Source: Saccharopolyspora galaxeae
GTDB lineage: Bacteria > Actinomycetota > Actinomycetes > Mycobacteriales > Pseudonocardiaceae
Direction: 5' to 3'
NCBI RefSeq assembly: GCF_016526145.1
Contig: NZ_JADDUE010000007.1
Location: 62,001 to 126,000, forward strand
Length of the DNA: 64,000 bases
Below the pieces are notes generated by a model. That model made no database searches. It was not told the origin of the DNA and worked only from the letters and a program-made list of their open reading frames with translations. Position numbers and translations under genes: made by a program. Position 1 is the first letter of the stretch, and each line of letters opens with the position of its first letter. Positions 1 to 64,000 of this stretch are shown here, one piece after another.

Positions 1-164
1 TACCGCTCACCTCGACCCGGGTACCGGTTCATCGTCGCATGGCTGTGGCCGGTGCGGGGCGATCTTCCGGGGCTGATCCGATACCGCAGGGGCCGCATTG
101 TGCGGCGTGCGGGCGCTCCGTAACCTGAACTAGGTATTCCGGGTGTTCAGAAAGGCAGCGGCGC

Positions 165-899
165 GTGCTGTACTGGGTGATGAAGCACTTCTTGCTCGGT
201 CCCCTCATGAAGCTGTTCTGCCGCCCGAGCATCGACGGTGCCGAGCACGTGCCGCAGTCCGGTGCGGCGATCCTGGTCAGCAACCACGTCGCGGTCGCCG
301 ACTCGTTCTTCATGCCGCTGATGATGCCGCGCCGGGTGACCTTCCTGGCCAAGCGCGAGTACTTCACCGGAACCGGGATCAAGGGCAAGTTCCAGAAGTT
401 CTTCTTCTCCGGGGTCGGCCAGGTCCCGATCGACCGCTCCAGCGGCGCGGCAGCGCAGGCCGCGCTGGACACCGGCGTTCGGTTGCTGCGCGAAGGCAAG
501 CTGCTCGGCGTCTACCCCGAAGGCACCCGCTCCCCGGACGGCCGGCTCTACAAGGGCAAGACCGGGGTCGCGCGGATGGCGCTGGAGGCAGGTGTGCCGG
601 TGATCCCGATCGCGATGTACGGCACCGACAAGGTCAATCCGCTCGGCTCCAAGATGTGGTACCCGCACAAGGTGCGGGTCAAGGTCGGCGAGCCGCTGGA
701 CTTCTCCCGCTACGAGGGGCTGGCCGGGGACCGGTTCGTGGAGCGCTCGATCACCGACGAGATCATGTACGCGCTGATGGAGCTGTCCGGCCAGGAGTAC
801 GTCGACATCTACGCCGCGAAGGCCAAGGACGAGCTGACCGCGCAGGGCAAGGACGTCGCGGGCTGGACCGACCGGATGCCCCGCTCCAAGGCGAGCTGA
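165..899 (+). CDS. 1-acyl-sn-glycerol-3-phosphate acyltransferase family protein
   Basis: This 244-residue protein belongs to the PlsC/LPLAT family, which transfers an acyl chain to lysophosphatidate (or a related acceptor) at the inner face of the membrane. The catalytic HX4D motif is visible as H41 to D46, and the glycerophosphate-binding EGTRS motif lies at residues 119-123. The N-terminus is only weakly hydrophobic, so peripheral membrane binding is likely. The GTG at 165 is preceded by an AAAGG ribosome binding site at 151-155. Mycobacterium tuberculosis has a comparable acyltransferase (Rv2182c) close to RNase AS and aroG, and the same order is seen here. The exact acceptor lipid cannot be told from sequence. 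Confidence 0.88.
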   Translation: MLYWVMKHFLLGPLMKLFCRPSIDGAEHVPQSGAAILVSNHVAVADSFFMPLMMPRRVTFLAKREYFTGTGIKGKFQKFFFSGVGQVPIDRSSGAAAQAALDTGVRLLREGKLLGVYPEGTRSPDGRLYKGKTGVARMALEAGVPVIPIAMYGTDKVNPLGSKMWYPHKVRVKVGEPLDFSRYEGLAGDRFVERSITDEIMYALMELSGQEYVDIYAAKAKDELTAQGKDVAGWTDRMPRSKAS

Positions 900-941
900 G
901 CGGGTCCGACGGGGCCGGGCGTTCGCCCGCACCGCCCTCTT

Positions 942-947
942 TACGCT
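942..947 (+). promoter_or_regulatory. Leaderless -10 element of the RNase AS gene
   Basis: TACGCT lies exactly 6 nt before the GTG at 954 and no Shine-Dalgarno sequence is present. TANNNT-N6-start is the usual layout of leaderless actinobacterial transcripts. Confidence 0.55.
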
Positions 948-953
948 GGTTCG

Positions 954-1454
954 GTGCGGTTCTTCTACGACTGTGAGTTCATCGAGGACGGGCAGACGAT
1001 CGACCTGGTCTCGATCGGCATGGTGGACGAGACCGGCCGCGAGTTCTACGCGGTCTCCACCGACTTCGACGCGGGCCGGGCGGGCCAATGGGTGCGCCGC
1101 AACGTGCTCCCGCAGTTGCCCCCGCCCGCGGACGGCGCTTGGCGCCCGCGAGCGCGCATCCGCGAAGAGCTGTACGAGTTCCTGACCGCACGCCACGACA
1201 ACATCGAACTCTGGGCCTGGTACGCGGCCTACGACCACGTCGCGCTCGCCCAGCTGTGGGGCGCGATGCCCGCGCTGCCCTCGCGGATTCCGAAGTTCAC
1301 CCGGGATCTGCGGCAGCGCTGGGAGGACGTGGGCAAGCCGAAGCTCCCCTCGGCACCGGCGAACGCGCACGACGCGCTCGCCGACGCGCGGCACAACCTG
1401 CAGCGCTGGAAGGTGATCGAGGACGTGCAGCGCAAGCGCGGCTACCCGCTCTGA
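954..1454 (+). CDS. RNase AS-type 3'-5' exoribonuclease (polyadenylate-specific)
   Basis: A 166-residue DEDDh-fold exonuclease matching Rv2179c (RNase AS), which degrades adenylate-rich RNA 3' ends. The catalytic residues are visible: D6 and E8 in the opening DCEF segment, D94 in AAYDH, and H139 plus D144 in HDALAD. The length matches the family. The GTG at 954 follows a TACGCT -10 element by 6 nt, which supports a leaderless mRNA and fixes the start. It sits between an acyltransferase and, after an insertion of two genes, DAHP synthase, as in mycobacteria. An alternative role as a general DEDDh nuclease is possible, but the whole-length resemblance is strong. Confidence 0.88.
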   Translation: MRFFYDCEFIEDGQTIDLVSIGMVDETGREFYAVSTDFDAGRAGQWVRRNVLPQLPPPADGAWRPRARIREELYEFLTARHDNIELWAWYAAYDHVALAQLWGAMPALPSRIPKFTRDLRQRWEDVGKPKLPSAPANAHDALADARHNLQRWKVIEDVQRKRGYPL

Positions 1455-1683
1455 GCCAGCTTCGCGCTCGTCTTGCGCGGGTGGCGAAAGCAGCCGGCGC
1501 CGCTCGGAGAAGGCCAGCACCTGAGCCGGACGCAGGTTCCACGGGCGCCGTTCCACCACCGGAGTACTTGCTGCACCGATACAGGCCGTGCCAGGCTGCT
1601 GCCCGGGGAGATCCAGATCACCCCGCTCGGTGCCGAGCGAGCGCGGCGCGAGCGAGTGCAGGCGAGCAGAGGAGGCGGCGAGG

Positions 1684-2721
1684 ATGCCGGCTGGAACGCG
1701 GATCGGGGTGTTGACCGGTGGCGGCGACTGCCCCGGTCTGAACGCCGTGCTGCGGGCGATCACGCGCAAGGGGATCGCGGTGCACGGGCACGAGGTCGTC
1801 GGTTTCCGCAGCGGCTGGAAAGGTCCGCTGGAGGGCGCCACCATGCCGCTCGGGCTGGACGAGGTGGAGGACATCCTCAGCCGCGGCGGCACCATCCTCG
1901 GTTCGTCGCGCACCAACCCGTACCAGCACGACGACGGGGTGCAGCGGATCAAGGCGACGATGGCCGAGCACGGGGTCGAAGCGCTGATCGCGATCGGCGG
2001 CGAGGACACCCTCGGGGTCGCCGAACGCCTCACCCGCGACGGGGTGCCGGTGGTCGGAGTGCCGAAGACGATCGACAACGACCTCGACGCCACCGACTAC
2101 ACCTTCGGCTTCGACACCGCCGTGCACATCGCCACCGAGGCGATCGACCGGCTGCGGACCACCGCCGAGTCGCACCACCGCGCGCTGGTGGTGGAGGTGA
2201 TGGGCAGGCACGCGGGCTGGATCGCGCTGCACTCCGGGCTGGCCGGCGGCGCGAACGTGATCCTCGGGCCGGAGAAGCGGTTCAGCGTGGAGCAGGTCTG
2301 CGACTGGGTGCAGCAGCGGTTCGAGCGGCAGTACGCGCCGATCATCGTGGTCGCCGAGGGCGCGATCCCGCAGGACGGCGAGGAGGTGCTGCAGACCGGC
2401 GAGACCGACGCCTTCGGGCACGTCCGGCTCGGCGGGGTCGGCACCTGGCTGGCCGACGAGATCGCGCAGCGCACCGGCAAGGAATCCCGCGCGGTCGTGC
2501 TCGGGCACACCCAGCGCGGCGGCACTCCGACCGCTTACGACCGGGTGCTGGCGACCCGGTTCGGGCTGCACGCGGTGGATGCGGTCAGCGAGGGCGCCTT
2601 CGGCAAGATGGTCGCGCTGCGCGGCACCGACGTCGTGCGGGTGCCGCTGGGCGAGGCGACCGCGAAGCTCAAGACGGTGCCGTTGTCCCGCTACGCCGAG
2701 GCCGAAGCGCTGTTCGGTTGA
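1684..2721 (+). CDS. 6-phosphofructokinase, probably pyrophosphate-dependent
   Basis: A 345-residue PfkA-family enzyme that phosphorylates fructose 6-phosphate. The substrate-site motif GGEDT (residues 105-109) carries Asp where ATP-dependent enzymes carry Gly, and the following PKTIDND motif (127-133) carries Lys at the second discriminating position. The Asp plus Lys pair is the established signature of pyrophosphate-dependent enzymes such as that of Amycolatopsis methanolica; the ATP-using Streptomyces enzymes read GGEGT. The ATG at 1684 follows a purine-rich GAGGAGG-type site. The longer reading frame upstream lacks a supported start. A PPi enzyme would be reversible and could serve both glycolysis and gluconeogenesis; the assignment of phosphoryl donor is an inference from these two residues. 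Confidence 0.85.
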   Translation: MPAGTRIGVLTGGGDCPGLNAVLRAITRKGIAVHGHEVVGFRSGWKGPLEGATMPLGLDEVEDILSRGGTILGSSRTNPYQHDDGVQRIKATMAEHGVEALIAIGGEDTLGVAERLTRDGVPVVGVPKTIDNDLDATDYTFGFDTAVHIATEAIDRLRTTAESHHRALVVEVMGRHAGWIALHSGLAGGANVILGPEKRFSVEQVCDWVQQRFERQYAPIIVVAEGAIPQDGEEVLQTGETDAFGHVRLGGVGTWLADEIAQRTGKESRAVVLGHTQRGGTPTAYDRVLATRFGLHAVDAVSEGAFGKMVALRGTDVVRVPLGEATAKLKTVPLSRYAEAEALFG

Positions 2722-2819
2722 TCGCCGACCAGCCCCGGCGGTTCCGGTGCCGGGAGGTTCCGGAAATCGCGGCGGGAACCTAGGGTCGGGCCGGTACCGA
2801 CGGCGGTAGGGGAGCGCGG

Positions 2820-3302
2820 ATGTCCCGACGCGGGCTGATCTCGATGACCGATGGCGAAGTCGCCGACTTCCTCGAACAGCGGCGCACGATCGTGCTCGGC
2901 ACGGTGAAACCGGACGGGCGGCCGCACCTGGTGCCGATGTGGTTCGTCCCGGGAAGCGTCGTGCCCGGTGGCACGGTGGTCGAGCTGTGGACGTTCGCCA
3001 AGGCGCAGAAGACGCTGAACCTGCGCCGCGACCCCCGCGCCACGCTGATGGCCGAGACCGGCAGCAGCTACGACCAGCTGCGCGGGGTCTCGCTGGAGTG
3101 CGACGTCGAGGCGCTGGAGGTGCCCGGGGACATCGAGCGCATCGGTACCGCGCTGGGCAGGCGCTACGGCACTTGGGAGCCCGCGGACGAACCCGCCGCG
3201 CTGGAGGCGGTGCGCGCCCAGGTGCCCAAGCGCGTCGGGTTCCGCTTCACCCCGACCCGCACGATCAGCTGGGACCACCGCAAACTCGGCGGCGGCTACT
3301 AG
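2820..3302 (+). CDS. PPOX-class (F420-dependent-type) oxidoreductase
   Basis: A 160-residue split-barrel flavin/deazaflavin-binding protein of the pyridoxamine 5'-phosphate oxidase superfamily. It opens with a short helix and the conserved RRTIVLGTVKPDGRPH strand pair, then VPMWFV, and closes with a FTPTRTISWDHRK segment typical of actinobacterial F420-binding members. Such proteins reduce unsaturated substrates with F420H2 or FMN; the substrate is unknown. The ATG at 2820 is preceded by GGGGAGCG. A TAGGGT at about 2783 may be its -10. It stands alone between pfkA and the aroG-type gene, with no obvious operon partner. Confidence 0.8.
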   Translation: MSRRGLISMTDGEVADFLEQRRTIVLGTVKPDGRPHLVPMWFVPGSVVPGGTVVELWTFAKAQKTLNLRRDPRATLMAETGSSYDQLRGVSLECDVEALEVPGDIERIGTALGRRYGTWEPADEPAALEAVRAQVPKRVGFRFTPTRTISWDHRKLGGGY

Positions 3303-3347
3303 GCCTGAGAACCCGCCGGTGGTCCGGCTGAGTCCTCGGGCACCGCA

Positions 3348-3397
3348 GCGGCCGGCGCCGCTTATGAAACAGCCCCTAGATCGCGGGCGCCGGCCGC
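3348..3397. repeat. 12-bp inverted repeat upstream of DAHP synthase
   Basis: GCGGCCGGCGCC (3348-3359) is perfectly complementary to 3386-3397 across a 26-nt spacer. It lies just after the PPOX gene and could end that transcript; there is no T-run after it. Confidence 0.45.
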
Positions 3398-3494
3398 CGC
3401 GGGAGCTCCGGCGAGCCACCTCCGGGCCCCGGCGGGTGGAGCTGAATCGACGCGACTGGGCAAGATCGGCGGCGCTGCGCCGCCGCCCACATGA

Positions 3495-4913
<1,419 letters not shown>

Positions 4914-4932
4914 CCGGGATCGAGCGCACGCG

Positions 4933-4960
4933 CGGGCCGGGGTGGGATCACCCCGGCCCG
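4933..4960 (+). terminator. Hairpin terminator after DAHP synthase
   Basis: A perfect 12-bp GC-rich stem (4933-4944 with 4949-4960) with a 4-nt loop GGAT, followed by TTCT. It ends the aroG transcript 19 bp after its stop. Confidence 0.8.
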
Positions 4961-5077
4961 TTCTCGTGCGCCGGGTGTTTCCGGGTGCACCCGCTTTTTG
5001 CGTGGCTCGTGGTGACTCTCCGGGATCGTCCCGGGAATTCCGCGGCTGATCCTGGTCATGTCCTTAGCCGTGCGCCC

Positions 5078-5105
5078 TTGACGGTGACTGCGCTCACCGG
5101 ATAAA
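5078..5105 (+). promoter_or_regulatory. Promoter and candidate DeoR operator of the polyol operon
   Basis: TTGACG (5078-5083) and GATAAA (5100-5105) form a 16-nt spaced promoter. Between them lies the inverted repeat GGTGA-N6-TCACC (5083-5098), well placed for self-repression by the DeoR-family protein encoded next. The operator assignment is inference. Confidence 0.45.
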
Positions 5106-5186
5106 CAAACTCGGTCAGATTGAAGCGGACCGATCCGGGCATCGAACCGGGTCCTGGGAATCGGGTCCAGACCGGAGGCCGACCGG

Positions 5187-5948
5187 GTGTACGCGCGTGA
5201 ACGCCAGCAGCTCATCGTCGAGCGTGCCAGGCAGGAGGGCCGAGTCGACGTGACCGGGCTCGCGGGGCAGCTGCAAGTGACCCCCGAGACGATCCGGCGC
5301 GATCTGACCGTGCTGGAGGAGCACGGATTCCTGCACCGCGTGCACGGCGGTGCGATCCCGGTGGAGCGGTGGAGCTTCGACCCGCAGCTGTCCGCCCGGG
5401 AGAACGTGATGGTCGCCGAGAAGACCCGGATCTGCCGGGCCGCGCTCGACGAGGTGCCCGCGGAGGGCGCCGTGCTCATCGAGTCCGGCACGACCTGCGC
5501 CAGGTTCGCCGAGCTGCTGCCGACCGACCGGCCGCTGACGGTGATTACCGACAGCCTCAGCATCGCCGTCTCGCTGGCGTCCAGGCCGAACCTGTCGGTG
5601 CTCACGCCCGGCGGCCGGGTGCGCGCGACCACCAACGGCGGCGTCGGTGCCTGGGCAGCGCAGCGGTGGCGCGAAGTGTTCGCGGACGTGGCTTTCCTGG
5701 GCACCGACGGGGTTTCGCTGCACCGCGGGCTGACCACCCCGGATCAGAACTCGGCCGAGATCAAGACGTTGCTGTTGCGCGGGGCGCGGCGACGGGTCCT
5801 GCTCGCCGACCACACCAAGATCGGCCCGGTTTCGCTGCACCGGTACGGCGAGATCGCCGAGGTCGACGTGCTGATCACCGACACCGGGCTGGACGGGGAC
5901 ATCGCGACCGACATCGAGGCCGCGGGCCCCAAGGTGGTGCGAGTGTGA
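5187..5948 (+). CDS. DeoR/GlpR-family transcriptional regulator
   Basis: A 253-residue repressor with the family's two parts: an N-terminal winged helix-turn-helix (about residues 6-57, including TPETIRRDL and the HRVHGGA turn) and a C-terminal sugar-phosphate-sensing domain (DeoRC) with the IESGTT and LADHTKIG phosphate-binding segments. These regulators sense phosphorylated sugar intermediates and control adjacent catabolic operons. It is first in a cluster with a polyol ABC importer and a zinc dehydrogenase, and its stop overlaps a possible GTG of the next gene. The GTG start at 5187 comes 80 nt after the predicted promoter. The most likely effector is a polyol-derived or ketose phosphate. 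Confidence 0.9.
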   Translation: MYARERQQLIVERARQEGRVDVTGLAGQLQVTPETIRRDLTVLEEHGFLHRVHGGAIPVERWSFDPQLSARENVMVAEKTRICRAALDEVPAEGAVLIESGTTCARFAELLPTDRPLTVITDSLSIAVSLASRPNLSVLTPGGRVRATTNGGVGAWAAQRWREVFADVAFLGTDGVSLHRGLTTPDQNSAEIKTLLLRGARRRVLLADHTKIGPVSLHRYGEIAEVDVLITDTGLDGDIATDIEAAGPKVVRV

Positions 5949-5971
5949 GCACACAGCAGAAAGGGATGCCG

Positions 5972-7323
5972 ATGCGACTCGGCCGGAGATGGTGGGCGCT
6001 GGTCGCCCTGTTCGCGTCAGTGCTGCTCACCGCCGGTTGCACGGGGGCGGGGGCGATCGGTTCCGGCGACGGGCGCCGGGTGCTGCGGGTGGCCGTGGTG
6101 TCCAACCCGCAGATGGAGGACATGCAGGAGCTCGCCGGGGAGTTCGAGCGCCTGCACCCGGAGCTGCGGCTGCGGTTCATCTCGCTGCCGGAGAACCAGG
6201 CACGCGACAAGATCACCCAGTCGGTGGCCACCGGCAGCGGCCAGTTCGACGTCGTCATGGTCAGCAACTACGAGACGCCGATCTGGGCGGCCAACGGCTG
6301 GCTGCACGACCTGGAGCCGCGGATGGACGCGACTGCGGGCTACGACAAGGACGACTTCATCCCGTCCATCCGGGACTCGCTGTCCTACCGGGGGCACATG
6401 TACGCGGCCCCGTTCTACGGCGAGACGGCGCTGCTGAACTACCGCAAGGACCTGTTCGCCCAAGCCGGGCTGAGGATGCCGGAGAATCCGACCTGGCAGC
6501 AGGTCCGCGACATGGCGGCCAAGCTCGATCAGGGCGAAGGCGGGCGCGCCGGGATCTGCCTGCGCGGGCTGCCCGGCTGGGGCGAGGTGATGGCCCCGCT
6601 GAACACCATGATCAACTCCTTCGGCGGTCGCTGGTTCGACCCGCAGTTCAACGCCCAGCTGACCTCGCCGCAGGTGCGCGATGCGGCGCACTTCTACACC
6701 GACCTGGTGCGCGACTACGGCGAGCCCGGCGCGTCCAGCACCGGCTTCTCCGAATGCCTCACCGAGTTCGGCCAGGGCAACGCGGCGATGATGTTCGACT
6801 CGACGTCGTCGGCGGGCACCTTGGAGGACCCGCAGGAGAGCAACGTGCCCGGCAAGGTCGGCTACGCCAACGCCCCCACCGGCCCCGGCGGCAAGCGGGC
6901 GAGCTGGCTCTACACCTGGTCGCTGGCGGTCCCGAAGACGGCCGAACGACCCGACGACGCCTGGAACTTCATCTCCTGGGCGACGTCGAAGCAGTACCTC
7001 AAGACCGTCGGTGAACGCCTCGGCTGGCAGAACCTGCCGCCCGGCAGCCGCCGCTCGACCTACCAGATGCCGCAGTACCAGCAGGCCGCGGCCGCCTTCG
7101 CGCAGCCGACGCTGCGCGGCATCAGCCAGGCCGACCAGACCCGGCCGAGCTCGCAGCCCACGCCGTACCAGGGCTTGCAGTTCGTGCGCATCCCCGAGTT
7201 CGTCGACCTGGGCACCCGCGTGAGCCAGCAGATGTCCGCGGCCATCGCCGGGAGCAAGTCCGTGGACGAAGCGCTGGAGCAATCCCAGGGCTACGCCGAG
7301 ACCGTGGGGGAGAGCTACCGGCC

Positions 7324-7327
<4 letters not shown>
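5972..7327 (+). CDS. Polyol/sugar ABC transporter substrate-binding lipoprotein
   Basis: A 451-residue family 1 extracellular solute-binding protein. A positively charged start and hydrophobic stretch lead to the lipobox LTAGC at about residues 20-24, so the mature protein is lipid-anchored outside the membrane. The body resembles SmoE-type sorbitol/mannitol binders (NYETPIWAANGW, YYGETALLNYRKDLF-like segments). The ATG at 5972 has AAAGGG 7 nt upstream; an ATG at 5966 and a GTG at 5945 overlapping the regulator stop are alternatives. Its stop overlaps the ATG of the first permease. It captures the substrate for the two following membrane proteins. Confidence 0.88.
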
Positions 7328-8243
<916 letters not shown>

Positions 8244-8247
<4 letters not shown>

Positions 8248-9062
8248 AACGCCGATCGGCCGGTGGGGCCGCGCTGACGGTCCTCGCGTGGGCGCTGGGG
8301 ATCCTGTTCGTGTTCCCGGTGTTCTGGATGGTGCTCACCTCGTTCAAGCAGGAGGGCGACGCCTACACCGACGACCCGAAGTTCTTGTTCGCCCCCACCC
8401 TCGACCAGTACAAGCTGGTCTTCGACGGCGGGCTCGGGCCGTACCTGGTGAACTCGCTGATCGCCACGGTGATCTCGTGCCTGCTGGTGGTGGCGCTGGC
8501 CGTGCCCGCGGCCTACGCGCTGTCCATCCGGCCGGTGAAGGGCACCAAGGACGCGTTGTTCTTCTTCATCTCCACCAAGATGCTGCCGGTCGTCGCGGCG
8601 ATCGTGCCGATCTTCGTGGCCGCTCAGCAGCTGCACCTGCTGGACAACGTGTGGGCGCTGGTGCTGCTGTACTCCGGCATGAACCTGCCCATCGCGGTGT
8701 GGATGATGCGCTCGTTCTTCCAGGAAGTGCCCGGCGAGGTGTTGGAGGCCGCGAAGGTCGACGGCGCCGGGCTGCGCACCGAGCTCACCAAGGTGCTGCT
8801 GCCGATGGTGGCCCCCGGCATCGCCGCGACCGCGCTGATCTGCGCGATCTTCGCGTGGAACGAGTTCTTCTTCGCGGTGAACCTCACCGCGATCAACGCG
8901 CCGACGGTGCCGGTGTTCCTGGTCGGGTTCATCACCAGCGAGGGCCTGTACTGGGCGCGGCTGTCGGCGGCGGCGACGCTGGCGGTGCTGCCGGTGGTCA
9001 TCGTCGGTTGGATCGCGCAGCGGCAGCTGGTGCGCGGCCTGTCCATGGGCGCGCTGAAATGA
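8244..9062 (+). CDS. ABC transporter permease, polyol/sugar type (SmoG-like)
   Basis: A 272-residue MalG-type permease. An N-terminal helix is followed by a periplasmic stretch and about five more helices; the EAA loop reads EAAKVDGAGLRTE and is followed by LLPMVAPG. The WNEFFFAVNLT segment is typical of the polyol and sugar (CUT1) group. It starts at the ATG overlapping the previous stop. It pairs with the preceding permease; the transport ATPase is missing from the cluster. The long reading frame that begins upstream at 7380 is an out-of-frame extension without support. Confidence 0.9.
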
Positions 9063-9209
9063 TCGAAGCCCTGCGCAGCGTCGCAGTCGTCCGCGCGAGA
9101 GGACGCTTCGCAGGACGGCGCTCGCAGAGCCCCGCATCCGCGGCACGCGCAGCTGCCAGGACAGGCATCGACACTTCGGTCCCGGCCCCAGCCCGGTGAT
9201 CGATTTCCG

Positions 9210-9247
9210 AGCGGACCGCTCGGCCGCGCACGGCCCGGCGGTCCGCT
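9210..9247. repeat. 10-bp inverted repeat between permease and dehydrogenase genes
   Basis: AGCGGACCGC (9210-9219) pairs with GCGGTCCGCT (9238-9247) across 18 nt of GC-rich spacer. It may attenuate transcription inside the operon or end the transporter message. The rest of the 9063-9334 gap shows no gene. Confidence 0.4.
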
Positions 9248-9334
9248 CACCTGCGCGCCGATTCGGGCGCGGACGTGAGCGGACGGGCGGCACGACGCCC
9301 GTCCGGGGAGAGGCAACAGGAAAGGATGGCCGGG

Positions 9335-10333
9335 ATGCGTGCGGTCGTCGTGGAAGGTCCCGGTCAGCCGACCGTGACCGAGGTGCCGGATCCGGCACCG
9401 GGCCCCAACGATGTCGTGGTGGCGGTGGACGCCTGCGGCCTGTGCGGAACCGATCTGCACCTGGTCGACGGGGAACTGCCGGTGGTGAGCTACCCGATCA
9501 CGCCCGGTCATGAGCTGGCCGGGCGCGTGGTGGCCGCGGGCGGCGAGGTCACCAGGCTCGCCGAGGGCGATCTGGTGGCGGTCGAGCCGTCGCTGCCGTG
9601 CGGGGAATGCCGGTACTGCCGGGCGGGCAAGGGCAACCTTTGCGAGCCGTGGCGGGCGGTGGGCATCACCTCGCCGGGGGGCGCCGCCGAGTACGTGCAG
9701 GTGCAGGCCAAGAAGTGCTACCCGCTGCCGGAGGGCACTCCGGCGACCTCTGCGGCGCTGATCGAGCCGCTGTCCTGCGCGGTGCACGGGCTGGACAAGG
9801 TCCCGCACGACCTCACCGACGAGGTGCTCGTCTACGGCGCGGGCACGATGGGGCTGCTGCTGGCGCAGCTGCTCAAGCGGGCCGGGGTGCGGTCGCTGTC
9901 CATGGTGGACCGCAGGCAGGACCGGTTGACCGTGGCCGAGTCGATGGGCGCCGACGCGGTGGCCACCGAAGCGGAGCAGCTGGGCAACCCGGACGGCTGG
10001 GACCTGGTCGTGGACGCCACCGGTGTGATCGCCGCGATCGAGGACGGGCTCACGCGGGTTCGCAAGGCGGGCACGTTCCTGCAGTTCGGCGTGGCCGATG
10101 CGAAGGCGAGCGCGCAGTTCTCCCCGTTCCGGGTCTACAACGAGGAGATCACCATCGTCGGGTCGATGGCCGTGCACAACAGCTTCGACCGCGCGCGGGA
10201 TCTGCTGGTGGCCGGGGCGGTCGATGCCGGTTCGCTGGTCACCACGACCGCCGGGCTGGCGGACTACTCGACCGCGTTGGAGGAGTTCCGCTCCGGAACC
10301 GGGCTCAAGACGCAGGTGCTGCCCTCGGCGTGA
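9335..10333 (+). CDS. Zinc-dependent polyol/alcohol dehydrogenase
   Basis: A 332-residue medium-chain dehydrogenase. The catalytic-zinc Cys sits in GLCGTD with the conserved GHE following; the structural zinc site is the four-cysteine CGEC..C.......C segment near residues 85-100. The NAD(P) fold reads VYGAGTMGLLLAQL, an alanine-containing version of GxGxxG. It resembles sorbitol/iditol dehydrogenases, which oxidise an imported polyol to a ketose, in keeping with the preceding transporter. The ATG at 9335 has AGGAAAGG 9 nt upstream; the ATG at 9326 is an alternative. Its last 70 bp overlap the 3' end of the convergent mannosyltransferase gene. Confidence 0.85.
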   Translation: MRAVVVEGPGQPTVTEVPDPAPGPNDVVVAVDACGLCGTDLHLVDGELPVVSYPITPGHELAGRVVAAGGEVTRLAEGDLVAVEPSLPCGECRYCRAGKGNLCEPWRAVGITSPGGAAEYVQVQAKKCYPLPEGTPATSAALIEPLSCAVHGLDKVPHDLTDEVLVYGAGTMGLLLAQLLKRAGVRSLSMVDRRQDRLTVAESMGADAVATEAEQLGNPDGWDLVVDATGVIAAIEDGLTRVRKAGTFLQFGVADAKASAQFSPFRVYNEEITIVGSMAVHNSFDRARDLLVAGAVDAGSLVTTTAGLADYSTALEEFRSGTGLKTQVLPSA

Positions 10334-11955
10334 TCTGCCGCCGCCCGGTCCCCGCGGCCGGGCGGCCCGGCGCGCCCGCCCGGCACAGTCCGGCACCGGC
10401 CGAGCCCGAGCGGGTCGAACCGCTGCAGCGACAGCGCCGCGAGCAAGGCCGCACCCACACCGACCGCCACGAACGGCAAGTTGTACATCGCCTGCTCGCC
10501 GTCCGGGTAGTAGGCCAGCACCAGCGCCACCGACGCCCCCACCACGTACGACAGCGCACGCGGGCTCCACGGCAATGCGCAGCCCAACGCCAAGCCCCAG
10601 GTCAAGTACCACGGAAGCACCACGGGTGAGAGCGCGGCCGCGGCCAGCAGCGCGAGCGCGGCGCAGCGGACCGCGTTCGTGCCGCCGTCGCGGGCCCGCC
10701 ACCACAACCGGGCCAGCAGCGCCGCCAGCACCAGCGAACCCAGCGTGCGCCCGGTCTCGACGAACGGTCCCCGGTCCACCTCGGCGAACATCGCGACGAC
10801 GCCGTGCACGGCCTGGCCCAGCCCGGTCGGTGCGGACAGGTAGTTCACGATCATGCCGGGTGCCGACAGCGCGGGCAGCCACCCGAAACCGACCTTGGCC
10901 AGCGCCATCGTCGCGGCGAACACCGGCACGAACACCGCGACCGAAGCCGCACCGGCCCGCACCAAGCGCTGCCTGCGATTCCCCGGCAGCCGCGCCGCCC
11001 AGATCCACACCAGGAACGGCAACGCCACACCGGCCGTCGCTTTGATCGACATCGCCAACGTCAGCAGCGCAACGCCTGCGGCGTGCCGCCCGCGCAGCGC
11101 CAGCAGCACGCCCAGCGCCAGCAGCCCGATCATCAGCATGTCGTTGTGCGGGCCGCCGACCAGGTGCACCACCGTCATCGGGCTGGCCGCCACGAGCCAC
11201 AGCGCGACCGGCAGCCTGCCCCCGAGCTCGGCCACCAACCCGGGCAACGCGAAGATCAACATCGCCAGGCCGCACAGCAGCACCAGCCGCATCACGATGA
11301 CGCTGGAGATCATGCCTTCGCCCGCGAGCAGGATGACGCCCTTGGCGATGCCCATGAACAGCGGTCCGTACGGCGCCGGCGTGGTCTGCCAGGTGGGGTG
11401 CACGTTGTCCGGGATCGGACCGATCAGCGCCGAAGGCCCCACGCCGTAGGGGTCCATGCCGTGCAGCGCCAGCAAACCCTGGCCGAGGTAGCTGTAGACG
11501 TCCCTGGTGAACAGCGGCGGCGCGATGAGCATCGGCGCGATCCACGCTGCGGTCGCCAGCAGCACTCCGCGCGAACCGACCAGTCCCGCGAGCACTCCGC
11601 GCCCCAGCCGCACCCACGCCCACACCAGCACGCCGAAACCGCTGTAGAGGACCGCCAGCGCCATGTCCCGGCCGTGCCCGTAGCGCATCGCCGAGAGCGG
11701 CCCGGAGCTGAGCACCGGATCGTGCACCAGCACCCCGGCACCGCCGAACGAGCCTGCCAGCAGCAACAACGAACCGAGCGCGCCCAGCAGCACCGTGCGC
11801 ACCGGTAACCGTCGAGTGCTCGCATCCGCGTGCCCGGCACCGCCGGTGCGTCGATCACCGGAGGGATCTCGGGGTGCGGCACCCGGCTCACCCGTGCTGG
11901 GCTCGTCCGCGGTGCCCGCTCGGGTCGGAGGGCTCGAGGGCATCGTGCGCACCAT
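10264..11955 (-). CDS. Polyprenol-phosphomannose-dependent alpha-1,6-mannosyltransferase (MptA-type)
   Basis: A 563-residue GT-C membrane glycosyltransferase with about a dozen transmembrane helices. Near the first large external loop it carries FTRDVYSYLGQG, the acidic segment expected for lipid-phosphate-sugar donors, followed by MDPYGVGPSAL. Related enzymes extend the alpha-1,6-mannan core of lipomannan outside the membrane. Its position beside a PknL-type kinase and an IdsA gene matches Rv2174 (mptA), hence the MptA rather than MptB call. The start is uncertain (ATG 11955, ATG 11943 or GTG 11991). The last about 23 codons overlap the convergent dehydrogenase gene and look unconserved. It lies 83 bp downstream of the kinase gene and may be co-transcribed. 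Confidence 0.82.
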   Translation of the reverse strand: MVRTMPSSPPTRAGTADEPSTGEPGAAPRDPSGDRRTGGAGHADASTRRLPVRTVLLGALGSLLLLAGSFGGAGVLVHDPVLSSGPLSAMRYGHGRDMALAVLYSGFGVLVWAWVRLGRGVLAGLVGSRGVLLATAAWIAPMLIAPPLFTRDVYSYLGQGLLALHGMDPYGVGPSALIGPIPDNVHPTWQTTPAPYGPLFMGIAKGVILLAGEGMISSVIVMRLVLLCGLAMLIFALPGLVAELGGRLPVALWLVAASPMTVVHLVGGPHNDMLMIGLLALGVLLALRGRHAAGVALLTLAMSIKATAGVALPFLVWIWAARLPGNRRQRLVRAGAASVAVFVPVFAATMALAKVGFGWLPALSAPGMIVNYLSAPTGLGQAVHGVVAMFAEVDRGPFVETGRTLGSLVLAALLARLWWRARDGGTNAVRCAALALLAAAALSPVVLPWYLTWGLALGCALPWSPRALSYVVGASVALVLAYYPDGEQAMYNLPFVAVGVGAALLAALSLQRFDPLGLGRCRTVPGGRAGPPGRGDRAAADHAEGSTCVLSPVPERNSSNAVE

Positions 11956-12038
11956 GTTTGCACACGGTGCCGGAACCGCTGCCGCGGCCACGCCGGGCCG
12001 ACCGGGCAGTGATCAGAAACGCACCGCCGGTCAGCGGC

Positions 12039-14075
12039 TCACAGCGCGGTCGCGCGCACCGTGGAGCCCGGTTCGACCTTGCTGCCCGCCAGCGGGAACT
12101 GGCCCAGGATCAGCGCGTTCGGGCGTTGGAAGAACGACTGCACCTGCAATTGCAGGCCCATCGACGCCAGCTGCTGCTGGGCCTGCTCGGCCTGCGTGCC
12201 GTTGAGGTCGGGCACGGTCACCGCGTTCGAGACGACCACGCCGATCCGCGGCTTGCCGGACAGTTCCACGGTCGTGCCCGCGGACGGGTCGGTGGTGATC
12301 ACGTGGTCGGCTTCCACGTTCGGGTCGAACTGCTTGCCCGCCTCGTACGGCTCGAAGCCCGCGGCTTGCAGCGCGGCGAACGCTTCGTCCTTGCCCGCGC
12401 CGGTCACGTCCGGCACCTGCACCGGCTGCGGCCCCTTGCTCACCACCAGCCGCACTTCGGAGCTGATGGGCAGCTGGGTGCCCGCGGCCGGGTCGACGCG
12501 GATCACCGAGCCCTCGGGGATCGACGGGTGGTACTCGTCGGCCGAGGTGTCGTGCACCGGCCGCAACTTGGCCTCGCGCACCGCGCTCTGCGCCTGCTCC
12601 AGCCCGGTGCCCGCGGCGATCTCCGGCACCTTCGGCTTCCCGAGCGAGACCACCAGCTGCACCGAGTCGCCGCTGAGGATCTGCGCGCCCTGCTCCGGCG
12701 TGGAGCTGATCACCGTGCCAGCCGGGGCGTTGTCGTCGAGCTGCCTGGTGACTTCGGCGGTGAGGTCGGCGCCGCGCAGCACCTGCGTCGCGACCTGCTC
12801 GGTCTCACCGGTCACCCGCGGCACCTGGATGTAGCGGCCGTTGCCGAGCCACCACGCCGTGCCGCCGAGCAGCCCGGCGATCACCAGGATCGTCAGCGTC
12901 CACAGCGCGAAGGCCCGGCCGCCCCGGCGCCTGCGAGCTTCGTGCCGTTCGGCGGGTGATGGGCCGATCGCGGCGAGTTCGCTGGTCTGCTCCTCGTCGG
13001 ACGGGCGCGCCAGCGCGCGCGTGCCGCGCGGACCGGCGTCCTGGGCGGCTGCGTGCGGAACCGGGAACGCCGGGTCCGGCACGGACGCCTCGGTGATCGG
13101 CGCGATCCGGTCGGTCGGCGGGCCGCCGTCACCCGGACCGTCCTCGGCCGCCATCTGCTGCGTGCGCTGCTGCGAACTCGGCACCGGGACCGGGACCTGC
13201 GCCAGCCCCAGCTCGGAGCTGATCCGGTCCAGCTCGGCCAGGAACGCAGCGGCGTCCGGCGGGCGGCCCGCCGGGTCCCGCCGGGTCGCGCGCAGCACCA
13301 GGTCGTCGATCGCCGGCGGCAGCTCCGGCGCCAGCTCACCGGGCGGCGGGACGTCGGAGTTCACGTGGCTGTAGGCCACCGAAAGCGCGGTGTCGCCGGT
13401 GTACGGCGGCTGGCCGGTGAGCAGCTCGTAGAGCACGACCCCGGCCGAATACACGTCGGTGCGCGCGTCGGCGTCGCCGGTGGTGACCGCCTCCGGCGAC
13501 AGGTAGGCCACGGTGCCGAGGATGACGTTGCCCGTGGTGGTGCCCGCCGAAGCGGTCGCCCGCACCAGCCCGAAGTCGGCGACCTTGACCGAGCCGTCCA
13601 GCCCGATCAGCACGTTCTCCGGCTTGATGTCGCGGTGCACCATGCCCTCGCGGTGCGCGGCGGCCAGCGCCGACAGCGCCGGGCGCAGCACGCTCACCGC
13701 CAGCGGCAGCGGCAGGGCGCCGCGGTCCTGCAGCAGGTCCCGCAGCGTGCAGCCCTCAACCAGCTGCATCACCAGGTAGACGTGGTCGCCGTCGATCTCG
13801 TGGTCCACGCCCTGGTCGTAGACGGCGACGACGTCGGGGTGGTGCAGCTTGGCCGCCGAGCGGGCCTCCAGCTCGAAGCGGTGCACGAACGACGGGTTCG
13901 CCGAGTAGTGCGAGTCCATCACCTTCAGCGCCACCGGCCGGTCCAGCCGGGTGTCCAGCCCGCGGTAGACCACCGACATGCCGCCGTGCGCGATGACCGA
14001 GTCGACCCGGTAGCGGCGCTCCAGCATGGCCCCGAGCAGCTCGGAGCCGCGCTCGGGTCGTGTTCCAGGAGTCAT
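12039..14075 (-). CDS. pknL: PASTA-domain serine/threonine protein kinase, PknL-type
   Basis: A 678-residue receptor kinase. The cytoplasmic kinase domain (about 22-285) shows the ATP-loop HGGMSVVYRG, catalytic Lys51 in VALKVM, HRDIKPEN and DFGLVRA. A low-complexity juxtamembrane region leads to one transmembrane helix (about 395-418), then four extracellular PASTA repeats ending the protein. M. tuberculosis PknL in the same genomic place has no PASTA domains; those of corynebacteria do. The ATG at 14075 aligns with the PknL N-terminus and has GGCGGAGG just upstream; an ATG/GTG at 14105 is less likely. The divergent neighbour is the Rv2175c-like protein, a known PknL substrate. It probably senses cell-wall fragments and controls that regulator. 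Confidence 0.92.
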   Translation of the reverse strand: MTPGTRPERGSELLGAMLERRYRVDSVIAHGGMSVVYRGLDTRLDRPVALKVMDSHYSANPSFVHRFELEARSAAKLHHPDVVAVYDQGVDHEIDGDHVYLVMQLVEGCTLRDLLQDRGALPLPLAVSVLRPALSALAAAHREGMVHRDIKPENVLIGLDGSVKVADFGLVRATASAGTTTGNVILGTVAYLSPEAVTTGDADARTDVYSAGVVLYELLTGQPPYTGDTALSVAYSHVNSDVPPPGELAPELPPAIDDLVLRATRRDPAGRPPDAAAFLAELDRISSELGLAQVPVPVPSSQQRTQQMAAEDGPGDGGPPTDRIAPITEASVPDPAFPVPHAAAQDAGPRGTRALARPSDEEQTSELAAIGPSPAERHEARRRRGGRAFALWTLTILVIAGLLGGTAWWLGNGRYIQVPRVTGETEQVATQVLRGADLTAEVTRQLDDNAPAGTVISSTPEQGAQILSGDSVQLVVSLGKPKVPEIAAGTGLEQAQSAVREAKLRPVHDTSADEYHPSIPEGSVIRVDPAAGTQLPISSEVRLVVSKGPQPVQVPDVTGAGKDEAFAALQAAGFEPYEAGKQFDPNVEADHVITTDPSAGTTVELSGKPRIGVVVSNAVTVPDLNGTQAEQAQQQLASMGLQLQVQSFFQRPNALILGQFPLAGSKVEPGSTVRATAL

Positions 14076-14266
14076 GGCCTCCGCCAACCGCCGGTCGTGT
14101 CGCACTTTCCCGCGACGATTGTTCCAGGGCGCATCGGCGCCACCGCCGACCGGTGCCGAGGGCCGCCCGCGGTACGGCCGCGGCGGCCCGCTACCATGCG
14201 CTCAAGACCCAGATTGACCCTTCCGGGGCACGCCTGTGCCGCCTCGCCTGTGGCATCGTGGGCCAG

Positions 14267-14632
14267 GTGAGTGCTATCCCTGCTGCCCCGGATGTGCTTG
14301 CTCCCGATGTGGAGATGACCCCGCTGCCCGATGTCGCAGAGCGACTGGGGCTGCCGGAGACCCGGGTGCACCAAATGATCCGTGACGGACACCTGCTCGC
14401 CATGCGCCGCGAGGGCGTGCTCGGCGTGCCGGAGGCGTTCCTCGCCGAAACCGCGGTCGTGAAGGGGCTGGGTGGAACGATCACCCTGCTCCGCGACGCC
14501 GGCTACAACGAGGACGAGATTCTGCGCTGGCTGTTCACCGCCGACGACACGTTGCCGGGAACCCCGATCGACTCGTTGCGCGGTGATCGGGGGCGCGAGG
14601 TCAAGCGGAGGGCGCAGGCGATGGGCTTCTAG
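14267..14632 (+). CDS. Rv2175c-type DNA-binding protein, predicted PknL substrate
   Basis: A 121-residue protein closely matching M. tuberculosis Rv2175c: a winged helix-turn-helix (PLPDVAERLGLPETRVHQ and following) and the C-terminal segments LLRDAGYNEDEILRWLF and VKRRAQAMGF. In mycobacteria the protein is phosphorylated by PknL and loses DNA binding. The gene is divergent from the pknL-type gene, as in mycobacteria. The GTG at 14267 is chosen by homology (SIPAGDDVL region of Rv2175c); a GTG at 14258 is possible. The mycobacterial protein has an N-terminal threonine-containing tail of about 15 residues that this start would lack, so the true start may be upstream. Confidence 0.85.
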   Translation: MSAIPAAPDVLAPDVEMTPLPDVAERLGLPETRVHQMIRDGHLLAMRREGVLGVPEAFLAETAVVKGLGGTITLLRDAGYNEDEILRWLFTADDTLPGTPIDSLRGDRGREVKRRAQAMGF

Positions 14633-14998
14633 TACCCCTCCGGTCGGCGGCCCGACCGAGTGGCCCAGGTCTCCGCGCGGGACGGGCTCGGGCGCAGCGC
14701 GGCGACCGGAGAGCAACGACACAGCAGGAAATCGTTCAACCCGGTGCCGGGTCGCCCAGCGGCGGCCCGGCACCGTCGTATTCGCAGGGCAGTCGCCGTG
14801 TTCGGGGAGCTCTCCCTGCGGCCGCGTCGGGGCGCTGCGCGGTCCGATTTCGGGCTCGGTTCACCTGCTGCGCCCCGAGATTGAAACGTGATGTCACTCG
14901 GACCTGTTTCAATGTGGGTCGAACTGGTTCCGCATCGCTGCGCCCGCTTCTGCGTGTCGCGTAGTGATCGGGCGCGGCCGCAAGGGGGTTTGAAAACG
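14633..14998. other. Intergenic region before the VanZ-like gene
   Basis: No gene is supported in these 366 bp. The only structure seen is the inverted repeat ATTGAAAC-N18-GTTTCAAT (14880-14913), a good candidate operator for the next gene. Confidence 0.5.
14880..14913. promoter_or_regulatory. 8-bp inverted repeat, candidate operator
   Basis: ATTGAAAC (14880-14887) and its exact complement GTTTCAAT (14906-14913), 26 bp centre to centre, stand out by low GC content in this genome. They lie 85 bp upstream of the VanZ-like start. Confidence 0.35.
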
Positions 14999-15604
14999 GT
15001 GCGCCCGATCGCCACGGTTTGGCAGGCACTCGTCCCGGCAGCGTCGTTCTACCTGGTTCTCGCTGTTGTCGGCACGGTGTTCGCCGTGATAATGCGCAGC
15101 CGTCGTTTCACCGTCGTTCCCGCATTGTTCGTGTCGGTCGCGGACGCTGTTCTGCTGTACTCGGTGTTCCTGGTGGGATTCCTGGTCGCCGCCCCGCAGC
15201 CCGCCGCCGGGGTCGAGGTGCGGGTGGTGCCGGGCAACGACCTCGGCGTCGCGCTGCAGGCCAGCCCGGGTGATGTGCTGCCGTGGCTGCAACTGCTGGG
15301 GAATCTGCTGCTGCTGGCGCCGTTCGGTGCGCTGGCGCCGGTCCGCTTCGCCGGGTTCGGCGGCTGGGGCCGGGTGCTGGCCGGTGCGCTGGCGGTGACC
15401 TGCGGGATCGAGTTCTTGCAGTACACCGTGCTCACCGGGCGGGTCGTCTCGGCGGACGACGTGCTGCTGAACACCGCAGGCGCCGTGCTCGGTGCGGTGC
15501 TGACCCGCCCGTGGTGGGGCGAGCTCCCGCGCGCCCTCGCCGCCGCCCGGCCTGAGATGCGGAGTCGTCCGCGGCACGCGCTGCGCCCGCAATACGCCCG
15601 CTGA
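14999..15604 (+). CDS. VanZ-like membrane protein
   Basis: A 201-residue integral membrane protein with four to five predicted helices and the VanZ-family signature: a long extracellular loop, then WLQLLGNLLLLAPFG and an EFLQY helix followed by a VSADDVLLNTAGAVLGA segment. VanZ proteins give low-level teicoplanin resistance in enterococci by an unclear mechanism; in actinomycetes the role is unknown. The GTG at 14999 follows AAGGGGG at 14982-14988; the ORF is open further upstream to 14888 but without better evidence. It is convergent with the crtI-like gene and has no operon partner. Confidence 0.8.
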   Translation: MRPIATVWQALVPAASFYLVLAVVGTVFAVIMRSRRFTVVPALFVSVADAVLLYSVFLVGFLVAAPQPAAGVEVRVVPGNDLGVALQASPGDVLPWLQLLGNLLLLAPFGALAPVRFAGFGGWGRVLAGALAVTCGIEFLQYTVLTGRVVSADDVLLNTAGAVLGAVLTRPWWGELPRALAAARPEMRSRPRHALRPQYAR

Positions 15605-15827
15605 GCTCGAATTCGCGGAATGCGTCCCGCGCCGCTCCCGCGGTTTCCCGGCGTTGCCGTTTTCAACAGATGCCCGACAGTTCATCCATTCGCTTTCCCC
15701 ACGGTGCGTCGCGCGCCGTGCACTCAACGCATCGGTCGCAATTCGCCGCGGCCGGAGCAGAAAACCAGGGAAATCCGTGAAAGTCCTGTGATAGGCCGCG
15801 GCGCCAACTGCGGAATGGTGTCCGAGT

Positions 15828-17288
15828 TCACCCGGTGATGCGCCGCGCGGCCAGTTTCCCGGAAACCAGCACCGGCGGAACCCCCACGCCCGGTGTCGTG
15901 CCCGACCCGGCCAGCACCACGTTCTCCGGATCCCGCAGCAGGTTGCGCGGCCGGAACGGCCCGGTCTGCGCGAAGGTGTGCGCGGCGGAGAACGGCGTGC
16001 CCGCGGCGTGCCCCTGGGCCGCCCAATCCAGCGGCGTCACCACCCGGTGCGCCTCGACCGAGTCGGCGAACCCGGTGAAGCCGCGGGCCTGCAAGGTCGC
16101 GAACAGCTCGTCCCGGTAGGCGGGCCCGATCCGTTCCCAGTCGAAGCCGGACGTGCTCAGGTTCGGACACGGCGCGAGCACGTAGTGCAGTTCGCGCCCT
16201 TCGGGAGCCAGCCCCGGATCGCTCGCGGTCGGGCGCGTGACCAGCAACGACGGATCGCTCATCAGCCTGCCGCGCCGGATGATCTCGGTGAAGGTGCCCT
16301 CCCAGGCGCCGCCGAACGAGATCGTGTGGTGCGCGGTTCCCGGCCAGCTCCGCGTCGTGCCCGCGTGCACCACGACCGCCGATGGCGACCACCGCAACCG
16401 CCGCGGCCGGGACCCGAGCAGCCGGTGCGCGACCGGCGGATCCGTGGTCAGCACCACCGCGTCCGCGTCGAGCCGCTGCCCACCGGCGTGCACCGCGGCC
16501 ACCCGGCCACCGCGCCGCTCCAGCGCGTCCACCTCGGCGCCGTAGCGGAACTCCACGCCGGCGTCGGCGGCGGCCGCGGCCAGCGCCGAGGGCAGCGCGT
16601 GCATCCCGCCGCGCGGGAACCACACCCCGCCGACGGTATCCATGTAGGAGATCACCGCGTACAGCGCCAACGCCCGGCGCGGGTCCAGCCCGGCGTACAA
16701 CGCCTGGAAGGAGAACACCCGGCGCAGCCGCTCGTCGCGCAGGAACCGGCCGATCGCGGGCCCCAGCCGCCCGAAGCCGCCGAGCGCGGCGAGCTTGGCC
16801 AGCTCCGGGGTGGCCAGGCTCAGCGGGGAGTCGAAGTTCGCGTCGATGAACCGGCCCATCTCGGCCTCGTACACCTCGGTCAACCACCGCCGCAGCCGCC
16901 GGTATCCGGCAGCTTCCCGCGCACCGGCGAAGTCGCGGACCTCCTGCTCCATCGCCGCGCCGTCGGTGTGCACGTCCAAGGCCGAACCGTCGGCGAACAG
17001 CGCCCGGTACGCCGGATGCAGCGGGAGCAGTTCGAGCCGCTCGTGCAGGGAGTCGCCGACCGCGGAGAGCGCCTCGTCGGCCAGCTCCGGCATGGTCAGC
17101 ACCGTCGGACCGGTGTCGACGCGGTAGCCGTCGAACTCCAGCAGCCCGGCGCGGCCACCCGGCACCTGCTCGCGTTCCACGACGGTGACCGCGCGTCCCG
17201 CACCGGCCAGGTGCAGCGCGGCGGACAACCCGGCCAGGCCCGCACCGACCACGACGACGCGGTCGGTGGCGCCCGGCACGCGGTGCAT
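15828..17288 (-). CDS. Phytoene desaturase-like FAD oxidoreductase (CrtI family)
   Basis: A 486-residue flavoprotein. The N-terminal dinucleotide-binding motif VVGAGLAGLSAALHLA leads to ERxQVPGGRAG, and the C-terminal FAD segment reads NVVLAGSGTTPGVGVPPVL, typical of CrtI desaturases and isomerases. Substrates would be phytoene or another long polyprenyl chain. Its ATG overlaps the stop of the polyprenyl diphosphate synthase gene by one base, so the two are translationally coupled and likely share a pathway. No phytoene synthase (crtB) is found in the window, so carotenoid synthesis would depend on a crtB elsewhere; another desaturation or oxidation of an isoprenoid is possible. Confidence 0.82.
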   Translation of the reverse strand: MHRVPGATDRVVVVGAGLAGLSAALHLAGAGRAVTVVEREQVPGGRAGLLEFDGYRVDTGPTVLTMPELADEALSAVGDSLHERLELLPLHPAYRALFADGSALDVHTDGAAMEQEVRDFAGAREAAGYRRLRRWLTEVYEAEMGRFIDANFDSPLSLATPELAKLAALGGFGRLGPAIGRFLRDERLRRVFSFQALYAGLDPRRALALYAVISYMDTVGGVWFPRGGMHALPSALAAAAADAGVEFRYGAEVDALERRGGRVAAVHAGGQRLDADAVVLTTDPPVAHRLLGSRPRRLRWSPSAVVVHAGTTRSWPGTAHHTISFGGAWEGTFTEIIRRGRLMSDPSLLVTRPTASDPGLAPEGRELHYVLAPCPNLSTSGFDWERIGPAYRDELFATLQARGFTGFADSVEAHRVVTPLDWAAQGHAAGTPFSAAHTFAQTGPFRPRNLLRDPENVVLAGSGTTPGVGVPPVLVSGKLAARRITG

Positions 17289-18472
17289 CAGTGCGTCCGG
17301 TCCGTCACGGCCACGGCGAGATCGCCCAGCCGCGTCGCCGCCGGTTCGGCCAGTTCCACCGAGCGCAGCGTCGAGATCGCCGAGGTGGTCAGCTTCGAGA
17401 TCCGGTGCTCCACGGCCGTCACCGCATCGAGCCGCCGCAGCACCGCCCGCGCCGCGTCGATCTCCTCCTCGCCCGCGTCCGGGTCGCCGAGCACCGAGCG
17501 CAGCCGCCGGATCGCCCGCTCGTCGTTCTGCGCGCGGGCCGCCTCCAAGGCTTCCGCGATCAGCAGGGTGCGCTTGCCCTCGCGCAGGTCGTCCCCGGCG
17601 GGCTTGCCGGTGACCTCCGGGTCGCCGAACACGCCGAGCAGATCGTCGCGCAGCTGGAACGCCACCCCGACGTCGTGGCCGAAGCTCTCCAGCGCGGCCA
17701 GCGTCGCCTCGTCGGCGCCCGCGATCTCCGCGCCGAGCTGCAACGGGCGCGCCACCGTGTAGGAGGCGGACTTCAGCTCCGCGACCTGCAACGCGGCCTC
17801 GGCCGATTCGTCGCCGCGGACCTGGCTGAACACGTCGAGGTACTGCCCGGCCAGCATCTCGGTGCGCATCGCGCGCCACGGCCGCATCGCCCGCTGCAGC
17901 GAGTCGGTGGGCAGGCCGGAGGCGTGCAGCATGTCGTCGGCCCACGCCAGCGCGAGGTCGCCGAGCAGCACCGCCGCGCTCATGCCGAACTGCCCGGACC
18001 CGCCGCGCCAGCCCTTTTCGTCGTGCGCATCGGAGAACCGGCGGTGCACCGTCGGGTTGCCGCGGCGCGTGTCGGACTCGTCGATCAGGTCGTCGTGCAC
18101 CAGCGCGCAACCCTGGATGAGTTCCAGCGCGCTCGCGGCGCGCAGCACGGCGTCGGCTTCCGGCCCGTCCGGGTCGCCGCCCGCTGCCTGCCACGCCCAC
18201 CACGCGAACGTCGGCCGAATGCGCTTGCCGCCGCCCAGCACGAACCTGCGCAGCTCACCGGCGGCCTCGGCGAATCCGGGGTCGAGCCGGGCGCATTCTT
18301 CCTGGCGGCCCGCCAGGTAGTCGGCCAAGGTGTCCCGCACCCGTCCGGGGAAGTCGGCGTCCACGGTGTCCTCGATCGTCGTGTCCTCGCTGCGGGAGCG
18401 GTCCGCCTCCTCGGCGGTGACTTCTTCGACGTTGCCGGGATGTTCCTGCGTGGTGGGTTCCTTGATGGGCAC
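17288..18472 (-). CDS. Polyprenyl (geranylgeranyl-type) diphosphate synthase
   Basis: A 394-residue trans-prenyltransferase that adds isopentenyl diphosphate units to allylic primers. The first aspartate-rich motif reads HDDLIDESD and the second QLRDDLLGVFGD; GGGKRIRP binds the diphosphate. It corresponds in position to Rv2173 (idsA2). The GTG at 18472 is preceded by GGAAGA at 8 nt; the acidic tail of about 50 residues ahead of the catalytic domain is variable in the family. It is followed by a CrtI-like gene with a one-base stop/start overlap and preceded by the LppM gene 62 bp upstream, giving a likely three-gene transcript. Confidence 0.88.
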   Translation of the reverse strand: MPIKEPTTQEHPGNVEEVTAEEADRSRSEDTTIEDTVDADFPGRVRDTLADYLAGRQEECARLDPGFAEAAGELRRFVLGGGKRIRPTFAWWAWQAAGGDPDGPEADAVLRAASALELIQGCALVHDDLIDESDTRRGNPTVHRRFSDAHDEKGWRGGSGQFGMSAAVLLGDLALAWADDMLHASGLPTDSLQRAMRPWRAMRTEMLAGQYLDVFSQVRGDESAEAALQVAELKSASYTVARPLQLGAEIAGADEATLAALESFGHDVGVAFQLRDDLLGVFGDPEVTGKPAGDDLREGKRTLLIAEALEAARAQNDERAIRRLRSVLGDPDAGEEEIDAARAVLRRLDAVTAVEHRISKLTTSAISTLRSVELAEPAATRLGDLAVAVTDRTH

Positions 18473-18534
18473 GGCCCCATCTTCCGTGACGGCCGCGCAC
18501 GCACCGCGAACGGGTCCGGGCTCCGGCCGATCAC

Positions 18535-19197
18535 CTACGCGCTGGTCCCGGCCGTCTCGTGCTCGTGCTCGCGCTGCGCGAGCCGGGTGATCACCAGCAC
18601 GGCGCCGAGCGCCAGCGCGCCCATGACCAGCGCCCACACCGTCCACGCGCCGGCGCCCGAGCCCGCGTACTGGAAGGTCGCGTTGAGCTGGGTGACCTCA
18701 CCGGGCTCCGGTGACCAGGTGACGACCCCGGAACTCTCCCTGCCGTTGGTGGTGGTGACCTCGCCGGGCGCGGTCAGCTCGATGCGCACCGACGAGTCGG
18801 TGTCGGCCAGCGGGGTCAGGTCCAGCGAGCCGCTGAGCTCGACCAGCGAACCGGTCCGCTCCAGGTGCAGCCGGTAGCGCGACTCCGACGGGCTCAGCGC
18901 GTTGCTGAGCTCCTGGAGCTCGTCGAAATCCAGATCCTTGAACGTCAACCGGGATCCGACCCGGTTCCCCTCGTTGTACGGCGCCACCTGCACCCGGTCG
19001 GCCATGTGTTCCGGCGGGCGCAGGTCGAACGGCACCTTCCCGTCCGCCGTTTCGGTGGTGAGCAGCAGTTCGCCGGAGGCGGTGTCGTCCTCGGACAGCG
19101 AGATCGAGGTGTCGGCGTGCAAGCAGCCGCCGAGCAGTGCGGCGACCAGCGCGATCAGGGCGGCGAGTGCGGCGCGGGAACCGTGGCAGGGCTTCAC
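18535..19197 (-). CDS. LppM-like lipoprotein
   Basis: A 220-residue lipoprotein matching mycobacterial LppM (Rv2171): lipobox LLGGC at the end of the signal peptide, a beta-rich domain beginning HADTSISLSEDDTASGEL, and one C-terminal transmembrane helix with a charged tail (QREHEHE). LppM affects phagocytosis and surface lipids in mycobacteria and is encoded beside idsA2 there, as here. The domain may bind lipids. The GTG start at 19197 lacks a clear ribosome binding site. It is divergent from the DUF885 gene. Confidence 0.82.
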   Translation of the reverse strand: MKPCHGSRAALAALIALVAALLGGCLHADTSISLSEDDTASGELLLTTETADGKVPFDLRPPEHMADRVQVAPYNEGNRVGSRLTFKDLDFDELQELSNALSPSESRYRLHLERTGSLVELSGSLDLTPLADTDSSVRIELTAPGEVTTTNGRESSGVVTWSPEPGEVTQLNATFQYAGSGAGAWTVWALVMGALALGAVLVITRLAQREHEHETAGTSA

Positions 19198-19299
19198 CCC
19201 GGCGATGCTGGCACCGCTTCGCGCGGCTCGCCGATTGCGCGCGGCGGAGGTGATCGTCGCTGGTCACGAAAGGTGGTGCTGGGCCCGTCGCGGACGCGA

Positions 19300-19305
19300 T
19301 AACCT
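19300..19305 (+). promoter_or_regulatory. Leaderless -10 element of the DUF885 gene
   Basis: TAACCT lies 7 nt before the ATG at 19313, and no Shine-Dalgarno sequence is present. Confidence 0.55.
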
Positions 19306-19312
19306 GCGCCGC

Positions 19313-20992
19313 ATGGCATCCGAGCGCAGTGGCGTGCACCAGATCAGCGACCGGTACGTGGAGGAACTCGCCGCGTTGGACCCGATCGAGGCCACCGCGC
19401 TCGGCCTTCCGGGTGGTGATGAGCTGCTGACCGACTACTCGCCCGCCGGCCACCGCGCTCGCGGCGAACTGGCCCGCCGGGCGCTGGCCGAGATGCGCGC
19501 GGCCGAGCCCGCCGACGCAGGGGAGCGCGCGGCGAAGGCGGTGTTCGAGGAGCGGGTCGGACTGGACGTCGAGCTGCACGACGCGGGTGAGGACATGGCG
19601 GCGCTGAACGTCATCGCCAGCCCGGTGCAGAACCTGCGCCAGATCTTCGACCTGATGCCGGCGGAGACGCCGGAGCAGTGGCGCACCATCGCCCGCAGGC
19701 TGGAGAAGATGCCGGAGGCGCTGGCGAACCTCAGCGAGGGCCTGCGCGAAGCCGCCGCGCAGGGCAACGTCTCCGCCGCCCGCCAGGTGCGGCGGGTCGC
19801 CGAGCAGTGCGAGACCTGGGCCGGTTCGCGCGGCGGTGACTCCTTCTTCGCCGGGATGGTCGGCCGGGCCGAAGGCGTCGGCGCGTTGCGCGGCGAGCTG
19901 GACGCGGCCGCCGAAGCCGCCGCCGGTGCCTACGCGGAGTTCGCCGCTTTCCTGCGCGACGAGCTGCTGGCGAAGGCCCCGGAAGCCGACGCGGTCGGCG
20001 AGCGGCGGTACCGGTTGTGGTCGCGCTTTTTCACCGGCGCGGAACTGGACCTGCGCGAGACCTACGAGTGGGGCTGGACCGAATTCGCCGCCATCGAAGC
20101 GGAGATGAAGGAGGTCGCCCACCGCATCCACCCCGGCGCCACCCTCGCCGAAGCCGCCGCCGAGCTGGACAACGACCCGCGCTACCGCGTGCGCGGCCAG
20201 GAAGTGCTGCGCCAGTGGGCGCAGGGGTTGTCCGACCAAGCGCTGCACGACCTGCGCGGCACGCACTTCGACATCCCCGACGAGCTGATGGCGCTGGAAT
20301 GCCGCATCGCGCCGCCGGGCGGCGGGGTCGGCGCCTACTACACCGGCCCGACCGACGGCTTCACCCGGCCCGGCCGGATGTGGTGGTCGGTGCCCTCCGA
20401 CCGCGAGGATTTCCCGACCTGGCGGGAAACCACCGTCGTCTACCACGAGGGCGTGCCCGGTCATCACCTGCAGGTCGCCACGGCGGTGTACCAGTCGCAC
20501 CTGCTGAACAAGTTCCAGCGGCTGGCGTGCATCGTCTCCGGGCACGCCGAGGGCTGGGCGCTGTACGCGGAGCGGCTGATGCGCGAACTCGGCTACATCA
20601 CCGACGACGGGGACCTGTTCGGGATGCTCAACGACCAGCTGTTCCGGGCCGCGCGCGTGGTGGTGGACATCGGGATGCACCTGGAGCTGGAGCTGCCCGC
20701 GGGCTGCGGGTTCCACGAGGGGGAGCGCTGGACTCCGGAGCTGGGTTCGGAATTCCTGCTCACCCGCACCGTCGCCGACCCCGCGCACGTGCACGACGAG
20801 ATCGACCGCTACCTGGGCTGGCCGGGGCAGGCGCCGTCGTACAAGGTCGGGGAGCGGTTGTGGCGCGCGGCGCGGGACGAGGCGCGGGCGCGCTACGGAG
20901 CGGCGTTCGACGCCAAGGATTTCCACCGGCGGGCGTTGCAGCTGGGTTCGATGGGCCTCGACACCCTGCGCGAACAACTCGCCGAACTCTGA
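19313..20992 (+). CDS. DUF885 family predicted metallopeptidase
   Basis: A 559-residue cytoplasmic protein (no signal peptide) of the DUF885 family, largely helical. The gluzincin-like metal motif is seen as YHEGVPGHHLQ, and a second conserved acidic segment is GHAEGWALYAE, about 35 residues on, as expected for a zinc-ligand Glu. Family members elsewhere are soluble or secreted peptidases; the substrate is unknown. It is monocistronic, leaderless by its TAACCT element, and followed by a strong palindromic terminator shared with another site in the window. Confidence 0.8.
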   Translation: MASERSGVHQISDRYVEELAALDPIEATALGLPGGDELLTDYSPAGHRARGELARRALAEMRAAEPADAGERAAKAVFEERVGLDVELHDAGEDMAALNVIASPVQNLRQIFDLMPAETPEQWRTIARRLEKMPEALANLSEGLREAAAQGNVSAARQVRRVAEQCETWAGSRGGDSFFAGMVGRAEGVGALRGELDAAAEAAAGAYAEFAAFLRDELLAKAPEADAVGERRYRLWSRFFTGAELDLRETYEWGWTEFAAIEAEMKEVAHRIHPGATLAEAAAELDNDPRYRVRGQEVLRQWAQGLSDQALHDLRGTHFDIPDELMALECRIAPPGGGVGAYYTGPTDGFTRPGRMWWSVPSDREDFPTWRETTVVYHEGVPGHHLQVATAVYQSHLLNKFQRLACIVSGHAEGWALYAERLMRELGYITDDGDLFGMLNDQLFRAARVVVDIGMHLELELPAGCGFHEGERWTPELGSEFLLTRTVADPAHVHDEIDRYLGWPGQAPSYKVGERLWRAARDEARARYGAAFDAKDFHRRALQLGSMGLDTLREQLAEL

Positions 20993-21023
20993 TCACTTGT
21001 CTTTGATCTTGTTTTGCGAGGGT

Positions 21024-21056
21024 TCAGCGGCGGAACCTCAGCGGCTCCGCCGCTGA
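21024..21056. terminator. Palindromic terminator between convergent genes (copy 1)
   Basis: TCAGCGGCGGA (21024-21034) pairs with TCCGCCGCTGA (21046-21056) around an 11-nt loop. It lies between the convergent DUF885 and GNAT genes. The same arms recur at 34962-34989. Confidence 0.65.
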
Positions 21057-21115
21057 CAAGACAGAGCTCCTGGCACACTCGGGTCGCCAGGTTGGAAGAC
21101 GGTCTCTGAGGATCT

Positions 21116-21688
21116 TCAGCCCTCCAGCGGAAGGCCGCGGCCGAGGACCGCGAACGGTCGTGGGTCGCCGGTGAACCGGTAGTGCCGCAGCAGGTCGGCG
21201 AATCCGACGCGGCGGTACAAGGTCCAGGCCCGCGTCGGACCTTCCGGGGTGGACAGCAGCACCGCCCGGCCGGGCGCGCCGTCCAGCAGCCGCCGCAGGA
21301 TCGTTTCGCCGAGGCCGCCGCCCTGGCTGTCCGGGCGCACGTGCAGCTCGGTGAGCTCGAAGTAGTCGTGCATCCAGTGCTCGGCCTCGGCCTGCGAGTG
21401 GGTGCTGAGCATGCCGCGGAAGACCTGCTCGTGCCACCACTGGCCGGGCACGCCGAGATAGCCGTAGCCGATGCCGATCAGCTCGTCCGCGGTGTTGAAC
21501 GCCCCGATGCAGCGCCATCCCGCGCGCAGCATGTGCGCCGACCACATGGGAGCGCGTTGCTGCGCGGTCAGCGGCGGGTAGTTCATCGCCTCCACGTACA
21601 CCTGCAGGGCTTCGGCCAGGCGGGCTCTGAGCTCGTCGGTGGTGAGCTCGACGAGGCGGTCGAAGCGGGGGGCGGGCGCGGCTGTCAC
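21116..21688 (-). CDS. GNAT family N-acetyltransferase (Rv2170-like position)
   Basis: A 190-residue acetyltransferase. The acetyl-CoA pyrophosphate-binding loop is visible as SQGGGLGETIL following strand LTELHV, and the C-terminal LYRRVGF strand is typical. The N-terminal helix ELTTDELRARLAEALQVYVEAMNY matches actinobacterial homologues beside lppM, such as Rv2170. The acceptor is not evident from sequence; I infer a protein or small amine. The GTG at 21688 follows TAGTGT by 7 nt (minus strand), so the transcript is probably leaderless. Confidence 0.8.
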   Translation of the reverse strand: MTAAPAPRFDRLVELTTDELRARLAEALQVYVEAMNYPPLTAQQRAPMWSAHMLRAGWRCIGAFNTADELIGIGYGYLGVPGQWWHEQVFRGMLSTHSQAEAEHWMHDYFELTELHVRPDSQGGGLGETILRRLLDGAPGRAVLLSTPEGPTRAWTLYRRVGFADLLRHYRFTGDPRPFAVLGRGLPLEG

Positions 21689-21695
21689 GAGCTGA

Positions 21696-21701
21696 ACACT
21701 A
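21696..21701 (-). promoter_or_regulatory. Leaderless -10 element of the GNAT gene
   Basis: On the minus strand TAGTGT lies 7 nt before the GTG start at 21688. Confidence 0.5.
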
Positions 21702-21816
21702 GAGGGTGCGGCAAGGGGCCGTGCGTCCCGGCCTTGATCAATTCCGCTGCCGGTGTCGGCGCTGGTGATCGCATCGGAGCGGGCATTACTCGAACAGGTG
21801 ATCTATTGCTCAAGTG

Positions 21817-21845
21817 TTGAGTCCGGGCTCCGATCGGTCTACTCT
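21817..21845 (+). promoter_or_regulatory. Promoter of the HEPN operon
   Basis: TTGAGT (21817-21822) and TACTCT (21840-21845) are spaced by 17 nt. Transcription would start at about 21852. Confidence 0.6.
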
Positions 21846-21853
21846 GGAGCTTG

Positions 21854-21869
21854 TCGAACTGAGGTTCGA
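21854..21869 (+). promoter_or_regulatory. Perfect LexA (SOS) box
   Basis: TCGAACTGAGGTTCGA matches the actinobacterial consensus TCGAAC-N4-GTTCGA at all 12 defined positions. It overlaps the predicted transcription start, where bound LexA would block initiation. Confidence 0.75.
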
Positions 21870-22118
21870 TCGCCCGAGTGGAGTGCTCGAGTTCGATCGC
21901 TCGAGTTTCGATCGCTCTGTCGGTGGCTTGTCATCGCTTGTCGATCTGCCATCGATCGGCTGTCGATCCAGTGCGGTCGACTTCGGTTCGCACGCACGTC
22001 CGGCGGTGGGGTGGGGGAAGCACCCCGCCGCCGGACGACCGGCTTCCCCCCGGTTCGAGCACCTGACCGGCAACTCCGCGGATTCGCGGAGCCCGTCGTG
22101 ACCGAGAGGAGAAAGCTG

Positions 22119-22592
22119 ATGTCCCTGCCGGTGTCCATTCCCGTCCCGCGCAGCCCGGGCGACGGATCGCCCGTATCGCCAGGATCGTCCGGACCGGCCG
22201 GTCCGCCACCGCCGCCGGGGGCGGCGTCCCTGCTGGAGCAGGGGCGGGCTTGCCTGCGCGATGCCGAACAATCGGCGAAACCGGCCGACCGCTACGTGTT
22301 GGCGCACCTCGCCGCGTTGCGGGCCGCGACGGCGGTGCTGGTTTCCCGCTCCTGGCGCCGAACCCGGGGCAGACCCTGCCGCGGGCGGTCGGGCGGCGTG
22401 TGGAGCCAGCTCACCGAAGTCGCACCGGAACTGCGCGAATGGTCGGCGCACTTCGCGGACCGATCGGTCCGGCGCGCCGCGGCCGAGGCCGGTAGCCCGG
22501 GCGTGACGCCGGGGGAGGCGGACATCTCGTTGCGGCACGCGGGCGAGTTCGTCGCGGTGGTTCAGCGCAGCCTGTCGGGGTCGGTGCGATGA
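22119..22592 (+). CDS. SAV_6107-type HEPN domain protein
   Basis: A 157-residue protein. After a proline-rich 35-residue tail, a four-helix HEPN-like domain begins at SLLEQGRACLRDAE. It contains R58-YVLA-H63, which fits the RX4-6H active-site motif of HEPN ribonucleases. Family members of the SAV_6107 type are common in actinobacteria but uncharacterised. The ATG at 22119 has GAGAGGA 8 nt upstream; a GTG at 22098 is possible. Its stop overlaps the next ATG. The gene lies downstream of a perfect LexA box, so I infer DNA-damage induction. Basic stretches around residues 80-95 (RSWRRTRGRPCRGRSG) could bind nucleic acid. Confidence 0.75.
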   Translation: MSLPVSIPVPRSPGDGSPVSPGSSGPAGPPPPPGAASLLEQGRACLRDAEQSAKPADRYVLAHLAALRAATAVLVSRSWRRTRGRPCRGRSGGVWSQLTEVAPELREWSAHFADRSVRRAAAEAGSPGVTPGEADISLRHAGEFVAVVQRSLSGSVR

Positions 22593-23398
22593 GCCGGAGC
22601 GTTCCCGAGGAACCCGAATCGGGCTGCGCGGCGCCTCCGGAGCTGTCCATCGACCACGGCCGGATGCTCGACCTGATCGGCGTCGAGGGGCAGTTGCTCA
22701 CCGCCGCCACGCACGACGTGCACCCGGACGCTCCGGTCGGCGGGGCGTCCGGCCGCACCGCCACCGAAACCGTCCGCTACCTCAGCGGGGTCTGCGAGGA
22801 CGCGCTGACCTGGATGGGCGCCGCCGAGCAGGCGCGTTCCGCGGCGGTTCCGGAGCCGGCGACGCTGCGGGCGGTGACCCGGCAATGCACTGCCCGGCTG
22901 GCCGAACTGCTCGCCGAGTTCGGCACCCGCGCGCCGGACGAGGCGTGCCCGACGTGGTGGCCGGAGGAGCACACCGTGCGGTTCTGGGTCCGCAGGCTGC
23001 TGCACGCCGCAACGGTGCACCGGGTGGACGTGCAGACAGCGGCCGCGGTGGAGATGACCCCGATCGACGCCGATGTCGCGCTGGACGGGATCGACGAGGT
23101 GCTGCGGTTGTGGCTGGGCTATCGCCTGCACGCCGTCGGCATCACCTCGACCAGACCCTGCTCGGTCGGCCTGTCCACGGCCGGGGCGGAGTGGCTGGTG
23201 TACGCCGATCAGCGGCGCACCGTCGTGCGGCGGACCACCGACGGCAAGTCGGTCTCCGCCGACGGGCTGGTCACCGGTGACCCGGCGGCGGTGTACCTCT
23301 GGTTGTGGGGTCGGCTGCCGGACCGCGCGGTGCGGACGGCCGGTGATCGGGACGCCATCGCCCAGCTCTGGGGACTGCTCCGGCTCGCGACTCGTTGA
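22589..23398 (+). CDS. Mycothiol-dependent maleylpyruvate isomerase-fold protein
   Basis: A 269-residue protein with an N-terminal DinB/MDMPI four-helix bundle and a C-terminal MDMPI domain (VYLWLWGRL near the end). In true enzymes a His-Glu-His metal site is carried by HLxxVH and HExAVHRWD segments. Here the first helix reads RYLSGVCEDAL and the second LLHAATVHRVD, so at least the first His and the Glu are replaced; only the last His remains. It may therefore be a thiol- or ligand-binding relative rather than an isomerase. Its ATG overlaps the HEPN stop (ATGA), so the two are co-translated and presumably share LexA control. Confidence 0.75.
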   Translation: MSRSVPEEPESGCAAPPELSIDHGRMLDLIGVEGQLLTAATHDVHPDAPVGGASGRTATETVRYLSGVCEDALTWMGAAEQARSAAVPEPATLRAVTRQCTARLAELLAEFGTRAPDEACPTWWPEEHTVRFWVRRLLHAATVHRVDVQTAAAVEMTPIDADVALDGIDEVLRLWLGYRLHAVGITSTRPCSVGLSTAGAEWLVYADQRRTVVRRTTDGKSVSADGLVTGDPAAVYLWLWGRLPDRAVRTAGDRDAIAQLWGLLRLATR

Positions 23399-23462
23399 AG
23401 GGGGCGCGCTGAAAGGCTGTGCGGCTGTGGAAATCAACGTGCGCTCGGCACGATGACGGGCC

Positions 23463-23468
23463 TACCGT
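23463..23468 (+). promoter_or_regulatory. Leaderless -10 element of the arginase-fold gene
   Basis: TACCGT lies exactly 6 nt before the GTG at 23475. Confidence 0.55.
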
Positions 23469-23474
23469 GCGGCC

Positions 23475-24248
23475 GTGACGATCTTGCTCGTGCCCTACCA
23501 CCAGGACGAGAGGTTGCCGGAGCGGACGATCCCGCTTGCTGCGCCGCTGGGCGCCGAGACGGTCGAGGCCATGTTGCCGGACGGCGATGTCTGGCCTCGC
23601 CTGGTCGCCCTGTACGAGAGGGTGGCGAACCGCGTCGCCGAGCGGCTAGCGGCCGACGACGTGCCCGCGGTCGTGTCCGGGGACTGCCTCGTCGCTGCCG
23701 CCACGATCACCGGCGCGCAGCGCGCGGGATCGGACCCCGCCGTCGTCTGGTTCGACGCGCACGGCGACGTGCACACCTCGCACACCTCGGCCTCCGGCTA
23801 CCTCGGCGGCATGGCGTTGCGGCTGGTGCTGGGCGCACATCCGGAACGGCTCGCCGAGCCGCTCGGACTGCGGTCGCCTGCCGAACGGCGCGCGTTGCTG
23901 GTCGACGCCCGCGACCTCGACCCGCCCGAGGTCGACTACCTGTCCCGGAGCGACCTGCGCCGGTGCGGTGTCGAGGAACTGCAGGAGGCGCTGCCTGCCG
24001 GGCCGATCGTCCTGCACATCGATGTCGACGTGATCGACTGCGGCGAGTTGGCCGGGTTGCGCTTCCCGGTGCCGAACGGCCCCTCGCGCAGCACGGTGGT
24101 CGACGCCGCTCGCCGAGTGCTGGCCACCGGACGCGTGGTCGCCGTCGACATCGCGTGCCCCTGGTATCCGGCACGCGACGAGCACGAGATCGCCACCAGG
24201 GCACGGTTGCTCGACGAACTCGTGGACGCCGTGCGCAACAGCGGGTGA
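23475..24248 (+). CDS. Arginase/ureohydrolase-fold protein
   Basis: A 257-residue member of the arginase superfamily, which hydrolyses guanidino compounds at a binuclear manganese site. Two of the three metal motifs are intact: DAHGDVHT and DVDVID. The first, normally GGDHS, reads SGDC here, so the usual histidine ligand is a cysteine. Substrate is unknown: arginine, agmatine and formiminoglutamate enzymes differ outside these motifs. The start is fixed by TACCGT 6 nt upstream. A GNAT gene follows in the same direction after 68 bp. Confidence 0.78.
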   Translation: MTILLVPYHQDERLPERTIPLAAPLGAETVEAMLPDGDVWPRLVALYERVANRVAERLAADDVPAVVSGDCLVAAATITGAQRAGSDPAVVWFDAHGDVHTSHTSASGYLGGMALRLVLGAHPERLAEPLGLRSPAERRALLVDARDLDPPEVDYLSRSDLRRCGVEELQEALPAGPIVLHIDVDVIDCGELAGLRFPVPNGPSRSTVVDAARRVLATGRVVAVDIACPWYPARDEHEIATRARLLDELVDAVRNSG

Positions 24249-24316
24249 AGCCGTGCCGAGGCTCGCATCAGCGCCGAAATTCGATTGCCGCCCGCCGGGC
24301 GGGTTGGCACGGTTCG

Positions 24317-24832
24317 ATGATGCTGCTCAGGCGAGAACTGCCCTCCGACGTCGACGCGATCCGCGCCGTGCACACCGACGCCTTCGCCGACGGCGACGCG
24401 ACGCCCGCGGAACCGGGACTTGTGGAGGCGTTGCGCGCGGACGAGGGCTGGATCCCGGAACTGTCCATCGTCGCCGTCGACGACAGCGCCGCCGTCGTCG
24501 GCCACGTCGTTGCGACCAGGGGATACGTCGGCGACCGCCCGGCGCTGGGACTCGGCCCGATCGGCGTGCTCCGCGCAGTCCAGCGCAGCGGCATCGGCAC
24601 CGGGCTGATGCACGCGGTGCTCGCCGCCGCCGACGCGCGGGGCGAACCGCTCGTCGCGCTGCTCGGCCACGTCGACTACTACCCGCGCTTCGGTTTCCGG
24701 CCCGCGCAGCAGGACGGCATCGCACCACCCGACCCGAGCTGGGCCGAGCACTTCCAGACCCGCCCGCTCACGACGCACACCCCGGACCTCACCGGAACAT
24801 TCCGCTATGCGGCGCCGTTCGACGAGCTGTGA
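24317..24832 (+). CDS. GNAT family N-acetyltransferase
   Basis: A 171-residue acetyltransferase related to the YhbS group. The acetyl-CoA loop is QRSGIGTGLMHAVL after strand LGPIGVLRAV, and the conserved GHVDYYPRFGF segment is characteristic of the family. The N-terminal strand MLLRRELPSDVDAIRAVH is typical. The start is ATG 24317 or 24320; no clear ribosome binding site is seen, and the gene may be read from the arginase-fold transcript. The acceptor is unknown. It is convergent with the Lhr helicase gene, the stop codons being adjacent. Confidence 0.8.
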   Translation: MMLLRRELPSDVDAIRAVHTDAFADGDATPAEPGLVEALRADEGWIPELSIVAVDDSAAVVGHVVATRGYVGDRPALGLGPIGVLRAVQRSGIGTGLMHAVLAAADARGEPLVALLGHVDYYPRFGFRPAQQDGIAPPDPSWAEHFQTRPLTTHTPDLTGTFRYAAPFDEL

Positions 24833-27800
24833 TCACGCGCGCAGCCGCAAACCCTTCGGTGTGGCGCGGAAACCCGCCTCGGTGAGGATGTCGGCCATCC
24901 GCGACCCCAACGCGCCCTCGCCGTCGGTGCGCTGCACCGCCAACTGCTCCAGCCAGCCTTCCCGCACGGCACGGGCCAACCCCTCGGCCGCGCTGCGCAA
25001 CACCGACTCGTCCGCGGTGAACGACAGCAGCGACTTCCCGCCGCGTTCCACGTAAAGCGCCGCCGAGCCGGACACCAGCACCACCAGCGCACCAGCCTTG
25101 CGGCCGGGCCGGTGCCGGGTGTCACCCACCGCGTCCGGCCACGGCAACGCAGCACCGTAAGGCTGCGCCGGATCGGCGGCGGCGAGCACCACGGCCTCGC
25201 CGGATTCCGCTTCGCCCGCCTGCCGCGACATCGCCCGCACCCGGTCGATCGCGCCCGGCACCGCGAACTGCGCCGCGCCGAGGCCCTCGACCACGTAGCC
25301 GCGGCGGCAACGCCCGGACTCCTCCATCGCCCGCAACACCTTGTACACCGCGGAGAAACCGCCGCTGACCCGCTCGGTCTCCAACGCGCCCCGGGTCAGC
25401 ACGCCGTGCCGCTCCAAGAACGACTCCGCCCGCGCGTGCGCCCGCTTCGTCGGCTCCGCCGCCGGGGAAGGAGCCAGCGACCACCGGCCGGAGACCGTGG
25501 GCGGACCGCTGCGGCTGGGCATCGACGGCCGACCCGCACGCAACCGCGCATATCGTCCGCGCGGCGCGTTGCGCCGCGGCTTGTGCGCCGCGCCCTTCCC
25601 GGACACCACCGCGCGCAACGGAGCCAACGTGTCGTTGGTGGCCGCACCCGACCACACCAGGTCCCACAACGCCGTGATCACAGCGTCGTCGGCCGGAGCC
25701 TCCTCCCCGCGCTCCACCAGCAGCGCCGCCGCCCGATCGGCCAGCGCGCGGAAGAACTGCGCGCCACCCTCCAAAGTGGACAACAACGCTTCGTGCAGCG
25801 GAGTGCGCTGCGCGTCCTCCGGCAGATCCGGCAACAACAGATCCGCGACATCCGTCGGCGCCAGCGCGATCCATCCGTCACCCCCGGCCAACGCGCCGGA
25901 ACCGACCCACGTGACCTCACCGGTCGAAGTGAGTTCATCCAGCAACGCGGGTGAATAACCCGGCAACCGAGCAGGCAGCACCAACGACTCCAGCGCACTG
26001 GCCGGAACCGGCGCACCCTCGAGCTGCTCCACCACCGAGTACACGTCATCCACCGTCGGCGCGGAACGTAGCCGGGCACCGACCCCGTGCCATGCGGGCA
26101 GAAACCGCCCCAGCGCCGCCGGCTCGACCGGCTCCACCTCGGCCCGCAACCGTGCCAGCGATGCCCGCCGCAGCCGCCGCAAGACCTCCGCGTCGCAGTA
26201 CTCGACACCGCGCCCGCCGCCGGCTTCCAACGGCCGCAGCTCACCGCTGACCAACCGTCCGGAACCGGTCAGCCGGTCCAGCACGCCGTGCACCACCGCG
26301 ACACCGAGGCCGAATCGCCGCGCCGCCGACTCCGCGGTGAACGGGCCGCGGCACCGCGCGTACCGGATCAGCAGCTCCCCCAACGGATCCGCGACCGGCT
26401 CGGTGAACGCCTCCGGTACCCCGACCGGCAACGCCACGCCCAGCGCGTCGCGCACCTTGCCCGCGTCCTCGATCGCGATCCACCGCTGCTCACCGGCGAT
26501 CCGCACCGCCAGCACCCGGCGCTGCGCCCGCAGCTGTTCCAGCCACTCCGGCTGGACACCGCGCTCCTGAGCCTCCGCAGTGGACAGATCACCCAGGAAC
26601 CGCAGTAGGTCCGCAGCGGACTCGACGTCCTTGGCGCGGCGCTCCGGATCGAGCCGCTGCAGCTGCGACTCGACCTCCACGACCACGTCCGGATCCAGCA
26701 GCTCCCGCAGCGCCTCCGAACCCAGCAGCTCCGCCAGCAACGTCGAATCCAGGCTCAACGCCGCCGACCGCCGCTCCGCCAACGGCGCATCCGTCTCGTA
26801 CAGGAACATGCCGATGTAGCCGAACAGCAGATTGCGCGCGAACGGCGACGGCGACTGCGTCTCCACCTCCACCACCCGCACCTTGCGGGCGGCGACCTGC
26901 GACATCAGCTCCGTGAGCCCCGGCACGTCGTAAACGTCCTGCAAGCACTCCCGCATCGCCTCCAGCACGATGGGAAATTGCTCGTACTGCGCGGCCACCG
27001 ACAGCAGCTGCGCCGCCCGCTGCCGCTGCTGCCACAACGGCGAGCGCTTGCGCGGATCCCGCCGCGGCAACAACAACGCCCGCGCCGCGCACTCGCGGAA
27101 CCGCGCCGCGAACAACGCCGAGCCACCGACCTCGTCGGTCACCACCTGCTGCACCTCGTCCGGGGACAGCAGCACGTCCTCCGCGCTCGGCAGCACGTCC
27201 GCCCCGGACTCGTCCAGCGCGTCCGCCAGCCGCACCACGATTCCGTCGTCCGAGGACGCAACCTGCGGATCGATGCCCCGCCGCTCGCGCAACCGCGCGC
27301 CGACCGCCAGCGCCCACGGGCCGTTCACCTGCGCGCCGAACGGCGAGTGCACCACCATCCGCCAGTCGCCCAGCTCGTCGCGGAACCGCTCCACCACGAT
27401 CGTCCGGTCGTCCGGCACGTGCCGCGTCGCCTGCCGCTGCTCGGCCAGGTAGGCCAGCAGGTTGTCCCGCGCCCAGTCGTCCAGCCCGGCCTGCCGGACC
27501 CGGGCGCTCGCCGTCTCCCGATCCGCGGCCGAAACCTCGCGCACGAACGCGCCCAGCGCGCGGCCCAGCTCCAGCGGCCGCCCCGGCGAATCGCCCTTCC
27601 AGAACGGCATCCGCGCGGGCTGACCCGGCGCGGGCACCACCACGACCCGGTCGTGCGTGATGTCCTCGACCCGCCACGACGAGGTGCCCAGCAGGAACGT
27701 GTCGCCCACCCGCGACTCGTAGACCATCTCCTCGTCCAGCTCACCGACCCGCACGCCGCCGCGGCCAGCCTCCTCGTCGCCCGGCGTGGTCACGGTGAAC

Positions 27801-29410
27801 AACCCGCGATCCGGGATCGTGCCGCCCGAAGTCGCCGCGAGCCGCTGCGCACCCGGGCGCGCGCGCAGTTCGTCCTGCACCCGGTCCCACACGATGCGCG
27901 CCCGCAGCTCCCCGAACTCCTCGCTCGGGTAGCGCCCGGCGAGCATGTCCAGCACCGCGTGCAACGCCGAATCCGGCAATCCCGCGAACGGCGCGGACCG
28001 ACGCACCACCCGCGCCAGCGACTCCAGCGGCCAGGCGTCCATCGCCACCATCGACACCACGTGCTGGGCCAGCACGTCCAGCGGATTGCGCGGAAACGCC
28101 AGCGCCTCGATCAGGCCGTCGGCCATCCGCTCCGCGACCACCGCGCAGCCCACCAGGTCACCGCGGAACTTCGGGAACACCACCCCGCGCGAAACCGCGC
28201 CCACCTGGTGCCCGCCGCGGCCGACCCGCTGCAACCCGGAAGCGACGCTCGGCGGCGTCTCGACCTGCACCACCAGGTCCACCGCGCCCATGTCGATGCC
28301 CAGCTCCAGCGAGGAGGTCGCCACCACGCACGGCAGCTCGCCGGACTTGAGCTCCTCCTCCACCGAGGAGCGCTGCTCCTTCGACATCGAGCCGTGGTGC
28401 GCCCGGGCCACCGTCACCGCCGCACCGGTGGTGATCCCCGAACCGCCGACCGCCTCCGCGGGGAACCGCTCGGGCTCGGCCGACTCGCCCGCGCGCTCGG
28501 TGGCCAGCTCGTTGATCCCCGCGGTCAGCCGCTCGGCCAGCCGCCGCGAGTTCGCGAACACGATCGTCGAGCGGTGCGCCTCGATCAGCTCCAGCACCCG
28601 TTGCTGCACCGACGGCCAGATGGAGGTGTGCTGCTCGGCGCCCGCCGCCGGGCCCTCCACCTCGCCGGTCGGCTGCCCGAGTTCGGCCATGTCCGGCACC
28701 GGCACCTCGACGCTGACCTGCACCTGCTTGGGATGCTCTGGCTGCACCACGCGCACCGGGCGCCCACCGGTGAGGTAGGTGCCCACCTCGTCCACCGGCC
28801 GCACCGTCGCCGAGAGCCCGATGCGCTGCGCCGGGGTGGCCAGCAGCTCGTCCAGCCGCTCCAGGGACAACGCCAGGTGCGCCCCGCGCTTGGTGCCCGC
28901 CACGGCGTGCACCTCGTCCACGATCACCGTCTCCACCCCGCGCAGCGAGTCCCGCGCGGCCGAGGTGAGCAGCAAGAACAGTGACTCCGGAGTGGTCACC
29001 AGCACGTCCGGCGGCGTCCGCGCGAACGCGCGCCGCTGATCGGCCGGAGTGTCGCCGGTGCGCATCCCCACGCGGATCTCGGGCATCGCGCCGCCACGGC
29101 GCTGCGTCGCCTGCCGGATGCCGGTCAGCGGCGCCCGCAGGTTCCGCTCCACGTCCACCGCCAGCGCTTTCAGCGGCGAGACGTACAGCACCCGGCACCG
29201 CTGCTTCGGGTCCTGCGGCGGCCCCGCGGCGGCCAACCCGTCCAGCGCGGACAGGAACGCCGCCAGCGTCTTGCCCGAACCGGTCGGCGCCACCACCAGG
29301 GCGTGCTCGCCCTCGTTGATCGCCTGCCACGCACCGGCCTGGGCCTGCGTCGGCGCGTGGAACGCGCCCCGGAACCATTCGCGGGTTTCGGGGGAGAATC
29401 CGTCCAGCAC
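24833..29410 (-). CDS. lhr: Lhr-family ATP-dependent helicase
   Basis: A very large (about 1,525-residue) superfamily 2 helicase. The N-terminal part carries APTGSGKT (Walker A), VDEVHAV (motif II), SATVRP (motif III) and QRVGRGGHQ (motif VI), followed by the winged-helix and Lhr-core domains, and then the long C-terminal region found in mycobacterial Lhr. Lhr translocates 3'-5' on single-stranded DNA and unwinds RNA:DNA hybrids; in mycobacteria it is DNA-damage induced. The GTG at 29410 is favoured because GGAGG lies 10 nt upstream; GTG 29419 is alternative. Its neighbourhood of recA and recX fits a repair role. No LexA box is seen at this gene. Confidence 0.93.
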   Translation of the reverse strand: MLDGFSPETREWFRGAFHAPTQAQAGAWQAINEGEHALVVAPTGSGKTLAAFLSALDGLAAAGPPQDPKQRCRVLYVSPLKALAVDVERNLRAPLTGIRQATQRRGGAMPEIRVGMRTGDTPADQRRAFARTPPDVLVTTPESLFLLLTSAARDSLRGVETVIVDEVHAVAGTKRGAHLALSLERLDELLATPAQRIGLSATVRPVDEVGTYLTGGRPVRVVQPEHPKQVQVSVEVPVPDMAELGQPTGEVEGPAAGAEQHTSIWPSVQQRVLELIEAHRSTIVFANSRRLAERLTAGINELATERAGESAEPERFPAEAVGGSGITTGAAVTVARAHHGSMSKEQRSSVEEELKSGELPCVVATSSLELGIDMGAVDLVVQVETPPSVASGLQRVGRGGHQVGAVSRGVVFPKFRGDLVGCAVVAERMADGLIEALAFPRNPLDVLAQHVVSMVAMDAWPLESLARVVRRSAPFAGLPDSALHAVLDMLAGRYPSEEFGELRARIVWDRVQDELRARPGAQRLAATSGGTIPDRGLFTVTTPGDEEAGRGGVRVGELDEEMVYESRVGDTFLLGTSSWRVEDITHDRVVVVPAPGQPARMPFWKGDSPGRPLELGRALGAFVREVSAADRETASARVRQAGLDDWARDNLLAYLAEQRQATRHVPDDRTIVVERFRDELGDWRMVVHSPFGAQVNGPWALAVGARLRERRGIDPQVASSDDGIVVRLADALDESGADVLPSAEDVLLSPDEVQQVVTDEVGGSALFAARFRECAARALLLPRRDPRKRSPLWQQRQRAAQLLSVAAQYEQFPIVLEAMRECLQDVYDVPGLTELMSQVAARKVRVVEVETQSPSPFARNLLFGYIGMFLYETDAPLAERRSAALSLDSTLLAELLGSEALRELLDPDVVVEVESQLQRLDPERRAKDVESAADLLRFLGDLSTAEAQERGVQPEWLEQLRAQRRVLAVRIAGEQRWIAIEDAGKVRDALGVALPVGVPEAFTEPVADPLGELLIRYARCRGPFTAESAARRFGLGVAVVHGVLDRLTGSGRLVSGELRPLEAGGGRGVEYCDAEVLRRLRRASLARLRAEVEPVEPAALGRFLPAWHGVGARLRSAPTVDDVYSVVEQLEGAPVPASALESLVLPARLPGYSPALLDELTSTGEVTWVGSGALAGGDGWIALAPTDVADLLLPDLPEDAQRTPLHEALLSTLEGGAQFFRALADRAAALLVERGEEAPADDAVITALWDLVWSGAATNDTLAPLRAVVSGKGAAHKPRRNAPRGRYARLRAGRPSMPSRSGPPTVSGRWSLAPSPAAEPTKRAHARAESFLERHGVLTRGALETERVSGGFSAVYKVLRAMEESGRCRRGYVVEGLGAAQFAVPGAIDRVRAMSRQAGEAESGEAVVLAAADPAQPYGAALPWPDAVGDTRHRPGRKAGALVVLVSGSAALYVERGGKSLLSFTADESVLRSAAEGLARAVREGWLEQLAVQRTDGEGALGSRMADILTEAGFRATPKGLRLRA

Positions 29411-29519
29411 GTCGCTCACCCCTCCATGCTGGACCACGGGACCGACAGTCCGGCGATTCCCGGCGGGCGCGGGCCGGATGGTCTCGAAGGCGCCGTCGTG
29501 CGGCGGGCGGGAGCGGGGC

Positions 29520-29642
29520 TCAGCGGTTGCGCCGGTCCCAGAACCAGCGCAGCGCGACGATGATCGCGACCAGCAGCATCGCCGCGATCACCAACTGCCC
29601 GAGCGGGCCGGACAGGCCGGTCGGGTCGGCTTGCAGCAGCAC
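29520..29642 (-). CDS. 40-residue single-pass membrane protein
   Basis: A very short gene. The peptide has a 12-residue polar/glycine-rich head, one strongly hydrophobic helix (LGQLVIAAMLLVAIIVALRW) and a basic tail (DRRNR), suggesting an N-out, C-in single-span protein. Nearly every codon ends in G or C, as in true genes of this genome. On the minus strand TACGGT lies exactly 6 nt before the GTG, the leaderless signature repeated across the window. It is divergent from the DUF3046 gene and sits between lhr and recA. Function unknown; small proteins like this often regulate membrane enzymes or transporters. Confidence 0.6.
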   Translation of the reverse strand: MLLQADPTGLSGPLGQLVIAAMLLVAIIVALRWFWDRRNR

Positions 29643-29648
29643 ACCACG

Positions 29649-29654
29649 ACCGTA
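29649..29654 (-). promoter_or_regulatory. Leaderless -10 element of the 40-residue membrane protein
   Basis: On the minus strand TACGGT is separated by 6 nt from the GTG at 29642. It sits back to back with the TAGGCT of the DUF3046 gene (29674-29679). Confidence 0.5.
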
Positions 29655-29673
29655 CGCCGCCGGCGGGCGCCAG

Positions 29674-29679
29674 TAGGCT
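29674..29679 (+). promoter_or_regulatory. Leaderless -10 element of the DUF3046 gene
   Basis: TAGGCT lies 8 nt before the ATG at 29688; no ribosome binding site is present. Confidence 0.5.
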
Positions 29680-29687
29680 GGCCGGCG

Positions 29688-29882
29688 ATGCGACACACCG
29701 ATTTCCGTCGGCGCATGGCCGAGGAGTTCGGCCGGATCCGCGCCGAAATGCTCGCCCAGGACCACGTGATGTCCCAGCTCGGCGGGCGCACGGCCGATGA
29801 GGCGCTGGAGTCCGGGATGTCGCCGAAGCAGGTGTGGGAGACGTTGTGCGAGGTCTTCGAGGTGCCCGCGGCGCGGCGTTGA
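29688..29882 (+). CDS. DUF3046 family protein
   Basis: A 64-residue acidic, helical protein matching DUF3046 (Rv2738c): MRHTDFRRRMAEEFG at the start, then DHVMSQLGGRTADEALESG and KQVWETLCEVFEVP. The gene lies immediately upstream of recA across actinobacteria, which suggests a link to recombination, but no function is established. The TAGGCT element makes the message leaderless. The last codons merge into a 25-bp tandem repeat that continues past the stop. Confidence 0.85.
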   Translation: MRHTDFRRRMAEEFGRIRAEMLAQDHVMSQLGGRTADEALESGMSPKQVWETLCEVFEVPAARR

Positions 29883-29979
29883 ACCGGTGCCTCCGGCGCG
29901 GCGTTGGATCGGTGCCTCCGGCACGGCGCTGGATCGGTGCCTCCGGCACGGCGCTGACCGGGTGCCCGGCACGGCGTTG
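29858..29979 (+). repeat. 25-bp tandem repeat between DUF3046 gene and recA
   Basis: Units begin at 29882, 29907, 29932 and 29957 (the last 23 nt), each containing GGTGCCTCCGGCACGGCGCTG or a close variant. A degenerate unit forms the last codons and stop of the DUF3046 gene. Confidence 0.85.
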
Positions 29980-30041
29980 ATCTCGTCCGGCGCTGATTCT
30001 TCACACGCCCGGGTGGCGGAACCGGCGTGTCGGCTCGATGA

Positions 30042-30057
30042 TCGAACATCCGTTCGT
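30042..30057 (+). promoter_or_regulatory. LexA (SOS) box of recA
   Basis: TCGAACATCCGTTCGT matches TCGAAC-N4-GTTCGA at 11 of 12 positions and lies directly ahead of the -10. Confidence 0.8.
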
Positions 30058-30058
30058 C

Positions 30059-30064
30059 TAAGAT
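30059..30064 (+). promoter_or_regulatory. -10 element of recA
   Basis: TAAGAT begins 2 bp after the LexA box; no good -35 is seen, as is common for damage-inducible actinobacterial recA promoters. Confidence 0.5.
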
Positions 30065-30214
30065 CGCAAGTGCGGATCGAACCCCGATGTTCGCCGCCTC
30101 CCGGCCGCCCGGTGCTCGTCGCGCGGTAGGTCGGCCAGGCGGCCGGAGTGTCGGTCCCACCCCGTAGCGTCGGTTCCGATCCGACGAAGTTCGACGTGAC
30201 CAAGGTGGACCCCG

Positions 30215-32359
30215 ATGGCATCGACACCGGACAAGGGCCAGGACAAGGGCAAGGCGCTCGAACTCGCCCTGGCCCAGATCGACAAGCAGTACGGCAAGGG
30301 ATCGGTGATGCGGCTCGGCGAGGAGTCGCGGGCACCGGTCGAGGTCATCCCGACCGGATCCATCTCGCTAGACGTGGCACTGGGTATCGGCGGTCTGCCG
30401 CGTGGGCGCATCGTCGAGGTCTACGGCCCGGAGAGCAGCGGTAAGACCTCGGTCGCGCTGCACGCGGTGGCGGGCGCCCAGCAACTCGGCGGCACCGCGG
30501 CGTTCATCGATGCCGAGCACGCGCTGGATCCCGAGTACGCCAAGGCGATCGGCGTGGACACCGACGCGCTGCTGGTGGCCCAGCCGGACACCGGGGAGCA
30601 GGCGCTGGAGATCGCGGACATGCTGATCCGCTCCGGCGCGCTGGACTGCATCGTCATCGACTCGGTCGCCGCGCTGGTGCCGCGCGCCGAGATCGAGGGC
30701 GAAATGGGCGACAGCCACGTCGGCCTGCAGGCCCGCCTGATGAGCCAGGCCCTGCGCAAGCTCACCTCGGCCCTCTACAACGCCAAGACCACCGCCATCT
30801 TCATCAACCAGCTCCGCGAAAAAGTCGGCGTCATGTTCGGCTGCATGCACTATTCGACGCGCGTGACGCTGGCGGACGGGTCGCAGGAGAAGATCGGCAA
30901 GATCGTCAACCAGCGGCTCGACGTCGAGGTGCTCTCCTACGACCCGGAGAAGAACCAGGTCGTGCCGCGCCGGATCGTGAACTGGTTCGACAACGGGCCG
31001 ACGGACGAATTCCTCCAGTTCACGGTGGAGCGCTCCGGCGGCAACGGTCGTTCCCAGTTCGCCGCGACCGCGAATCACCTGATCCGCACCCCCGGCGGAT
31101 GGCGCGAGGCGGGCGAACTGATCGCGGGCGACCGCGTGCTGACCTCCGAAGAACACTTGCTCAGCGATCAGCAGCTGCAGATGGTGCTCGGTGCGGTGAT
31201 GGGTGATGGCAACCTCTCGCCGAACCGCAGGGACCGCAACGGCGTGCGGTTCCGCATGGGCCACGGCGCAGCGCAGGCGGCCTACCTGGACTGGAAGGCC
31301 GAGCTACTGGGCAACGTCGGGCACAGCCGGACCGAAGATTCCCGGGGCGCCGCGTTCGCCGACTTCCGCCCGCTTCCGGAGCTGCGCGAACTGCACGAGG
31401 CGGTGTACTTCGGCGATGGCAAGAAGCACCTGTCCTGGGACTACCTCAAGGCATTGACCCCGCTGGCCCTGGCGGTCTGGTACATGGACGACGGCTGCTT
31501 CACGCTCCGTTCCAAGGGAGTGCAACAGCGCACCCAGGGTGGCAGTGGCCGTGCCGAGATCTGCGTCGAGGCGATGAGCCCGGGCAGCCGCGAGCGGCTG
31601 GTCGCGTACCTGCACGACACGTACGGCTTGAACGTGAAGCTGACCAGCCGCGGCCAGCGCCGGATCGCGGTGTTGCAGTTCTCCACGGCGGCCACCGCCG
31701 AGTTCCAGGAGCTGATCGCGCCGTACGTGCACCCGTCCATGCAGTACAAGCTGCTGCCGCGCTACCAGGGCAAGTTCTCGGTGACGCCGCAGTTCGGCGA
31801 GCCCGAGCAGCGGCTGGTCCCGTCCCGGGTGCTCGACGTCCACGTCAAACCGCAGACGCGGAGCACGCATCGGTTCGACATCGAGGTCGAGGGCAACCAC
31901 AACTACTTCGTCGACGGCGTCATGGTGCACAACTCGCCGGAGACCACGACCGGTGGCAAGGCGTTGAAGTTCTACTCGTCGGTGCGGTTGGACGTGCGGC
32001 GGATCGAGACGTTGAAGGACGGTTCGGACGCGGTGGGCAACCGGACGCGGGTGAAGGTGGTGAAGAACAAGACCGCGCCGCCGTTCAAGCAGGCCGAGTT
32101 CGACATCATTTACGGCGTCGGGATCAGCCGGGAGGGCTCGCTGATCGACATGGGCGTGGAGCAGGGCATCATCCGCAAGTCCGGTGCCTGGTACACCTAC
32201 GAAGGCGATCAGCTCGGCCAGGGCAAGGAGAACGCCCGCAAGTTCATGCGGGACAACCCGGACGTGGCCAACGAGATCGAGAAGCGGATCAAGGAGAAGC
32301 TGGGCATCGGGGCCAAGGTGGACGAGGAAGAAGGCGACCCCGCTCCCGTCGAGTTCTGA
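30215..32359 (+). CDS. recA: RecA recombinase precursor containing an intein
   Basis: The 714-residue precursor splices to a RecA of about 350 residues. RecA forms filaments on single-stranded DNA, drives strand exchange and triggers LexA self-cleavage. The N-terminal extein (1-209) contains Walker [10 protein letters not shown] (71-79) and ends at the conserved GVMFG; the C-terminal extein resumes with SPETTTGG, the L2 loop that binds DNA. The intein (residues 210-573) interrupts these two. The ATG at 30215 is chosen because [16 protein letters not shown] aligns with other actinobacterial RecA proteins. A LexA box precedes the gene; recX follows after 11 bp. Confidence 0.96.
30842..31933 (+). 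mobile_element. RecA intein with LAGLIDADG homing endonuclease
   Basis: A 364-residue intein inserted between GVMFG and SPETTT, the site used by the Mycobacterium leprae RecA intein and not the one in M. tuberculosis. Splicing residues are complete: Cys1 (CMHYSTRV), block [12 protein letters not shown], terminal VHN, and Ser as first C-extein residue. The two LAGLIDADG helices read [10 protein letters not shown] and [10 protein letters not shown], with their catalytic aspartates intact, so the endonuclease may still be active. Base composition is close to the host, indicating long residence or a similar donor. It maps to the DNA-binding L2 loop, so unspliced RecA should be inactive. Confidence 0.95.
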
Positions 32360-32370
32360 TCGCGCGGATC

Positions 32371-33477
32371 ATGCGCGAGCAGGATTTCGCTCAACCCGAG
32401 CCCGAGTCCCCGGACGGCGAAGGCGCCGAGTCCTGGTCGTGGCCGGAACCTTCGCCGTGGCCGGACTTCCCGGCCGGGTCGGAGGAGCCGCCACGCACCA
32501 GGCCGGGCCCGCGACCGCGGCGCGGCACGCCGTCCGGTGGCGTGTGGCGGAGCACGGAGCCGGACGCGTCGCCGTCGACTTCCACCGAGGCGAGCGATCC
32601 GGCGGAACGGCACCCGGGAGTCGCCGCACGCGATGAGCTGGCGGGCGCCGACCGGCTGGCCGGTGCCCGCTCCCGTCGCGATTCGGTCTCCTCGTCAGGG
32701 GAAACGTTGCCGCGCGAGCAGCGGGAATCGCGGCGAGGCCGCACTGGCGGAGGTCGCGGCACCTCCGGCGGCGACCCCGATTCCGGCGATCCCGATTCCG
32801 GCGACCGATCGCCCGAGCCCGACGCATCCGCGGAGCACCCGCCGGACCGTGCGTCCACGGGGAGCGGCAGCTCGCGAAAAAACAAGCGGAATGAGCGTGC
32901 GCACCGGCCCGCGCAGGAGGAACGATCCTCGCGGCGGGAGCGCACCGGCAAGAAGGCAGCGCCCGCGGAGGAAGAGCAGTCCCCGGAGGCGCAGGCCAGG
33001 GACGTCGTCTATCGCCTGCTGGCGGTGCGTGCCCGCAGCCGTTCCGAACTCCGGCAGGCATTGCTGCGCAAGGAGATCGACGAAGACATCGCCGATGCGG
33101 TGCTGCAGAAGTTCATCGACGCCGGCTTGGTCGACGACGCGGAGTTCGCCGCAGCGTGGGTGCAGGAACGCCAGCGCAACCAAGGTCTGGGGCGCAAGGC
33201 TCTCGGCTACGAACTGCGCCGCAAGGGCGTCGGCGAGGAGCTGGTGAACGAAGCTCTGTCCAGTGTGGACTCCGAAGCGGAGGAGGAACGTGCGCGTGAG
33301 CTGGTCCGCCGCAAGCTGCGCACCTCCCGCGCCGACGATTCGACGAAACTGCTGCGCCGCATGGTCGCCATGCTCGCCCGCAAGGGATACCCGGAGGGCC
33401 TGGCTTTCCGGGTGTGCAAGGAAGAACTCGAAAATGCCGGGTTGAACGGCGGTTCCGGCGAGCTCGACACACCCTGA
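32371..33477 (+). CDS. recX: RecX regulatory protein with long N-terminal extension
   Basis: A 368-residue protein whose C-terminal part (about 207-360) is a RecX domain of three-helix repeats: VVYRLLAVRARSRSELRQAL, then LVDDAEFAAAWVQERQRNQG and a third repeat ending VCKEELENAG. RecX binds RecA filaments and limits their activity. The first about 200 residues are low-complexity, rich in Pro, Ser, Glu and Arg; most RecX proteins are only 150-220 residues long. The ATG at 32371, 11 bp after recA, gives a full-length reading, but a start further in cannot be excluded. It is co-transcribed with recA. Confidence 0.88.
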   Translation: MREQDFAQPEPESPDGEGAESWSWPEPSPWPDFPAGSEEPPRTRPGPRPRRGTPSGGVWRSTEPDASPSTSTEASDPAERHPGVAARDELAGADRLAGARSRRDSVSSSGETLPREQRESRRGRTGGGRGTSGGDPDSGDPDSGDRSPEPDASAEHPPDRASTGSGSSRKNKRNERAHRPAQEERSSRRERTGKKAAPAEEEQSPEAQARDVVYRLLAVRARSRSELRQALLRKEIDEDIADAVLQKFIDAGLVDDAEFAAAWVQERQRNQGLGRKALGYELRRKGVGEELVNEALSSVDSEAEEERARELVRRKLRTSRADDSTKLLRRMVAMLARKGYPEGLAFRVCKEELENAGLNGGSGELDTP

Positions 33478-33479
33478 CC

Positions 33480-33506
33480 GTCCGGGCGCTCCCGCCTCGC
33501 CCGGAC
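33480..33506. terminator. Bidirectional hairpin between recX and the acetyltransferase gene
   Basis: GTCCGGGCG (33480-33488) pairs with CGCCCGGAC (33498-33506) around a 9-nt loop, filling the gap between two convergent genes. Confidence 0.65.
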
Positions 33507-33507
33507 G

Positions 33508-34029
33508 TCACGACCGAGGCGCACCCACCGGCCGTCCCATGAAAACCAGATCCCGCACCACGCCGCCCAGATCGGCCACTTCCGGCAGCAATCCCCATCG
33601 CTGAAAGCCGTGCCGTAGGAAGAGCCGGATGCTGGCCTCGTTGCTGGCGAAGATGCTCGCGGCCAGGTTCCGCACGCCGAGCTCGGGCGCGTGCTGGACC
33701 GCTTCGCCCAGCAGGTGGCTGCCCTGCCCGCCGCTGCGGTGTTCCGGATGCAGGTACACCGCGATGTCTGCGGTCACGTCGTACCCGGGCCGACCGTTCA
33801 AGAACCGGTCGAAAGACAGGTAACCGGTCACCACCTGCGGTGCGTCCGATTCGTAGCCGACCCAGATCGGCCGGATTCGCGGGTCCGAGGCGTCGAACCA
33901 CGGGGTCCGGTCGGCGACCGTGACCGGCTCCAAATCGCACGTGCTGGTCTTGTCCGGGATCGAGCTGTTGTAGATGTCGACGATCGCCGGTAGATCGTCA
34001 CGGGTCGCCAGGCGGTGTCCGTAGCTCAA
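33508..34029 (-). CDS. Phosphinothricin acetyltransferase-like GNAT
   Basis: A 173-residue acetyltransferase of the Pat/Bar/MnaT group. The family start RLATRDDLPAIVDIYNSSI, the catalytic-region glutamate in TCDLEPVTV, and the acetyl-CoA loop HRSGGQGSHLLGEA are visible, as is the FLRHGFQRWGLLPEV ending. Members acetylate phosphinothricin, methionine sulfone or related amino acids; the natural substrate here is unknown. The TTG at 34029 is supported by AGGAG in GGACAGGAGC upstream. It is convergent with recX. A 16-bp tandem repeat lies just upstream of it. Confidence 0.85.
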   Translation of the reverse strand: MSYGHRLATRDDLPAIVDIYNSSIPDKTSTCDLEPVTVADRTPWFDASDPRIRPIWVGYESDAPQVVTGYLSFDRFLNGRPGYDVTADIAVYLHPEHRSGGQGSHLLGEAVQHAPELGVRNLAASIFASNEASIRLFLRHGFQRWGLLPEVADLGGVVRDLVFMGRPVGAPRS

Positions 34030-34047
34030 CGATCGGCTCCTGTCCGC

Positions 34048-34109
34048 GCTCGCCCAGTCCGTGGCTCGCCCAGTCCGTGGCTCGCCCGGTCCGTGGCTTG
34101 TCCGGTGTG
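34048..34109. repeat. 16-bp tandem repeat in a divergent promoter region
   Basis: GCTCGCCCAGTCCGTG occurs at 34048 and 34064 exactly, at 34080 with one change, and degenerate at 34096-34109. It lies between the divergent acetyltransferase and HAD genes. Confidence 0.85.
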
Positions 34110-34189
34110 GCTGGTCTCGGTACCGCTGGCGGATCGCGGTCCTTCGGTAGGGTGCACGAACGTTGCCGGTCGATCTTTACGGGGGAGCT

Positions 34190-34897
34190 ATGCGCGCGCA
34201 GTCGGCGCCGCACATCGTGTGGGACTGGAACGGCACGCTGCTCGACGACAACGACGCCGTGGTAGCGGCGGTGAACGAGGTGTGCACGGCGTTCGGCCGG
34301 GAGCGCATCGATCTGGAGCACTGGCGGTCCATCTTCAGCCGCCCGCTGGTGCACTGCTACGAGCGGCTGCTCGATCGCACGCTCACCGATGCCGAATGGA
34401 CGCATCTCGAGGAGCTTTACCACGGGTCCTATCGGGAGCTGCTGCACACCGCTCGACTCGCTTCCGGCGTGCCGGACGTCCTCGCGGAGTGGGGCGAAGC
34501 CGGACGTACCCAGTCCTTGCTGTCGATGTGGTTCCACGACGAGCTCGTCGCGCTGGTCACCGAACTCGACCTGCACTCGCTGTTCGAGCGCGTGGACGGG
34601 CTGCGCGACGAGGTCGGCGGCGGCGCCAAGGCCGCTCATCTGAAGCGCCACCTCGCCGAACTCGCCCGTGACCCGGCGGAAGTGGTGCTCGTCGGCGACG
34701 TGCTCGACGATGCTCAGGCCGCCGCGGAAGCCGGCACCGGCTGCGTGCTGGTCGCGACCGGCGTCATGAGCCGCCGTTCCCTCGAGACGGCCGGAGTCCC
34801 GGTCGCCGCGGACATCGCCGAAGCCGTCGCCCGCATCACCGCCGAGACGAACCACCTGACGGATCTTGCGGTTGAGCACTCGGCCGACGCCGGATGA
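34190..34897 (+). CDS. HAD-family phosphatase (phosphoglycolate phosphatase-like)
   Basis: A 235-residue haloacid-dehalogenase hydrolase with an alpha-helical cap. Motif I reads VWDWNGTLLDD, so the acid/base Asp at the third position is replaced by Asn, a variant seen in actinobacterial members. Motif III is the Lys in GGGAKAAHL, and motif IV reads VLVGDVLDDAQAA. The ATG at 34190 has GGGGGAG directly upstream. The likely substrate is a small phosphorylated metabolite. A TAGGGT at 34148-34153 may be its -10. The downstream palindrome ends the transcript. Confidence 0.82.
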   Translation: MRAQSAPHIVWDWNGTLLDDNDAVVAAVNEVCTAFGRERIDLEHWRSIFSRPLVHCYERLLDRTLTDAEWTHLEELYHGSYRELLHTARLASGVPDVLAEWGEAGRTQSLLSMWFHDELVALVTELDLHSLFERVDGLRDEVGGGAKAAHLKRHLAELARDPAEVVLVGDVLDDAQAAAEAGTGCVLVATGVMSRRSLETAGVPVAADIAEAVARITAETNHLTDLAVEHSADAG

Positions 34898-34958
34898 GCA
34901 GGTCACGGCGTAGAGCAGCGACCCGCAATCGCCGGTACGTGCTCGCACAATCCGGAAC

Positions 34959-34992
34959 GGCTCAGCGGCGGAGCGCCGTCCGCCGCTGAGCC
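34959..34992. terminator. Palindromic terminator between convergent genes (copy 2)
   Basis: A perfect 14-bp stem (34959-34972 with 34979-34992) with a 6-nt loop lies between the convergent HAD and eda genes. Its inner arms are identical to those at 21024-21056. Confidence 0.8.
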
Positions 34993-35020
34993 CCGTGCAC
35001 CACGCTGTGCACTGTCCCTG

Positions 35021-35650
35021 TCAGGCCGGTCCCAGCGCGGCCGCCTGCCGCGCCAGCGCCTCGACCTGGCCCCACTGGCCCGCGGCCAGCAGTGATTTCG
35101 GGGCGAGCCACGATCCGCCGACGCAGCCGACGTTGGGCAGTGCGAGGTAGCGCGCGGCGTTGTCGGCGTCGATCCCGCCGGTGGGGCAGAACCGCAGGTG
35201 CGGCAGCGGTCCGGCGATGGACTTCAGGTATGGCACGCCGCCGCTGGGTTCTGCGGGGAAGAACTTCATCGCCGTCGCACCCCGTGCGGCCAGCCGCATC
35301 GCCTCGGACACGGTGCTGATCCCGGCGAGGTAGGGCAGGCCGGTGGCTTCGATGTCGTCGAGCAGTTCGTCGGTCGCCCCGGGAGTGACGATGTAGCGGG
35401 CCCCGGCTTGGCGCGCCTTGTCGGCCTGCCCGGGTTCGGTGATGGTGCCCGCGCCGATGACGATCTCCGGGACTTCCGCCGCGAGCCGTTCGATGGCGGG
35501 CAACCCGGCGGGGGTGCGCAGGGTGATTTCGATGGTTTTGATGCCGCCGCGCAGCAACGCTTGGCCCAGCGGCGCCGCGTGCGCGGCGTCGTCCAGCGCA
35601 ACGACGGGGACCACGGGGCTGAGGTCGAGCACCTCGGAGGCGGTGTTCAC
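35021..35650 (-). CDS. eda: KDPG/KHG aldolase
   Basis: A 209-residue class I aldolase that splits 2-keto-3-deoxy-6-phosphogluconate into pyruvate and glyceraldehyde 3-phosphate, the last step of the Entner-Doudoroff pathway. The Schiff-base lysine is in AMKFFPAEPSGG, the catalytic Glu in KTIEITLRT, and the phosphate-binding FCPTGGI segment is present. It lies directly downstream of edd on the same strand. The GTG at 35650 has GCGGAAG 7 nt upstream; a duplicated copy of this site just upstream offers TTG 35674 or GTG 35683 as alternatives. Confidence 0.92.
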   Translation of the reverse strand: MNTASEVLDLSPVVPVVALDDAAHAAPLGQALLRGGIKTIEITLRTPAGLPAIERLAAEVPEIVIGAGTITEPGQADKARQAGARYIVTPGATDELLDDIEATGLPYLAGISTVSEAMRLAARGATAMKFFPAEPSGGVPYLKSIAGPLPHLRFCPTGGIDADNAARYLALPNVGCVGGSWLAPKSLLAAGQWGQVEALARQAAALGPA

Positions 35651-35689
35651 GGGATCACTTCCGCTCGGGTTCAACGGGATCACTTCCGT

Positions 35690-37546
35690 TCAGGCGTGCA
35701 GATCGCTGGGCGCCGTGCGGCGGTGCGACCCGAACACGCTAGCGCCCTGGTCGGCGCGGCCGACCGAGCCGCGGAACGCCGTGAACAACTCGCGACCCGT
35801 GCCGTGCTGCATCGCAGGCACCCCGGCCGCGGGTTCGCGGGCGGCGAGCTCGGCGTCGGGAACCAGCACTTCCAAGGTTCCGTGCTCGGCATCGAGCCGG
35901 ACCATGTCGCCGTCGCGCACCCGGGCGAGCGGCCCGCCCGCGGTGGCTTCCGGGGTGAGCTGGATGGCCGCGGGGATCTTGCCGGAGGCTCCCGACATCC
36001 GCCCGTCGGTGACCAGCGCGACCTGGTGCCCGCGGTCCATCAGCACGCCAAGCGAGGGGGTGAGCCCGTGCAGCTCGGGCATCCCGTTGGCCTGCGGTCC
36101 CTGGTTGCGGATGACGACCACGACGTCCTGGTCCAGCTCGCCGGATTTGAACAGCGCGGTGAAATCGTGCTGGTCGTCGAAGACCCGCGCGGGTGCGGTG
36201 ACCACGCGGTGCTCGGGCTTCACCGCGGAGACCTTGATGACCGAGCGGCCGAGGTTGCCGTCCAGCACCCGCAGCCCGCCGTCCGGCGCGAACGGTTCGT
36301 GCACGCCGCGCAGCACCTCGGGGTCGAGGCTTTCGACCGGGGCGTCGCGCCACACCAGTTCACCGTCTTCGAGGAACGGCTGCTGCCGGTAGCGGTCCAA
36401 GCCGAACCCGGCGACGGTGCGCACGTCCGGGTGCAGCAAGCCCGCGTCGAGCAGCTGGCCGACCAGGGTCTGCACGCCTCCGGCGGCGGCGAAGTGGTTG
36501 ATGTCCGCCGAACCGTTCGGGTAGACCTTCGACAGCGAGGGCACCACCGCGGACAGCTCGGCGAAGTCGTCCCAGGTCAGTTCGATGCCCGCGGCCGCGG
36601 CGATGGCCACCAGGTGCAGCGTGTGGTTCGTCGAACCGCCCGTGGCCAGCAGCGCGATGACTCCGTTGACCAGTGCTTTCTCGTCGAGCAGTTCGCCGAT
36701 CGCGGTGCGTTCGGGACCACTCGAAATCTCCACGACCCGCTGCGAAGCCTTTTCGGTTAGGGCCTGCCGCAGCGGTGTGCCGGGTGCGACGAAGCTGGAA
36801 CCCGGCAGGTGCAGGCCCATCACCTCGACGACCAGCTGGTTCGAGTTGGCGGTGCCGTAGAAGGTGCAGGTGCCGGGGGAGTGGTACGAGGCCGACTCGG
36901 CTTCCAGCAGGTCCTCGCGGGTGGCCTTGCCCTCGGCGAACAGCTGGCGGATGCGGCTCTTCTCGGCGTTCGGCAGACCGGACGGCATCGGGCCCGCGGG
37001 CACCAGGATCGTGGGCAGGTGGCCGAAGGCCAACGCTCCGATCAGCAGCCCGGGCACGATCTTGTCGCACACCCCGAGCAGCAGCGCGCCGTCGAACATC
37101 TCGTGCGAGAGCGCGACGCCGGTGGCCATCGCGATCACGTCGCGGGAGAACAGCGACAGCTCCATGCCGGTGCGGCCCTGGGTGATCCCGTCGCACATCG
37201 CGGGCACGCCACCGGCGAACTGCGCGACGCCGCCCGCCTGCCGCACCGCGTCCTTGATCCACTCCGGGAACTCCGCGTACGGCTGGTGCGCGGAGAGCAT
37301 GTCGTTGTAGGCGGACACGATCGCCACGCCGGGTTTGCGCTCGCCGCGCACGGCGATGCGGTCGGCGCCGCTGCAGCCTGCGAAACCGTGCGCGAGGTTG
37401 CTGCACGGCATTCCGGCGCGCACCGGCCCGTCGGCGGCGGCGTTGCCGATGCGTTCGAGGTAGGCGCGGCGGGTGGTCTCGCTGCGGTTCGCGATGCGTT
37501 CGGTCACCTGCCGCACGACGGGATGGATGGGCGTTCGCGTCGCCAT
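35690..37546 (-). CDS. edd: 6-phosphogluconate dehydratase
   Basis: A 618-residue IlvD/Edd-family dehydratase that converts 6-phosphogluconate to KDPG. The iron-sulfur cluster cysteines are visible in [14 protein letters not shown]-adjacent, [10 protein letters not shown] and [10 protein letters not shown] segments, and the C-terminal [13 protein letters not shown] motif is conserved. The ATG at 37546 is preceded by AGGAGGCGAGG. With eda, starting within 40 bp of its stop, it makes a complete Entner-Doudoroff branch; 6-phosphogluconate must come from enzymes encoded elsewhere. A possible promoter lies about 110 bp upstream. Confidence 0.93.
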
Positions 37547-38068
37547 TCCTCGCCTCCTGACGCAAATGGTGCTGGCTGCGCACGAGGGCGACGACGCTGG
37601 CGCCTCTGATCTCCGTGACGGCAGCCACAGTAGCGGCTGTGACGCGGAAATCAAAACCGATACAGAACCCGATTGCGAGTGTTAACGGCGGATGTACGGC
37701 CGATGACGTGCCGCCGTACGGTGCGCGGCCAATGGCCTGACCAGCGAAGACCGGATGGCGGTGGGGAGTGTCCGGACGTCGTGTGCGGATCAGCGGAGTC
37801 GGCAGACCGTTGCTCGTGTTCGCAGCCGAAGGCCGCGGCGCGCGGCAACGGCCGCGGACGTCGAACGGTTGCCGCCGGTTGACCCTGACCGCGCTGAGAC
37901 GGTCCCAGTGGTCTCGGGAACCACTTGGACATGTTCCGCGAGACGTTCGGCATCGCCAATTCTTGATGCTGACAGGAAACCGTCGAGAGGCAGTTTTTCG
38001 CCCATTCCGCGACGGCCGGTGAACCGCGCCTGACCGAACCGCCGGGGCGTGCTGGCAGGATGGGGCGC
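37547..38068. other. Divergent intergenic region edd / short binding protein
   Basis: No gene is supported in this region of about 520 bp. It contains a possible edd promoter (37657-37685) and an inverted repeat GTACGGC-N12-GCCGTAC (37694-37719). The remainder shows no clear coding signal. Confidence 0.5.
37657..37685 (-). promoter_or_regulatory. Possible edd-eda promoter
   Basis: On the minus strand TTAACA (37685-37680) and TATCGG (37662-37657) are 17 nt apart. The neighbouring 7-bp inverted repeat at 37694-37719 could be an operator upstream of it. Confidence 0.3.
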
Positions 38069-38716
38069 ATGCGCACGGGTGTGGCGGTGTTGGTGTTGGC
38101 GATCGGAATGCTCGCCGGATGCTCCGGGCAAGGCGGCGGCGTCAATCAGGGAACTGGGCACGATCAGGGCGAAACCGGTCAGGCGAGTGCACCGCCCCCG
38201 GCGGCGCGTCCGTCGCCGCAAGCCCCCGCCCCCGTCCCTTCGCCCGGCGGCGTCCAGCTGGACACCTCGCCGACGCTGGAGCAGATCCGGACGCGCGGCA
38301 AACTCCTCGTGGGCCTGCGCGCGGACGCTCGGCAGTTCGCCGCGCGCGACGGTGCGGGCGGATACCGCGGCTTCGACGTGGAGATCGCGCGCCGCATCGC
38401 ACAAGAGCTCGGACTGGACCCCGCCACCCAGGTCTCCTTCCGCATGCTGCCGGCCACCCTGCAATCCGAGGCGCTCGCAGGCGGCAGCGTGGACCTGCAG
38501 ATCGGCGGCGTCGACCCGGCCCGGCAGGGCGTCTCCGCGGTCGGTCCGTACGCGGTCACCGACGGCGGACAGCAGTTCGTCGGCCTCAAGTCCGGCGACG
38601 ACGTGCTGCGCGACCAGATCGACGCGGCCCTGCGCACCGCGGTAGCGGACGGCAGCTGGCAGCGCGCCTACGACGCGACGCTCGCGCCCGAAGGGGTGCA
38701 GGCGACTCCGGGCTGA
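38069..38716 (+). CDS. Short family 3 solute-binding lipoprotein lacking lobe II
   Basis: A 215-residue lipoprotein (lipobox LAGCS near residue 18, then a Pro/Gly-rich linker). The body matches lobe I of family 3 amino-acid-binding proteins: LEQIRTRGKLLVGLRAD, GYRGFDVEIARRIAQELG, then VDLQIGGVD and VGPYAVTDGGQ. It then jumps directly to the C-terminal helix DDVLRDQIDAALRTAVADGSWQ. The about 80-90 residues that form lobe II in the nearby full-length protein (40276-41172) are absent, without a frameshift. It cannot close on a ligand in the usual way; it may be a decoy, regulator or decaying copy. It is divergent from edd and convergent with gluD. Confidence 0.75.
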   Translation: MRTGVAVLVLAIGMLAGCSGQGGGVNQGTGHDQGETGQASAPPPAARPSPQAPAPVPSPGGVQLDTSPTLEQIRTRGKLLVGLRADARQFAARDGAGGYRGFDVEIARRIAQELGLDPATQVSFRMLPATLQSEALAGGSVDLQIGGVDPARQGVSAVGPYAVTDGGQQFVGLKSGDDVLRDQIDAALRTAVADGSWQRAYDATLAPEGVQATPG

Positions 38717-38722
38717 GCCGGC

Positions 38723-39571
38723 TCACTCGACGCCTTCGACCACCGGGGCGCCCTTGCGGCCGCGGCCGACGCGTCGCTCGGTGGCCACCGCGACTCGGCT
38801 CAGCGCGTAGTTGATCAGCACGAACACCACTCCGATCACGAAGTAGGTCTGGATCGGATTGTTCAGGTTCTGGATCACGATCTGGCCCTGCCGCACCAGA
38901 TCGACGTAGGAGATGATGAAGCCCAGCGAGGTGTCCTTCAGGATCACCACCAGCTGGCTGATCAGCGCCGGAAGCATCGCCCGGAAAGCTTGCGGCAGCA
39001 GCACCGTGGTGAGCACCTGCGATCTCCGCAGTCCGATCGCATAAGCGGCTTCGCTCTGCCCGCGCGGCAGCGCGAGGATCCCGGCCCGCACGATCTCGGC
39101 GATGATCACCGAGTTGTACGCGGTCAACCCGATCACCAGGTACCACAGCAGCGGCAGGTCCACGCCGAGCGAAGGCAGCACGCGGCTGGCGTAGTAGATC
39201 GCGATGACCACCGGAACGCCGCGCAGCAGTTCCACCACGCCGACCACGGCCCACCGGTACCAAGCCGCCGCGGTCAACCGCGTCACGGCCAGCAGCGTCC
39301 CGATGATCAGTGCGAACAGCATGGCCAGCACCGCGGCCAGCAAGGTGTTGGCCAGTCCCGCGCCGAGCAGGCTCCACAACGGCGCGAACGTGTCGTTCGT
39401 GGGGTCGATCAGCGGACCCCACTTCTGCACGGTCAACTGCCCGCGCGTGCCCAGCGCCACCAGCACCCAGACCAGCACCGCCAGCAGCAGCACGCCGACT
39501 CCTGCGCTGGCCAGCATGCTCCGCCGCCGCGCCACCGGGCCCGGTGCCTCGTAGAGCACGGAGTTCGTCAT
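38723..39571 (-). CDS. gluD: Glutamate/polar amino acid ABC permease (GluD-like)
   Basis: A 282-residue permease with an N-terminal helix and long loop, then five helices of the HisM/GluD type. The coupling-loop motif reads SEAAYAIGLRRSQVLTTVLLPQAFRAMLP. Its start overlaps the stop of the gluC-like gene (ATGA), so the two subunits are co-translated. It resembles Corynebacterium glutamicum GluD, in an operon of order gluA-gluB-gluC-gluD as there. It forms half of the channel. Confidence 0.88.
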   Translation of the reverse strand: MTNSVLYEAPGPVARRRSMLASAGVGVLLLAVLVWVLVALGTRGQLTVQKWGPLIDPTNDTFAPLWSLLGAGLANTLLAAVLAMLFALIIGTLLAVTRLTAAAWYRWAVVGVVELLRGVPVVIAIYYASRVLPSLGVDLPLLWYLVIGLTAYNSVIIAEIVRAGILALPRGQSEAAYAIGLRRSQVLTTVLLPQAFRAMLPALISQLVVILKDTSLGFIISYVDLVRQGQIVIQNLNNPIQTYFVIGVVFVLINYALSRVAVATERRVGRGRKGAPVVEGVE

Positions 39572-40218
39572 CGCGCGATCGCCACCTTCCGCTCCAGGGC
39601 ACCCAGCAGCAGCCCGGCCGGGATCGTGATCACCAGGTAGCCGATGACGACACCGGTCAGCACCGGCAGCGCCGCCTCACCCCGCGCGGAGGTCAGGGTG
39701 TCGCCGACCGCGAACAGGTCGCCGCCGACGCCGAAAGCACCCACGATCGCCGAGTTCTTGATCATCGCGATGAGCACGTTGCCCAGCGGCGGCACCACGG
39801 TGCGCACCGCCTGCGGCAGCACCACCAGCTGCAGCACCTGTCCGAACCCGAGCCCGACCGCTCGCGCGGCTTCCGCCTGCCCCGGCGGCACCGCGTTGAT
39901 GCCGCTGCGGATCGCCTCGCACACGAACGCCGAGGTGTACAGCGCCAGCCCGGCGGTGCCGAACCAGAAGTACGAGCCGTTCAACCCCAGCTCGGGCAGC
40001 CCGAACGCCATGAAAAACAGCACCACGGTCAGCGGGCAGTTGCGGAACACGTTGACCCACGAGGTCCCGGCGGCGCGCAGCGGCGGCAGCGGTGCGACCC
40101 GGAAACCGGCGATCACGGTGCCCAGCACGAGCGCCAGCACGCCCGCGTACGCGCAGATCTGCAGGGTGCGCAGCAGGCCGCTGAGGTAGAGGGGCAGGTT
40201 GTCGATGAGGACGTGCAC
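39568..40218 (-). CDS. gluC: Glutamate/polar amino acid ABC permease (GluC-like)
   Basis: A 216-residue permease with five helices. The coupling loop reads AEAARAVGLGFGQVLQLVVLPQAVRTVVP, and the GGDLFAVGDT segment is typical of glutamate importers. The GTG at 40218 is preceded by GGAGGG at 5 nt, which is better than the upstream GTG at 40257. Downstream, gluD overlaps by 4 bp; upstream, gluB ends 57 bp away. Confidence 0.88.
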   Translation of the reverse strand: MHVLIDNLPLYLSGLLRTLQICAYAGVLALVLGTVIAGFRVAPLPPLRAAGTSWVNVFRNCPLTVVLFFMAFGLPELGLNGSYFWFGTAGLALYTSAFVCEAIRSGINAVPPGQAEAARAVGLGFGQVLQLVVLPQAVRTVVPPLGNVLIAMIKNSAIVGAFGVGGDLFAVGDTLTSARGEAALPVLTGVVIGYLVITIPAGLLLGALERKVAIAR

Positions 40219-40275
40219 GAGGCCCTCCGGCGCAGAGTGCGTGGCGGAGGGACGCACGCCCCTCCCGGATTCCGA

Positions 40276-41172
40276 TCAGCCGCAGGCGTCGAACTGCGGA
40301 AGCGGCGGCACCTGCGGTGAGACCTTGCCCGCGGTGGTCTGCCACGCCTTCTGGTAGCTGCCATCGGCCTGAGCCTCGGTCAGCGCGTCGTCGATGAACC
40401 GGCAGAACGCCACGTCGCCCTTCTTGATCCCGATGCCGTAGGGCTCCGCGGTGAACGGCTTGCCGACCAGCTTGAACCGGCCGCCGCCGTTCTCCACCAG
40501 GCCCATCAGGATCACGTTGTCCGTGGTCACCGCCTGCACCTGCCCGGTGCGCAGCGCGTCGGAGCACTTCGAGTAGACGTCGAAGAGCACCAGGTTCTGC
40601 GGATCGACGTACTTCTTGATCTCCTCGGCCGGGGTGGAACCGGTGACCGAGCAGACCTTCGCCCCGGTCGGGCGCAGCGACTCCGGGCCGGTGATGCCGG
40701 TGTTGTCGCGGGCCACCATCAGGTCCTGACCGGCCTGGTAGTACGGGCCGGCGAAACTGATCCGCTCCTTGCGGTTGTCGTTGATCGTGTAGGTCGCCAC
40801 GACCATGTCGACCTTCTGCTGCTCGATGACCTCTTCGCGGGTCTTGCTCGGGGTCTCCACCCACTCGATCTGCTCCGGCGACAGGCCCATCTTCGCCGCG
40901 ACGATCTTGGCGATCTGCACGTCGAAACCCTGCGGTTTGCCGTCGAGTCCCTGCAGGCCGAACAGCGGCTGGTCGAACTTGGCGCCGATGCGGATCTTGC
41001 CCGCCTGCTGCAGGTTCGCCATCGTGCTGCCCGGCTCGAACTTGGCGCCGCGGTCCACGGCGACCTCGTTGCCACCCCCGGCGAGTTGATTGCCCCCTCC
41101 GCCGCCACAGGCGGTCAGGGCCAGCGCCAGCGACGCCACCAGCACGCCCCAGCGCACGTTCCGCGCTTTCAT
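40276..41172 (-). CDS. gluB: Glutamate-type ABC substrate-binding lipoprotein (GluB-like)
   Basis: A 298-residue family 3 solute-binding lipoprotein. The lipobox LTACG lies at about residues 19-23, followed by a glycine-rich linker. Both lobes are complete: KIRIGAKFDQPLFG, FDVQIAKIVAAKMG, FAGPYYQAGQDLMV, then lobe II with KVCSVTGSTPAEEI and the Cys pair C in KVCSVTG and SKCSDAL that may form a disulfide. It captures glutamate or a related acid for the GluCD channel. It serves as the reference that shows the 38069 protein lacks lobe II. Confidence 0.9.
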   Translation of the reverse strand: MKARNVRWGVLVASLALALTACGGGGGNQLAGGGNEVAVDRGAKFEPGSTMANLQQAGKIRIGAKFDQPLFGLQGLDGKPQGFDVQIAKIVAAKMGLSPEQIEWVETPSKTREEVIEQQKVDMVVATYTINDNRKERISFAGPYYQAGQDLMVARDNTGITGPESLRPTGAKVCSVTGSTPAEEIKKYVDPQNLVLFDVYSKCSDALRTGQVQAVTTDNVILMGLVENGGGRFKLVGKPFTAEPYGIGIKKGDVAFCRFIDDALTEAQADGSYQKAWQTTAGKVSPQVPPLPQFDACG

Positions 41173-41224
41173 CTCGGCAATCCCCTCTCTGCGGTGAACC
41201 GGATTTTCGCGGCCGGAGCCGCCG

Positions 41225-41971
41225 TCAGTGGGTGAGGATCTTGCTCAGGAAGTCCTGCGCCCGCGGACTCTCGGCGCCCTGGAAGAAGCGGTCCGGAGTG
41301 GAATCCTCGACGATCCGCCCGTCGTCCATGAACAACACGCGGTGCGCGGCGCGGCGCGCGAAACCCATCTCGTGCGTGACCACCAGCATCGTCATGCCCT
41401 CGGCGGCCAGCCCCGCCATGACGTCGAGCACCTCGTTGACCATTTCCGGGTCCAGCGCGGAGGTCGGCTCGTCGAACATCATCACTTTCGGCTTCATCGC
41501 CAGCGCGCGGGCGATCGCGGCGCGCTGCTGCTGCCCGCCGGACAGCTGCGCGGGATGCTTGGCCGCCTGATCCGCGATCCCGACCCGGTCCAGCAGCGCG
41601 GTCGCCTCCTGCTCGGCGGTGGCCTTGTCCGAGCGCCGCACCTTGATCGGCCCGAGGGTGACGTTGTCCAGGATCGTCTTGTGCGCGAACAGGTTGAACT
41701 GCTGGAAGACCATGCCGACGTCGGCGCGCACCCCGGCCAGCGCGCGGCCCTCCGCGGGCAGCGGCGTGCCGTCGATCTCGATCGTCCCGGAGTCGACGGG
41801 TTCCAGGCGGTTGATCGCGCGGCACAGCGTGGACTTGCCGGAACCGGACGGGCCGAGCACGACCACGACCTGACCGCGGGGCACGGTCAGCTCGATGTCC
41901 CGCAGCACGTGCACCGGTCCGAAGTGCTTGTCGACCGCGGACATGCGGATCATCGGCGATTCCGGGGTCAT
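41225..41971 (-). CDS. gluA: Glutamate-type ABC transporter ATPase (GluA-like)
   Basis: A 248-residue ABC ATPase that powers amino-acid uptake. Walker A reads GPSGSGKST, the Q-loop is VFQQFNLF, the signature LSGGQQQR, Walker B MMFDEP and the switch His is in VVTHEMGF. The ATG at 41971 is preceded by AAGGAGC at 6 nt. It is the first gene of the gluABCD operon; a TGGACT-N17-TAGGTT promoter lies upstream on the minus strand. The larger ORF extending to 43708 on this strand is the antisense shadow of miaB. Confidence 0.93.
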   Translation of the reverse strand: MTPESPMIRMSAVDKHFGPVHVLRDIELTVPRGQVVVVLGPSGSGKSTLCRAINRLEPVDSGTIEIDGTPLPAEGRALAGVRADVGMVFQQFNLFAHKTILDNVTLGPIKVRRSDKATAEQEATALLDRVGIADQAAKHPAQLSGGQQQRAAIARALAMKPKVMMFDEPTSALDPEMVNEVLDVMAGLAAEGMTMLVVTHEMGFARRAAHRVLFMDDGRIVEDSTPDRFFQGAESPRAQDFLSKILTH

Positions 41972-42009
41972 GCGCGCTCCTTGCCGAAGAATCCGGTTCT
42001 GCTGGCGAA

Positions 42010-42038
42010 AACCTAGGCCGACCAGGCCGGTTAGTCCA
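42010..42038 (-). promoter_or_regulatory. Promoter of the gluABCD operon
   Basis: On the minus strand TGGACT (42038-42033) and TAGGTT (42015-42010) are 17 nt apart, 38 bp upstream of the gluA start. The rest of the gap up to 42241 shows nothing else. Confidence 0.45.
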
Positions 42039-42241
42039 TATGGTGCGGATGCTCCGGATGGAGCAATTCTGCTCGCTTCGTGCCCGAAAGGCGAAACGAA
42101 CGGAATGGCTCCGGTGCGGCGGTTCCCGCGCATCCACCGGGATCGCATTCCATGCGTGCACGAACCGAACTCGTCGAATCGTTGTGGGCCGCTGCCCGCG
42201 ATGCTGGGCAGGGTGCTTCCATTCGGCCTCTGACCAGGAGA

Positions 42242-42247
42242 TACCGT
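42242..42247 (+). promoter_or_regulatory. Leaderless -10 element of miaB
   Basis: TACCGT lies 6 nt before the ATG at 42254. Confidence 0.5.
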
Positions 42248-42253
42248 TGAGGC

Positions 42254-43744
42254 ATGGCTGAGCGGGACGCCGCGCGATCCTTCGAGGTGCGCACGTACGG
42301 ATGTCAGATGAACGTGCACGACTCCGAACGGCTCTCCGGGATGCTGGAAGAAGCCGGGTACGTGCGCGCGCCCAAGGACACCGAGGCGGACGTGGTCGTG
42401 TTCAACACCTGCGCGGTCCGCGAGAACGCCGACAACCGGCTCTACGGCAACCTCGGCCACCTGCGTCCGGTGAAGCAGAACCACCCCGGTATGCAGATCG
42501 CCGTCGGCGGCTGCCTGGCGCAGAAGGACCGCAGCGAGATCGTGCGCCGCGCGCCCTGGGTGGACGTCGTGTTCGGCACGCACAACCTCGGTTCGCTGCC
42601 GACGCTGCTGGAGCGCGCCCGGCACAACGAGGAGGCCGAGGTCGAGATCCTCGAATCCCTCGACGTGTTCCCCTCCACGCTGCCCGCGCGCCGCGAATCC
42701 GCCTATTCCGGCTGGGTGTCCGTCTCGGTGGGCTGCAACAACACCTGCACCTTCTGCATCGTGCCCGCGCTGCGCGGCAAGGAGAAGGACCGCCGCCCCG
42801 GCGACGTGCTGGCCGAAGTCCAGGCCCTGGTCGACGAGGGCGTGCTCGAAGTGACGTTGCTCGGGCAGAACGTCAACGCCTACGGCGTCGAATTCGGCGA
42901 CCGGCTCGCGTTCGGCAAGTTGCTGCGCTCCTGCGGGGAGATCGACGGGCTGGAGCGGGTGCGGTTCACCTCGCCGCACCCGAGGGACTTCACCGACGAC
43001 GTGATCGAGGCGATGGCCGAGACCCCCAACGTCTGCCACCAGCTGCACATGCCGCTGCAATCCGGCTCCGACCGGGTGCTCAAGGCGATGCGCCGCTCCT
43101 ACCGCTCCGAGCGGTACCTGAACATTCTGCGCAAGGTCCGGGAAGCGATGCCGGACGCGGCGATCACCACCGACATCATCGTCGGTTTCCCCGGTGAGAC
43201 CGAAGAGGACTTCGAGCAGACCCTGGAAGTCGTGCGCGAAGCCCGGTTCAGCAGCGCGTTCACCTTCCAGTACTCCAAGCGGCCCGGCACGCCCGCCGCC
43301 GACCTGCCGGGCCAGCTGCCGAAGGAGGTCGTGCAGCAGCGCTACGAACGGCTGGTCGCGCTGCAGAACGAGATGTCCTGGGAACTGAACAAGGAACTCG
43401 TCGGCACGGAGGTCGAACTGCTCGTCGCCGAAGGCGAAGGCCGCAAGGACAGCGAGACCCGCAGGCTGTCCGGCCGCGCCCGCGACGGACGGCTGGTGCA
43501 CTTCGCCCCGGACGGAGCCATCGACCGGGAGATCCGCCCCGGCGACGTCGTGCACACCGCGGTCACCCGCGCCGCGCCGCACCACCTGGTCGCCGACGGG
43601 GAGATCACCGCGCACCGCCGAACCCGCGCCGGGGACCACTGGGAGGTGGGCGAACGGCCCAAGACCTCCGGGGTCAGCCTCGGACTCCCGTCCTTCGGCG
43701 CACCACAACCGCAGCCGGCCGCCGAACAGGGATGTGCGTGTTGA
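42254..43744 (+). CDS. miaB: tRNA-2-methylthio-N6-dimethylallyladenosine synthase
   Basis: A 496-residue radical SAM methylthiotransferase that modifies A37 of tRNAs reading UNN codons, after MiaA has added the dimethylallyl group. The auxiliary cluster cysteines are C17 (YGCQMN), C53 and C87; the radical SAM cluster is C161, C165 and C168 (CNNTCTFC). A TRAM domain follows, and a short tail ends in GCAC. miaA lies 2.6 kb downstream. The start is fixed by TACCGT 6 nt upstream. It corresponds to Rv2733c. Its stop overlaps the start of the next gene. Confidence 0.95.
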
Positions 43745-44274
43745 GCGACGATGCCAAGGAACCGAAGCACGACGGCGGGCAGCGGGACGAGCCGGTGGCA
43801 GGTGCGAATCCGGCCGCAGCCGCGGACGAGCAGGGTCGCAAAGAACTCTCCAAGGCCGAGCGCGACCTGCTGCGCCGCATCGATCCCGGCACCACGGCGC
43901 TGACCATCGCCGGGGTGATGCTCGTGCTGGTGTTGTGCTCGATCCTGCCGTGGATCGGCGACGCCACCGGGTGGCAGGTGCTGTTCGGCCAGGCCGATCC
44001 CGCGCTGAAGATCACGCTGCTGCCGCGGCTGTTCGCGATCAACTCCACCATCGCGGGGGTCCTGCTCAGCGCGCTCGCGCTGGCCACCCGGCGCTGGGCG
44101 CTGGCGTGGGTCGCCGGAATGGCCTGCATCATCGTGTCGTTCGAGGGGGTCACCGCGATCTGGTCCCGGCAGACGGTGCCCGAAGGCGGGCCGTCGCTGG
44201 GACTGGTGCTGGCCGTGGTGTGCATCGTGGTGCTGGCCGTGCAGTGGCTTCGGGTGGTGCTCAGGCGGCCCTGA
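43738..44274 (+). CDS. Conserved membrane protein (Rv2732c-like)
   Basis: A 178-residue protein: a charged cytoplasmic head with Gly/Ala/Glu-rich sequence and the conserved [16 protein letters not shown], then four transmembrane helices (about 56-74, 97-114, 117-137, 152-172). Homologues follow miaB in mycobacteria (Rv2732c). No function is known. Starts at ATG 43732, GTG 43738 and TTG 43741 are all possible; GTG 43738 has CAGGG at 7 nt and overlaps the miaB stop by 7 bases. Confidence 0.78.
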
Positions 44275-44418
44275 CGTGGTGCTGAGCGCCCAGCGAAGCC
44301 TGTTGAGGCTGGTTGAACAGCAGTCGCGGACTGCGGCACGCATCGAGGCGCAAACCCCGTGGAACTCGGCGAGGCGTCGCCTCAAGCGGTCGTCAACGCG
44401 GCGGCCTGGGATGCCCGC

Positions 44419-45747
44419 TCAGCGGTCTTCGAGTGCCTGCTCCGCCGCCGACAGCCAGACCCGCCACTGCTCGGCCTGCTCATCGGCCTGTTTGGCCCGC
44501 TTCGCGTCCCCGGCGGCCCGCGCCTTCTCCGCCTGCGCCTCGAACTGCTCGACGCGCTCCCGGAACTGCTCGACGCGCGCCTGCGCCTCCGGGTCGGTGC
44601 GCCGCCACTGCGTCTCCGAAGCCGTGCGTACCCGGTCGGCAACCGTCCGCAGCCTGCCCTCCAGCTCCCGCATCCGCTCGCGCGGCACCTTGCCGATCTC
44701 GTCCCAGCGTTGCTGGATGCGGTGCAGGTGCTGCTGCGCGGCTTGCAGGTCCGCCTTCGGGTCGATCGTCTCGGCCTCGGCCAGCAGCTCCTCCTTCGCC
44801 GTCGCGTTCTGCGCGAATTCCGCGTCGCGCTCCGAGAACGCCGCGGAGCGCCGTGCGAAGAACGTGTCCTGCGCGGCCCGGAACCGCCGCCACAGCGCCT
44901 CATCGCTGTCCTTCGGGGCGCGCCCGGTCGCCTTCCAATCCGCCATCAACTGCTTGTAGCGGGTGGCGGTGGCGCCCCAGTCGGTGGACTCGGTCAGCGA
45001 CTCGGCCTCCTCCACCAGCTCCTGCTTGTGCGCCTTGGACGTCGCGCGCTGGCGGTCCAGTTCGGCGAAGTGCGAGCCGCGCCTGCGGTTGAACGCGTCC
45101 CGGGCCTTGGAGAACCGGCGCCAGAGCTGCTCATCGGTCTTGCGGTCCACGCCCCGGACGGTCTTCCACTCGTCCAGGATCGCCCGGAGCCGGTCGCCCG
45201 CCGACTTCCAATGCGTGGCCTCCGCGGCGATCTGCTCCGCCTCGGCTGCCAGCGCTTCCTTGCGCGCCACCGCGTCCGCCCGGACCTGGTCCTTGTGCGC
45301 CTTCGCGTCCTGCACGGCCTGTTCGGCGCGTGCCACGAGGTGCTCGACACGAGCGCGCAGCGAATCCAGGTCGCCCACGACGGCCGCCTCGGCCAGCCCG
45401 TCGCGCAGATGGCGTGCGCTGGTCAGCGCTTGCTTCGGATCGCCGGAGTGCCCGCTGATCCGGGTCTCCAGCAGCTCGACCTCGGTGCGCACGTCGTCGA
45501 ACTTCCGCGCGTAGTGCGCCAGCCCCTCGGCCGCGGCGCCCGCCTGCCACGATCCGACCGCCCGCTCGCCGCCGGAGGTGCGCACGTAAACCGTGCCGTC
45601 GTCGGCCACCCGGCCCCAGCGATCCGGGTCGGTGGAGGCGGCAGGCACCGCGGGCGCGGAAAGGTGAGCCCCGGTTGCAGCGTTCGCCGCAGTCGTGCCC
45701 GGTGCTGTTCTCGCGGCGGTTTCGGGGGTCGTGTCCTGGTGCGTCAT
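44419..45747 (-). CDS. DUF349 repeat protein
   Basis: A 442-residue, charged, largely coiled-coil cytoplasmic protein with about four DUF349 repeats of the pattern DEWKTVRGVDRKTDEQLWRRF, ADWKATGRAPKDSDEALWRRFRAA and QRWDEIGKVPRERMRELEGRLR. The N-terminal part carries GRVADDGTVYVRTSGGERAVGSW. It corresponds to Rv2731. Function is unknown. The ATG at 45747 is preceded by GGAGGATT. It is convergent with the preceding membrane protein and shows no operon partner. Confidence 0.85.
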   Translation of the reverse strand: MTHQDTTPETAARTAPGTTAANAATGAHLSAPAVPAASTDPDRWGRVADDGTVYVRTSGGERAVGSWQAGAAAEGLAHYARKFDDVRTEVELLETRISGHSGDPKQALTSARHLRDGLAEAAVVGDLDSLRARVEHLVARAEQAVQDAKAHKDQVRADAVARKEALAAEAEQIAAEATHWKSAGDRLRAILDEWKTVRGVDRKTDEQLWRRFSKARDAFNRRRGSHFAELDRQRATSKAHKQELVEEAESLTESTDWGATATRYKQLMADWKATGRAPKDSDEALWRRFRAAQDTFFARRSAAFSERDAEFAQNATAKEELLAEAETIDPKADLQAAQQHLHRIQQRWDEIGKVPRERMRELEGRLRTVADRVRTASETQWRRTDPEAQARVEQFRERVEQFEAQAEKARAAGDAKRAKQADEQAEQWRVWLSAAEQALEDR

Positions 45748-46017
45748 GACCGGAATCCTCCTCGCGTACCCGCTTCGATGCCCGTGCCGGGCACGGGCGC
45801 CCCGCCGTGGCGGAGCCGGTGCGCGGCGATCCGGACCCGCAGGTCGAGTCCGATCTCCGCTGGCGCATTCAAACAGGTCCGCCCCGGCCCCGGTATTCCG
45901 GCGCGCCCTCCGGAGGCGTCGGCGGTCCGGTGCGGGTCATGCGAACGGGCCGCGCGGGCGGGTGCCGCCGCGCGCGGCGATCGGGTCCCTGCTCCGTTCA
46001 CCGCCGACCGTGACCTC

Positions 46018-46023
46018 TACCGT
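46018..46023 (+). promoter_or_regulatory. Leaderless -10 element of the LigB-like gene
   Basis: TACCGT lies 8 nt before the GTG at 46032. Confidence 0.45.
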
Positions 46024-46031
46024 GCACGGGT

Positions 46032-46739
46032 GTGCTCATCCGCATCGCTGTGGTGCCGTACCCGCCGCTGCTCGTCCCCGAACTGACCGTGCGGACCGGT
46101 CCGCGGACCGAGCCGGTGCGGGGCGCGTGCCTGCGCGCCACCACCAGTTTGACGGACTCGGCCGCCGAATGGGTCGCCGTCGGCGTAGATCGTCGCGGGC
46201 CGACCGTGCTGGAACCGGACACCGCCGGGACTTTCGCAGGGTACGGAGTTGATGTGCCGGTGAGCCTGGGCGGCGATCGGCCGGCGTGGGACCCGGAGCT
46301 GCCGTTGCCCGCCCTGGTCGCGGGTTGGTTGCGGCAGCAGGCGGGAGCCGAGCGCGTGACCGTGCGATTGCTGGCCGCCGACACTCCGACCGAGCAGGCG
46401 GCCGAGCTGGGCCGGCAGCTCGGGTCCGCTGCGGCGGAGTTCGGCCTGCTGGTGCTCGCCGAGGGCACCAACCGGCAAGACGAGCGCTCGCCGCACCCGC
46501 CGGACCCCCGGGCGCGCCGGCTGGACGAGCGACTGCGGTCGGCCGTGCGTGATGTCGACCGGCGGGAGCTGCTCGACCTCGATCCGCAGCTCTGCGCCGA
46601 ACTCGGTGTTGCCTCTCGTGCCGCCTGGCAGTGCGCGGCGGGTGCGGCAGGCACCGGGAACTGGGCCGGGCGGCTGGTGTACTCGGACACCCCGCACGGC
46701 GTGACCTACCACGTCGGAACCTGGTCGCGCGCCGCTTGA
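46032..46739 (+). CDS. Class III extradiol dioxygenase (LigB)-like protein
   Basis: A 235-residue protein matching the mycobacterial gene found between the DUF349 gene and miaA (Rv2728c). It begins with IRIAVVPYPPLLVPELT, the usual opening of the LigB fold, and has an AAEFGLLVLAEGTN strand and a HPPDPRARRLDERL segment. The family opens aromatic rings with iron, but the clear metal-binding His pair of true dioxygenases is not evident here, so an enzymatic role is unproved. The GTG start has TACCGT 8 nt upstream. It may be read together with miaA, which has its own leaderless promoter 60 bp downstream. Confidence 0.65.
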   Translation: MLIRIAVVPYPPLLVPELTVRTGPRTEPVRGACLRATTSLTDSAAEWVAVGVDRRGPTVLEPDTAGTFAGYGVDVPVSLGGDRPAWDPELPLPALVAGWLRQQAGAERVTVRLLAADTPTEQAAELGRQLGSAAAEFGLLVLAEGTNRQDERSPHPPDPRARRLDERLRSAVRDVDRRELLDLDPQLCAELGVASRAAWQCAAGAAGTGNWAGRLVYSDTPHGVTYHVGTWSRAA

Positions 46740-46800
46740 CCTGCCCTTTCAGTGCCCGCACTGCGGGGATCCGCACGCTCGTGCGGTTGTTCGCGGGATT

Positions 46801-46806
46801 TAGGGT
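46801..46806 (+). promoter_or_regulatory. Leaderless -10 element of miaA
   Basis: TAGGGT lies 6 nt before the GTG at 46813. Confidence 0.6.
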
Positions 46807-46812
46807 GGCCGG

Positions 46813-47733
46813 GTGTCCGCTGCACCTGCGCAACGACTCGTGGCGATCGTCGGCCCGACCGCGACCGGCAAGTCCGACCTCGCAGTCGAGCTCGCCGACG
46901 AACTCGGCGGAGAAGTGATCAACGCCGACGCCATGCAGCTCTACCGGGGGATGGACGTAGGCACCGCCAAGCTCACCACCGAGCAGCGCCGCGGCGTCCC
47001 GCACCACCTGCTCGACGTGCTGGATGTGACCGAGACGGCGTCGGTGGCGGCCTACCAGCGCGACGCGCGCGCCGCCGTCGAAGATGTCCTGGCGCGTGGC
47101 CGGACGCCGCTGCTGGTCGGCGGCTCCGGGCTCTACGTGCAAGCGGTGCTCGACGATCTGCGGTTCCCGGGAACCGATCCGCAAGTGCGCGCCCGCTGGG
47201 ACGAGCAGCTCCGGCAGCGCGGCGCCGCCGATCTGCACCGGCAGCTCTCGGAGGTGGACCCGACCGCCGCGGAGTCGATTCTGCCCAGCAATGGTCGCAG
47301 GCTCGTGCGCGCTCTCGAGGTCGTCGAGATCACCGGGGCCCCGTTCTCCGCGAACCTGCCCAAGCCGGGCCCGCCGCGTTACGACGCGGTGCTGTTCGGC
47401 CTGGACCGGCCGGTCGCGGAACTCGACGACCGGGTGGACCTGCGTGTCACCAGCATGTTCGACGCGGGCTTGGTCGCCGAGGTGCGTGAGCTGGTGCACC
47501 ACGGTCTGCGGCACGGCCGCACCGCCTCGCGCGCACTGGGCTACCAGCAGGTCCTCGACGAACTCGACGGTTCGGGCGACATGGCCGCCGCGGCCGCCGA
47601 GACCGCCCGGTTCACTCGCCGGTTCGTGCGCAAACAGCGTTCGTGGTTCCGCCGCGACAAGCGCGTCAACTGGCTCGACGCAACAGCTGAGCAGGCGACG
47701 CCGGACCGCCTCCGGGCGCTGCTGCGCACGTAG
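46813..47733 (+). CDS. miaA: tRNA dimethylallyltransferase
   Basis: A 306-residue enzyme that transfers dimethylallyl from DMAPP to A37 of tRNA, preparing the substrate for MiaB. The P-loop reads [15 protein letters not shown], followed by [18 protein letters not shown] and the conserved PHHLLDVLD and [14 protein letters not shown]. The C-terminal [20 protein letters not shown] segment is typical. The GTG start is fixed by TAGGGT 6 nt upstream. Its stop codon TAG forms the first bases of the next gene's -10. Confidence 0.95.
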
Positions 47734-47736
47734 ACT
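47731..47736 (+). promoter_or_regulatory. Leaderless -10 element of dapF, overlapping the miaA stop
   Basis: TAGACT contains the TAG stop of miaA (47731-47733) and lies 6 nt before the GTG of dapF at 47743. Confidence 0.6.
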
Positions 47737-47742
47737 TGCCGG

Positions 47743-48612
47743 GTGCGGTTTTCCGAAGGACCAGAGTTCGTCAAAGGCCACGGCACGCAGAACGATTTCG
47801 TCGTGCTGCCCGACCCGGAAGGCGAGCTGAAGCTGACCGAGGCCCACGTGCGCGCGCTTTGCGACCGGCAGCGCGGACTCGGCGCGGACGGTGTTCTCCG
47901 CGTCGTGCCCGCCGCCGCGGTGCCCGATGCGCCGGCGTCGGTTTCTCCGGACGTCTGGTTCATGGATTACCGCAATGCCGACGGCTCCCTCGCGGAGATG
48001 TGCGGCAACGGCGTCCGCGTTTTCGCCCGTTACCTCGTCGAGGCCGGTCTGGCCGCCGAAGGCGCCTTCGACGTCGGAACCCGGGGCGGCACCAAACCCG
48101 TCGTGACGCACCCGGACGGCAGCAGCACGGTGGAAATGGGACCGGCACGCATCTTCGGCGAATCCGGGACCACCGTCGGGCAGCAGCGATTCCGGGGACT
48201 CGCGGTGGACCTGGGCAACCCGCATCTCGCCTGCGTCACCGACCAGGACATAGCCGGGCTGGACCTGACCGAGGTCCCGCCGCACGACCCCGAACTCTTC
48301 CCGGCCGGCGTGAACGTCGAGTTCGTCCGCCGCCTCGGCCCGGACGCGGTGGGCGGGGCCGATCGCATCCGGATGCGGGTGCACGAGCGCGGCGTCGGCG
48401 AAACCCGCTCGTGCGGAACGGGCACGGTCGCGGCCGCGGTCGCCGCGTTGCACGCCGACGGCGCACGAACCGGGCAACGCCTCGTCGAGGTCCTGGGCGG
48501 CAGCGTTCAGGTCGAGGTCACGGAGCGGACCACGCTGCTCACCGGCCCGGCGGTTCTCGTCGGCGGGGGCAGGCTCGGCGTGGAGTGGTGGCGTCAAGCC
48601 GAGATCGGCTGA
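47743..48612 (+). CDS. dapF: Diaminopimelate epimerase
   Basis: A 289-residue cofactor-independent racemase that converts LL- to meso-diaminopimelate for lysine and peptidoglycan synthesis. The two catalytic cysteines are C87 in AEMCGNGVRVF and C224 in TRSCGTGTVA; KGHGTQNDFVV at the start and NPHLACV are conserved. It corresponds to Rv2726c. The GTG start is fixed by the TAGACT element 6 nt upstream. Confidence 0.95.
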   Translation: MRFSEGPEFVKGHGTQNDFVVLPDPEGELKLTEAHVRALCDRQRGLGADGVLRVVPAAAVPDAPASVSPDVWFMDYRNADGSLAEMCGNGVRVFARYLVEAGLAAEGAFDVGTRGGTKPVVTHPDGSSTVEMGPARIFGESGTTVGQQRFRGLAVDLGNPHLACVTDQDIAGLDLTEVPPHDPELFPAGVNVEFVRRLGPDAVGGADRIRMRVHERGVGETRSCGTGTVAAAVAALHADGARTGQRLVEVLGGSVQVEVTERTTLLTGPAVLVGGGRLGVEWWRQAEIG

Positions 48613-48687
48613 CCGCGCGGAGTGCCCGGCCCGGGCCGATTTTCGAGGGTGAAAACCGGTCGCGAAGCGTGGGACAATGGAACCGAT

Positions 48688-50226
48688 ATGAAGAAATCCG
48701 CACTGTGGTCATCCGAGGCGAGCCTCGACCCGGAGGTCGCCCGCGCAGCAGCCGGCACGGACGAGCCCGGCGGTCAGCCGCTCGACGCCGACGAGTTTTC
48801 CGTTCATGATCCGGCCCTTGACTTCGCCGCCTCCAGAGCCGCGGACACCGCCCCTTCAAGCGGTGAGATGCAGCGGGACGAACGCGCCTCGCTGCGCCGC
48901 GTGGCGGGGCTGTCCACCGAGCTCTCCGACATCACCGAAGTCGAGTACCGGCAGTTGCGGCTGGAGCGCGTCGTGCTCGTCGGGGTCTGGACCGAGGGTG
49001 ACGCGGTGCACGCCGAAGCCTCGCTGGCCGAGCTGGCCCGGCTCGCCGAAACAGCCGGTTCCGAGGTGCTCGAGGGACTCGTGCAGCGCAGGCAGCGGCC
49101 CGACCCGGCGACCTATGTCGGTGCGGGCAAGGTCAAGGAACTGCGCGACGTCGTGGTCGCTACCGGCGCGGACACCGTCGTCTGCGACGGCGAGCTGGCG
49201 CCCGGCCAACTCCGGCAGCTCGAGGACAAGCTCAAGGTCAAGGTCATCGACCGGACCGCGTTGATCCTGGACATCTTCGCCCAGCACGCCAGCTCCAAGG
49301 AGGGCAAGGCGCAGATCGAGCTTGCCCAGCTGCAGTACTACATCACCCGCCTGCGCGGCTGGGGCGAGAAGATGTCCCGGCAGGCCGGTGGCGCCACCGG
49401 CGGCGTCGGCACCCGCGGTCCCGGTGAGACCAAGCTGGAGACCGACCGCAGGCGGATCCACAAGCGGATCAGCAAGCTCCGCAAGGAACTGGCCGCGATG
49501 CGCACCGTCCGCAACACCAAGCGCGGCAGGCGCGAGGCCAGGCAGGTCGCCGGAGTGGCCATCGCCGGCTACACCAACGCGGGCAAGTCCAGCCTGCTCA
49601 ATGCGCTCACCGACGCAGGCGTGCTGGTGGAGGACGCGTTGTTCGCCACCTTGGACCCGACCACCCGCCGCGCGGAGACCCCGGACGGACGGGCTTACAC
49701 GCTCACCGACACCGTCGGCTTCGTCCGGCACCTGCCGCACCAGCTCGTGGAGGCGTTCCGCTCCACGCTGGAGGAGGTCACCGGCGCTGACCTGCTGGTG
49801 CACGTGGTGGACGGTTCGGAGCCCGAACCGCACGACCAGGTCGCCGCGGTGCGCCAGGTGGTCTCCGACATCGCCGCGGAGCACGGCGCGCCGGTTCCGG
49901 AGGAACTCCTGGTGGTGAACAAGACCGACCAGGTCGACGCCACCCGGATCGCCGAGCTGCGCAGGCTGCTGCCCGGCGCGATGTTCGTCTCCGCGCACAC
50001 CGGTGCGGGAACCGCCGCGCTGCGCGAGCTCATCGCGGACCGGCTGCCGCGCCCCGGCGTGTTCGTCGACGCCTTGGTGCCCTACACCCGGGGCGAGCTC
50101 GTTTCCCGGGTGCACGCCGAAGGGGAGCTCGTCGACGAGGAGCACACCGCCGAAGGCACCAGGGTGCGGGCCAAGGTCCGTTCCGACCTCGCCGGTGCGC
50201 TGCAACCTTTCGCAGGCGCGGGATGA
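48688..50226 (+). CDS. hflX: GTPase HflX
   Basis: A 512-residue ribosome-associated GTPase that splits or rescues stalled 70S ribosomes. After an N-terminal extension of about 70 residues comes the HflX glycine-rich domain (DPATYVGAGKVKELRD, then GGVGTRGPGETKLETDRR), then the G domain with P-loop GYTNAGKSSLLNAL, G3 DTVGFVRHLPH and G4 NKTD. The ATG at 48688 is preceded by GACAAT 9 nt upstream, a weaker version of the leaderless pattern. It corresponds to Rv2725c. Confidence 0.93.
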   Translation: MKKSALWSSEASLDPEVARAAAGTDEPGGQPLDADEFSVHDPALDFAASRAADTAPSSGEMQRDERASLRRVAGLSTELSDITEVEYRQLRLERVVLVGVWTEGDAVHAEASLAELARLAETAGSEVLEGLVQRRQRPDPATYVGAGKVKELRDVVVATGADTVVCDGELAPGQLRQLEDKLKVKVIDRTALILDIFAQHASSKEGKAQIELAQLQYYITRLRGWGEKMSRQAGGATGGVGTRGPGETKLETDRRRIHKRISKLRKELAAMRTVRNTKRGRREARQVAGVAIAGYTNAGKSSLLNALTDAGVLVEDALFATLDPTTRRAETPDGRAYTLTDTVGFVRHLPHQLVEAFRSTLEEVTGADLLVHVVDGSEPEPHDQVAAVRQVVSDIAAEHGAPVPEELLVVNKTDQVDATRIAELRRLLPGAMFVSAHTGAGTAALRELIADRLPRPGVFVDALVPYTRGELVSRVHAEGELVDEEHTAEGTRVRAKVRSDLAGALQPFAGAG

Positions 50227-50266
50227 GCCGCCGGACCGGTGTTCCGGGTAGGGCGGCCCGCTGACG

Positions 50267-51469
50267 GTGACCACGAAGCCGTCGTGCGGGCCGCGAATCG
50301 CGAACCGGCCGATGATCGGCCCTCACAGGGCTGGAGAAACGTCAGGGAGGCCGCCCGGCGATTCGCGCCCCGGAACGTCGCTGCTGGGATTCTTCCTGCG
50401 GTGGCCCCGCTTCTGTCCGCTATACCCGGCGCTGGTGGTAGGGGCGATGCTGGCCGTGCCGCCCGCTGCCGCCGATGCGTCGCAGCACCACGCGCAGTCG
50501 TCTTCGCAGGCTGAGCGTTGCCGGATCACCGATCCCGGCCTGGCCGAACTCTCCGGCCTGGCTTCGGACGGGCGCAGCTGGTACGCGGTCGCCGACAGCG
50601 GCAGTTCGCTGCGCGTGCCGGTGCTCAACCCCGCCGATTGCTCCGTGCGGGACGTGTGGACGTCCGCCACCGACCCGTACGACGTCGAGGACTTGGCGCT
50701 CGCTCCGGGCGGTGCGGTCTGGCTCGCAGATACCGGCGACAACCAACGCCGCCGCGAAACGGTCGCGCTGCACGTGCTGACGGGGAACGGCAACTCGGCG
50801 CTCTACCGGCTCTCCTATCCCGACGGACCGCACGACGCCGAGGCGCTGCTGCTGGACAAGTCCGGAATTCCCTATGTAGTTACCAAAGAGCCGCTCGGCA
50901 TGGCGCAGATCTACCGCCCTGCCGCTCCCCTGCAAGAGGGGAAAACCGTTCCATGGGCGCCCGTCGGCACCGTCACGCTGCCCACCACCGACACACCCGG
51001 CGGCCCGATAGCGGGAGTCGGCACCAGATTGGTGACCGGTGGTTCGGTCAGCCCGGACGGCACGATGGTCGCGTTGCGGACCTACACCGAGGCGTACTTG
51101 TTCGAGGCCCCGGACGGCGACGTGGTTGCGGCTTTGCGGCGGCCACCGATCCGTATTCCGCTGCCGAACGAGGTGCAGGGTGAAGCCATCGCCTGGGAAC
51201 CGGATGGCACATTGCTGTCGGCATCCGAAGGTCAGCAACCTGTGCGGGCGTTGTCCGGTGCGGCAGCGTTGCTGCGCCCCGAGCCCGCGCCCTCGCCGGG
51301 GCGTCCCGACGCCGGCGGAACCGACTCCGAGAACGGTGGAACCACTGCATCGGAAGAGCCGAGCGGGCCCGAGAAGAACAGCGGAGTCCCGATAGCACCT
51401 GCTGTGGTCGTGGCCCTCGGCCTGGCGGCGCTTTTGCTGTTCTTCCTGAGCCGGCTTCGCCGCCGATGA
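50267..51469 (+). CDS. Exported membrane-anchored propeller-like protein
   Basis: A protein of up to 400 residues. A hydrophobic N-terminal segment (LYPALVVGAMLAVPPAAADA) looks like a signal peptide, the middle is a beta-propeller-like domain (ELSGLASDGRSWYAVADSG, VEDLALAPGGAVWLADTGDN, GEAIAWEPDGTLLSASEG), a Pro/Gly/Ser-rich linker follows, and one C-terminal helix (VVVALGLAALLLFFLSRLRRR) anchors it with a basic tail. The extracellular domain may bind a ligand or wall component. The start is unsure: GTG 50267 or ATG 50312. It lies between hflX and convergent lexA, a place often taken by such a protein in actinobacteria. Function unknown. Confidence 0.7.
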   Translation: MTTKPSCGPRIANRPMIGPHRAGETSGRPPGDSRPGTSLLGFFLRWPRFCPLYPALVVGAMLAVPPAAADASQHHAQSSSQAERCRITDPGLAELSGLASDGRSWYAVADSGSSLRVPVLNPADCSVRDVWTSATDPYDVEDLALAPGGAVWLADTGDNQRRRETVALHVLTGNGNSALYRLSYPDGPHDAEALLLDKSGIPYVVTKEPLGMAQIYRPAAPLQEGKTVPWAPVGTVTLPTTDTPGGPIAGVGTRLVTGGSVSPDGTMVALRTYTEAYLFEAPDGDVVAALRRPPIRIPLPNEVQGEAIAWEPDGTLLSASEGQQPVRALSGAAALLRPEPAPSPGRPDAGGTDSENGGTTASEEPSGPEKNSGVPIAPAVVVALGLAALLLFFLSRLRRR

Positions 51470-51580
51470 ATCGCCGCTGTTTCCAAGACCGGGTTGCTAC
51501 CGCCGCACACCGAGAACGGACGTGCCCGCCGCGCACGGTTCATGCGGTGCCGATGCACGGATCAAGCCCGCAAGCGGTTC

Positions 51581-52357
51581 TCAGAGTCGGCGCAGCACGG
51601 CGACCACCTTCCCCAACACCGTCGCGTCGTCACCCAGGATGGGCTGGTAAGCCTCGTTGTGCGGCATCAACCAGACGTGCTCGTCGGTGCGCTTGAAGGT
51701 CTTCACCGTCGCCTCGCCTTCGATCATCGCCGCGACGACGTCACCGTTGTCCGCGTCCGGCTGCTGCCGGACCGCTACCCAGTCCCCGTCGGTTATGGCC
51801 AGGTCGACCATGGAGTCGCCGACGACCTGCAGCAGGAACAACGCTCCTTCGCCGACGATCTCCTTCGGCAGCGGGAAGACGTCCTCCACCGACTCCTCGG
51901 CCAGGATCGGCCCGCCCGCTGCGATCCGGCCCACCACCGGGACGTACGCGGGTTTCGGCTGCCCGGCGAGATCGCCCTGCTCGGAATCGGCGACGAGCAC
52001 GCCCACCGTGCGCGGCCGGTGCGGGTCGCGGCGCAGGTAGCCCTTCCGCTCCAGCACGCGCAGCTGGTAAGCGACCGACGAGGTCGACGTCAGGCCGACG
52101 GCGTCGCCGATCTCGCGCACGCTCGGTGGGTAGCCGTGCTCGCGCATCCATTCGCGGATCGCTTCGAGCACCTTGAGCTGTCGATCGCTCAGCTCCGCTG
52201 TGCCGGGTTGCTCGGGAACGGCGGGCTGTTCCTGGACGGTCTCGGCCGGTTCGCCGCGTCCGTGGAGTTCGGTCACCACTCCGCCTGCGCCGCCCTGCCC
52301 GTTGCCGTCGCGCACCTCGTCGCGGTCGCCGATCGATTCGGTCGTGTTGCTGACCAC
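51581..52357 (-). CDS. lexA: LexA repressor
   Basis: A 258-residue SOS repressor. After a 55-residue acidic tail, the winged helix-turn-helix ([32 protein letters not shown] and [14 protein letters not shown]) is followed by the self-cleavage domain: scissile A147-G148 in RIAAGGP, catalytic S182 in GDSMVDLA and K219 in ATVKTFKR. RecA filaments stimulate its cleavage, releasing recA, lexA, the LysM gene and probably the HEPN operon. The GTG at 52357 has AGGAGG at 5 nt; a GTG one codon earlier is possible. A SOS box lies 74 bp upstream. Corresponds to Rv2720. Confidence 0.95.
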
Positions 52358-52430
52358 CACTGCCTCCTGCCCTCGTGAACGGGACTGCTCGTGACTCCGA
52401 TTTCCACAGTAGACCGGGCAGCAGGGAAGA

Positions 52431-52446
52431 TCAAACACCTGTTCGA
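52431..52446 (-). promoter_or_regulatory. LexA (SOS) box of lexA
   Basis: Plus-strand TCAAACACCTGTTCGA matches the TCGAAC-N4-GTTCGA consensus at 11 of 12 positions, suited to autoregulation of lexA. Confidence 0.75.
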
Positions 52447-52510
52447 GTTAATTTCGCCCCAGGTCTGGCGCTGTCGAGCACTGCTGGTACACAATCGCAC
52501 GGAGGTTCGA

Positions 52511-52526
52511 TCGAACAACCATTCGA
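52511..52526 (+). promoter_or_regulatory. LexA (SOS) box of the LysM gene
   Basis: TCGAACAACCATTCGA matches TCGAAC-N4-GTTCGA at 11 of 12 positions and lies 57 bp upstream of the LysM gene start. Confidence 0.75.
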
Positions 52527-52582
52527 TCTTGATTGCGATCTGCCGTTGTGGGCCGCGGGCGGTCCCGGTGCAGGAGGTGCTC

Positions 52583-53008
52583 ATGGTGACGGTGCTCGGT
52601 CCGGCGGCGCGGCCGCGGACGTCCGGTGGTGCGGTGTTGCGAACGCCTGCGCAGGAGGCCGCCGACCCGCCGGTGCCGGCGGAATCGATCGCCGCGGAGC
52701 CGGTGGGCGCGGTGTTCCGGTGGCGCCACGCGTTGGTCGAGTCCGCCTGGCTCGCCGGCGTCGGTCTCTGCGCCTTCGCGGTGGTCTTAGCGTTCGGCCT
52801 GCTCGCGGCCGAACCGGCGGAGCCGGTGCCGAATGCTACTGAACTGGTCTCCGTCGGCAGCGGCGACACGCTGCCCGGACTGGCTGCTCGCTTCGCGCCG
52901 GACAGCGATCAGGGTGCGGTGATCCGCCGCATCGTCGAGCTGAACCATCTCGACGCTGCTGAGCCTGCGACCGGGCGGAGTTTGATCGTGCCCGTCCGGC
53001 GCGGCTGA
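52583..53008 (+). CDS. LysM-domain SOS cell-division inhibitor-type protein
   Basis: A 141-residue membrane protein divergent from lexA. A disordered cytoplasmic head leads to one transmembrane helix (about 54-74, LAGVGLCAFAVVLAFGLLA) and an extracellular LysM-like domain (VSVGSGDTLPGLAARF to SLIVPV) that binds peptidoglycan. It matches mycobacterial Rv2719c (ChiZ) and corynebacterial DivS, which are SOS-induced and delay cell division. The ATG at 52583 has AGGAGG at 5 nt. A SOS box upstream supports induction after DNA damage. Confidence 0.85.
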   Translation: MVTVLGPAARPRTSGGAVLRTPAQEAADPPVPAESIAAEPVGAVFRWRHALVESAWLAGVGLCAFAVVLAFGLLAAEPAEPVPNATELVSVGSGDTLPGLAARFAPDSDQGAVIRRIVELNHLDAAEPATGRSLIVPVRRG

Positions 53009-53091
53009 ATCTTCGCGGGGCGGTCACCTGCTGTTCGCGCGCGCTGCTCCGTCCGGTATCACTCGTCCGGGGAGCACCGGGGCGGGTCGGT

Positions 53092-53120
53092 TTGCTTCCC
53101 GATGTGCGGCCGATTAGAGT
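53092..53120 (+). promoter_or_regulatory. Promoter of nrdR-nrdJ
   Basis: TTGCTT (53092-53097) and TAGAGT (53115-53120) are 17 nt apart. Confidence 0.6.
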
Positions 53121-53123
53121 TCG

Positions 53124-53139
53124 CCACAACATCTAGTAG
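53124..53139 (+). promoter_or_regulatory. NrdR box
   Basis: CCACAACATCTAGTAG contains the full core CWAYATVTWG of the NrdR consensus. It overlaps the expected transcription start of nrdR-nrdJ, so NrdR would repress its own operon. A second, weaker palindrome CCACAGCTTGTG lies about three helical turns downstream. Confidence 0.6.
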
Positions 53140-53258
53140 TTACGCCGGTGTAGTTACTCCACAGCTTGTGCTCGAGGAGTACTCTGGTTCCCACGCACGG
53201 TGAGTGCGCCGGTTGCTGCGGAGGTGTGGCTGATGACGGCCGAAAGGGGGTGAGTCCG

Positions 53259-53747
53259 ATGCGGTGCCCATTCTGCCGGGGCGATGACTCCCGGGTGATC
53301 GACTCGCGCGAGGTGGAGGAAGGGCAGGCGATCCGGCGCAGGCGCTCTTGCTCCGGTTGCGGTCGCCGGTTCACGACAGTGGAAGAACTAGTGCTGTCGG
53401 TGGTCAAGCGCTCTGGGGTTACCGAGCCGTTCAGCCGCGAAAAGGTCGTCCGGGGGGTGTTGCGCGCCTGCCAAGGGCGGCCGGTGCAGGAGGACGCGCT
53501 GCAGCAGCTCGCCCATCGGGTCGAGGACGCGGTCCGCTCGCGGGGCGTGTCGGAGTTGCCCAGCCACGAGGTGGGGTTGGCGATCCTGGGGCCGTTGCGC
53601 GAACTGGACGAGGTCGCGTACCTGCGGTTCGCCAGCGTCTACCGGGCCTTCTCCTCGGTAGCCGACTTCGAAAAGGAGATCGTCGATCTCCGCGCGGCCC
53701 GCGGCAGTGGGGACGGGGCGCGAACGGGGGAGAGCGGCAGTGGCTAA
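53259..53747 (+). CDS. nrdR: Transcriptional repressor NrdR
   Basis: A 162-residue zinc-finger/ATP-cone repressor of ribonucleotide reductase genes. The zinc ribbon has C3, C6, C31 and C34 (MRCPFC and SCSGCGRRF); the ATP-cone domain (about 49-139) reads [20 protein letters not shown] and senses ATP/dATP. The ATG at 53259 follows GGGGG at 8 nt. It is followed by nrdJ and preceded by a NrdR box, so it represses its own operon when dATP is plentiful. Corresponds to Rv2718c. Confidence 0.95.
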
Positions 53748-53868
53748 ACCGAAGCGGCGATCGGCGCGGCGTGGGCCGGCGAACGCGGGTGGGACGCGAC
53801 CGACCCGGACGGGGAGACCGGACGGCGGCGGGAATGCACGAGCGAGCAACAGGGAAGAGGGACAGGTC

Positions 53869-56700
53869 ATGACAGAGACCGTGGACGGCCCGGTCGGTGC
53901 AACGGGGGAGCCGGAGACAGGTGCCCACACCGAGGGCATCCGGGTGCAGCGGGTCTACACCACCGAGGGGGTGCACCCCTACGACGAGGTTGCCTGGGAA
54001 CGCCGCGACGTGGTGATGACCAACTGGCGGGACGGCTCGGTCAACTTCGAACAGCGCGGAGTCGAGTTCCCCGAGTTCTGGTCGCTGAACTCGGTCAACA
54101 TCGTGACCAGCAAGTACTTCCGGGGGGCGCAGGGCACCGAGCAGCGTGAGCACAGCCTCAAGCAGCTCATCGACCGGGTCGTGAAGACGTACGTGCGCAG
54201 CGGCGTGCAGCACGGCTACTTCGCGACCGAGGTGGACGCGGAGATCTTCGAGCACGAGCTGACCTGGATGCTGCTGCACCAGGTGTTCAGCTTCAACTCG
54301 CCGGTGTGGTTCAACGTGGGCACCAGCTCGCGCCAGCAGGTCTCGGCCTGCTTCATCCTGTCCGTCGACGACACGATGGAGTCGATCCTCGACTGGTACA
54401 AGGAAGAGGGCCTGATCTTCAAGGGCGGCTCGGGGGCCGGCCTGAACCTCTCCCGCATCCGTTCGTCCAAGGAGCTGCTGTCCTCCGGCGGCACCGCCTC
54501 CGGGCCGGTGTCGTTCATGCGCGGCGCGGACGCTTCCGCGGGCACGATCAAGTCCGGTGGGGCCACCCGGCGTGCGGCGAAGATGGTCATCCTGGACGTC
54601 GACCACCCCGACGTCGAGGAGTTCATCGAGACCAAGTCCAAGGAGGAGCACAAGATCCGGGCGCTGCGCGACGCCGGGTTCGACGTGGACCTCGGGGGCG
54701 CGGACATGTCCTCGGTGCAGTACCAGAACGCGAACAACTCGGTCCGGGTCACCGACGAGTTCATGCGTGCGGTGGAAAGCGACGGTCGGTTCGGGCTGCG
54801 TGCCCGCACCGACGGCTCGGTCGTCGAAGACGTCCGCAGTCGTGACGTGTTCCGCAAGATGGCGCACGCCGCGTGGGAGAGCGCCGACCCGGGCATCCAG
54901 TACGACGGCACGATCCAGGACTGGCACACCGCGCCCGAGAGCGGCCGGATCTCGGCGTCGAACCCGTGCTCGGAGTACATGCACCTGGACAACTCCAGCT
55001 GCAACCTGGCTTCGCTGAACCTGATGAAGTTCTTGCGCGAGGACCTGACCTTCGACGCGGAGCTGTTCGAGAAGGCCGTCGAGTTCGTCATCACCGCGAT
55101 GGACATCTCGATCGGTTTCGCGGACTTCCCGACCGAGTCGATCGGCGACACCACCCGCAAGTTCCGGCAGCTCGGCATCGGCTACGCGAACCTGGGCGCG
55201 CTGCTGATGGCCACCGGCCACGCCTACGACTCCGACGGCGGGCGAGCGCTGGCTGCGTCGATCACCTCGTTGATGACCGGTACCGCCTACAAGCGTTCCG
55301 CGGAGCTGGCCGGTGCGGTCGGACCGTACGAGGGCTACGCGCGCAACGCGGAGGCGCACCAGCGGGTGATGCGCAAGCACGCGGCGGCCAACGACCTTGT
55401 ACGCACCTACCACCAGAACGACGTGGCGGTGCACAAGCTGGCGACGAAGGTGTGGCAGGACGGCCTGGCGATCGGCGCCCGGCACGGCTGGCGAAACGCC
55501 CAGGCGTCGCTGCTGGCTCCGACCGGCACGATCGGCCTGATGATGGACTGCGACACCACCGGGGTCGAGCCGGACCTGGCGCTGGTGAAGTTCAAGAAGC
55601 TGGTCGGCGGCGGCTCCATGCAGATCGTCAACCAGACGGTGCCGCGCGCGCTGAAGGCGCTGGGCTACCAGGAAGAGCAGATCGAGGCGATCGTCGAGTA
55701 CATCGCCGAGCACGGCCACGTGATCGACGCCCCCGGGCTGCGCCCGGATCACTACGAGGTGTTCGACTGCGCCATGGGCCAGCGGGCGATCGCACCGATG
55801 GGGCACGTGCGGATGATGGCCGCGGTGCAGCCGTTCCTGTCCGGCGCCATCTCGAAGACGGTGAACATGCCGGAGCAGGCCAGCGTCGCCGATGTGGAGG
55901 AGATCTACTTCGAGGGCTGGCGGCTGGGCCTGAAGGCGCTGGCGATCTACCGGGACAACTGCAAGGTCGGCCAGCCCCTCTCGGCGGGCAAGGGCGAGCA
56001 GGGCGAGTCGGACAAGGCCGTCGAGAAGCAGATCGAGTACCGCCCGGTCCGCAAGCGGCTGCCGAAGAAGCGTCCGAGCCAGACCGTGTCGTTCACCGTC
56101 GGCGGTGCCGAGGGCTACCTGCACGCCGGGTCCTACCCGGACGACGGGCTCGGCGAGATCTTCGTCAAGCTCGGCAAGCAGGGCTCCACGTTGTCCGGCG
56201 TGATGGACGCCTTCTCGATGTCGATCTCGGTGGGTCTGCAGTACGGCATCCCGCTGGAGTTCTACATCTCGAAGTTCCAGAACCTGCGCTTCGAGCCGGC
56301 GGGCATGACCGATGACCCGGACGTGCGGATGGCCAGCAGCGTGCTGGACTACCTGTTCCGCAGGCTGGCGCTGGACTACCTGCCGTACGAGAAGCGGGCG
56401 CAGCTGGGCATCTTCACCAACGAGGAGCGCACGGCGCAGACTTCGGACTACGACTCGGAGCCGGGCGGTGGTTCGGTCGACCTGGACACGATGCGTTCCA
56501 CCGTCGACTACCCGGCGGCGCAGGCGCAGGAACCCGCGCAGGAGGACGACCACCGCGCGGGCAGCTCGACCGAGCTGCTGGAGCTGCGCTTGGGCAAGGC
56601 CGCTGATGCGCCGCTGTGCATGACCTGCGGCACGAAGATGCGCCCGTCCGGGTCCTGCTACCTGTGCGAGGGCTGCGGCTCCACCTCCGGCTGCAGCTGA
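53869..56700 (+). CDS. nrdJ: Class II (adenosylcobalamin-dependent) ribonucleotide reductase
   Basis: A 943-residue vitamin B12-dependent enzyme that reduces ribonucleotides to deoxyribonucleotides without oxygen. The N-terminal MTETVDG and NWRDGSVNFEQRG match Streptomyces NrdJ. Active-site motifs are intact: NPCSEYMHLDNSSCNL with the radical Cys, and PTGTIGLMMDCDT. The C-terminal redox tail with CMTCGTKM...CYLCEGCG is present. The ATG at 53869 has GAGGGACAGG upstream. It is co-transcribed with nrdR; no B12 riboswitch is seen upstream of the pair. A strong terminator follows. Confidence 0.96.
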   Translation: MTETVDGPVGATGEPETGAHTEGIRVQRVYTTEGVHPYDEVAWERRDVVMTNWRDGSVNFEQRGVEFPEFWSLNSVNIVTSKYFRGAQGTEQREHSLKQLIDRVVKTYVRSGVQHGYFATEVDAEIFEHELTWMLLHQVFSFNSPVWFNVGTSSRQQVSACFILSVDDTMESILDWYKEEGLIFKGGSGAGLNLSRIRSSKELLSSGGTASGPVSFMRGADASAGTIKSGGATRRAAKMVILDVDHPDVEEFIETKSKEEHKIRALRDAGFDVDLGGADMSSVQYQNANNSVRVTDEFMRAVESDGRFGLRARTDGSVVEDVRSRDVFRKMAHAAWESADPGIQYDGTIQDWHTAPESGRISASNPCSEYMHLDNSSCNLASLNLMKFLREDLTFDAELFEKAVEFVITAMDISIGFADFPTESIGDTTRKFRQLGIGYANLGALLMATGHAYDSDGGRALAASITSLMTGTAYKRSAELAGAVGPYEGYARNAEAHQRVMRKHAAANDLVRTYHQNDVAVHKLATKVWQDGLAIGARHGWRNAQASLLAPTGTIGLMMDCDTTGVEPDLALVKFKKLVGGGSMQIVNQTVPRALKALGYQEEQIEAIVEYIAEHGHVIDAPGLRPDHYEVFDCAMGQRAIAPMGHVRMMAAVQPFLSGAISKTVNMPEQASVADVEEIYFEGWRLGLKALAIYRDNCKVGQPLSAGKGEQGESDKAVEKQIEYRPVRKRLPKKRPSQTVSFTVGGAEGYLHAGSYPDDGLGEIFVKLGKQGSTLSGVMDAFSMSISVGLQYGIPLEFYISKFQNLRFEPAGMTDDPDVRMASSVLDYLFRRLALDYLPYEKRAQLGIFTNEERTAQTSDYDSEPGGGSVDLDTMRSTVDYPAAQAQEPAQEDDHRAGSSTELLELRLGKAADAPLCMTCGTKMRPSGSCYLCEGCGSTSGCS

Positions 56701-56760
56701 GGCCGGAATCGCAGCGTCCAACGCGAGATCGAGCACCGGCGCCGATACGTCCCGGTGCTG

Positions 56761-56795
56761 ATGGGGGAGTCGGCCGTCGCGGCCGACTCCCCCAT
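56761..56795 (+). terminator. Perfect 16-bp hairpin after nrdJ
   Basis: ATGGGGGAGTCGGCCG (56761-56776) pairs exactly with 56780-56795 around a 3-nt loop, 60 bp after the nrdJ stop. Confidence 0.88.
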
Positions 56796-56933
56796 GCGCG
56801 TTTCGGCCCGTCGCGCGTTTCGGCATGATCAGCAGTCCGTGCAACAGCGCCGAGTGATCGGCATCGGCTGTTCGGGTGTAGTTCAGCTGTTCGCTCGCTG
56901 TCGGCCGCCGTCCTGCGATCTGCTGGTGCGCCG

Positions 56934-59900
56934 GTGTTCCGGCGTCGGGAGGGCGGATTGCGGTCTTTCGCAGTGGTGCTGTCGGGAGTCGTGCTGGCCG
57001 GTGGGCTCAGCGTGCCGAACGCTTCGGCCGCGGTGCCGACTCCGCCGGTGGAGGACGGTCCTGCCGCCTCGGTGCTGGAGAAGGGCCCGGTCAGCGTCCG
57101 CGCCGGCGGCCGAGATCGGTCCGAGGGAGTCGAGACGGCGCGCAACACCTCACCGGTAGCGCCCGGGCTGAGCCTGACGGAGTTCGAGCGCTATGGGCCG
57201 GACGGCTGGCTGCGCGGCGACGTGCTGACGGCCGAGCTCTCCGAACCCGGCTTGCGTCCCGAGTACTTGAGCCCTGGTAGTGCTTCGATGCGCAGCCCGC
57301 TGACCGAGCAAGCCGCGCGTTCGGGCGCTGTTGCCGGCGTCAACGGTGACTTCTTCGACATCGACGCCTCCGGTGCGCCGCTGGGTCCTGCCATGTCCGA
57401 TGGTGAGCTGCTCAGCGCCCCCGAGGCCGGGAACAACGACGTCGCCGCAGTCGGCGGGCGGCAGCGCGCGGGGCGGCTGATGCAGCTCTTCCTCGAGGCG
57501 GAGCTGACTCGCGCGGACGGTGGGCGCACGCGGGTGACCGACTTGAACGTCCCGAAGGTCTCCGACGACGGCATTGCGCTGTACACGCCGCGTTGGGGCG
57601 ACGCATCCCGCCGGTCCGCTGTGGACGGAGCGCACCGGGTGACCGAGGTGGAGGTCGCAGGTGACCAGGTCACGCGGGTGAGCCCTGCCCCGGCCGAAGG
57701 GCCGGTACCGCGCGGTTCGGTCCGTCTGCTCGGGGTGGGAGCCGGCGCCGATCAACTGGCGACCGTGCGCGTCGGCGAACGGGTGGGCGTGCACTACCGG
57801 CCCCGCACGTCGGGTGATGAACCGGATGTCGCCGTGGGCGGCAACAAGGTTCTGCTGCGCGACGGCGCGGTGCAGCAGGTCGACGACACCGCGCTGCACC
57901 CGCGGACCGCGGCCGGGTTCTCGGCCGATGGACAACGGATGTGGCTGGTCACGATCGATGGTCGGCAGGCCGCCAGCCGCGGGATGACCGAACTCGAACT
58001 CGCCGAGCAGTTGCGACGGCTCGGCGCGGACGACGCCATCAACCTGGATGGCGGGGGTTCGTCGACGCTGTTGGCGCGCCCGGAGGGCGGCAGCGCTCCG
58101 GGCGTTCGCAACTCGCCGTCGGAGGGCGAGTTGCGCCCGGTGCCCAATGGGCTCGGCTTCTCGACAGCACCCGGAAGCGGCCGGTTGCGCGGTTTCCGCG
58201 TGGAGCCCGGTGGTGGGCGGGTGTTGTCCGGGTTGAGCCGTCGCTTCGCTGCGCACGGGCACGACGAAACCGGTGCGCCGGTTCCCGCCGGTCCGGAGTG
58301 GTCGGTGACTCCGGGAAGAGGGCGGATCGACAACGGTGTCCTGCGGGGTGGGCTGCCCGGGACCGCGGAGGTGACCGCGCACAGTGCAGCCGCCTCCGGG
58401 TCCGCCGAATTGACGGTGTTGGGCCCGCCCGTGCGGCTGTCTCCGAGCGTCGGGCGTGTCCGGCTGGCCGGGGAAGGTGCTCGCGACCGGTTCCAGATTC
58501 TCGGGCACGATGCGGACGGCTTCGGAACGTGGGTGGAACCCGCCGACGTGCGCCTCGAATACGACTCGAATGCGGTGCGGATCGAGCCGGACCGGGACGG
58601 TTTCGCGGTGACTGCGCTGTCACCTTCGGCTTCTGCGGTGGTGACCGCGCGCGTCGGCGACAAGGTTACCCACTTGGGCGTGACGACGGGTGCGCAACCC
58701 CAGTCGCTGTCCACTATGGACGATGTCGGTGGGTGGCGGCCGAGCGGGTTCCCGCAGCCGGTAGGTGCTTCGCTGACGCAAGGCGAAGGCCGGGCGGGCA
58801 CTCCTGGGCTGGCGTTGGACTACTCGCTGACCGGCAGTACCTCGACCAGGGCCGCCTACGTCAACGCCGAGTCGGCCTTGCCGCTGCCGGACGGCACGCA
58901 GCAGGTCGGCGTGTGGGTCAACGGTGACGGCCGGGGTGCGCGGCTGCGTGGCACGCTGCTCGATCCTGCGGGCGTTGCGACCACGGTGGACCTGACGGAG
59001 AAGGTCGACTGGACCGGTTGGCGGTACGTGCAGGCGCCGATTCCGGCCGGCGCGTCCGGACCGCTGCGCTTGCAGCGCTTGTACGCGGTCGAGACGGACG
59101 ACGCCCGGCAGTACGGTGGGCGGTTGGTCTTCGACGACCTGACCGCTTCGGTCGCGCCCGAAGTGGACGTTCCGGTCACTCCCCAGCCGCAGGATCGTTC
59201 CGTCGTGCAGGACGGGACGTTGCGGCCGGCTCCGGGCGCTGCCCGGATCGCCGTGGTCAGCGATGCCCAGTTCACCGCGGACGACCCGGCGGGCCCGCTG
59301 GTCGAGCAGGCTCGCCGCGCGTTGCGGGAGGCGGTGGCGACTCGGCCGGATGCGCTGGTAATCAACGGTGACTTCGTCGATCGGGGCACTGCTGCCGACT
59401 TCGACCTGGCGCGGCGGCTCATCGACTCCGAGGTCGGTGATCGTGTCCCGTGGTTCTACGTGCCGGGCAACCACGAAGCGAACGGACCGGGCGATCTGCG
59501 CGAGTTCACCGCGGAATTCGGGGCACCGCAGCGGGTTGCCGACGTCGCCGGGACTCGGATGGTGTCGCTGGATTCCTCCTCCGGCGCGCTGCTCGGCGGC
59601 GGCTTCGAGCAAGTGCGGATGCTGCGTGCTGCGCTCGACCAAGCGCGGCGAGACCCACGGATTCGTTCGGTGGCGGTGTTTCTGCATCATCCGTTGGACG
59701 ACCCGGGTGCCGGTGACGCTTCGCGGCTCGCGGACCCGAAGGAAGCTGCGCTGCTGAACCGCTGGCTCGCCGATTTCGAAGGTTCCTCCGGGAAATCGGC
59801 GGCATTGGTCGCCGCGCACGCAGGTACCTTCCATTCGTCCACAGTGGATGGCGTGTCGCTGGAAGTGAACGGAAATTCCGGCAAAGCCCCGGCGACCGCA

Positions 59901-60275
59901 CCCGAGTCGGGCGGCTTCACCGGTTGGAGTCTGTTGCGAACGGGACCGCGCGGTGTGCGATGGGAAACGAAGCCGAACGTGGACCGGCTTGAGCTCGCTG
60001 CGCCCGCGAACGTCGAGGTCGGTGCTTCGGTGCCCACAACGGCCGAACTTTTCCAAGGTGATCGGGCCGTTCCGGTGCGGTACCCGGTGAGCGCCGATTG
60101 GCAGGGTAGCCCGGAAGTGTTCATCGGGCCGCCGGAGCAGGCATTTCCTGGAGCCGTGGCGGCGTTCGACCCGGACTCGGGACGGCTCACCGGGCTCCGG
60201 CCGGGACGTGGTGCACTCAGCGTGCACGTCAACGGGGCTAGGCAGGTAGCCGGATTCACTGTCACCCGTCGGTGA
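56934..60275 (+). CDS. Secreted phosphodiester glycosidase / metallophosphoesterase fusion
   Basis: A 1,113-residue exported protein. After the signal peptide (SFAVVLSGVVLAGGLSV, cleaved near NASA-A), residues about 60-420 form a phosphodiester-glycosidase (NAGPA-like) domain with VNGDFFDID and NLDGGGSST. Immunoglobulin/Big-like modules and a jelly-roll domain (about 600-760) follow, then a calcineurin-type metallophosphoesterase (about 790-1020) with SDAQF, INGDFVDRG, GNHE, HHP and AHAG. In its first motif DxH reads DAQ, so one metal ligand is changed. It may remove and hydrolyse sugar-phosphodiesters of the wall or exopolysaccharides. The GTG start at 56934 is uncertain; the domain order is clear. 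Confidence 0.85.
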   Translation: MFRRREGGLRSFAVVLSGVVLAGGLSVPNASAAVPTPPVEDGPAASVLEKGPVSVRAGGRDRSEGVETARNTSPVAPGLSLTEFERYGPDGWLRGDVLTAELSEPGLRPEYLSPGSASMRSPLTEQAARSGAVAGVNGDFFDIDASGAPLGPAMSDGELLSAPEAGNNDVAAVGGRQRAGRLMQLFLEAELTRADGGRTRVTDLNVPKVSDDGIALYTPRWGDASRRSAVDGAHRVTEVEVAGDQVTRVSPAPAEGPVPRGSVRLLGVGAGADQLATVRVGERVGVHYRPRTSGDEPDVAVGGNKVLLRDGAVQQVDDTALHPRTAAGFSADGQRMWLVTIDGRQAASRGMTELELAEQLRRLGADDAINLDGGGSSTLLARPEGGSAPGVRNSPSEGELRPVPNGLGFSTAPGSGRLRGFRVEPGGGRVLSGLSRRFAAHGHDETGAPVPAGPEWSVTPGRGRIDNGVLRGGLPGTAEVTAHSAAASGSAELTVLGPPVRLSPSVGRVRLAGEGARDRFQILGHDADGFGTWVEPADVRLEYDSNAVRIEPDRDGFAVTALSPSASAVVTARVGDKVTHLGVTTGAQPQSLSTMDDVGGWRPSGFPQPVGASLTQGEGRAGTPGLALDYSLTGSTSTRAAYVNAESALPLPDGTQQVGVWVNGDGRGARLRGTLLDPAGVATTVDLTEKVDWTGWRYVQAPIPAGASGPLRLQRLYAVETDDARQYGGRLVFDDLTASVAPEVDVPVTPQPQDRSVVQDGTLRPAPGAARIAVVSDAQFTADDPAGPLVEQARRALREAVATRPDALVINGDFVDRGTAADFDLARRLIDSEVGDRVPWFYVPGNHEANGPGDLREFTAEFGAPQRVADVAGTRMVSLDSSSGALLGGGFEQVRMLRAALDQARRDPRIRSVAVFLHHPLDDPGAGDASRLADPKEAALLNRWLADFEGSSGKSAALVAAHAGTFHSSTVDGVSLEVNGNSGKAPATAPESGGFTGWSLLRTGPRGVRWETKPNVDRLELAAPANVEVGASVPTTAELFQGDRAVPVRYPVSADWQGSPEVFIGPPEQAFPGAVAAFDPDSGRLTGLRPGRGALSVHVNGARQVAGFTVTRR

Positions 60276-60380
60276 GTTTTCCGTTCTTGTTCGGCGATTC
60301 CGTCCACAGGGTCTCGATCCATCCACAGATCTCGGAATCGACCCTGCGCCGCATCCAGTTCGGGCACCGATGTTCTGGGC

Positions 60381-61478
60381 ATGACCACTTCAACGCATTC
60401 CGTTCGGCTCGGCGACCCCGCGGACGTGCTGGCCGCCGTGCCGCACCTGCTCGGTTTCACCCCTTCCCAGTCGCTGGTGCTGGTAGCGCTGCACGAAACG
60501 AGCGACACCTCGGCCGCCTGCGGCGTCACGCTGCGAATCGACCTGCCGGAATCGGAGAACCACTCCGCGCTGGCCGAATACTTGGTGAAAGGGCCGTTGG
60601 CCAGGCAGGACGCGACCGCGGTCCTGCTGGTGATCGTCGGTACCGACGGCCGGGAACCGGACGACGCGGACGGGCAACCGGGAGCCGCGCCGCCGACGGA
60701 TCACGCGGCGGGCGAGGCCGGGTCGCTGCCGTACAGCGGCCTGGCCGGGGTCCTGGCAGGAGCCTTCCGCGAGGCCGGGTTCTCGATCTGGCACCTGCTG
60801 TGGACGCCGCGGTTGCGGGCGGGCGGATCGTGGCAGTGCTACGACGACCCGACCTGCGGCGGCAAGATTCCCGACCCGAAAAGCTCGGCCATGGGCGCTG
60901 CGCTGGCCGCGTCCGGCGCGGTCACGTTCGAGAGCAGAAGCGAGTTGGAGCGGCTCGTCGCGCCGGAATCCGAGGAGTTGTCGGCGCGCTGGTCGGCGAA
61001 GCTCAACGAGCTGATCGAGGAATCCGCGCGGGAACCCGCCGGAGCTCGCAAGGACGTCGAGCTCGTACTCGGCGCGGTCGCCCGCACAGCGGCGAACGAG
61101 GCACTCACCGAGCTTGATCAGCTCCGGGTGCTGCTGGCGTTGTCCGACAGCCGCGTCCGCGACCTGTGCTTGAGCGCGGCGCTCGGGGACAACGCGATGG
61201 CCGCCGAGCAGCTCTGGCTGACCTTGGTGCGCAAAGCTCCCGCTCCCGAGGTCGCGGAGGTGGCCGCCATGCTGGCCTTCTCGGCGTACCTGCGCGGGGA
61301 GGGCGCGCTTGCCGGTGTCGCACTGGAACGCATCGAGTCCTGCAGGCCTGAGCACCCGTTGGGTTGCTTGCTGCGGGGTGCGTTGGACGCCGGGGTGCCG
61401 CCGAAGCACTTGGAGTCGCTCACCCGGGACGCTATCCAGGACGCCAAGCTCACGATCGACGAGGACGAACTCTCATGA
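60381..61478 (+). CDS. DUF4192 family protein
   Basis: A 365-residue cytoplasmic protein: the N-terminal LGDPADVLAAVPHLLGFTPSQSLVLVAL opening is the hallmark of DUF4192, common in actinobacteria and without known function. The C-terminal half is helical and carries TPR-like alanine-rich stretches (AMAAEQLWLTLVRKAP, SAYLRGEGALAGVALERI). The ATG at 60381 lacks a clear ribosome binding site. It precedes a convergent galE gene and follows the secreted fusion protein. Confidence 0.8.
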   Translation: MTTSTHSVRLGDPADVLAAVPHLLGFTPSQSLVLVALHETSDTSAACGVTLRIDLPESENHSALAEYLVKGPLARQDATAVLLVIVGTDGREPDDADGQPGAAPPTDHAAGEAGSLPYSGLAGVLAGAFREAGFSIWHLLWTPRLRAGGSWQCYDDPTCGGKIPDPKSSAMGAALAASGAVTFESRSELERLVAPESEELSARWSAKLNELIEESAREPAGARKDVELVLGAVARTAANEALTELDQLRVLLALSDSRVRDLCLSAALGDNAMAAEQLWLTLVRKAPAPEVAEVAAMLAFSAYLRGEGALAGVALERIESCRPEHPLGCLLRGALDAGVPPKHLESLTRDAIQDAKLTIDEDELS

Positions 61479-61540
61479 GCCGCTACCACCACGGCGGCGT
61501 CGGGTGCCGGCCCGACCGAGCCGGGATCGGGCCGATCCGC

Positions 61541-62503
61541 TCAGCCCGCGTTCCGACCGCGGGCGAACTCCCACGCGTCCCGCACGATCACGCCCAGATC
61601 CGCGTGCTTCGGCTGCCAGGAGAGTTCGCTGCGGGCGCGGTCGCTGGAAGCCACCAGCGTCGCGGGATCACCCGCCCGGCGCGGCGCCACCGCCGCCGGG
61701 ATCGGGTGGCCGGTCACCTCCCGGCAGGTCTCGACCACCTGCTGCACCGAGAAGCCCGTCCCGTTGCCCAGGTTGTAGACCCGGTGCTCTCCCGGGCGGG
61801 TGTGCTCCAGCGCGAGCAGGTGCGCGTCGGCCAGGTCGGTGACGTGGATGTAGTCGCGGACGCAGGTGCCGTCCGCGGTCGGCCAGTCGTCGCCGAACAT
61901 CTGGACCTGCTCGCGCAGGCTGAGCGCGACCTGCAGCACGATGGGAATCAGGTGCGTCTCGGTGGTGTGCCGCTCGCCGAACGCGCCATGGGCGCCTGCG
62001 ACGTTGAAGTAGCGCAGGCTCGTCGCGCCCAGCCCGTGCGCGGTGGCGTACGAGCTGATGGCGTGGTCGATCGCCAGTTTCGTCGCCCCGTAGGTATTCG
62101 TGGGGCGGGTTGGCGCGTCCTCCGGGATCGGCACGCTTTCCGGCTCGCCGTAGGTCGCAGCGGTGGAGGAGAAAACCAGCCGCGGAGTGCCGTGTTCGCG
62201 GATCGCTTCCAGCAGTCGCAACGAGGTGACCACGTTGCCCTGCCAGTATTTGTCCGGATCCTGCATCGACTCGCCGACCAGCGACTTCGCCGCGAAGTGC
62301 AGAACCCCGTCGTAGCCGTCGGCGAGCAGCTGCCCGGCGGTGTCGGCGAGGTCGGCCTGCACGAACTCGGCGCCGGCGGGCACCGCGTCCGCGTGCCCGG
62401 TGGAGAGGTCGTCCACCACGGTCACGTCGTGGCCGTTCTCCAGCAGCCGGGCGGCGCACACGCTGCCTACGTATCCCGCACCACCGGTGACGAGGAGCTT
62501 CAC
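61541..62503 (-). CDS. galE: UDP-glucose 4-epimerase
   Basis: A 320-residue short-chain dehydrogenase/reductase that interconverts UDP-galactose and UDP-glucose. The NAD motif GGAGYVGS opens the protein; the catalytic Ser is in [10 protein letters not shown] and the Tyr-Lys pair in YGATK. The GTG at 62503 has GGAAAGG about 10 nt upstream. It follows galK on the same strand with a 69-bp gap. No galT is present in this window. Confidence 0.9.
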
Positions 62504-62572
62504 GGGGTTTCTGCCTTTCCGACGAAGGTGAACTCGCCCCGCCTGCCGCGGGGCGGGCGGGAGCGGGCGAGG

Positions 62573-63751
62573 CTACCGGTCGTGGCCGGCGCCGGCCGCC
62601 GGGGTCGCGGTGAACAACCGGGGCCTCTGCAACCGGTGCTCGGCGAAGGAGTCCAACACGGACTGGCCGATTCGCTCCCGCTCGGTGGCAGCTACCAGCG
62701 CGATCGCGGATCCGCCGAATCCCCCGCCGGTCATTCGCGCTCCCAAGGCACCGGCGTTCAGCGCGGCGTCCACTGCGATGTCCAGTTCCGGGCAGGAGAT
62801 CCGGTAGTCGTCGCGCATGCTCACGTGCGATGCGGTCAGCAGCGGCCCGATGGCGGCCAGGTTTCCGGCCTTGAGCTCGGTGACGGTTGCCAGCACCCGG
62901 TCGTTTTCGGTGACCACGTGCCGTACCAGCGGCCGCAGCTGCTCGGGAAGACCGGGCAGGGTGTCGTCCAGCTCGCCGGAGGAGACGTCGCGCAGTGCTT
63001 TGACGTCGAGCAATTCCGCAGCGCGCTCGCAGCCTCGCCTGCGCTCGCCATAGCCCGAGTCGCTGTGCGAATGCTTCGCACGCGTGTCGATCACGAGCAG
63101 TTCCAAGCCGGCCGAATCGGTGTCGAACGGGATCTGCGTGGTCTCCCCGGAACGAACGTCGAAGAACAGCGCGTGCGCTTCGGTGCAGGACAACGACGCG
63201 GTCTGGTCCAGCAGGCCGGTGGGGGCGCCGACGAAGTCGTTCTCCGAGATCTGCACCCACCGGGCGATCTCGGCTGTCGACGGGGAGCCCGGCGCCCCGG
63301 CGGGCCGACCGGCGATGTCGAGCAGCGCCAGCGCTACGGCGCATTCCAGAGCGTGCGAAGAGGACAGTCCGGCGCCCGCGGGCACGTCACCGGCGATGAC
63401 CAGGTCCGCACCGGGAACGTCGATGCCTTGGCCGTGCAGCGCGTATGCGACGCCGGCGGGGTAAGCGGCCCAGCCCGCCGGCGAGCCGGGAGCGAGGTCG
63501 GGCACGCGCATCGGCCCGGCGCGGTGCAGCACACCGTCGTCACCCAGCGAGGCGACCGACAGCGCGCCGTCGGAACGCGCCGACGCTGCGACCGCGATCC
63601 GGTGCGGCAGCGCGATGGGCAGCACGAAGCCGTCGTTGTAGTCGGTGTGCTCACCGATCAGGTTGACCCGGCCCGGTGCCGACCAGACCCGTTCCGGGGC
63701 GCGTCCGTGCTCGCCGCCGAAGGCGTCGGCGGCGTGTTCGGCCGGGCTCAC
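62573..63751 (-). CDS. galK: Galactokinase
   Basis: A 392-residue GHMP kinase that phosphorylates galactose. The galactose-binding signature GRVNLIGEHTDYNDGFVLP is intact, as are the ATP loop PAGAGLSSSHALE and the third motif ARMTGGGFGGSAIALV. The GTG at 63751 overlaps the stop of the upstream DtxR-type regulator (GTGA), so the two are co-translated. With galE it makes part of the Leloir pathway. Confidence 0.92.
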   Translation of the reverse strand: MSPAEHAADAFGGEHGRAPERVWSAPGRVNLIGEHTDYNDGFVLPIALPHRIAVAASARSDGALSVASLGDDGVLHRAGPMRVPDLAPGSPAGWAAYPAGVAYALHGQGIDVPGADLVIAGDVPAGAGLSSSHALECAVALALLDIAGRPAGAPGSPSTAEIARWVQISENDFVGAPTGLLDQTASLSCTEAHALFFDVRSGETTQIPFDTDSAGLELLVIDTRAKHSHSDSGYGERRRGCERAAELLDVKALRDVSSGELDDTLPGLPEQLRPLVRHVVTENDRVLATVTELKAGNLAAIGPLLTASHVSMRDDYRISCPELDIAVDAALNAGALGARMTGGGFGGSAIALVAATERERIGQSVLDSFAEHRLQRPRLFTATPAAGAGHDR

Positions 63752-64000
63752 CTGGCGCGGACCAGGACGGCGTGCGCGATGCCCGGAGTCAGCTTGGTGC
63801 CGCCCTTGGCGCCCTTGACCTCGATCGGCTTGTTCACGCCGGTGACCGGCACGATCTCGATCTCGTGCGAAGGCATCAGCCCGACCTCCTTGAGCTCGCT
63901 CATCAGGTCGGGGTCGAGCTGCACGTGCTCGGCGATGCGGCACACCAGCGCCCGCCCGCCACCGCGGCGGGCGATCTCGTCGACGCGCTGCAGATCGGTT
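63748..64000 (-). CDS. DtxR/IdeR-type metal-dependent regulator, C-terminal part (runs off the window)
   Basis: Only the last about 84 residues are in the window. They form the SH3/FeoA-like domain: ALVCRIAEHVQLDPDLMSELKEVG, then LMPSHEIEIV and the closing GTKLTPGIAHAVLVRAR. This matches the C-terminus of DtxR/IdeR/MntR regulators, which repress iron- or manganese-related genes when bound to metal. The N-terminal DNA-binding part lies beyond position 64000. Its stop overlaps galK, which places galactose genes in the same transcript. A plain FeoA-domain protein is an alternative. Confidence 0.72.
   Translation of the reverse strand, partial: TDLQRVDEIARRGGGRALVCRIAEHVQLDPDLMSELKEVGLMPSHEIEIVPVTGVNKPIEVKGAKGGTKLTPGIAHAVLVRAR

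Follow-up and report, generated by a model that had tools for sequence, protein, structure and literature searches.

A HEPN_SAV_6107 gene of actinobacteria as a putative overlooked part of the SOS regulon, with a structured, conserved leader and a probable accessory role in mutagenic repair

Introduction

Two kinds of error-prone polymerase systems, DnaE2A-ImuA-ImuB and DnaE2B-ImuB-C, are described for actinobacteria in the part of PMC12926913 available to us. Mycobacteria have the ImuA'-ImuB-DnaE2 mutasome; how it is composed and how it operates is described as elusive in the accessible part of PMC10421592. The locus analysed here lies in a 64,000-nucleotide stretch of Saccharopolyspora galaxeae DNA (the window) and encodes a HEPN protein followed by a protein with the MDMPI (mycothiol-isomerase) fold. 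Comparison with relatives brings it close to both polymerase systems. The HEPN gene is the first gene of an ImuA'-ImuB-DnaE2 operon (DnaE2A type in the available part of PMC12926913) in 4 of 40 loci outside the Pseudonocardiaceae and in 15 of 80 named loci, with a LexA box ahead where one was found, whereas the HEPN gene of the window stands apart from the mutasome operon. In the DnaE2B-[ImuB-C] systems of Arthrobacter and Tessaracoccus, as presented in the same partial source, a single LexA box likewise controls a small DUF6504 gene together with a second DnaE; the DUF6504 protein is probably a standalone ImuB-C. The difference is a HEPN gene between the DUF6504 gene and DnaE in 18 of the 40 outside loci, which is unmentioned in the available part of PMC12926913, and the word HEPN does not occur in the main text of that article.

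The HEPN protein scores above the curated cut-off of the HEPN-M group SAV_6107 (PF18726), with which it has the HEPN fold in common. The row for this group in the accessible part of PMC3710099 gives no association, and in this the SOS link reported here differs. As far as the open-licence literature was searched, this link is new: HEPN was not mentioned among the matches listed for translesion synthesis, SOS, DnaE2, DinB or LexA, nor in the main text of the LexA study of S. venezuelae, and the three LexA passages in the available part of PMC2701414, which mentions both LexA and HEPN, are unrelated to a HEPN_SAV_6107 gene. A search of the same literature for LexA joined with a leader RNA gave no result. 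The nearest described gene may be cg2381, a conserved hypothetical gene in the LexA regulon of Corynebacterium glutamicum that rises on ciprofloxacin (PMC5055667, available in part). PF18726 is present in C. glutamicum, and cg2381 is likened to the HEPN gene by description and species only, not by sequence. A tie between the two was not found, PMC5055667 being the only C. glutamicum source among the matches listed. If this putative identity holds, the induction of cg2381, as given in the accessible part of that source, is the only direct induction evidence that we met. The second protein of the locus shares the common fold of the MDMPI, mycothiol S-transferase and DinB/YfiT superfamily, but the window copy is without two of the three inferred metal-site residues and gave no match to the Pfam N-terminal domain.

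Results

The LexA box in the window and the genome

The features of the locus are as follows.
21116..21688, minus strand: divergent GNAT acetyltransferase gene, flanking the operon and outside it
21817..21845, plus strand: promoter TTGAGT-N17-TACTCT, directed towards the HEPN gene
21854..21869, no strand assigned: LexA box TCGAACTGAGGTTCGA, perfect, covering the expected start site
21998..22036, plus strand: leader hairpin 1, 16-bp stem and 7-nt loop GGGGAAG (22014-22020), identified by covariation and a covariance model
22038..22054, plus strand: leader hairpin 2, 5-bp stem and loop CTTCCCC (22043-22049), identified by eye
22119..22592, plus strand: HEPN_SAV_6107 protein, 157 aa (PF18726), HEPN fold by model
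22589..23398, plus strand: MDMPI-fold protein, 269 aa, overlapping the HEPN gene by ATGA, two of the three inferred metal ligands absent

A pattern scan of the window found that TCGAACTGAGGTTCGA at 21854-21869 matches TCGAACN4GTTCGA at 12 of 12 positions, as an earlier note on this DNA, made from the sequence alone, had claimed. The window holds nine LexA-like sites with up to two mismatches against 2.73 expected. The same note had ranked this box above those of recA and lexA, correctly, since one mismatch is present both in the recA box (at 30042, 173 nt upstream of the recA start codon at 30215) and in each of the three boxes in the lexA region (52431, 52495 and 52511). The recA gene itself (30215-32359) encodes 714 aa, with an apparent intein, recognized by eye, within the RecA sequence.

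When no more than one mismatch is allowed, the whole 6.40 Mb genome has 35 sites, two of them perfect, compared with 14 sites for the control pattern, which was reversed. One precedes the HEPN-MDMPI operon. The other, at C11:781664 (L331 1094-1180, G000:C11), has a one-mismatch box 71 nt upstream and is followed by imuA' (NF058630, 200 bits), imuB (PF00817, 51.6 bits) and dnaE2 (PRK05672, 1509 bits, cut-off 939).

Conservation of the box

At all 40 Pseudonocardiaceae loci the HEPN gene has an upstream box with no more than one mismatch, and 37 of these boxes are perfect; the loci represent one locus for each of the 40 genera among the matches listed, the genus of the window and g12 being absent. 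Of the 40 loci drawn from 29 further families, 31 have a perfect box and six a box with one mismatch, and in three, two of which are Streptomyces-like, it was not found. This set took the one or two best-scoring loci per family among the matches listed, so weakly matching families are missing from it. The 80 named loci, the best 80 of 262 confirmed in a pattern scan (at least 262), gave 56 perfect boxes, 17 with one mismatch and seven loci where a box was not found; three of these seven (L265, L280 and L281) have less than 600 nt of upstream sequence. An earlier set of 36 loci, comprising six of the genus Saccharopolyspora and the 30 best Pseudonocardiaceae matches, had 34 perfect boxes, with one locus (L051) ending too soon.

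The N4 spacer varies freely among the orthologous boxes and both half-sites are kept, so that selection acts on the half-sites. An origin of the box by chance in a TCGA-rich leader was rejected, as orthologous boxes keep the half-sites while the spacer changes. The earlier note had proposed a search for the box in front of the SAV_6107 family in relatives and held that its absence there would count against the idea. The box is present at the loci of all 40 genera, and in the earlier set of 36 the Pseudonocardiaceae locus L037 has no box within up to two mismatches despite sufficient upstream room. The Streptomyces-type loci L158 and L174 of the outside set and L307 and L326 of the named set are without a good LexA box and keep HEPN. 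At these four loci the HEPN gene adjoins a methyltransferase gene and DUF3040.

The gene thus has a promoter box that matches TCGAACN4GTTCGA and is conserved in orthologues, as expected by sequence for the LexA (SOS) regulon. Control of the HEPN operon by LexA, as predicted in the earlier note, is strongly supported by this retention of orthologous boxes across relatives.

Promoter orientation

The promoter TTGAGT-N17-TACTCT is present at 21817-21845, as first described, and its -10 element begins 14 nt upstream of the box. Among 77 box-bearing loci, 51 have a -35 and a -10 element in the same layout reading into the HEPN side, and 64 have the -10 element. A promoter of this layout reading away from the box occurs at none of the 77, and the rate for shuffled sequence is 0.13%. 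These counts bear on the idea that the box serves the divergent GNAT gene, or a YbaK gene, and lies on the HEPN side incidentally. The GNAT start (21688) is 166 nt from the box in the window, but the box is also kept at loci without a GNAT or YbaK gene found upstream (for example L145, L147 and L157). Given the promoter orientation, we rejected assignment of the box to a divergent gene, which we regard as hardly credible.

A conserved hairpin in the leader

The leader of about 265 nt that had been proposed is present, although it measures 249 nt from the end of the box to the HEPN ATG, and the conserved hairpin within it had been missed. The loop sequence GGGGAAG occurs in the leader at 36 of 40 Pseudonocardiaceae loci and at 12 of 37 other box-bearing loci; within the first 300 nt it is found in 48 of 77 leaders, against 2.2 by shuffling. 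In an alignment of 49 sequences (A2), which was selected by this loop so that the loop, but not the stem, is invariant by construction, 77.8% of stem cells are paired compared with 61.4% after shuffling, and double changes number 141 against 54 (0 of 500 shuffles reach either value). The stem covariation score is 0.442, against 0.187 shuffled (0 of 500) and at most 0.279 when slid. The number of pairs in which both partners change is unexceptional (15 against 12.9, reached in 53 of 500 shuffles). Among 32 new cores taken from the named loci, 10 or more of the 12 pairs form in 94%, compared with 6.7% when the 3' arm is shuffled, and the mean number of pairs is 11.0 compared with 8.9 when arms are swapped between loci.

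A covariance model hits 151 of 200 Pseudonocardiaceae genomes, a sample that includes most of the Pseudonocardiaceae genomes that supplied training sequences; five genomes have two hits and the others one. Hits on the reverse strand score far lower, so the hairpin is strand-specific. A known RNA family was rejected for the leader: Rfam gave no match at the gathering score for 21600-22700 of the window (best 24.8 bits against 50) and none in 14 whole loci. A hairpin ahead of imuA'-imuB-dnaE2 was unsupported as well, with weak hits such as that in L190 (19.8 bits, E 0.52), which falls inside a dnaE2 locus. The loop of hairpin 2 is complementary to that of hairpin 1, and the two might form a kissing pair. 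The CTTCCCC anti-loop follows hairpin 1 in 30 of 97 leaders (0.84 when shuffled) and is a minority feature. Inspection by eye showed that other lineages have a different long leader hairpin, whose loop resembles CUCGACCC, at ten loci (L170, L175, L141, L145, L157, L159, L164, L275, L311 and L327).

The box and hairpin apart from HEPN

Of 110 hairpin hits taken, those with a listed HEPN coordinate were compared, and all 102 precede HEPN, a figure that is no estimate of specificity because off-site rows had been excluded beforehand. Left out were most rows without a HEPN coordinate and six taken as off-site (G031:C38, G037:C33, G085:C3, G127:C36, G139:C3 and G168:C2). Examination of 16 left-out places found three that adjoin HEPN, seven at an MDMPI gene without HEPN and six at other genes. 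The seven (L235-L241) come from Pseudonocardiaceae genomes without a PF18726 match that keep the box (five perfect, two with one mismatch) together with the hairpin and MDMPI, an arrangement that looks like a loss of HEPN from the operon; HEPN therefore appears dispensable in these genomes. Elsewhere the hairpin and a box with one mismatch lie ahead of a NUDIX gene (L247; PF00293, 77.7 bits) and of unknown ORFs (L242 and L245), and L243 and L244 combine a two-mismatch box with the GGGGAAG hairpin at unknown ORFs. L246 was rejected as a further case: its box is perfect and GGGGAAG is present, but this loop falls within an ORF and may be due to chance.

Since the box and hairpin are kept without HEPN or at other genes, the pair can behave like a regulatory cassette. 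The conserved unit might then be the box with its hairpin, an SOS-induced structured RNA or leader serving several genes, with HEPN as its commonest passenger. The seven genomes, the NUDIX and unknown-ORF sites (two of them with the weaker box) and the retention of a long stem while its sequence changes agree with this. Against it are the 102 of 102 compared hits before HEPN, with the exclusion just given, and the 25 of 37 outside box-bearing loci that are without the GGGGAAG loop, yet keep box and HEPN. We consider this alternative unlikely.

The HEPN protein

The HEPN gene product scores 92.5 bits against PF18726 (cut-off 27.2) and is the single copy in this genome. By profile match the family is present in 271 of 297 Pseudonocardiaceae genomes and 197 of 296 genomes of the class. 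The genus g47, which we infer to be Mycobacterium, is absent among the PF18726 matches, with 17 of its genomes listed without one. Other genera of the same family do appear among these matches. Homologues of solved structure were not found by sequence for the HEPN or the MDMPI protein; the predicted model of the HEPN protein matches solved HEPN domains.

The earlier note had read the protein as a possible RNase with an RX4H motif, and both residues, R58 and H63, are where it placed them. The ribonuclease motif of HEPN proteins, RX4-6H, is presumably expected before the last helix, and a conserved motif of this kind was not found there. In the model, R58 and H63 mark the start of helix 2. Residue 63 is His in 50 and Tyr in 29 of 81 sequences, and its column alone reaches 30% His among 61 sequences. 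Nearer the expected place, R119 is conserved (Arg in 71 of 81 and 61 of 61 sequences), with no conserved His after it. The SAV_6107 group is also listed with "No" for the conserved motif in the 2013 survey (the row in the available part of PMC3710099). The variability of residue 63, the helix 2 position and this row led us to reject R58/H63 as a catalytic motif and leave the RNase reading weak. They likewise argue against a damage-induced, growth-arresting RNase held by MDMPI as a toxin-antitoxin-like pair. Such a pair is further opposed by the lack of a single partner gene common to all lineages and by the persistence of MDMPI in genomes where HEPN was not found; the arrangement seems improbable to us.

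The MDMPI-fold partner

The overlap of the two genes by ATGA, first described in the earlier note, is seen at 22589-22592. The partner matches PF07398 (31.1 bits, cut-off 29.5) and falls below the cut-off of TIGR03083 (25.6 bits against 50), and the Pfam N-terminal MDMPI domain gave no match in the window partner. In the structural model, a two-domain MDMPI fold spans its whole length. The metal triad of mycothiol-dependent MDMPI we take to be His, Glu and His, with H52 supported by the title of 2nsg. At the inferred ligand positions the window copy has Y64, A140 and H144 and is thus without this triad, compared with H/E/H in 32 of 39 Pseudonocardiaceae sequences, H/A/H in three other genera and H/D/H in one. 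H/A/H is found in 11 of 29 MDMPI sequences, a set rich in Saccharopolyspora. Ala replaces the Glu of the inferred site in the window copy and also in 12 of the remaining 28 A5 sequences, among which Saccharopolyspora is well represented.

The suggestion of a thiol- or ligand-binding partner is weakened for the window copy by these residues. They count equally against the possibility that the operon detoxifies DNA-damaging electrophiles, with MDMPI as a thiol transferase or a ClbS-like genotoxin hydrolase and HEPN as its helper: the window has Y/A/H, three genera H/A/H and one H/D/H, and 11 of 29 sequences H/A/H. The MDMPI partner is moreover confined to the Pseudonocardiaceae in these data. 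Detoxification is accordingly a rather unlikely purpose of the operon in our view.

Operon neighbours and polymerases

The two-protein module postulated from the window holds within the family, where 38 of 40 Pseudonocardiaceae loci have HEPN-MDMPI, but it is local, as other lineages pair HEPN with dnaE2, imuA'-imuB-dnaE2 or dinB. The remaining two loci, of the Pseudonocardia type, have a small gene before HEPN and no MDMPI. This small gene is weakly DUF6504-like (27% identity, E 0.04, in a single comparison), with no Pfam match and no PF20114 match in G009. A polymerase gene beside HEPN was not found in the Pseudonocardiaceae loci examined.

Outside this family, DnaE2 lies downstream in the HEPN operon at 23 of 40 loci, and DinB without DnaE2 at six more; at the remaining 11 a polymerase gene was not found. 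The 23 comprise 18 with a DUF6504-like gene before HEPN, four with HEPN-imuA'-imuB-dnaE2 and one with HEPN-DnaE2-DinB. ImuA' was identified by NF058630 (178 bits) and ImuB by PF00817. These architectures were labelled by tblastn with few marker proteins, and the label ImuBC denotes resemblance to any of three small-gene markers, two of which are DUF6504 by Pfam. Among the 80 named loci (the best 80 of 262 confirmed), DnaE2 was found in 23, DinB in nine more and MDMPI in 28. The order HEPN-imuA'-imuB-dnaE2 occurs in 15 named loci, from Micromonospora, Dactylosporangium, Paractinoplanes, Pilimelia and relatives. Ten genomes that were searched have two DnaE proteins each, and in the five of them with an operon copy this is the lower-scoring one and not the replicative-type one. 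An operon with dnaE2 in several lineages, though not in the window itself, is what a mutasome component would be expected to have.

Discussion

The HEPN_SAV_6107 gene appears to be an overlooked part of the SOS regulon of actinobacteria and is widely conserved among them, with predicted LexA binding and damage induction. At the level of sequence, the box, promoter, operon layout, synteny and hairpin covariation are established. LexA bound to a perfect box over the transcription start would shut the operon off, and DNA damage would release it through RecA-driven cleavage of LexA. The transcript would begin with a conserved structured leader, containing the long GGGGAAG hairpin and in some lineages a second hairpin with a complementary loop, which probably tunes the stability or translation of the SOS message. 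The HEPN protein would most likely act as a non-nuclease helical adaptor working with error-prone translesion synthesis, a role proposed because its gene shares an operon with dnaE2, imuA'-imuB-dnaE2 or dinB in many actinobacteria. In the Pseudonocardiaceae, HEPN would sit in its own SOS operon with the MDMPI-fold protein as a putative partner.

Taken as a whole, this combination of an overlooked SOS gene, a translesion adaptor and a structured leader is in our judgement the probable explanation. Several findings weigh against it: in the Pseudonocardiaceae, HEPN is not beside a polymerase gene and is dispensable in seven genomes; the Streptomyces loci and L037 are without a good box; g47 is without PF18726 among the matches listed, although mycobacteria have the mutasome; the LexA study of S. 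venezuelae does not mention HEPN in its main text; and six hairpin hits lie off HEPN. The link of HEPN to mutagenesis is one that we infer, and the protein is probably an accessory of mutagenic repair. More tentatively, and with rather more doubt than confidence, HEPN_SAV_6107 might be a subunit, accessory and so far undescribed, of mutagenic translesion synthesis in actinobacteria, while a new LexA-controlled leader RNA with an optional kissing partner serves as a post-transcriptional gate on SOS output.

Work on the mutasome of ImuA', ImuB and DnaE2 addresses it as a source of mutation induced by damage. The HEPN gene, which in many actinobacterial families shares the mutasome operon and a near-perfect LexA box but was not found in the Mycobacterium-like genomes where this complex is investigated, is easy to overlook. 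Its role is directly testable in harmless genera such as Micromonospora or Saccharopolyspora, and a conserved structured RNA immediately downstream of LexA promoters would give the SOS response a further, post-transcriptional level.
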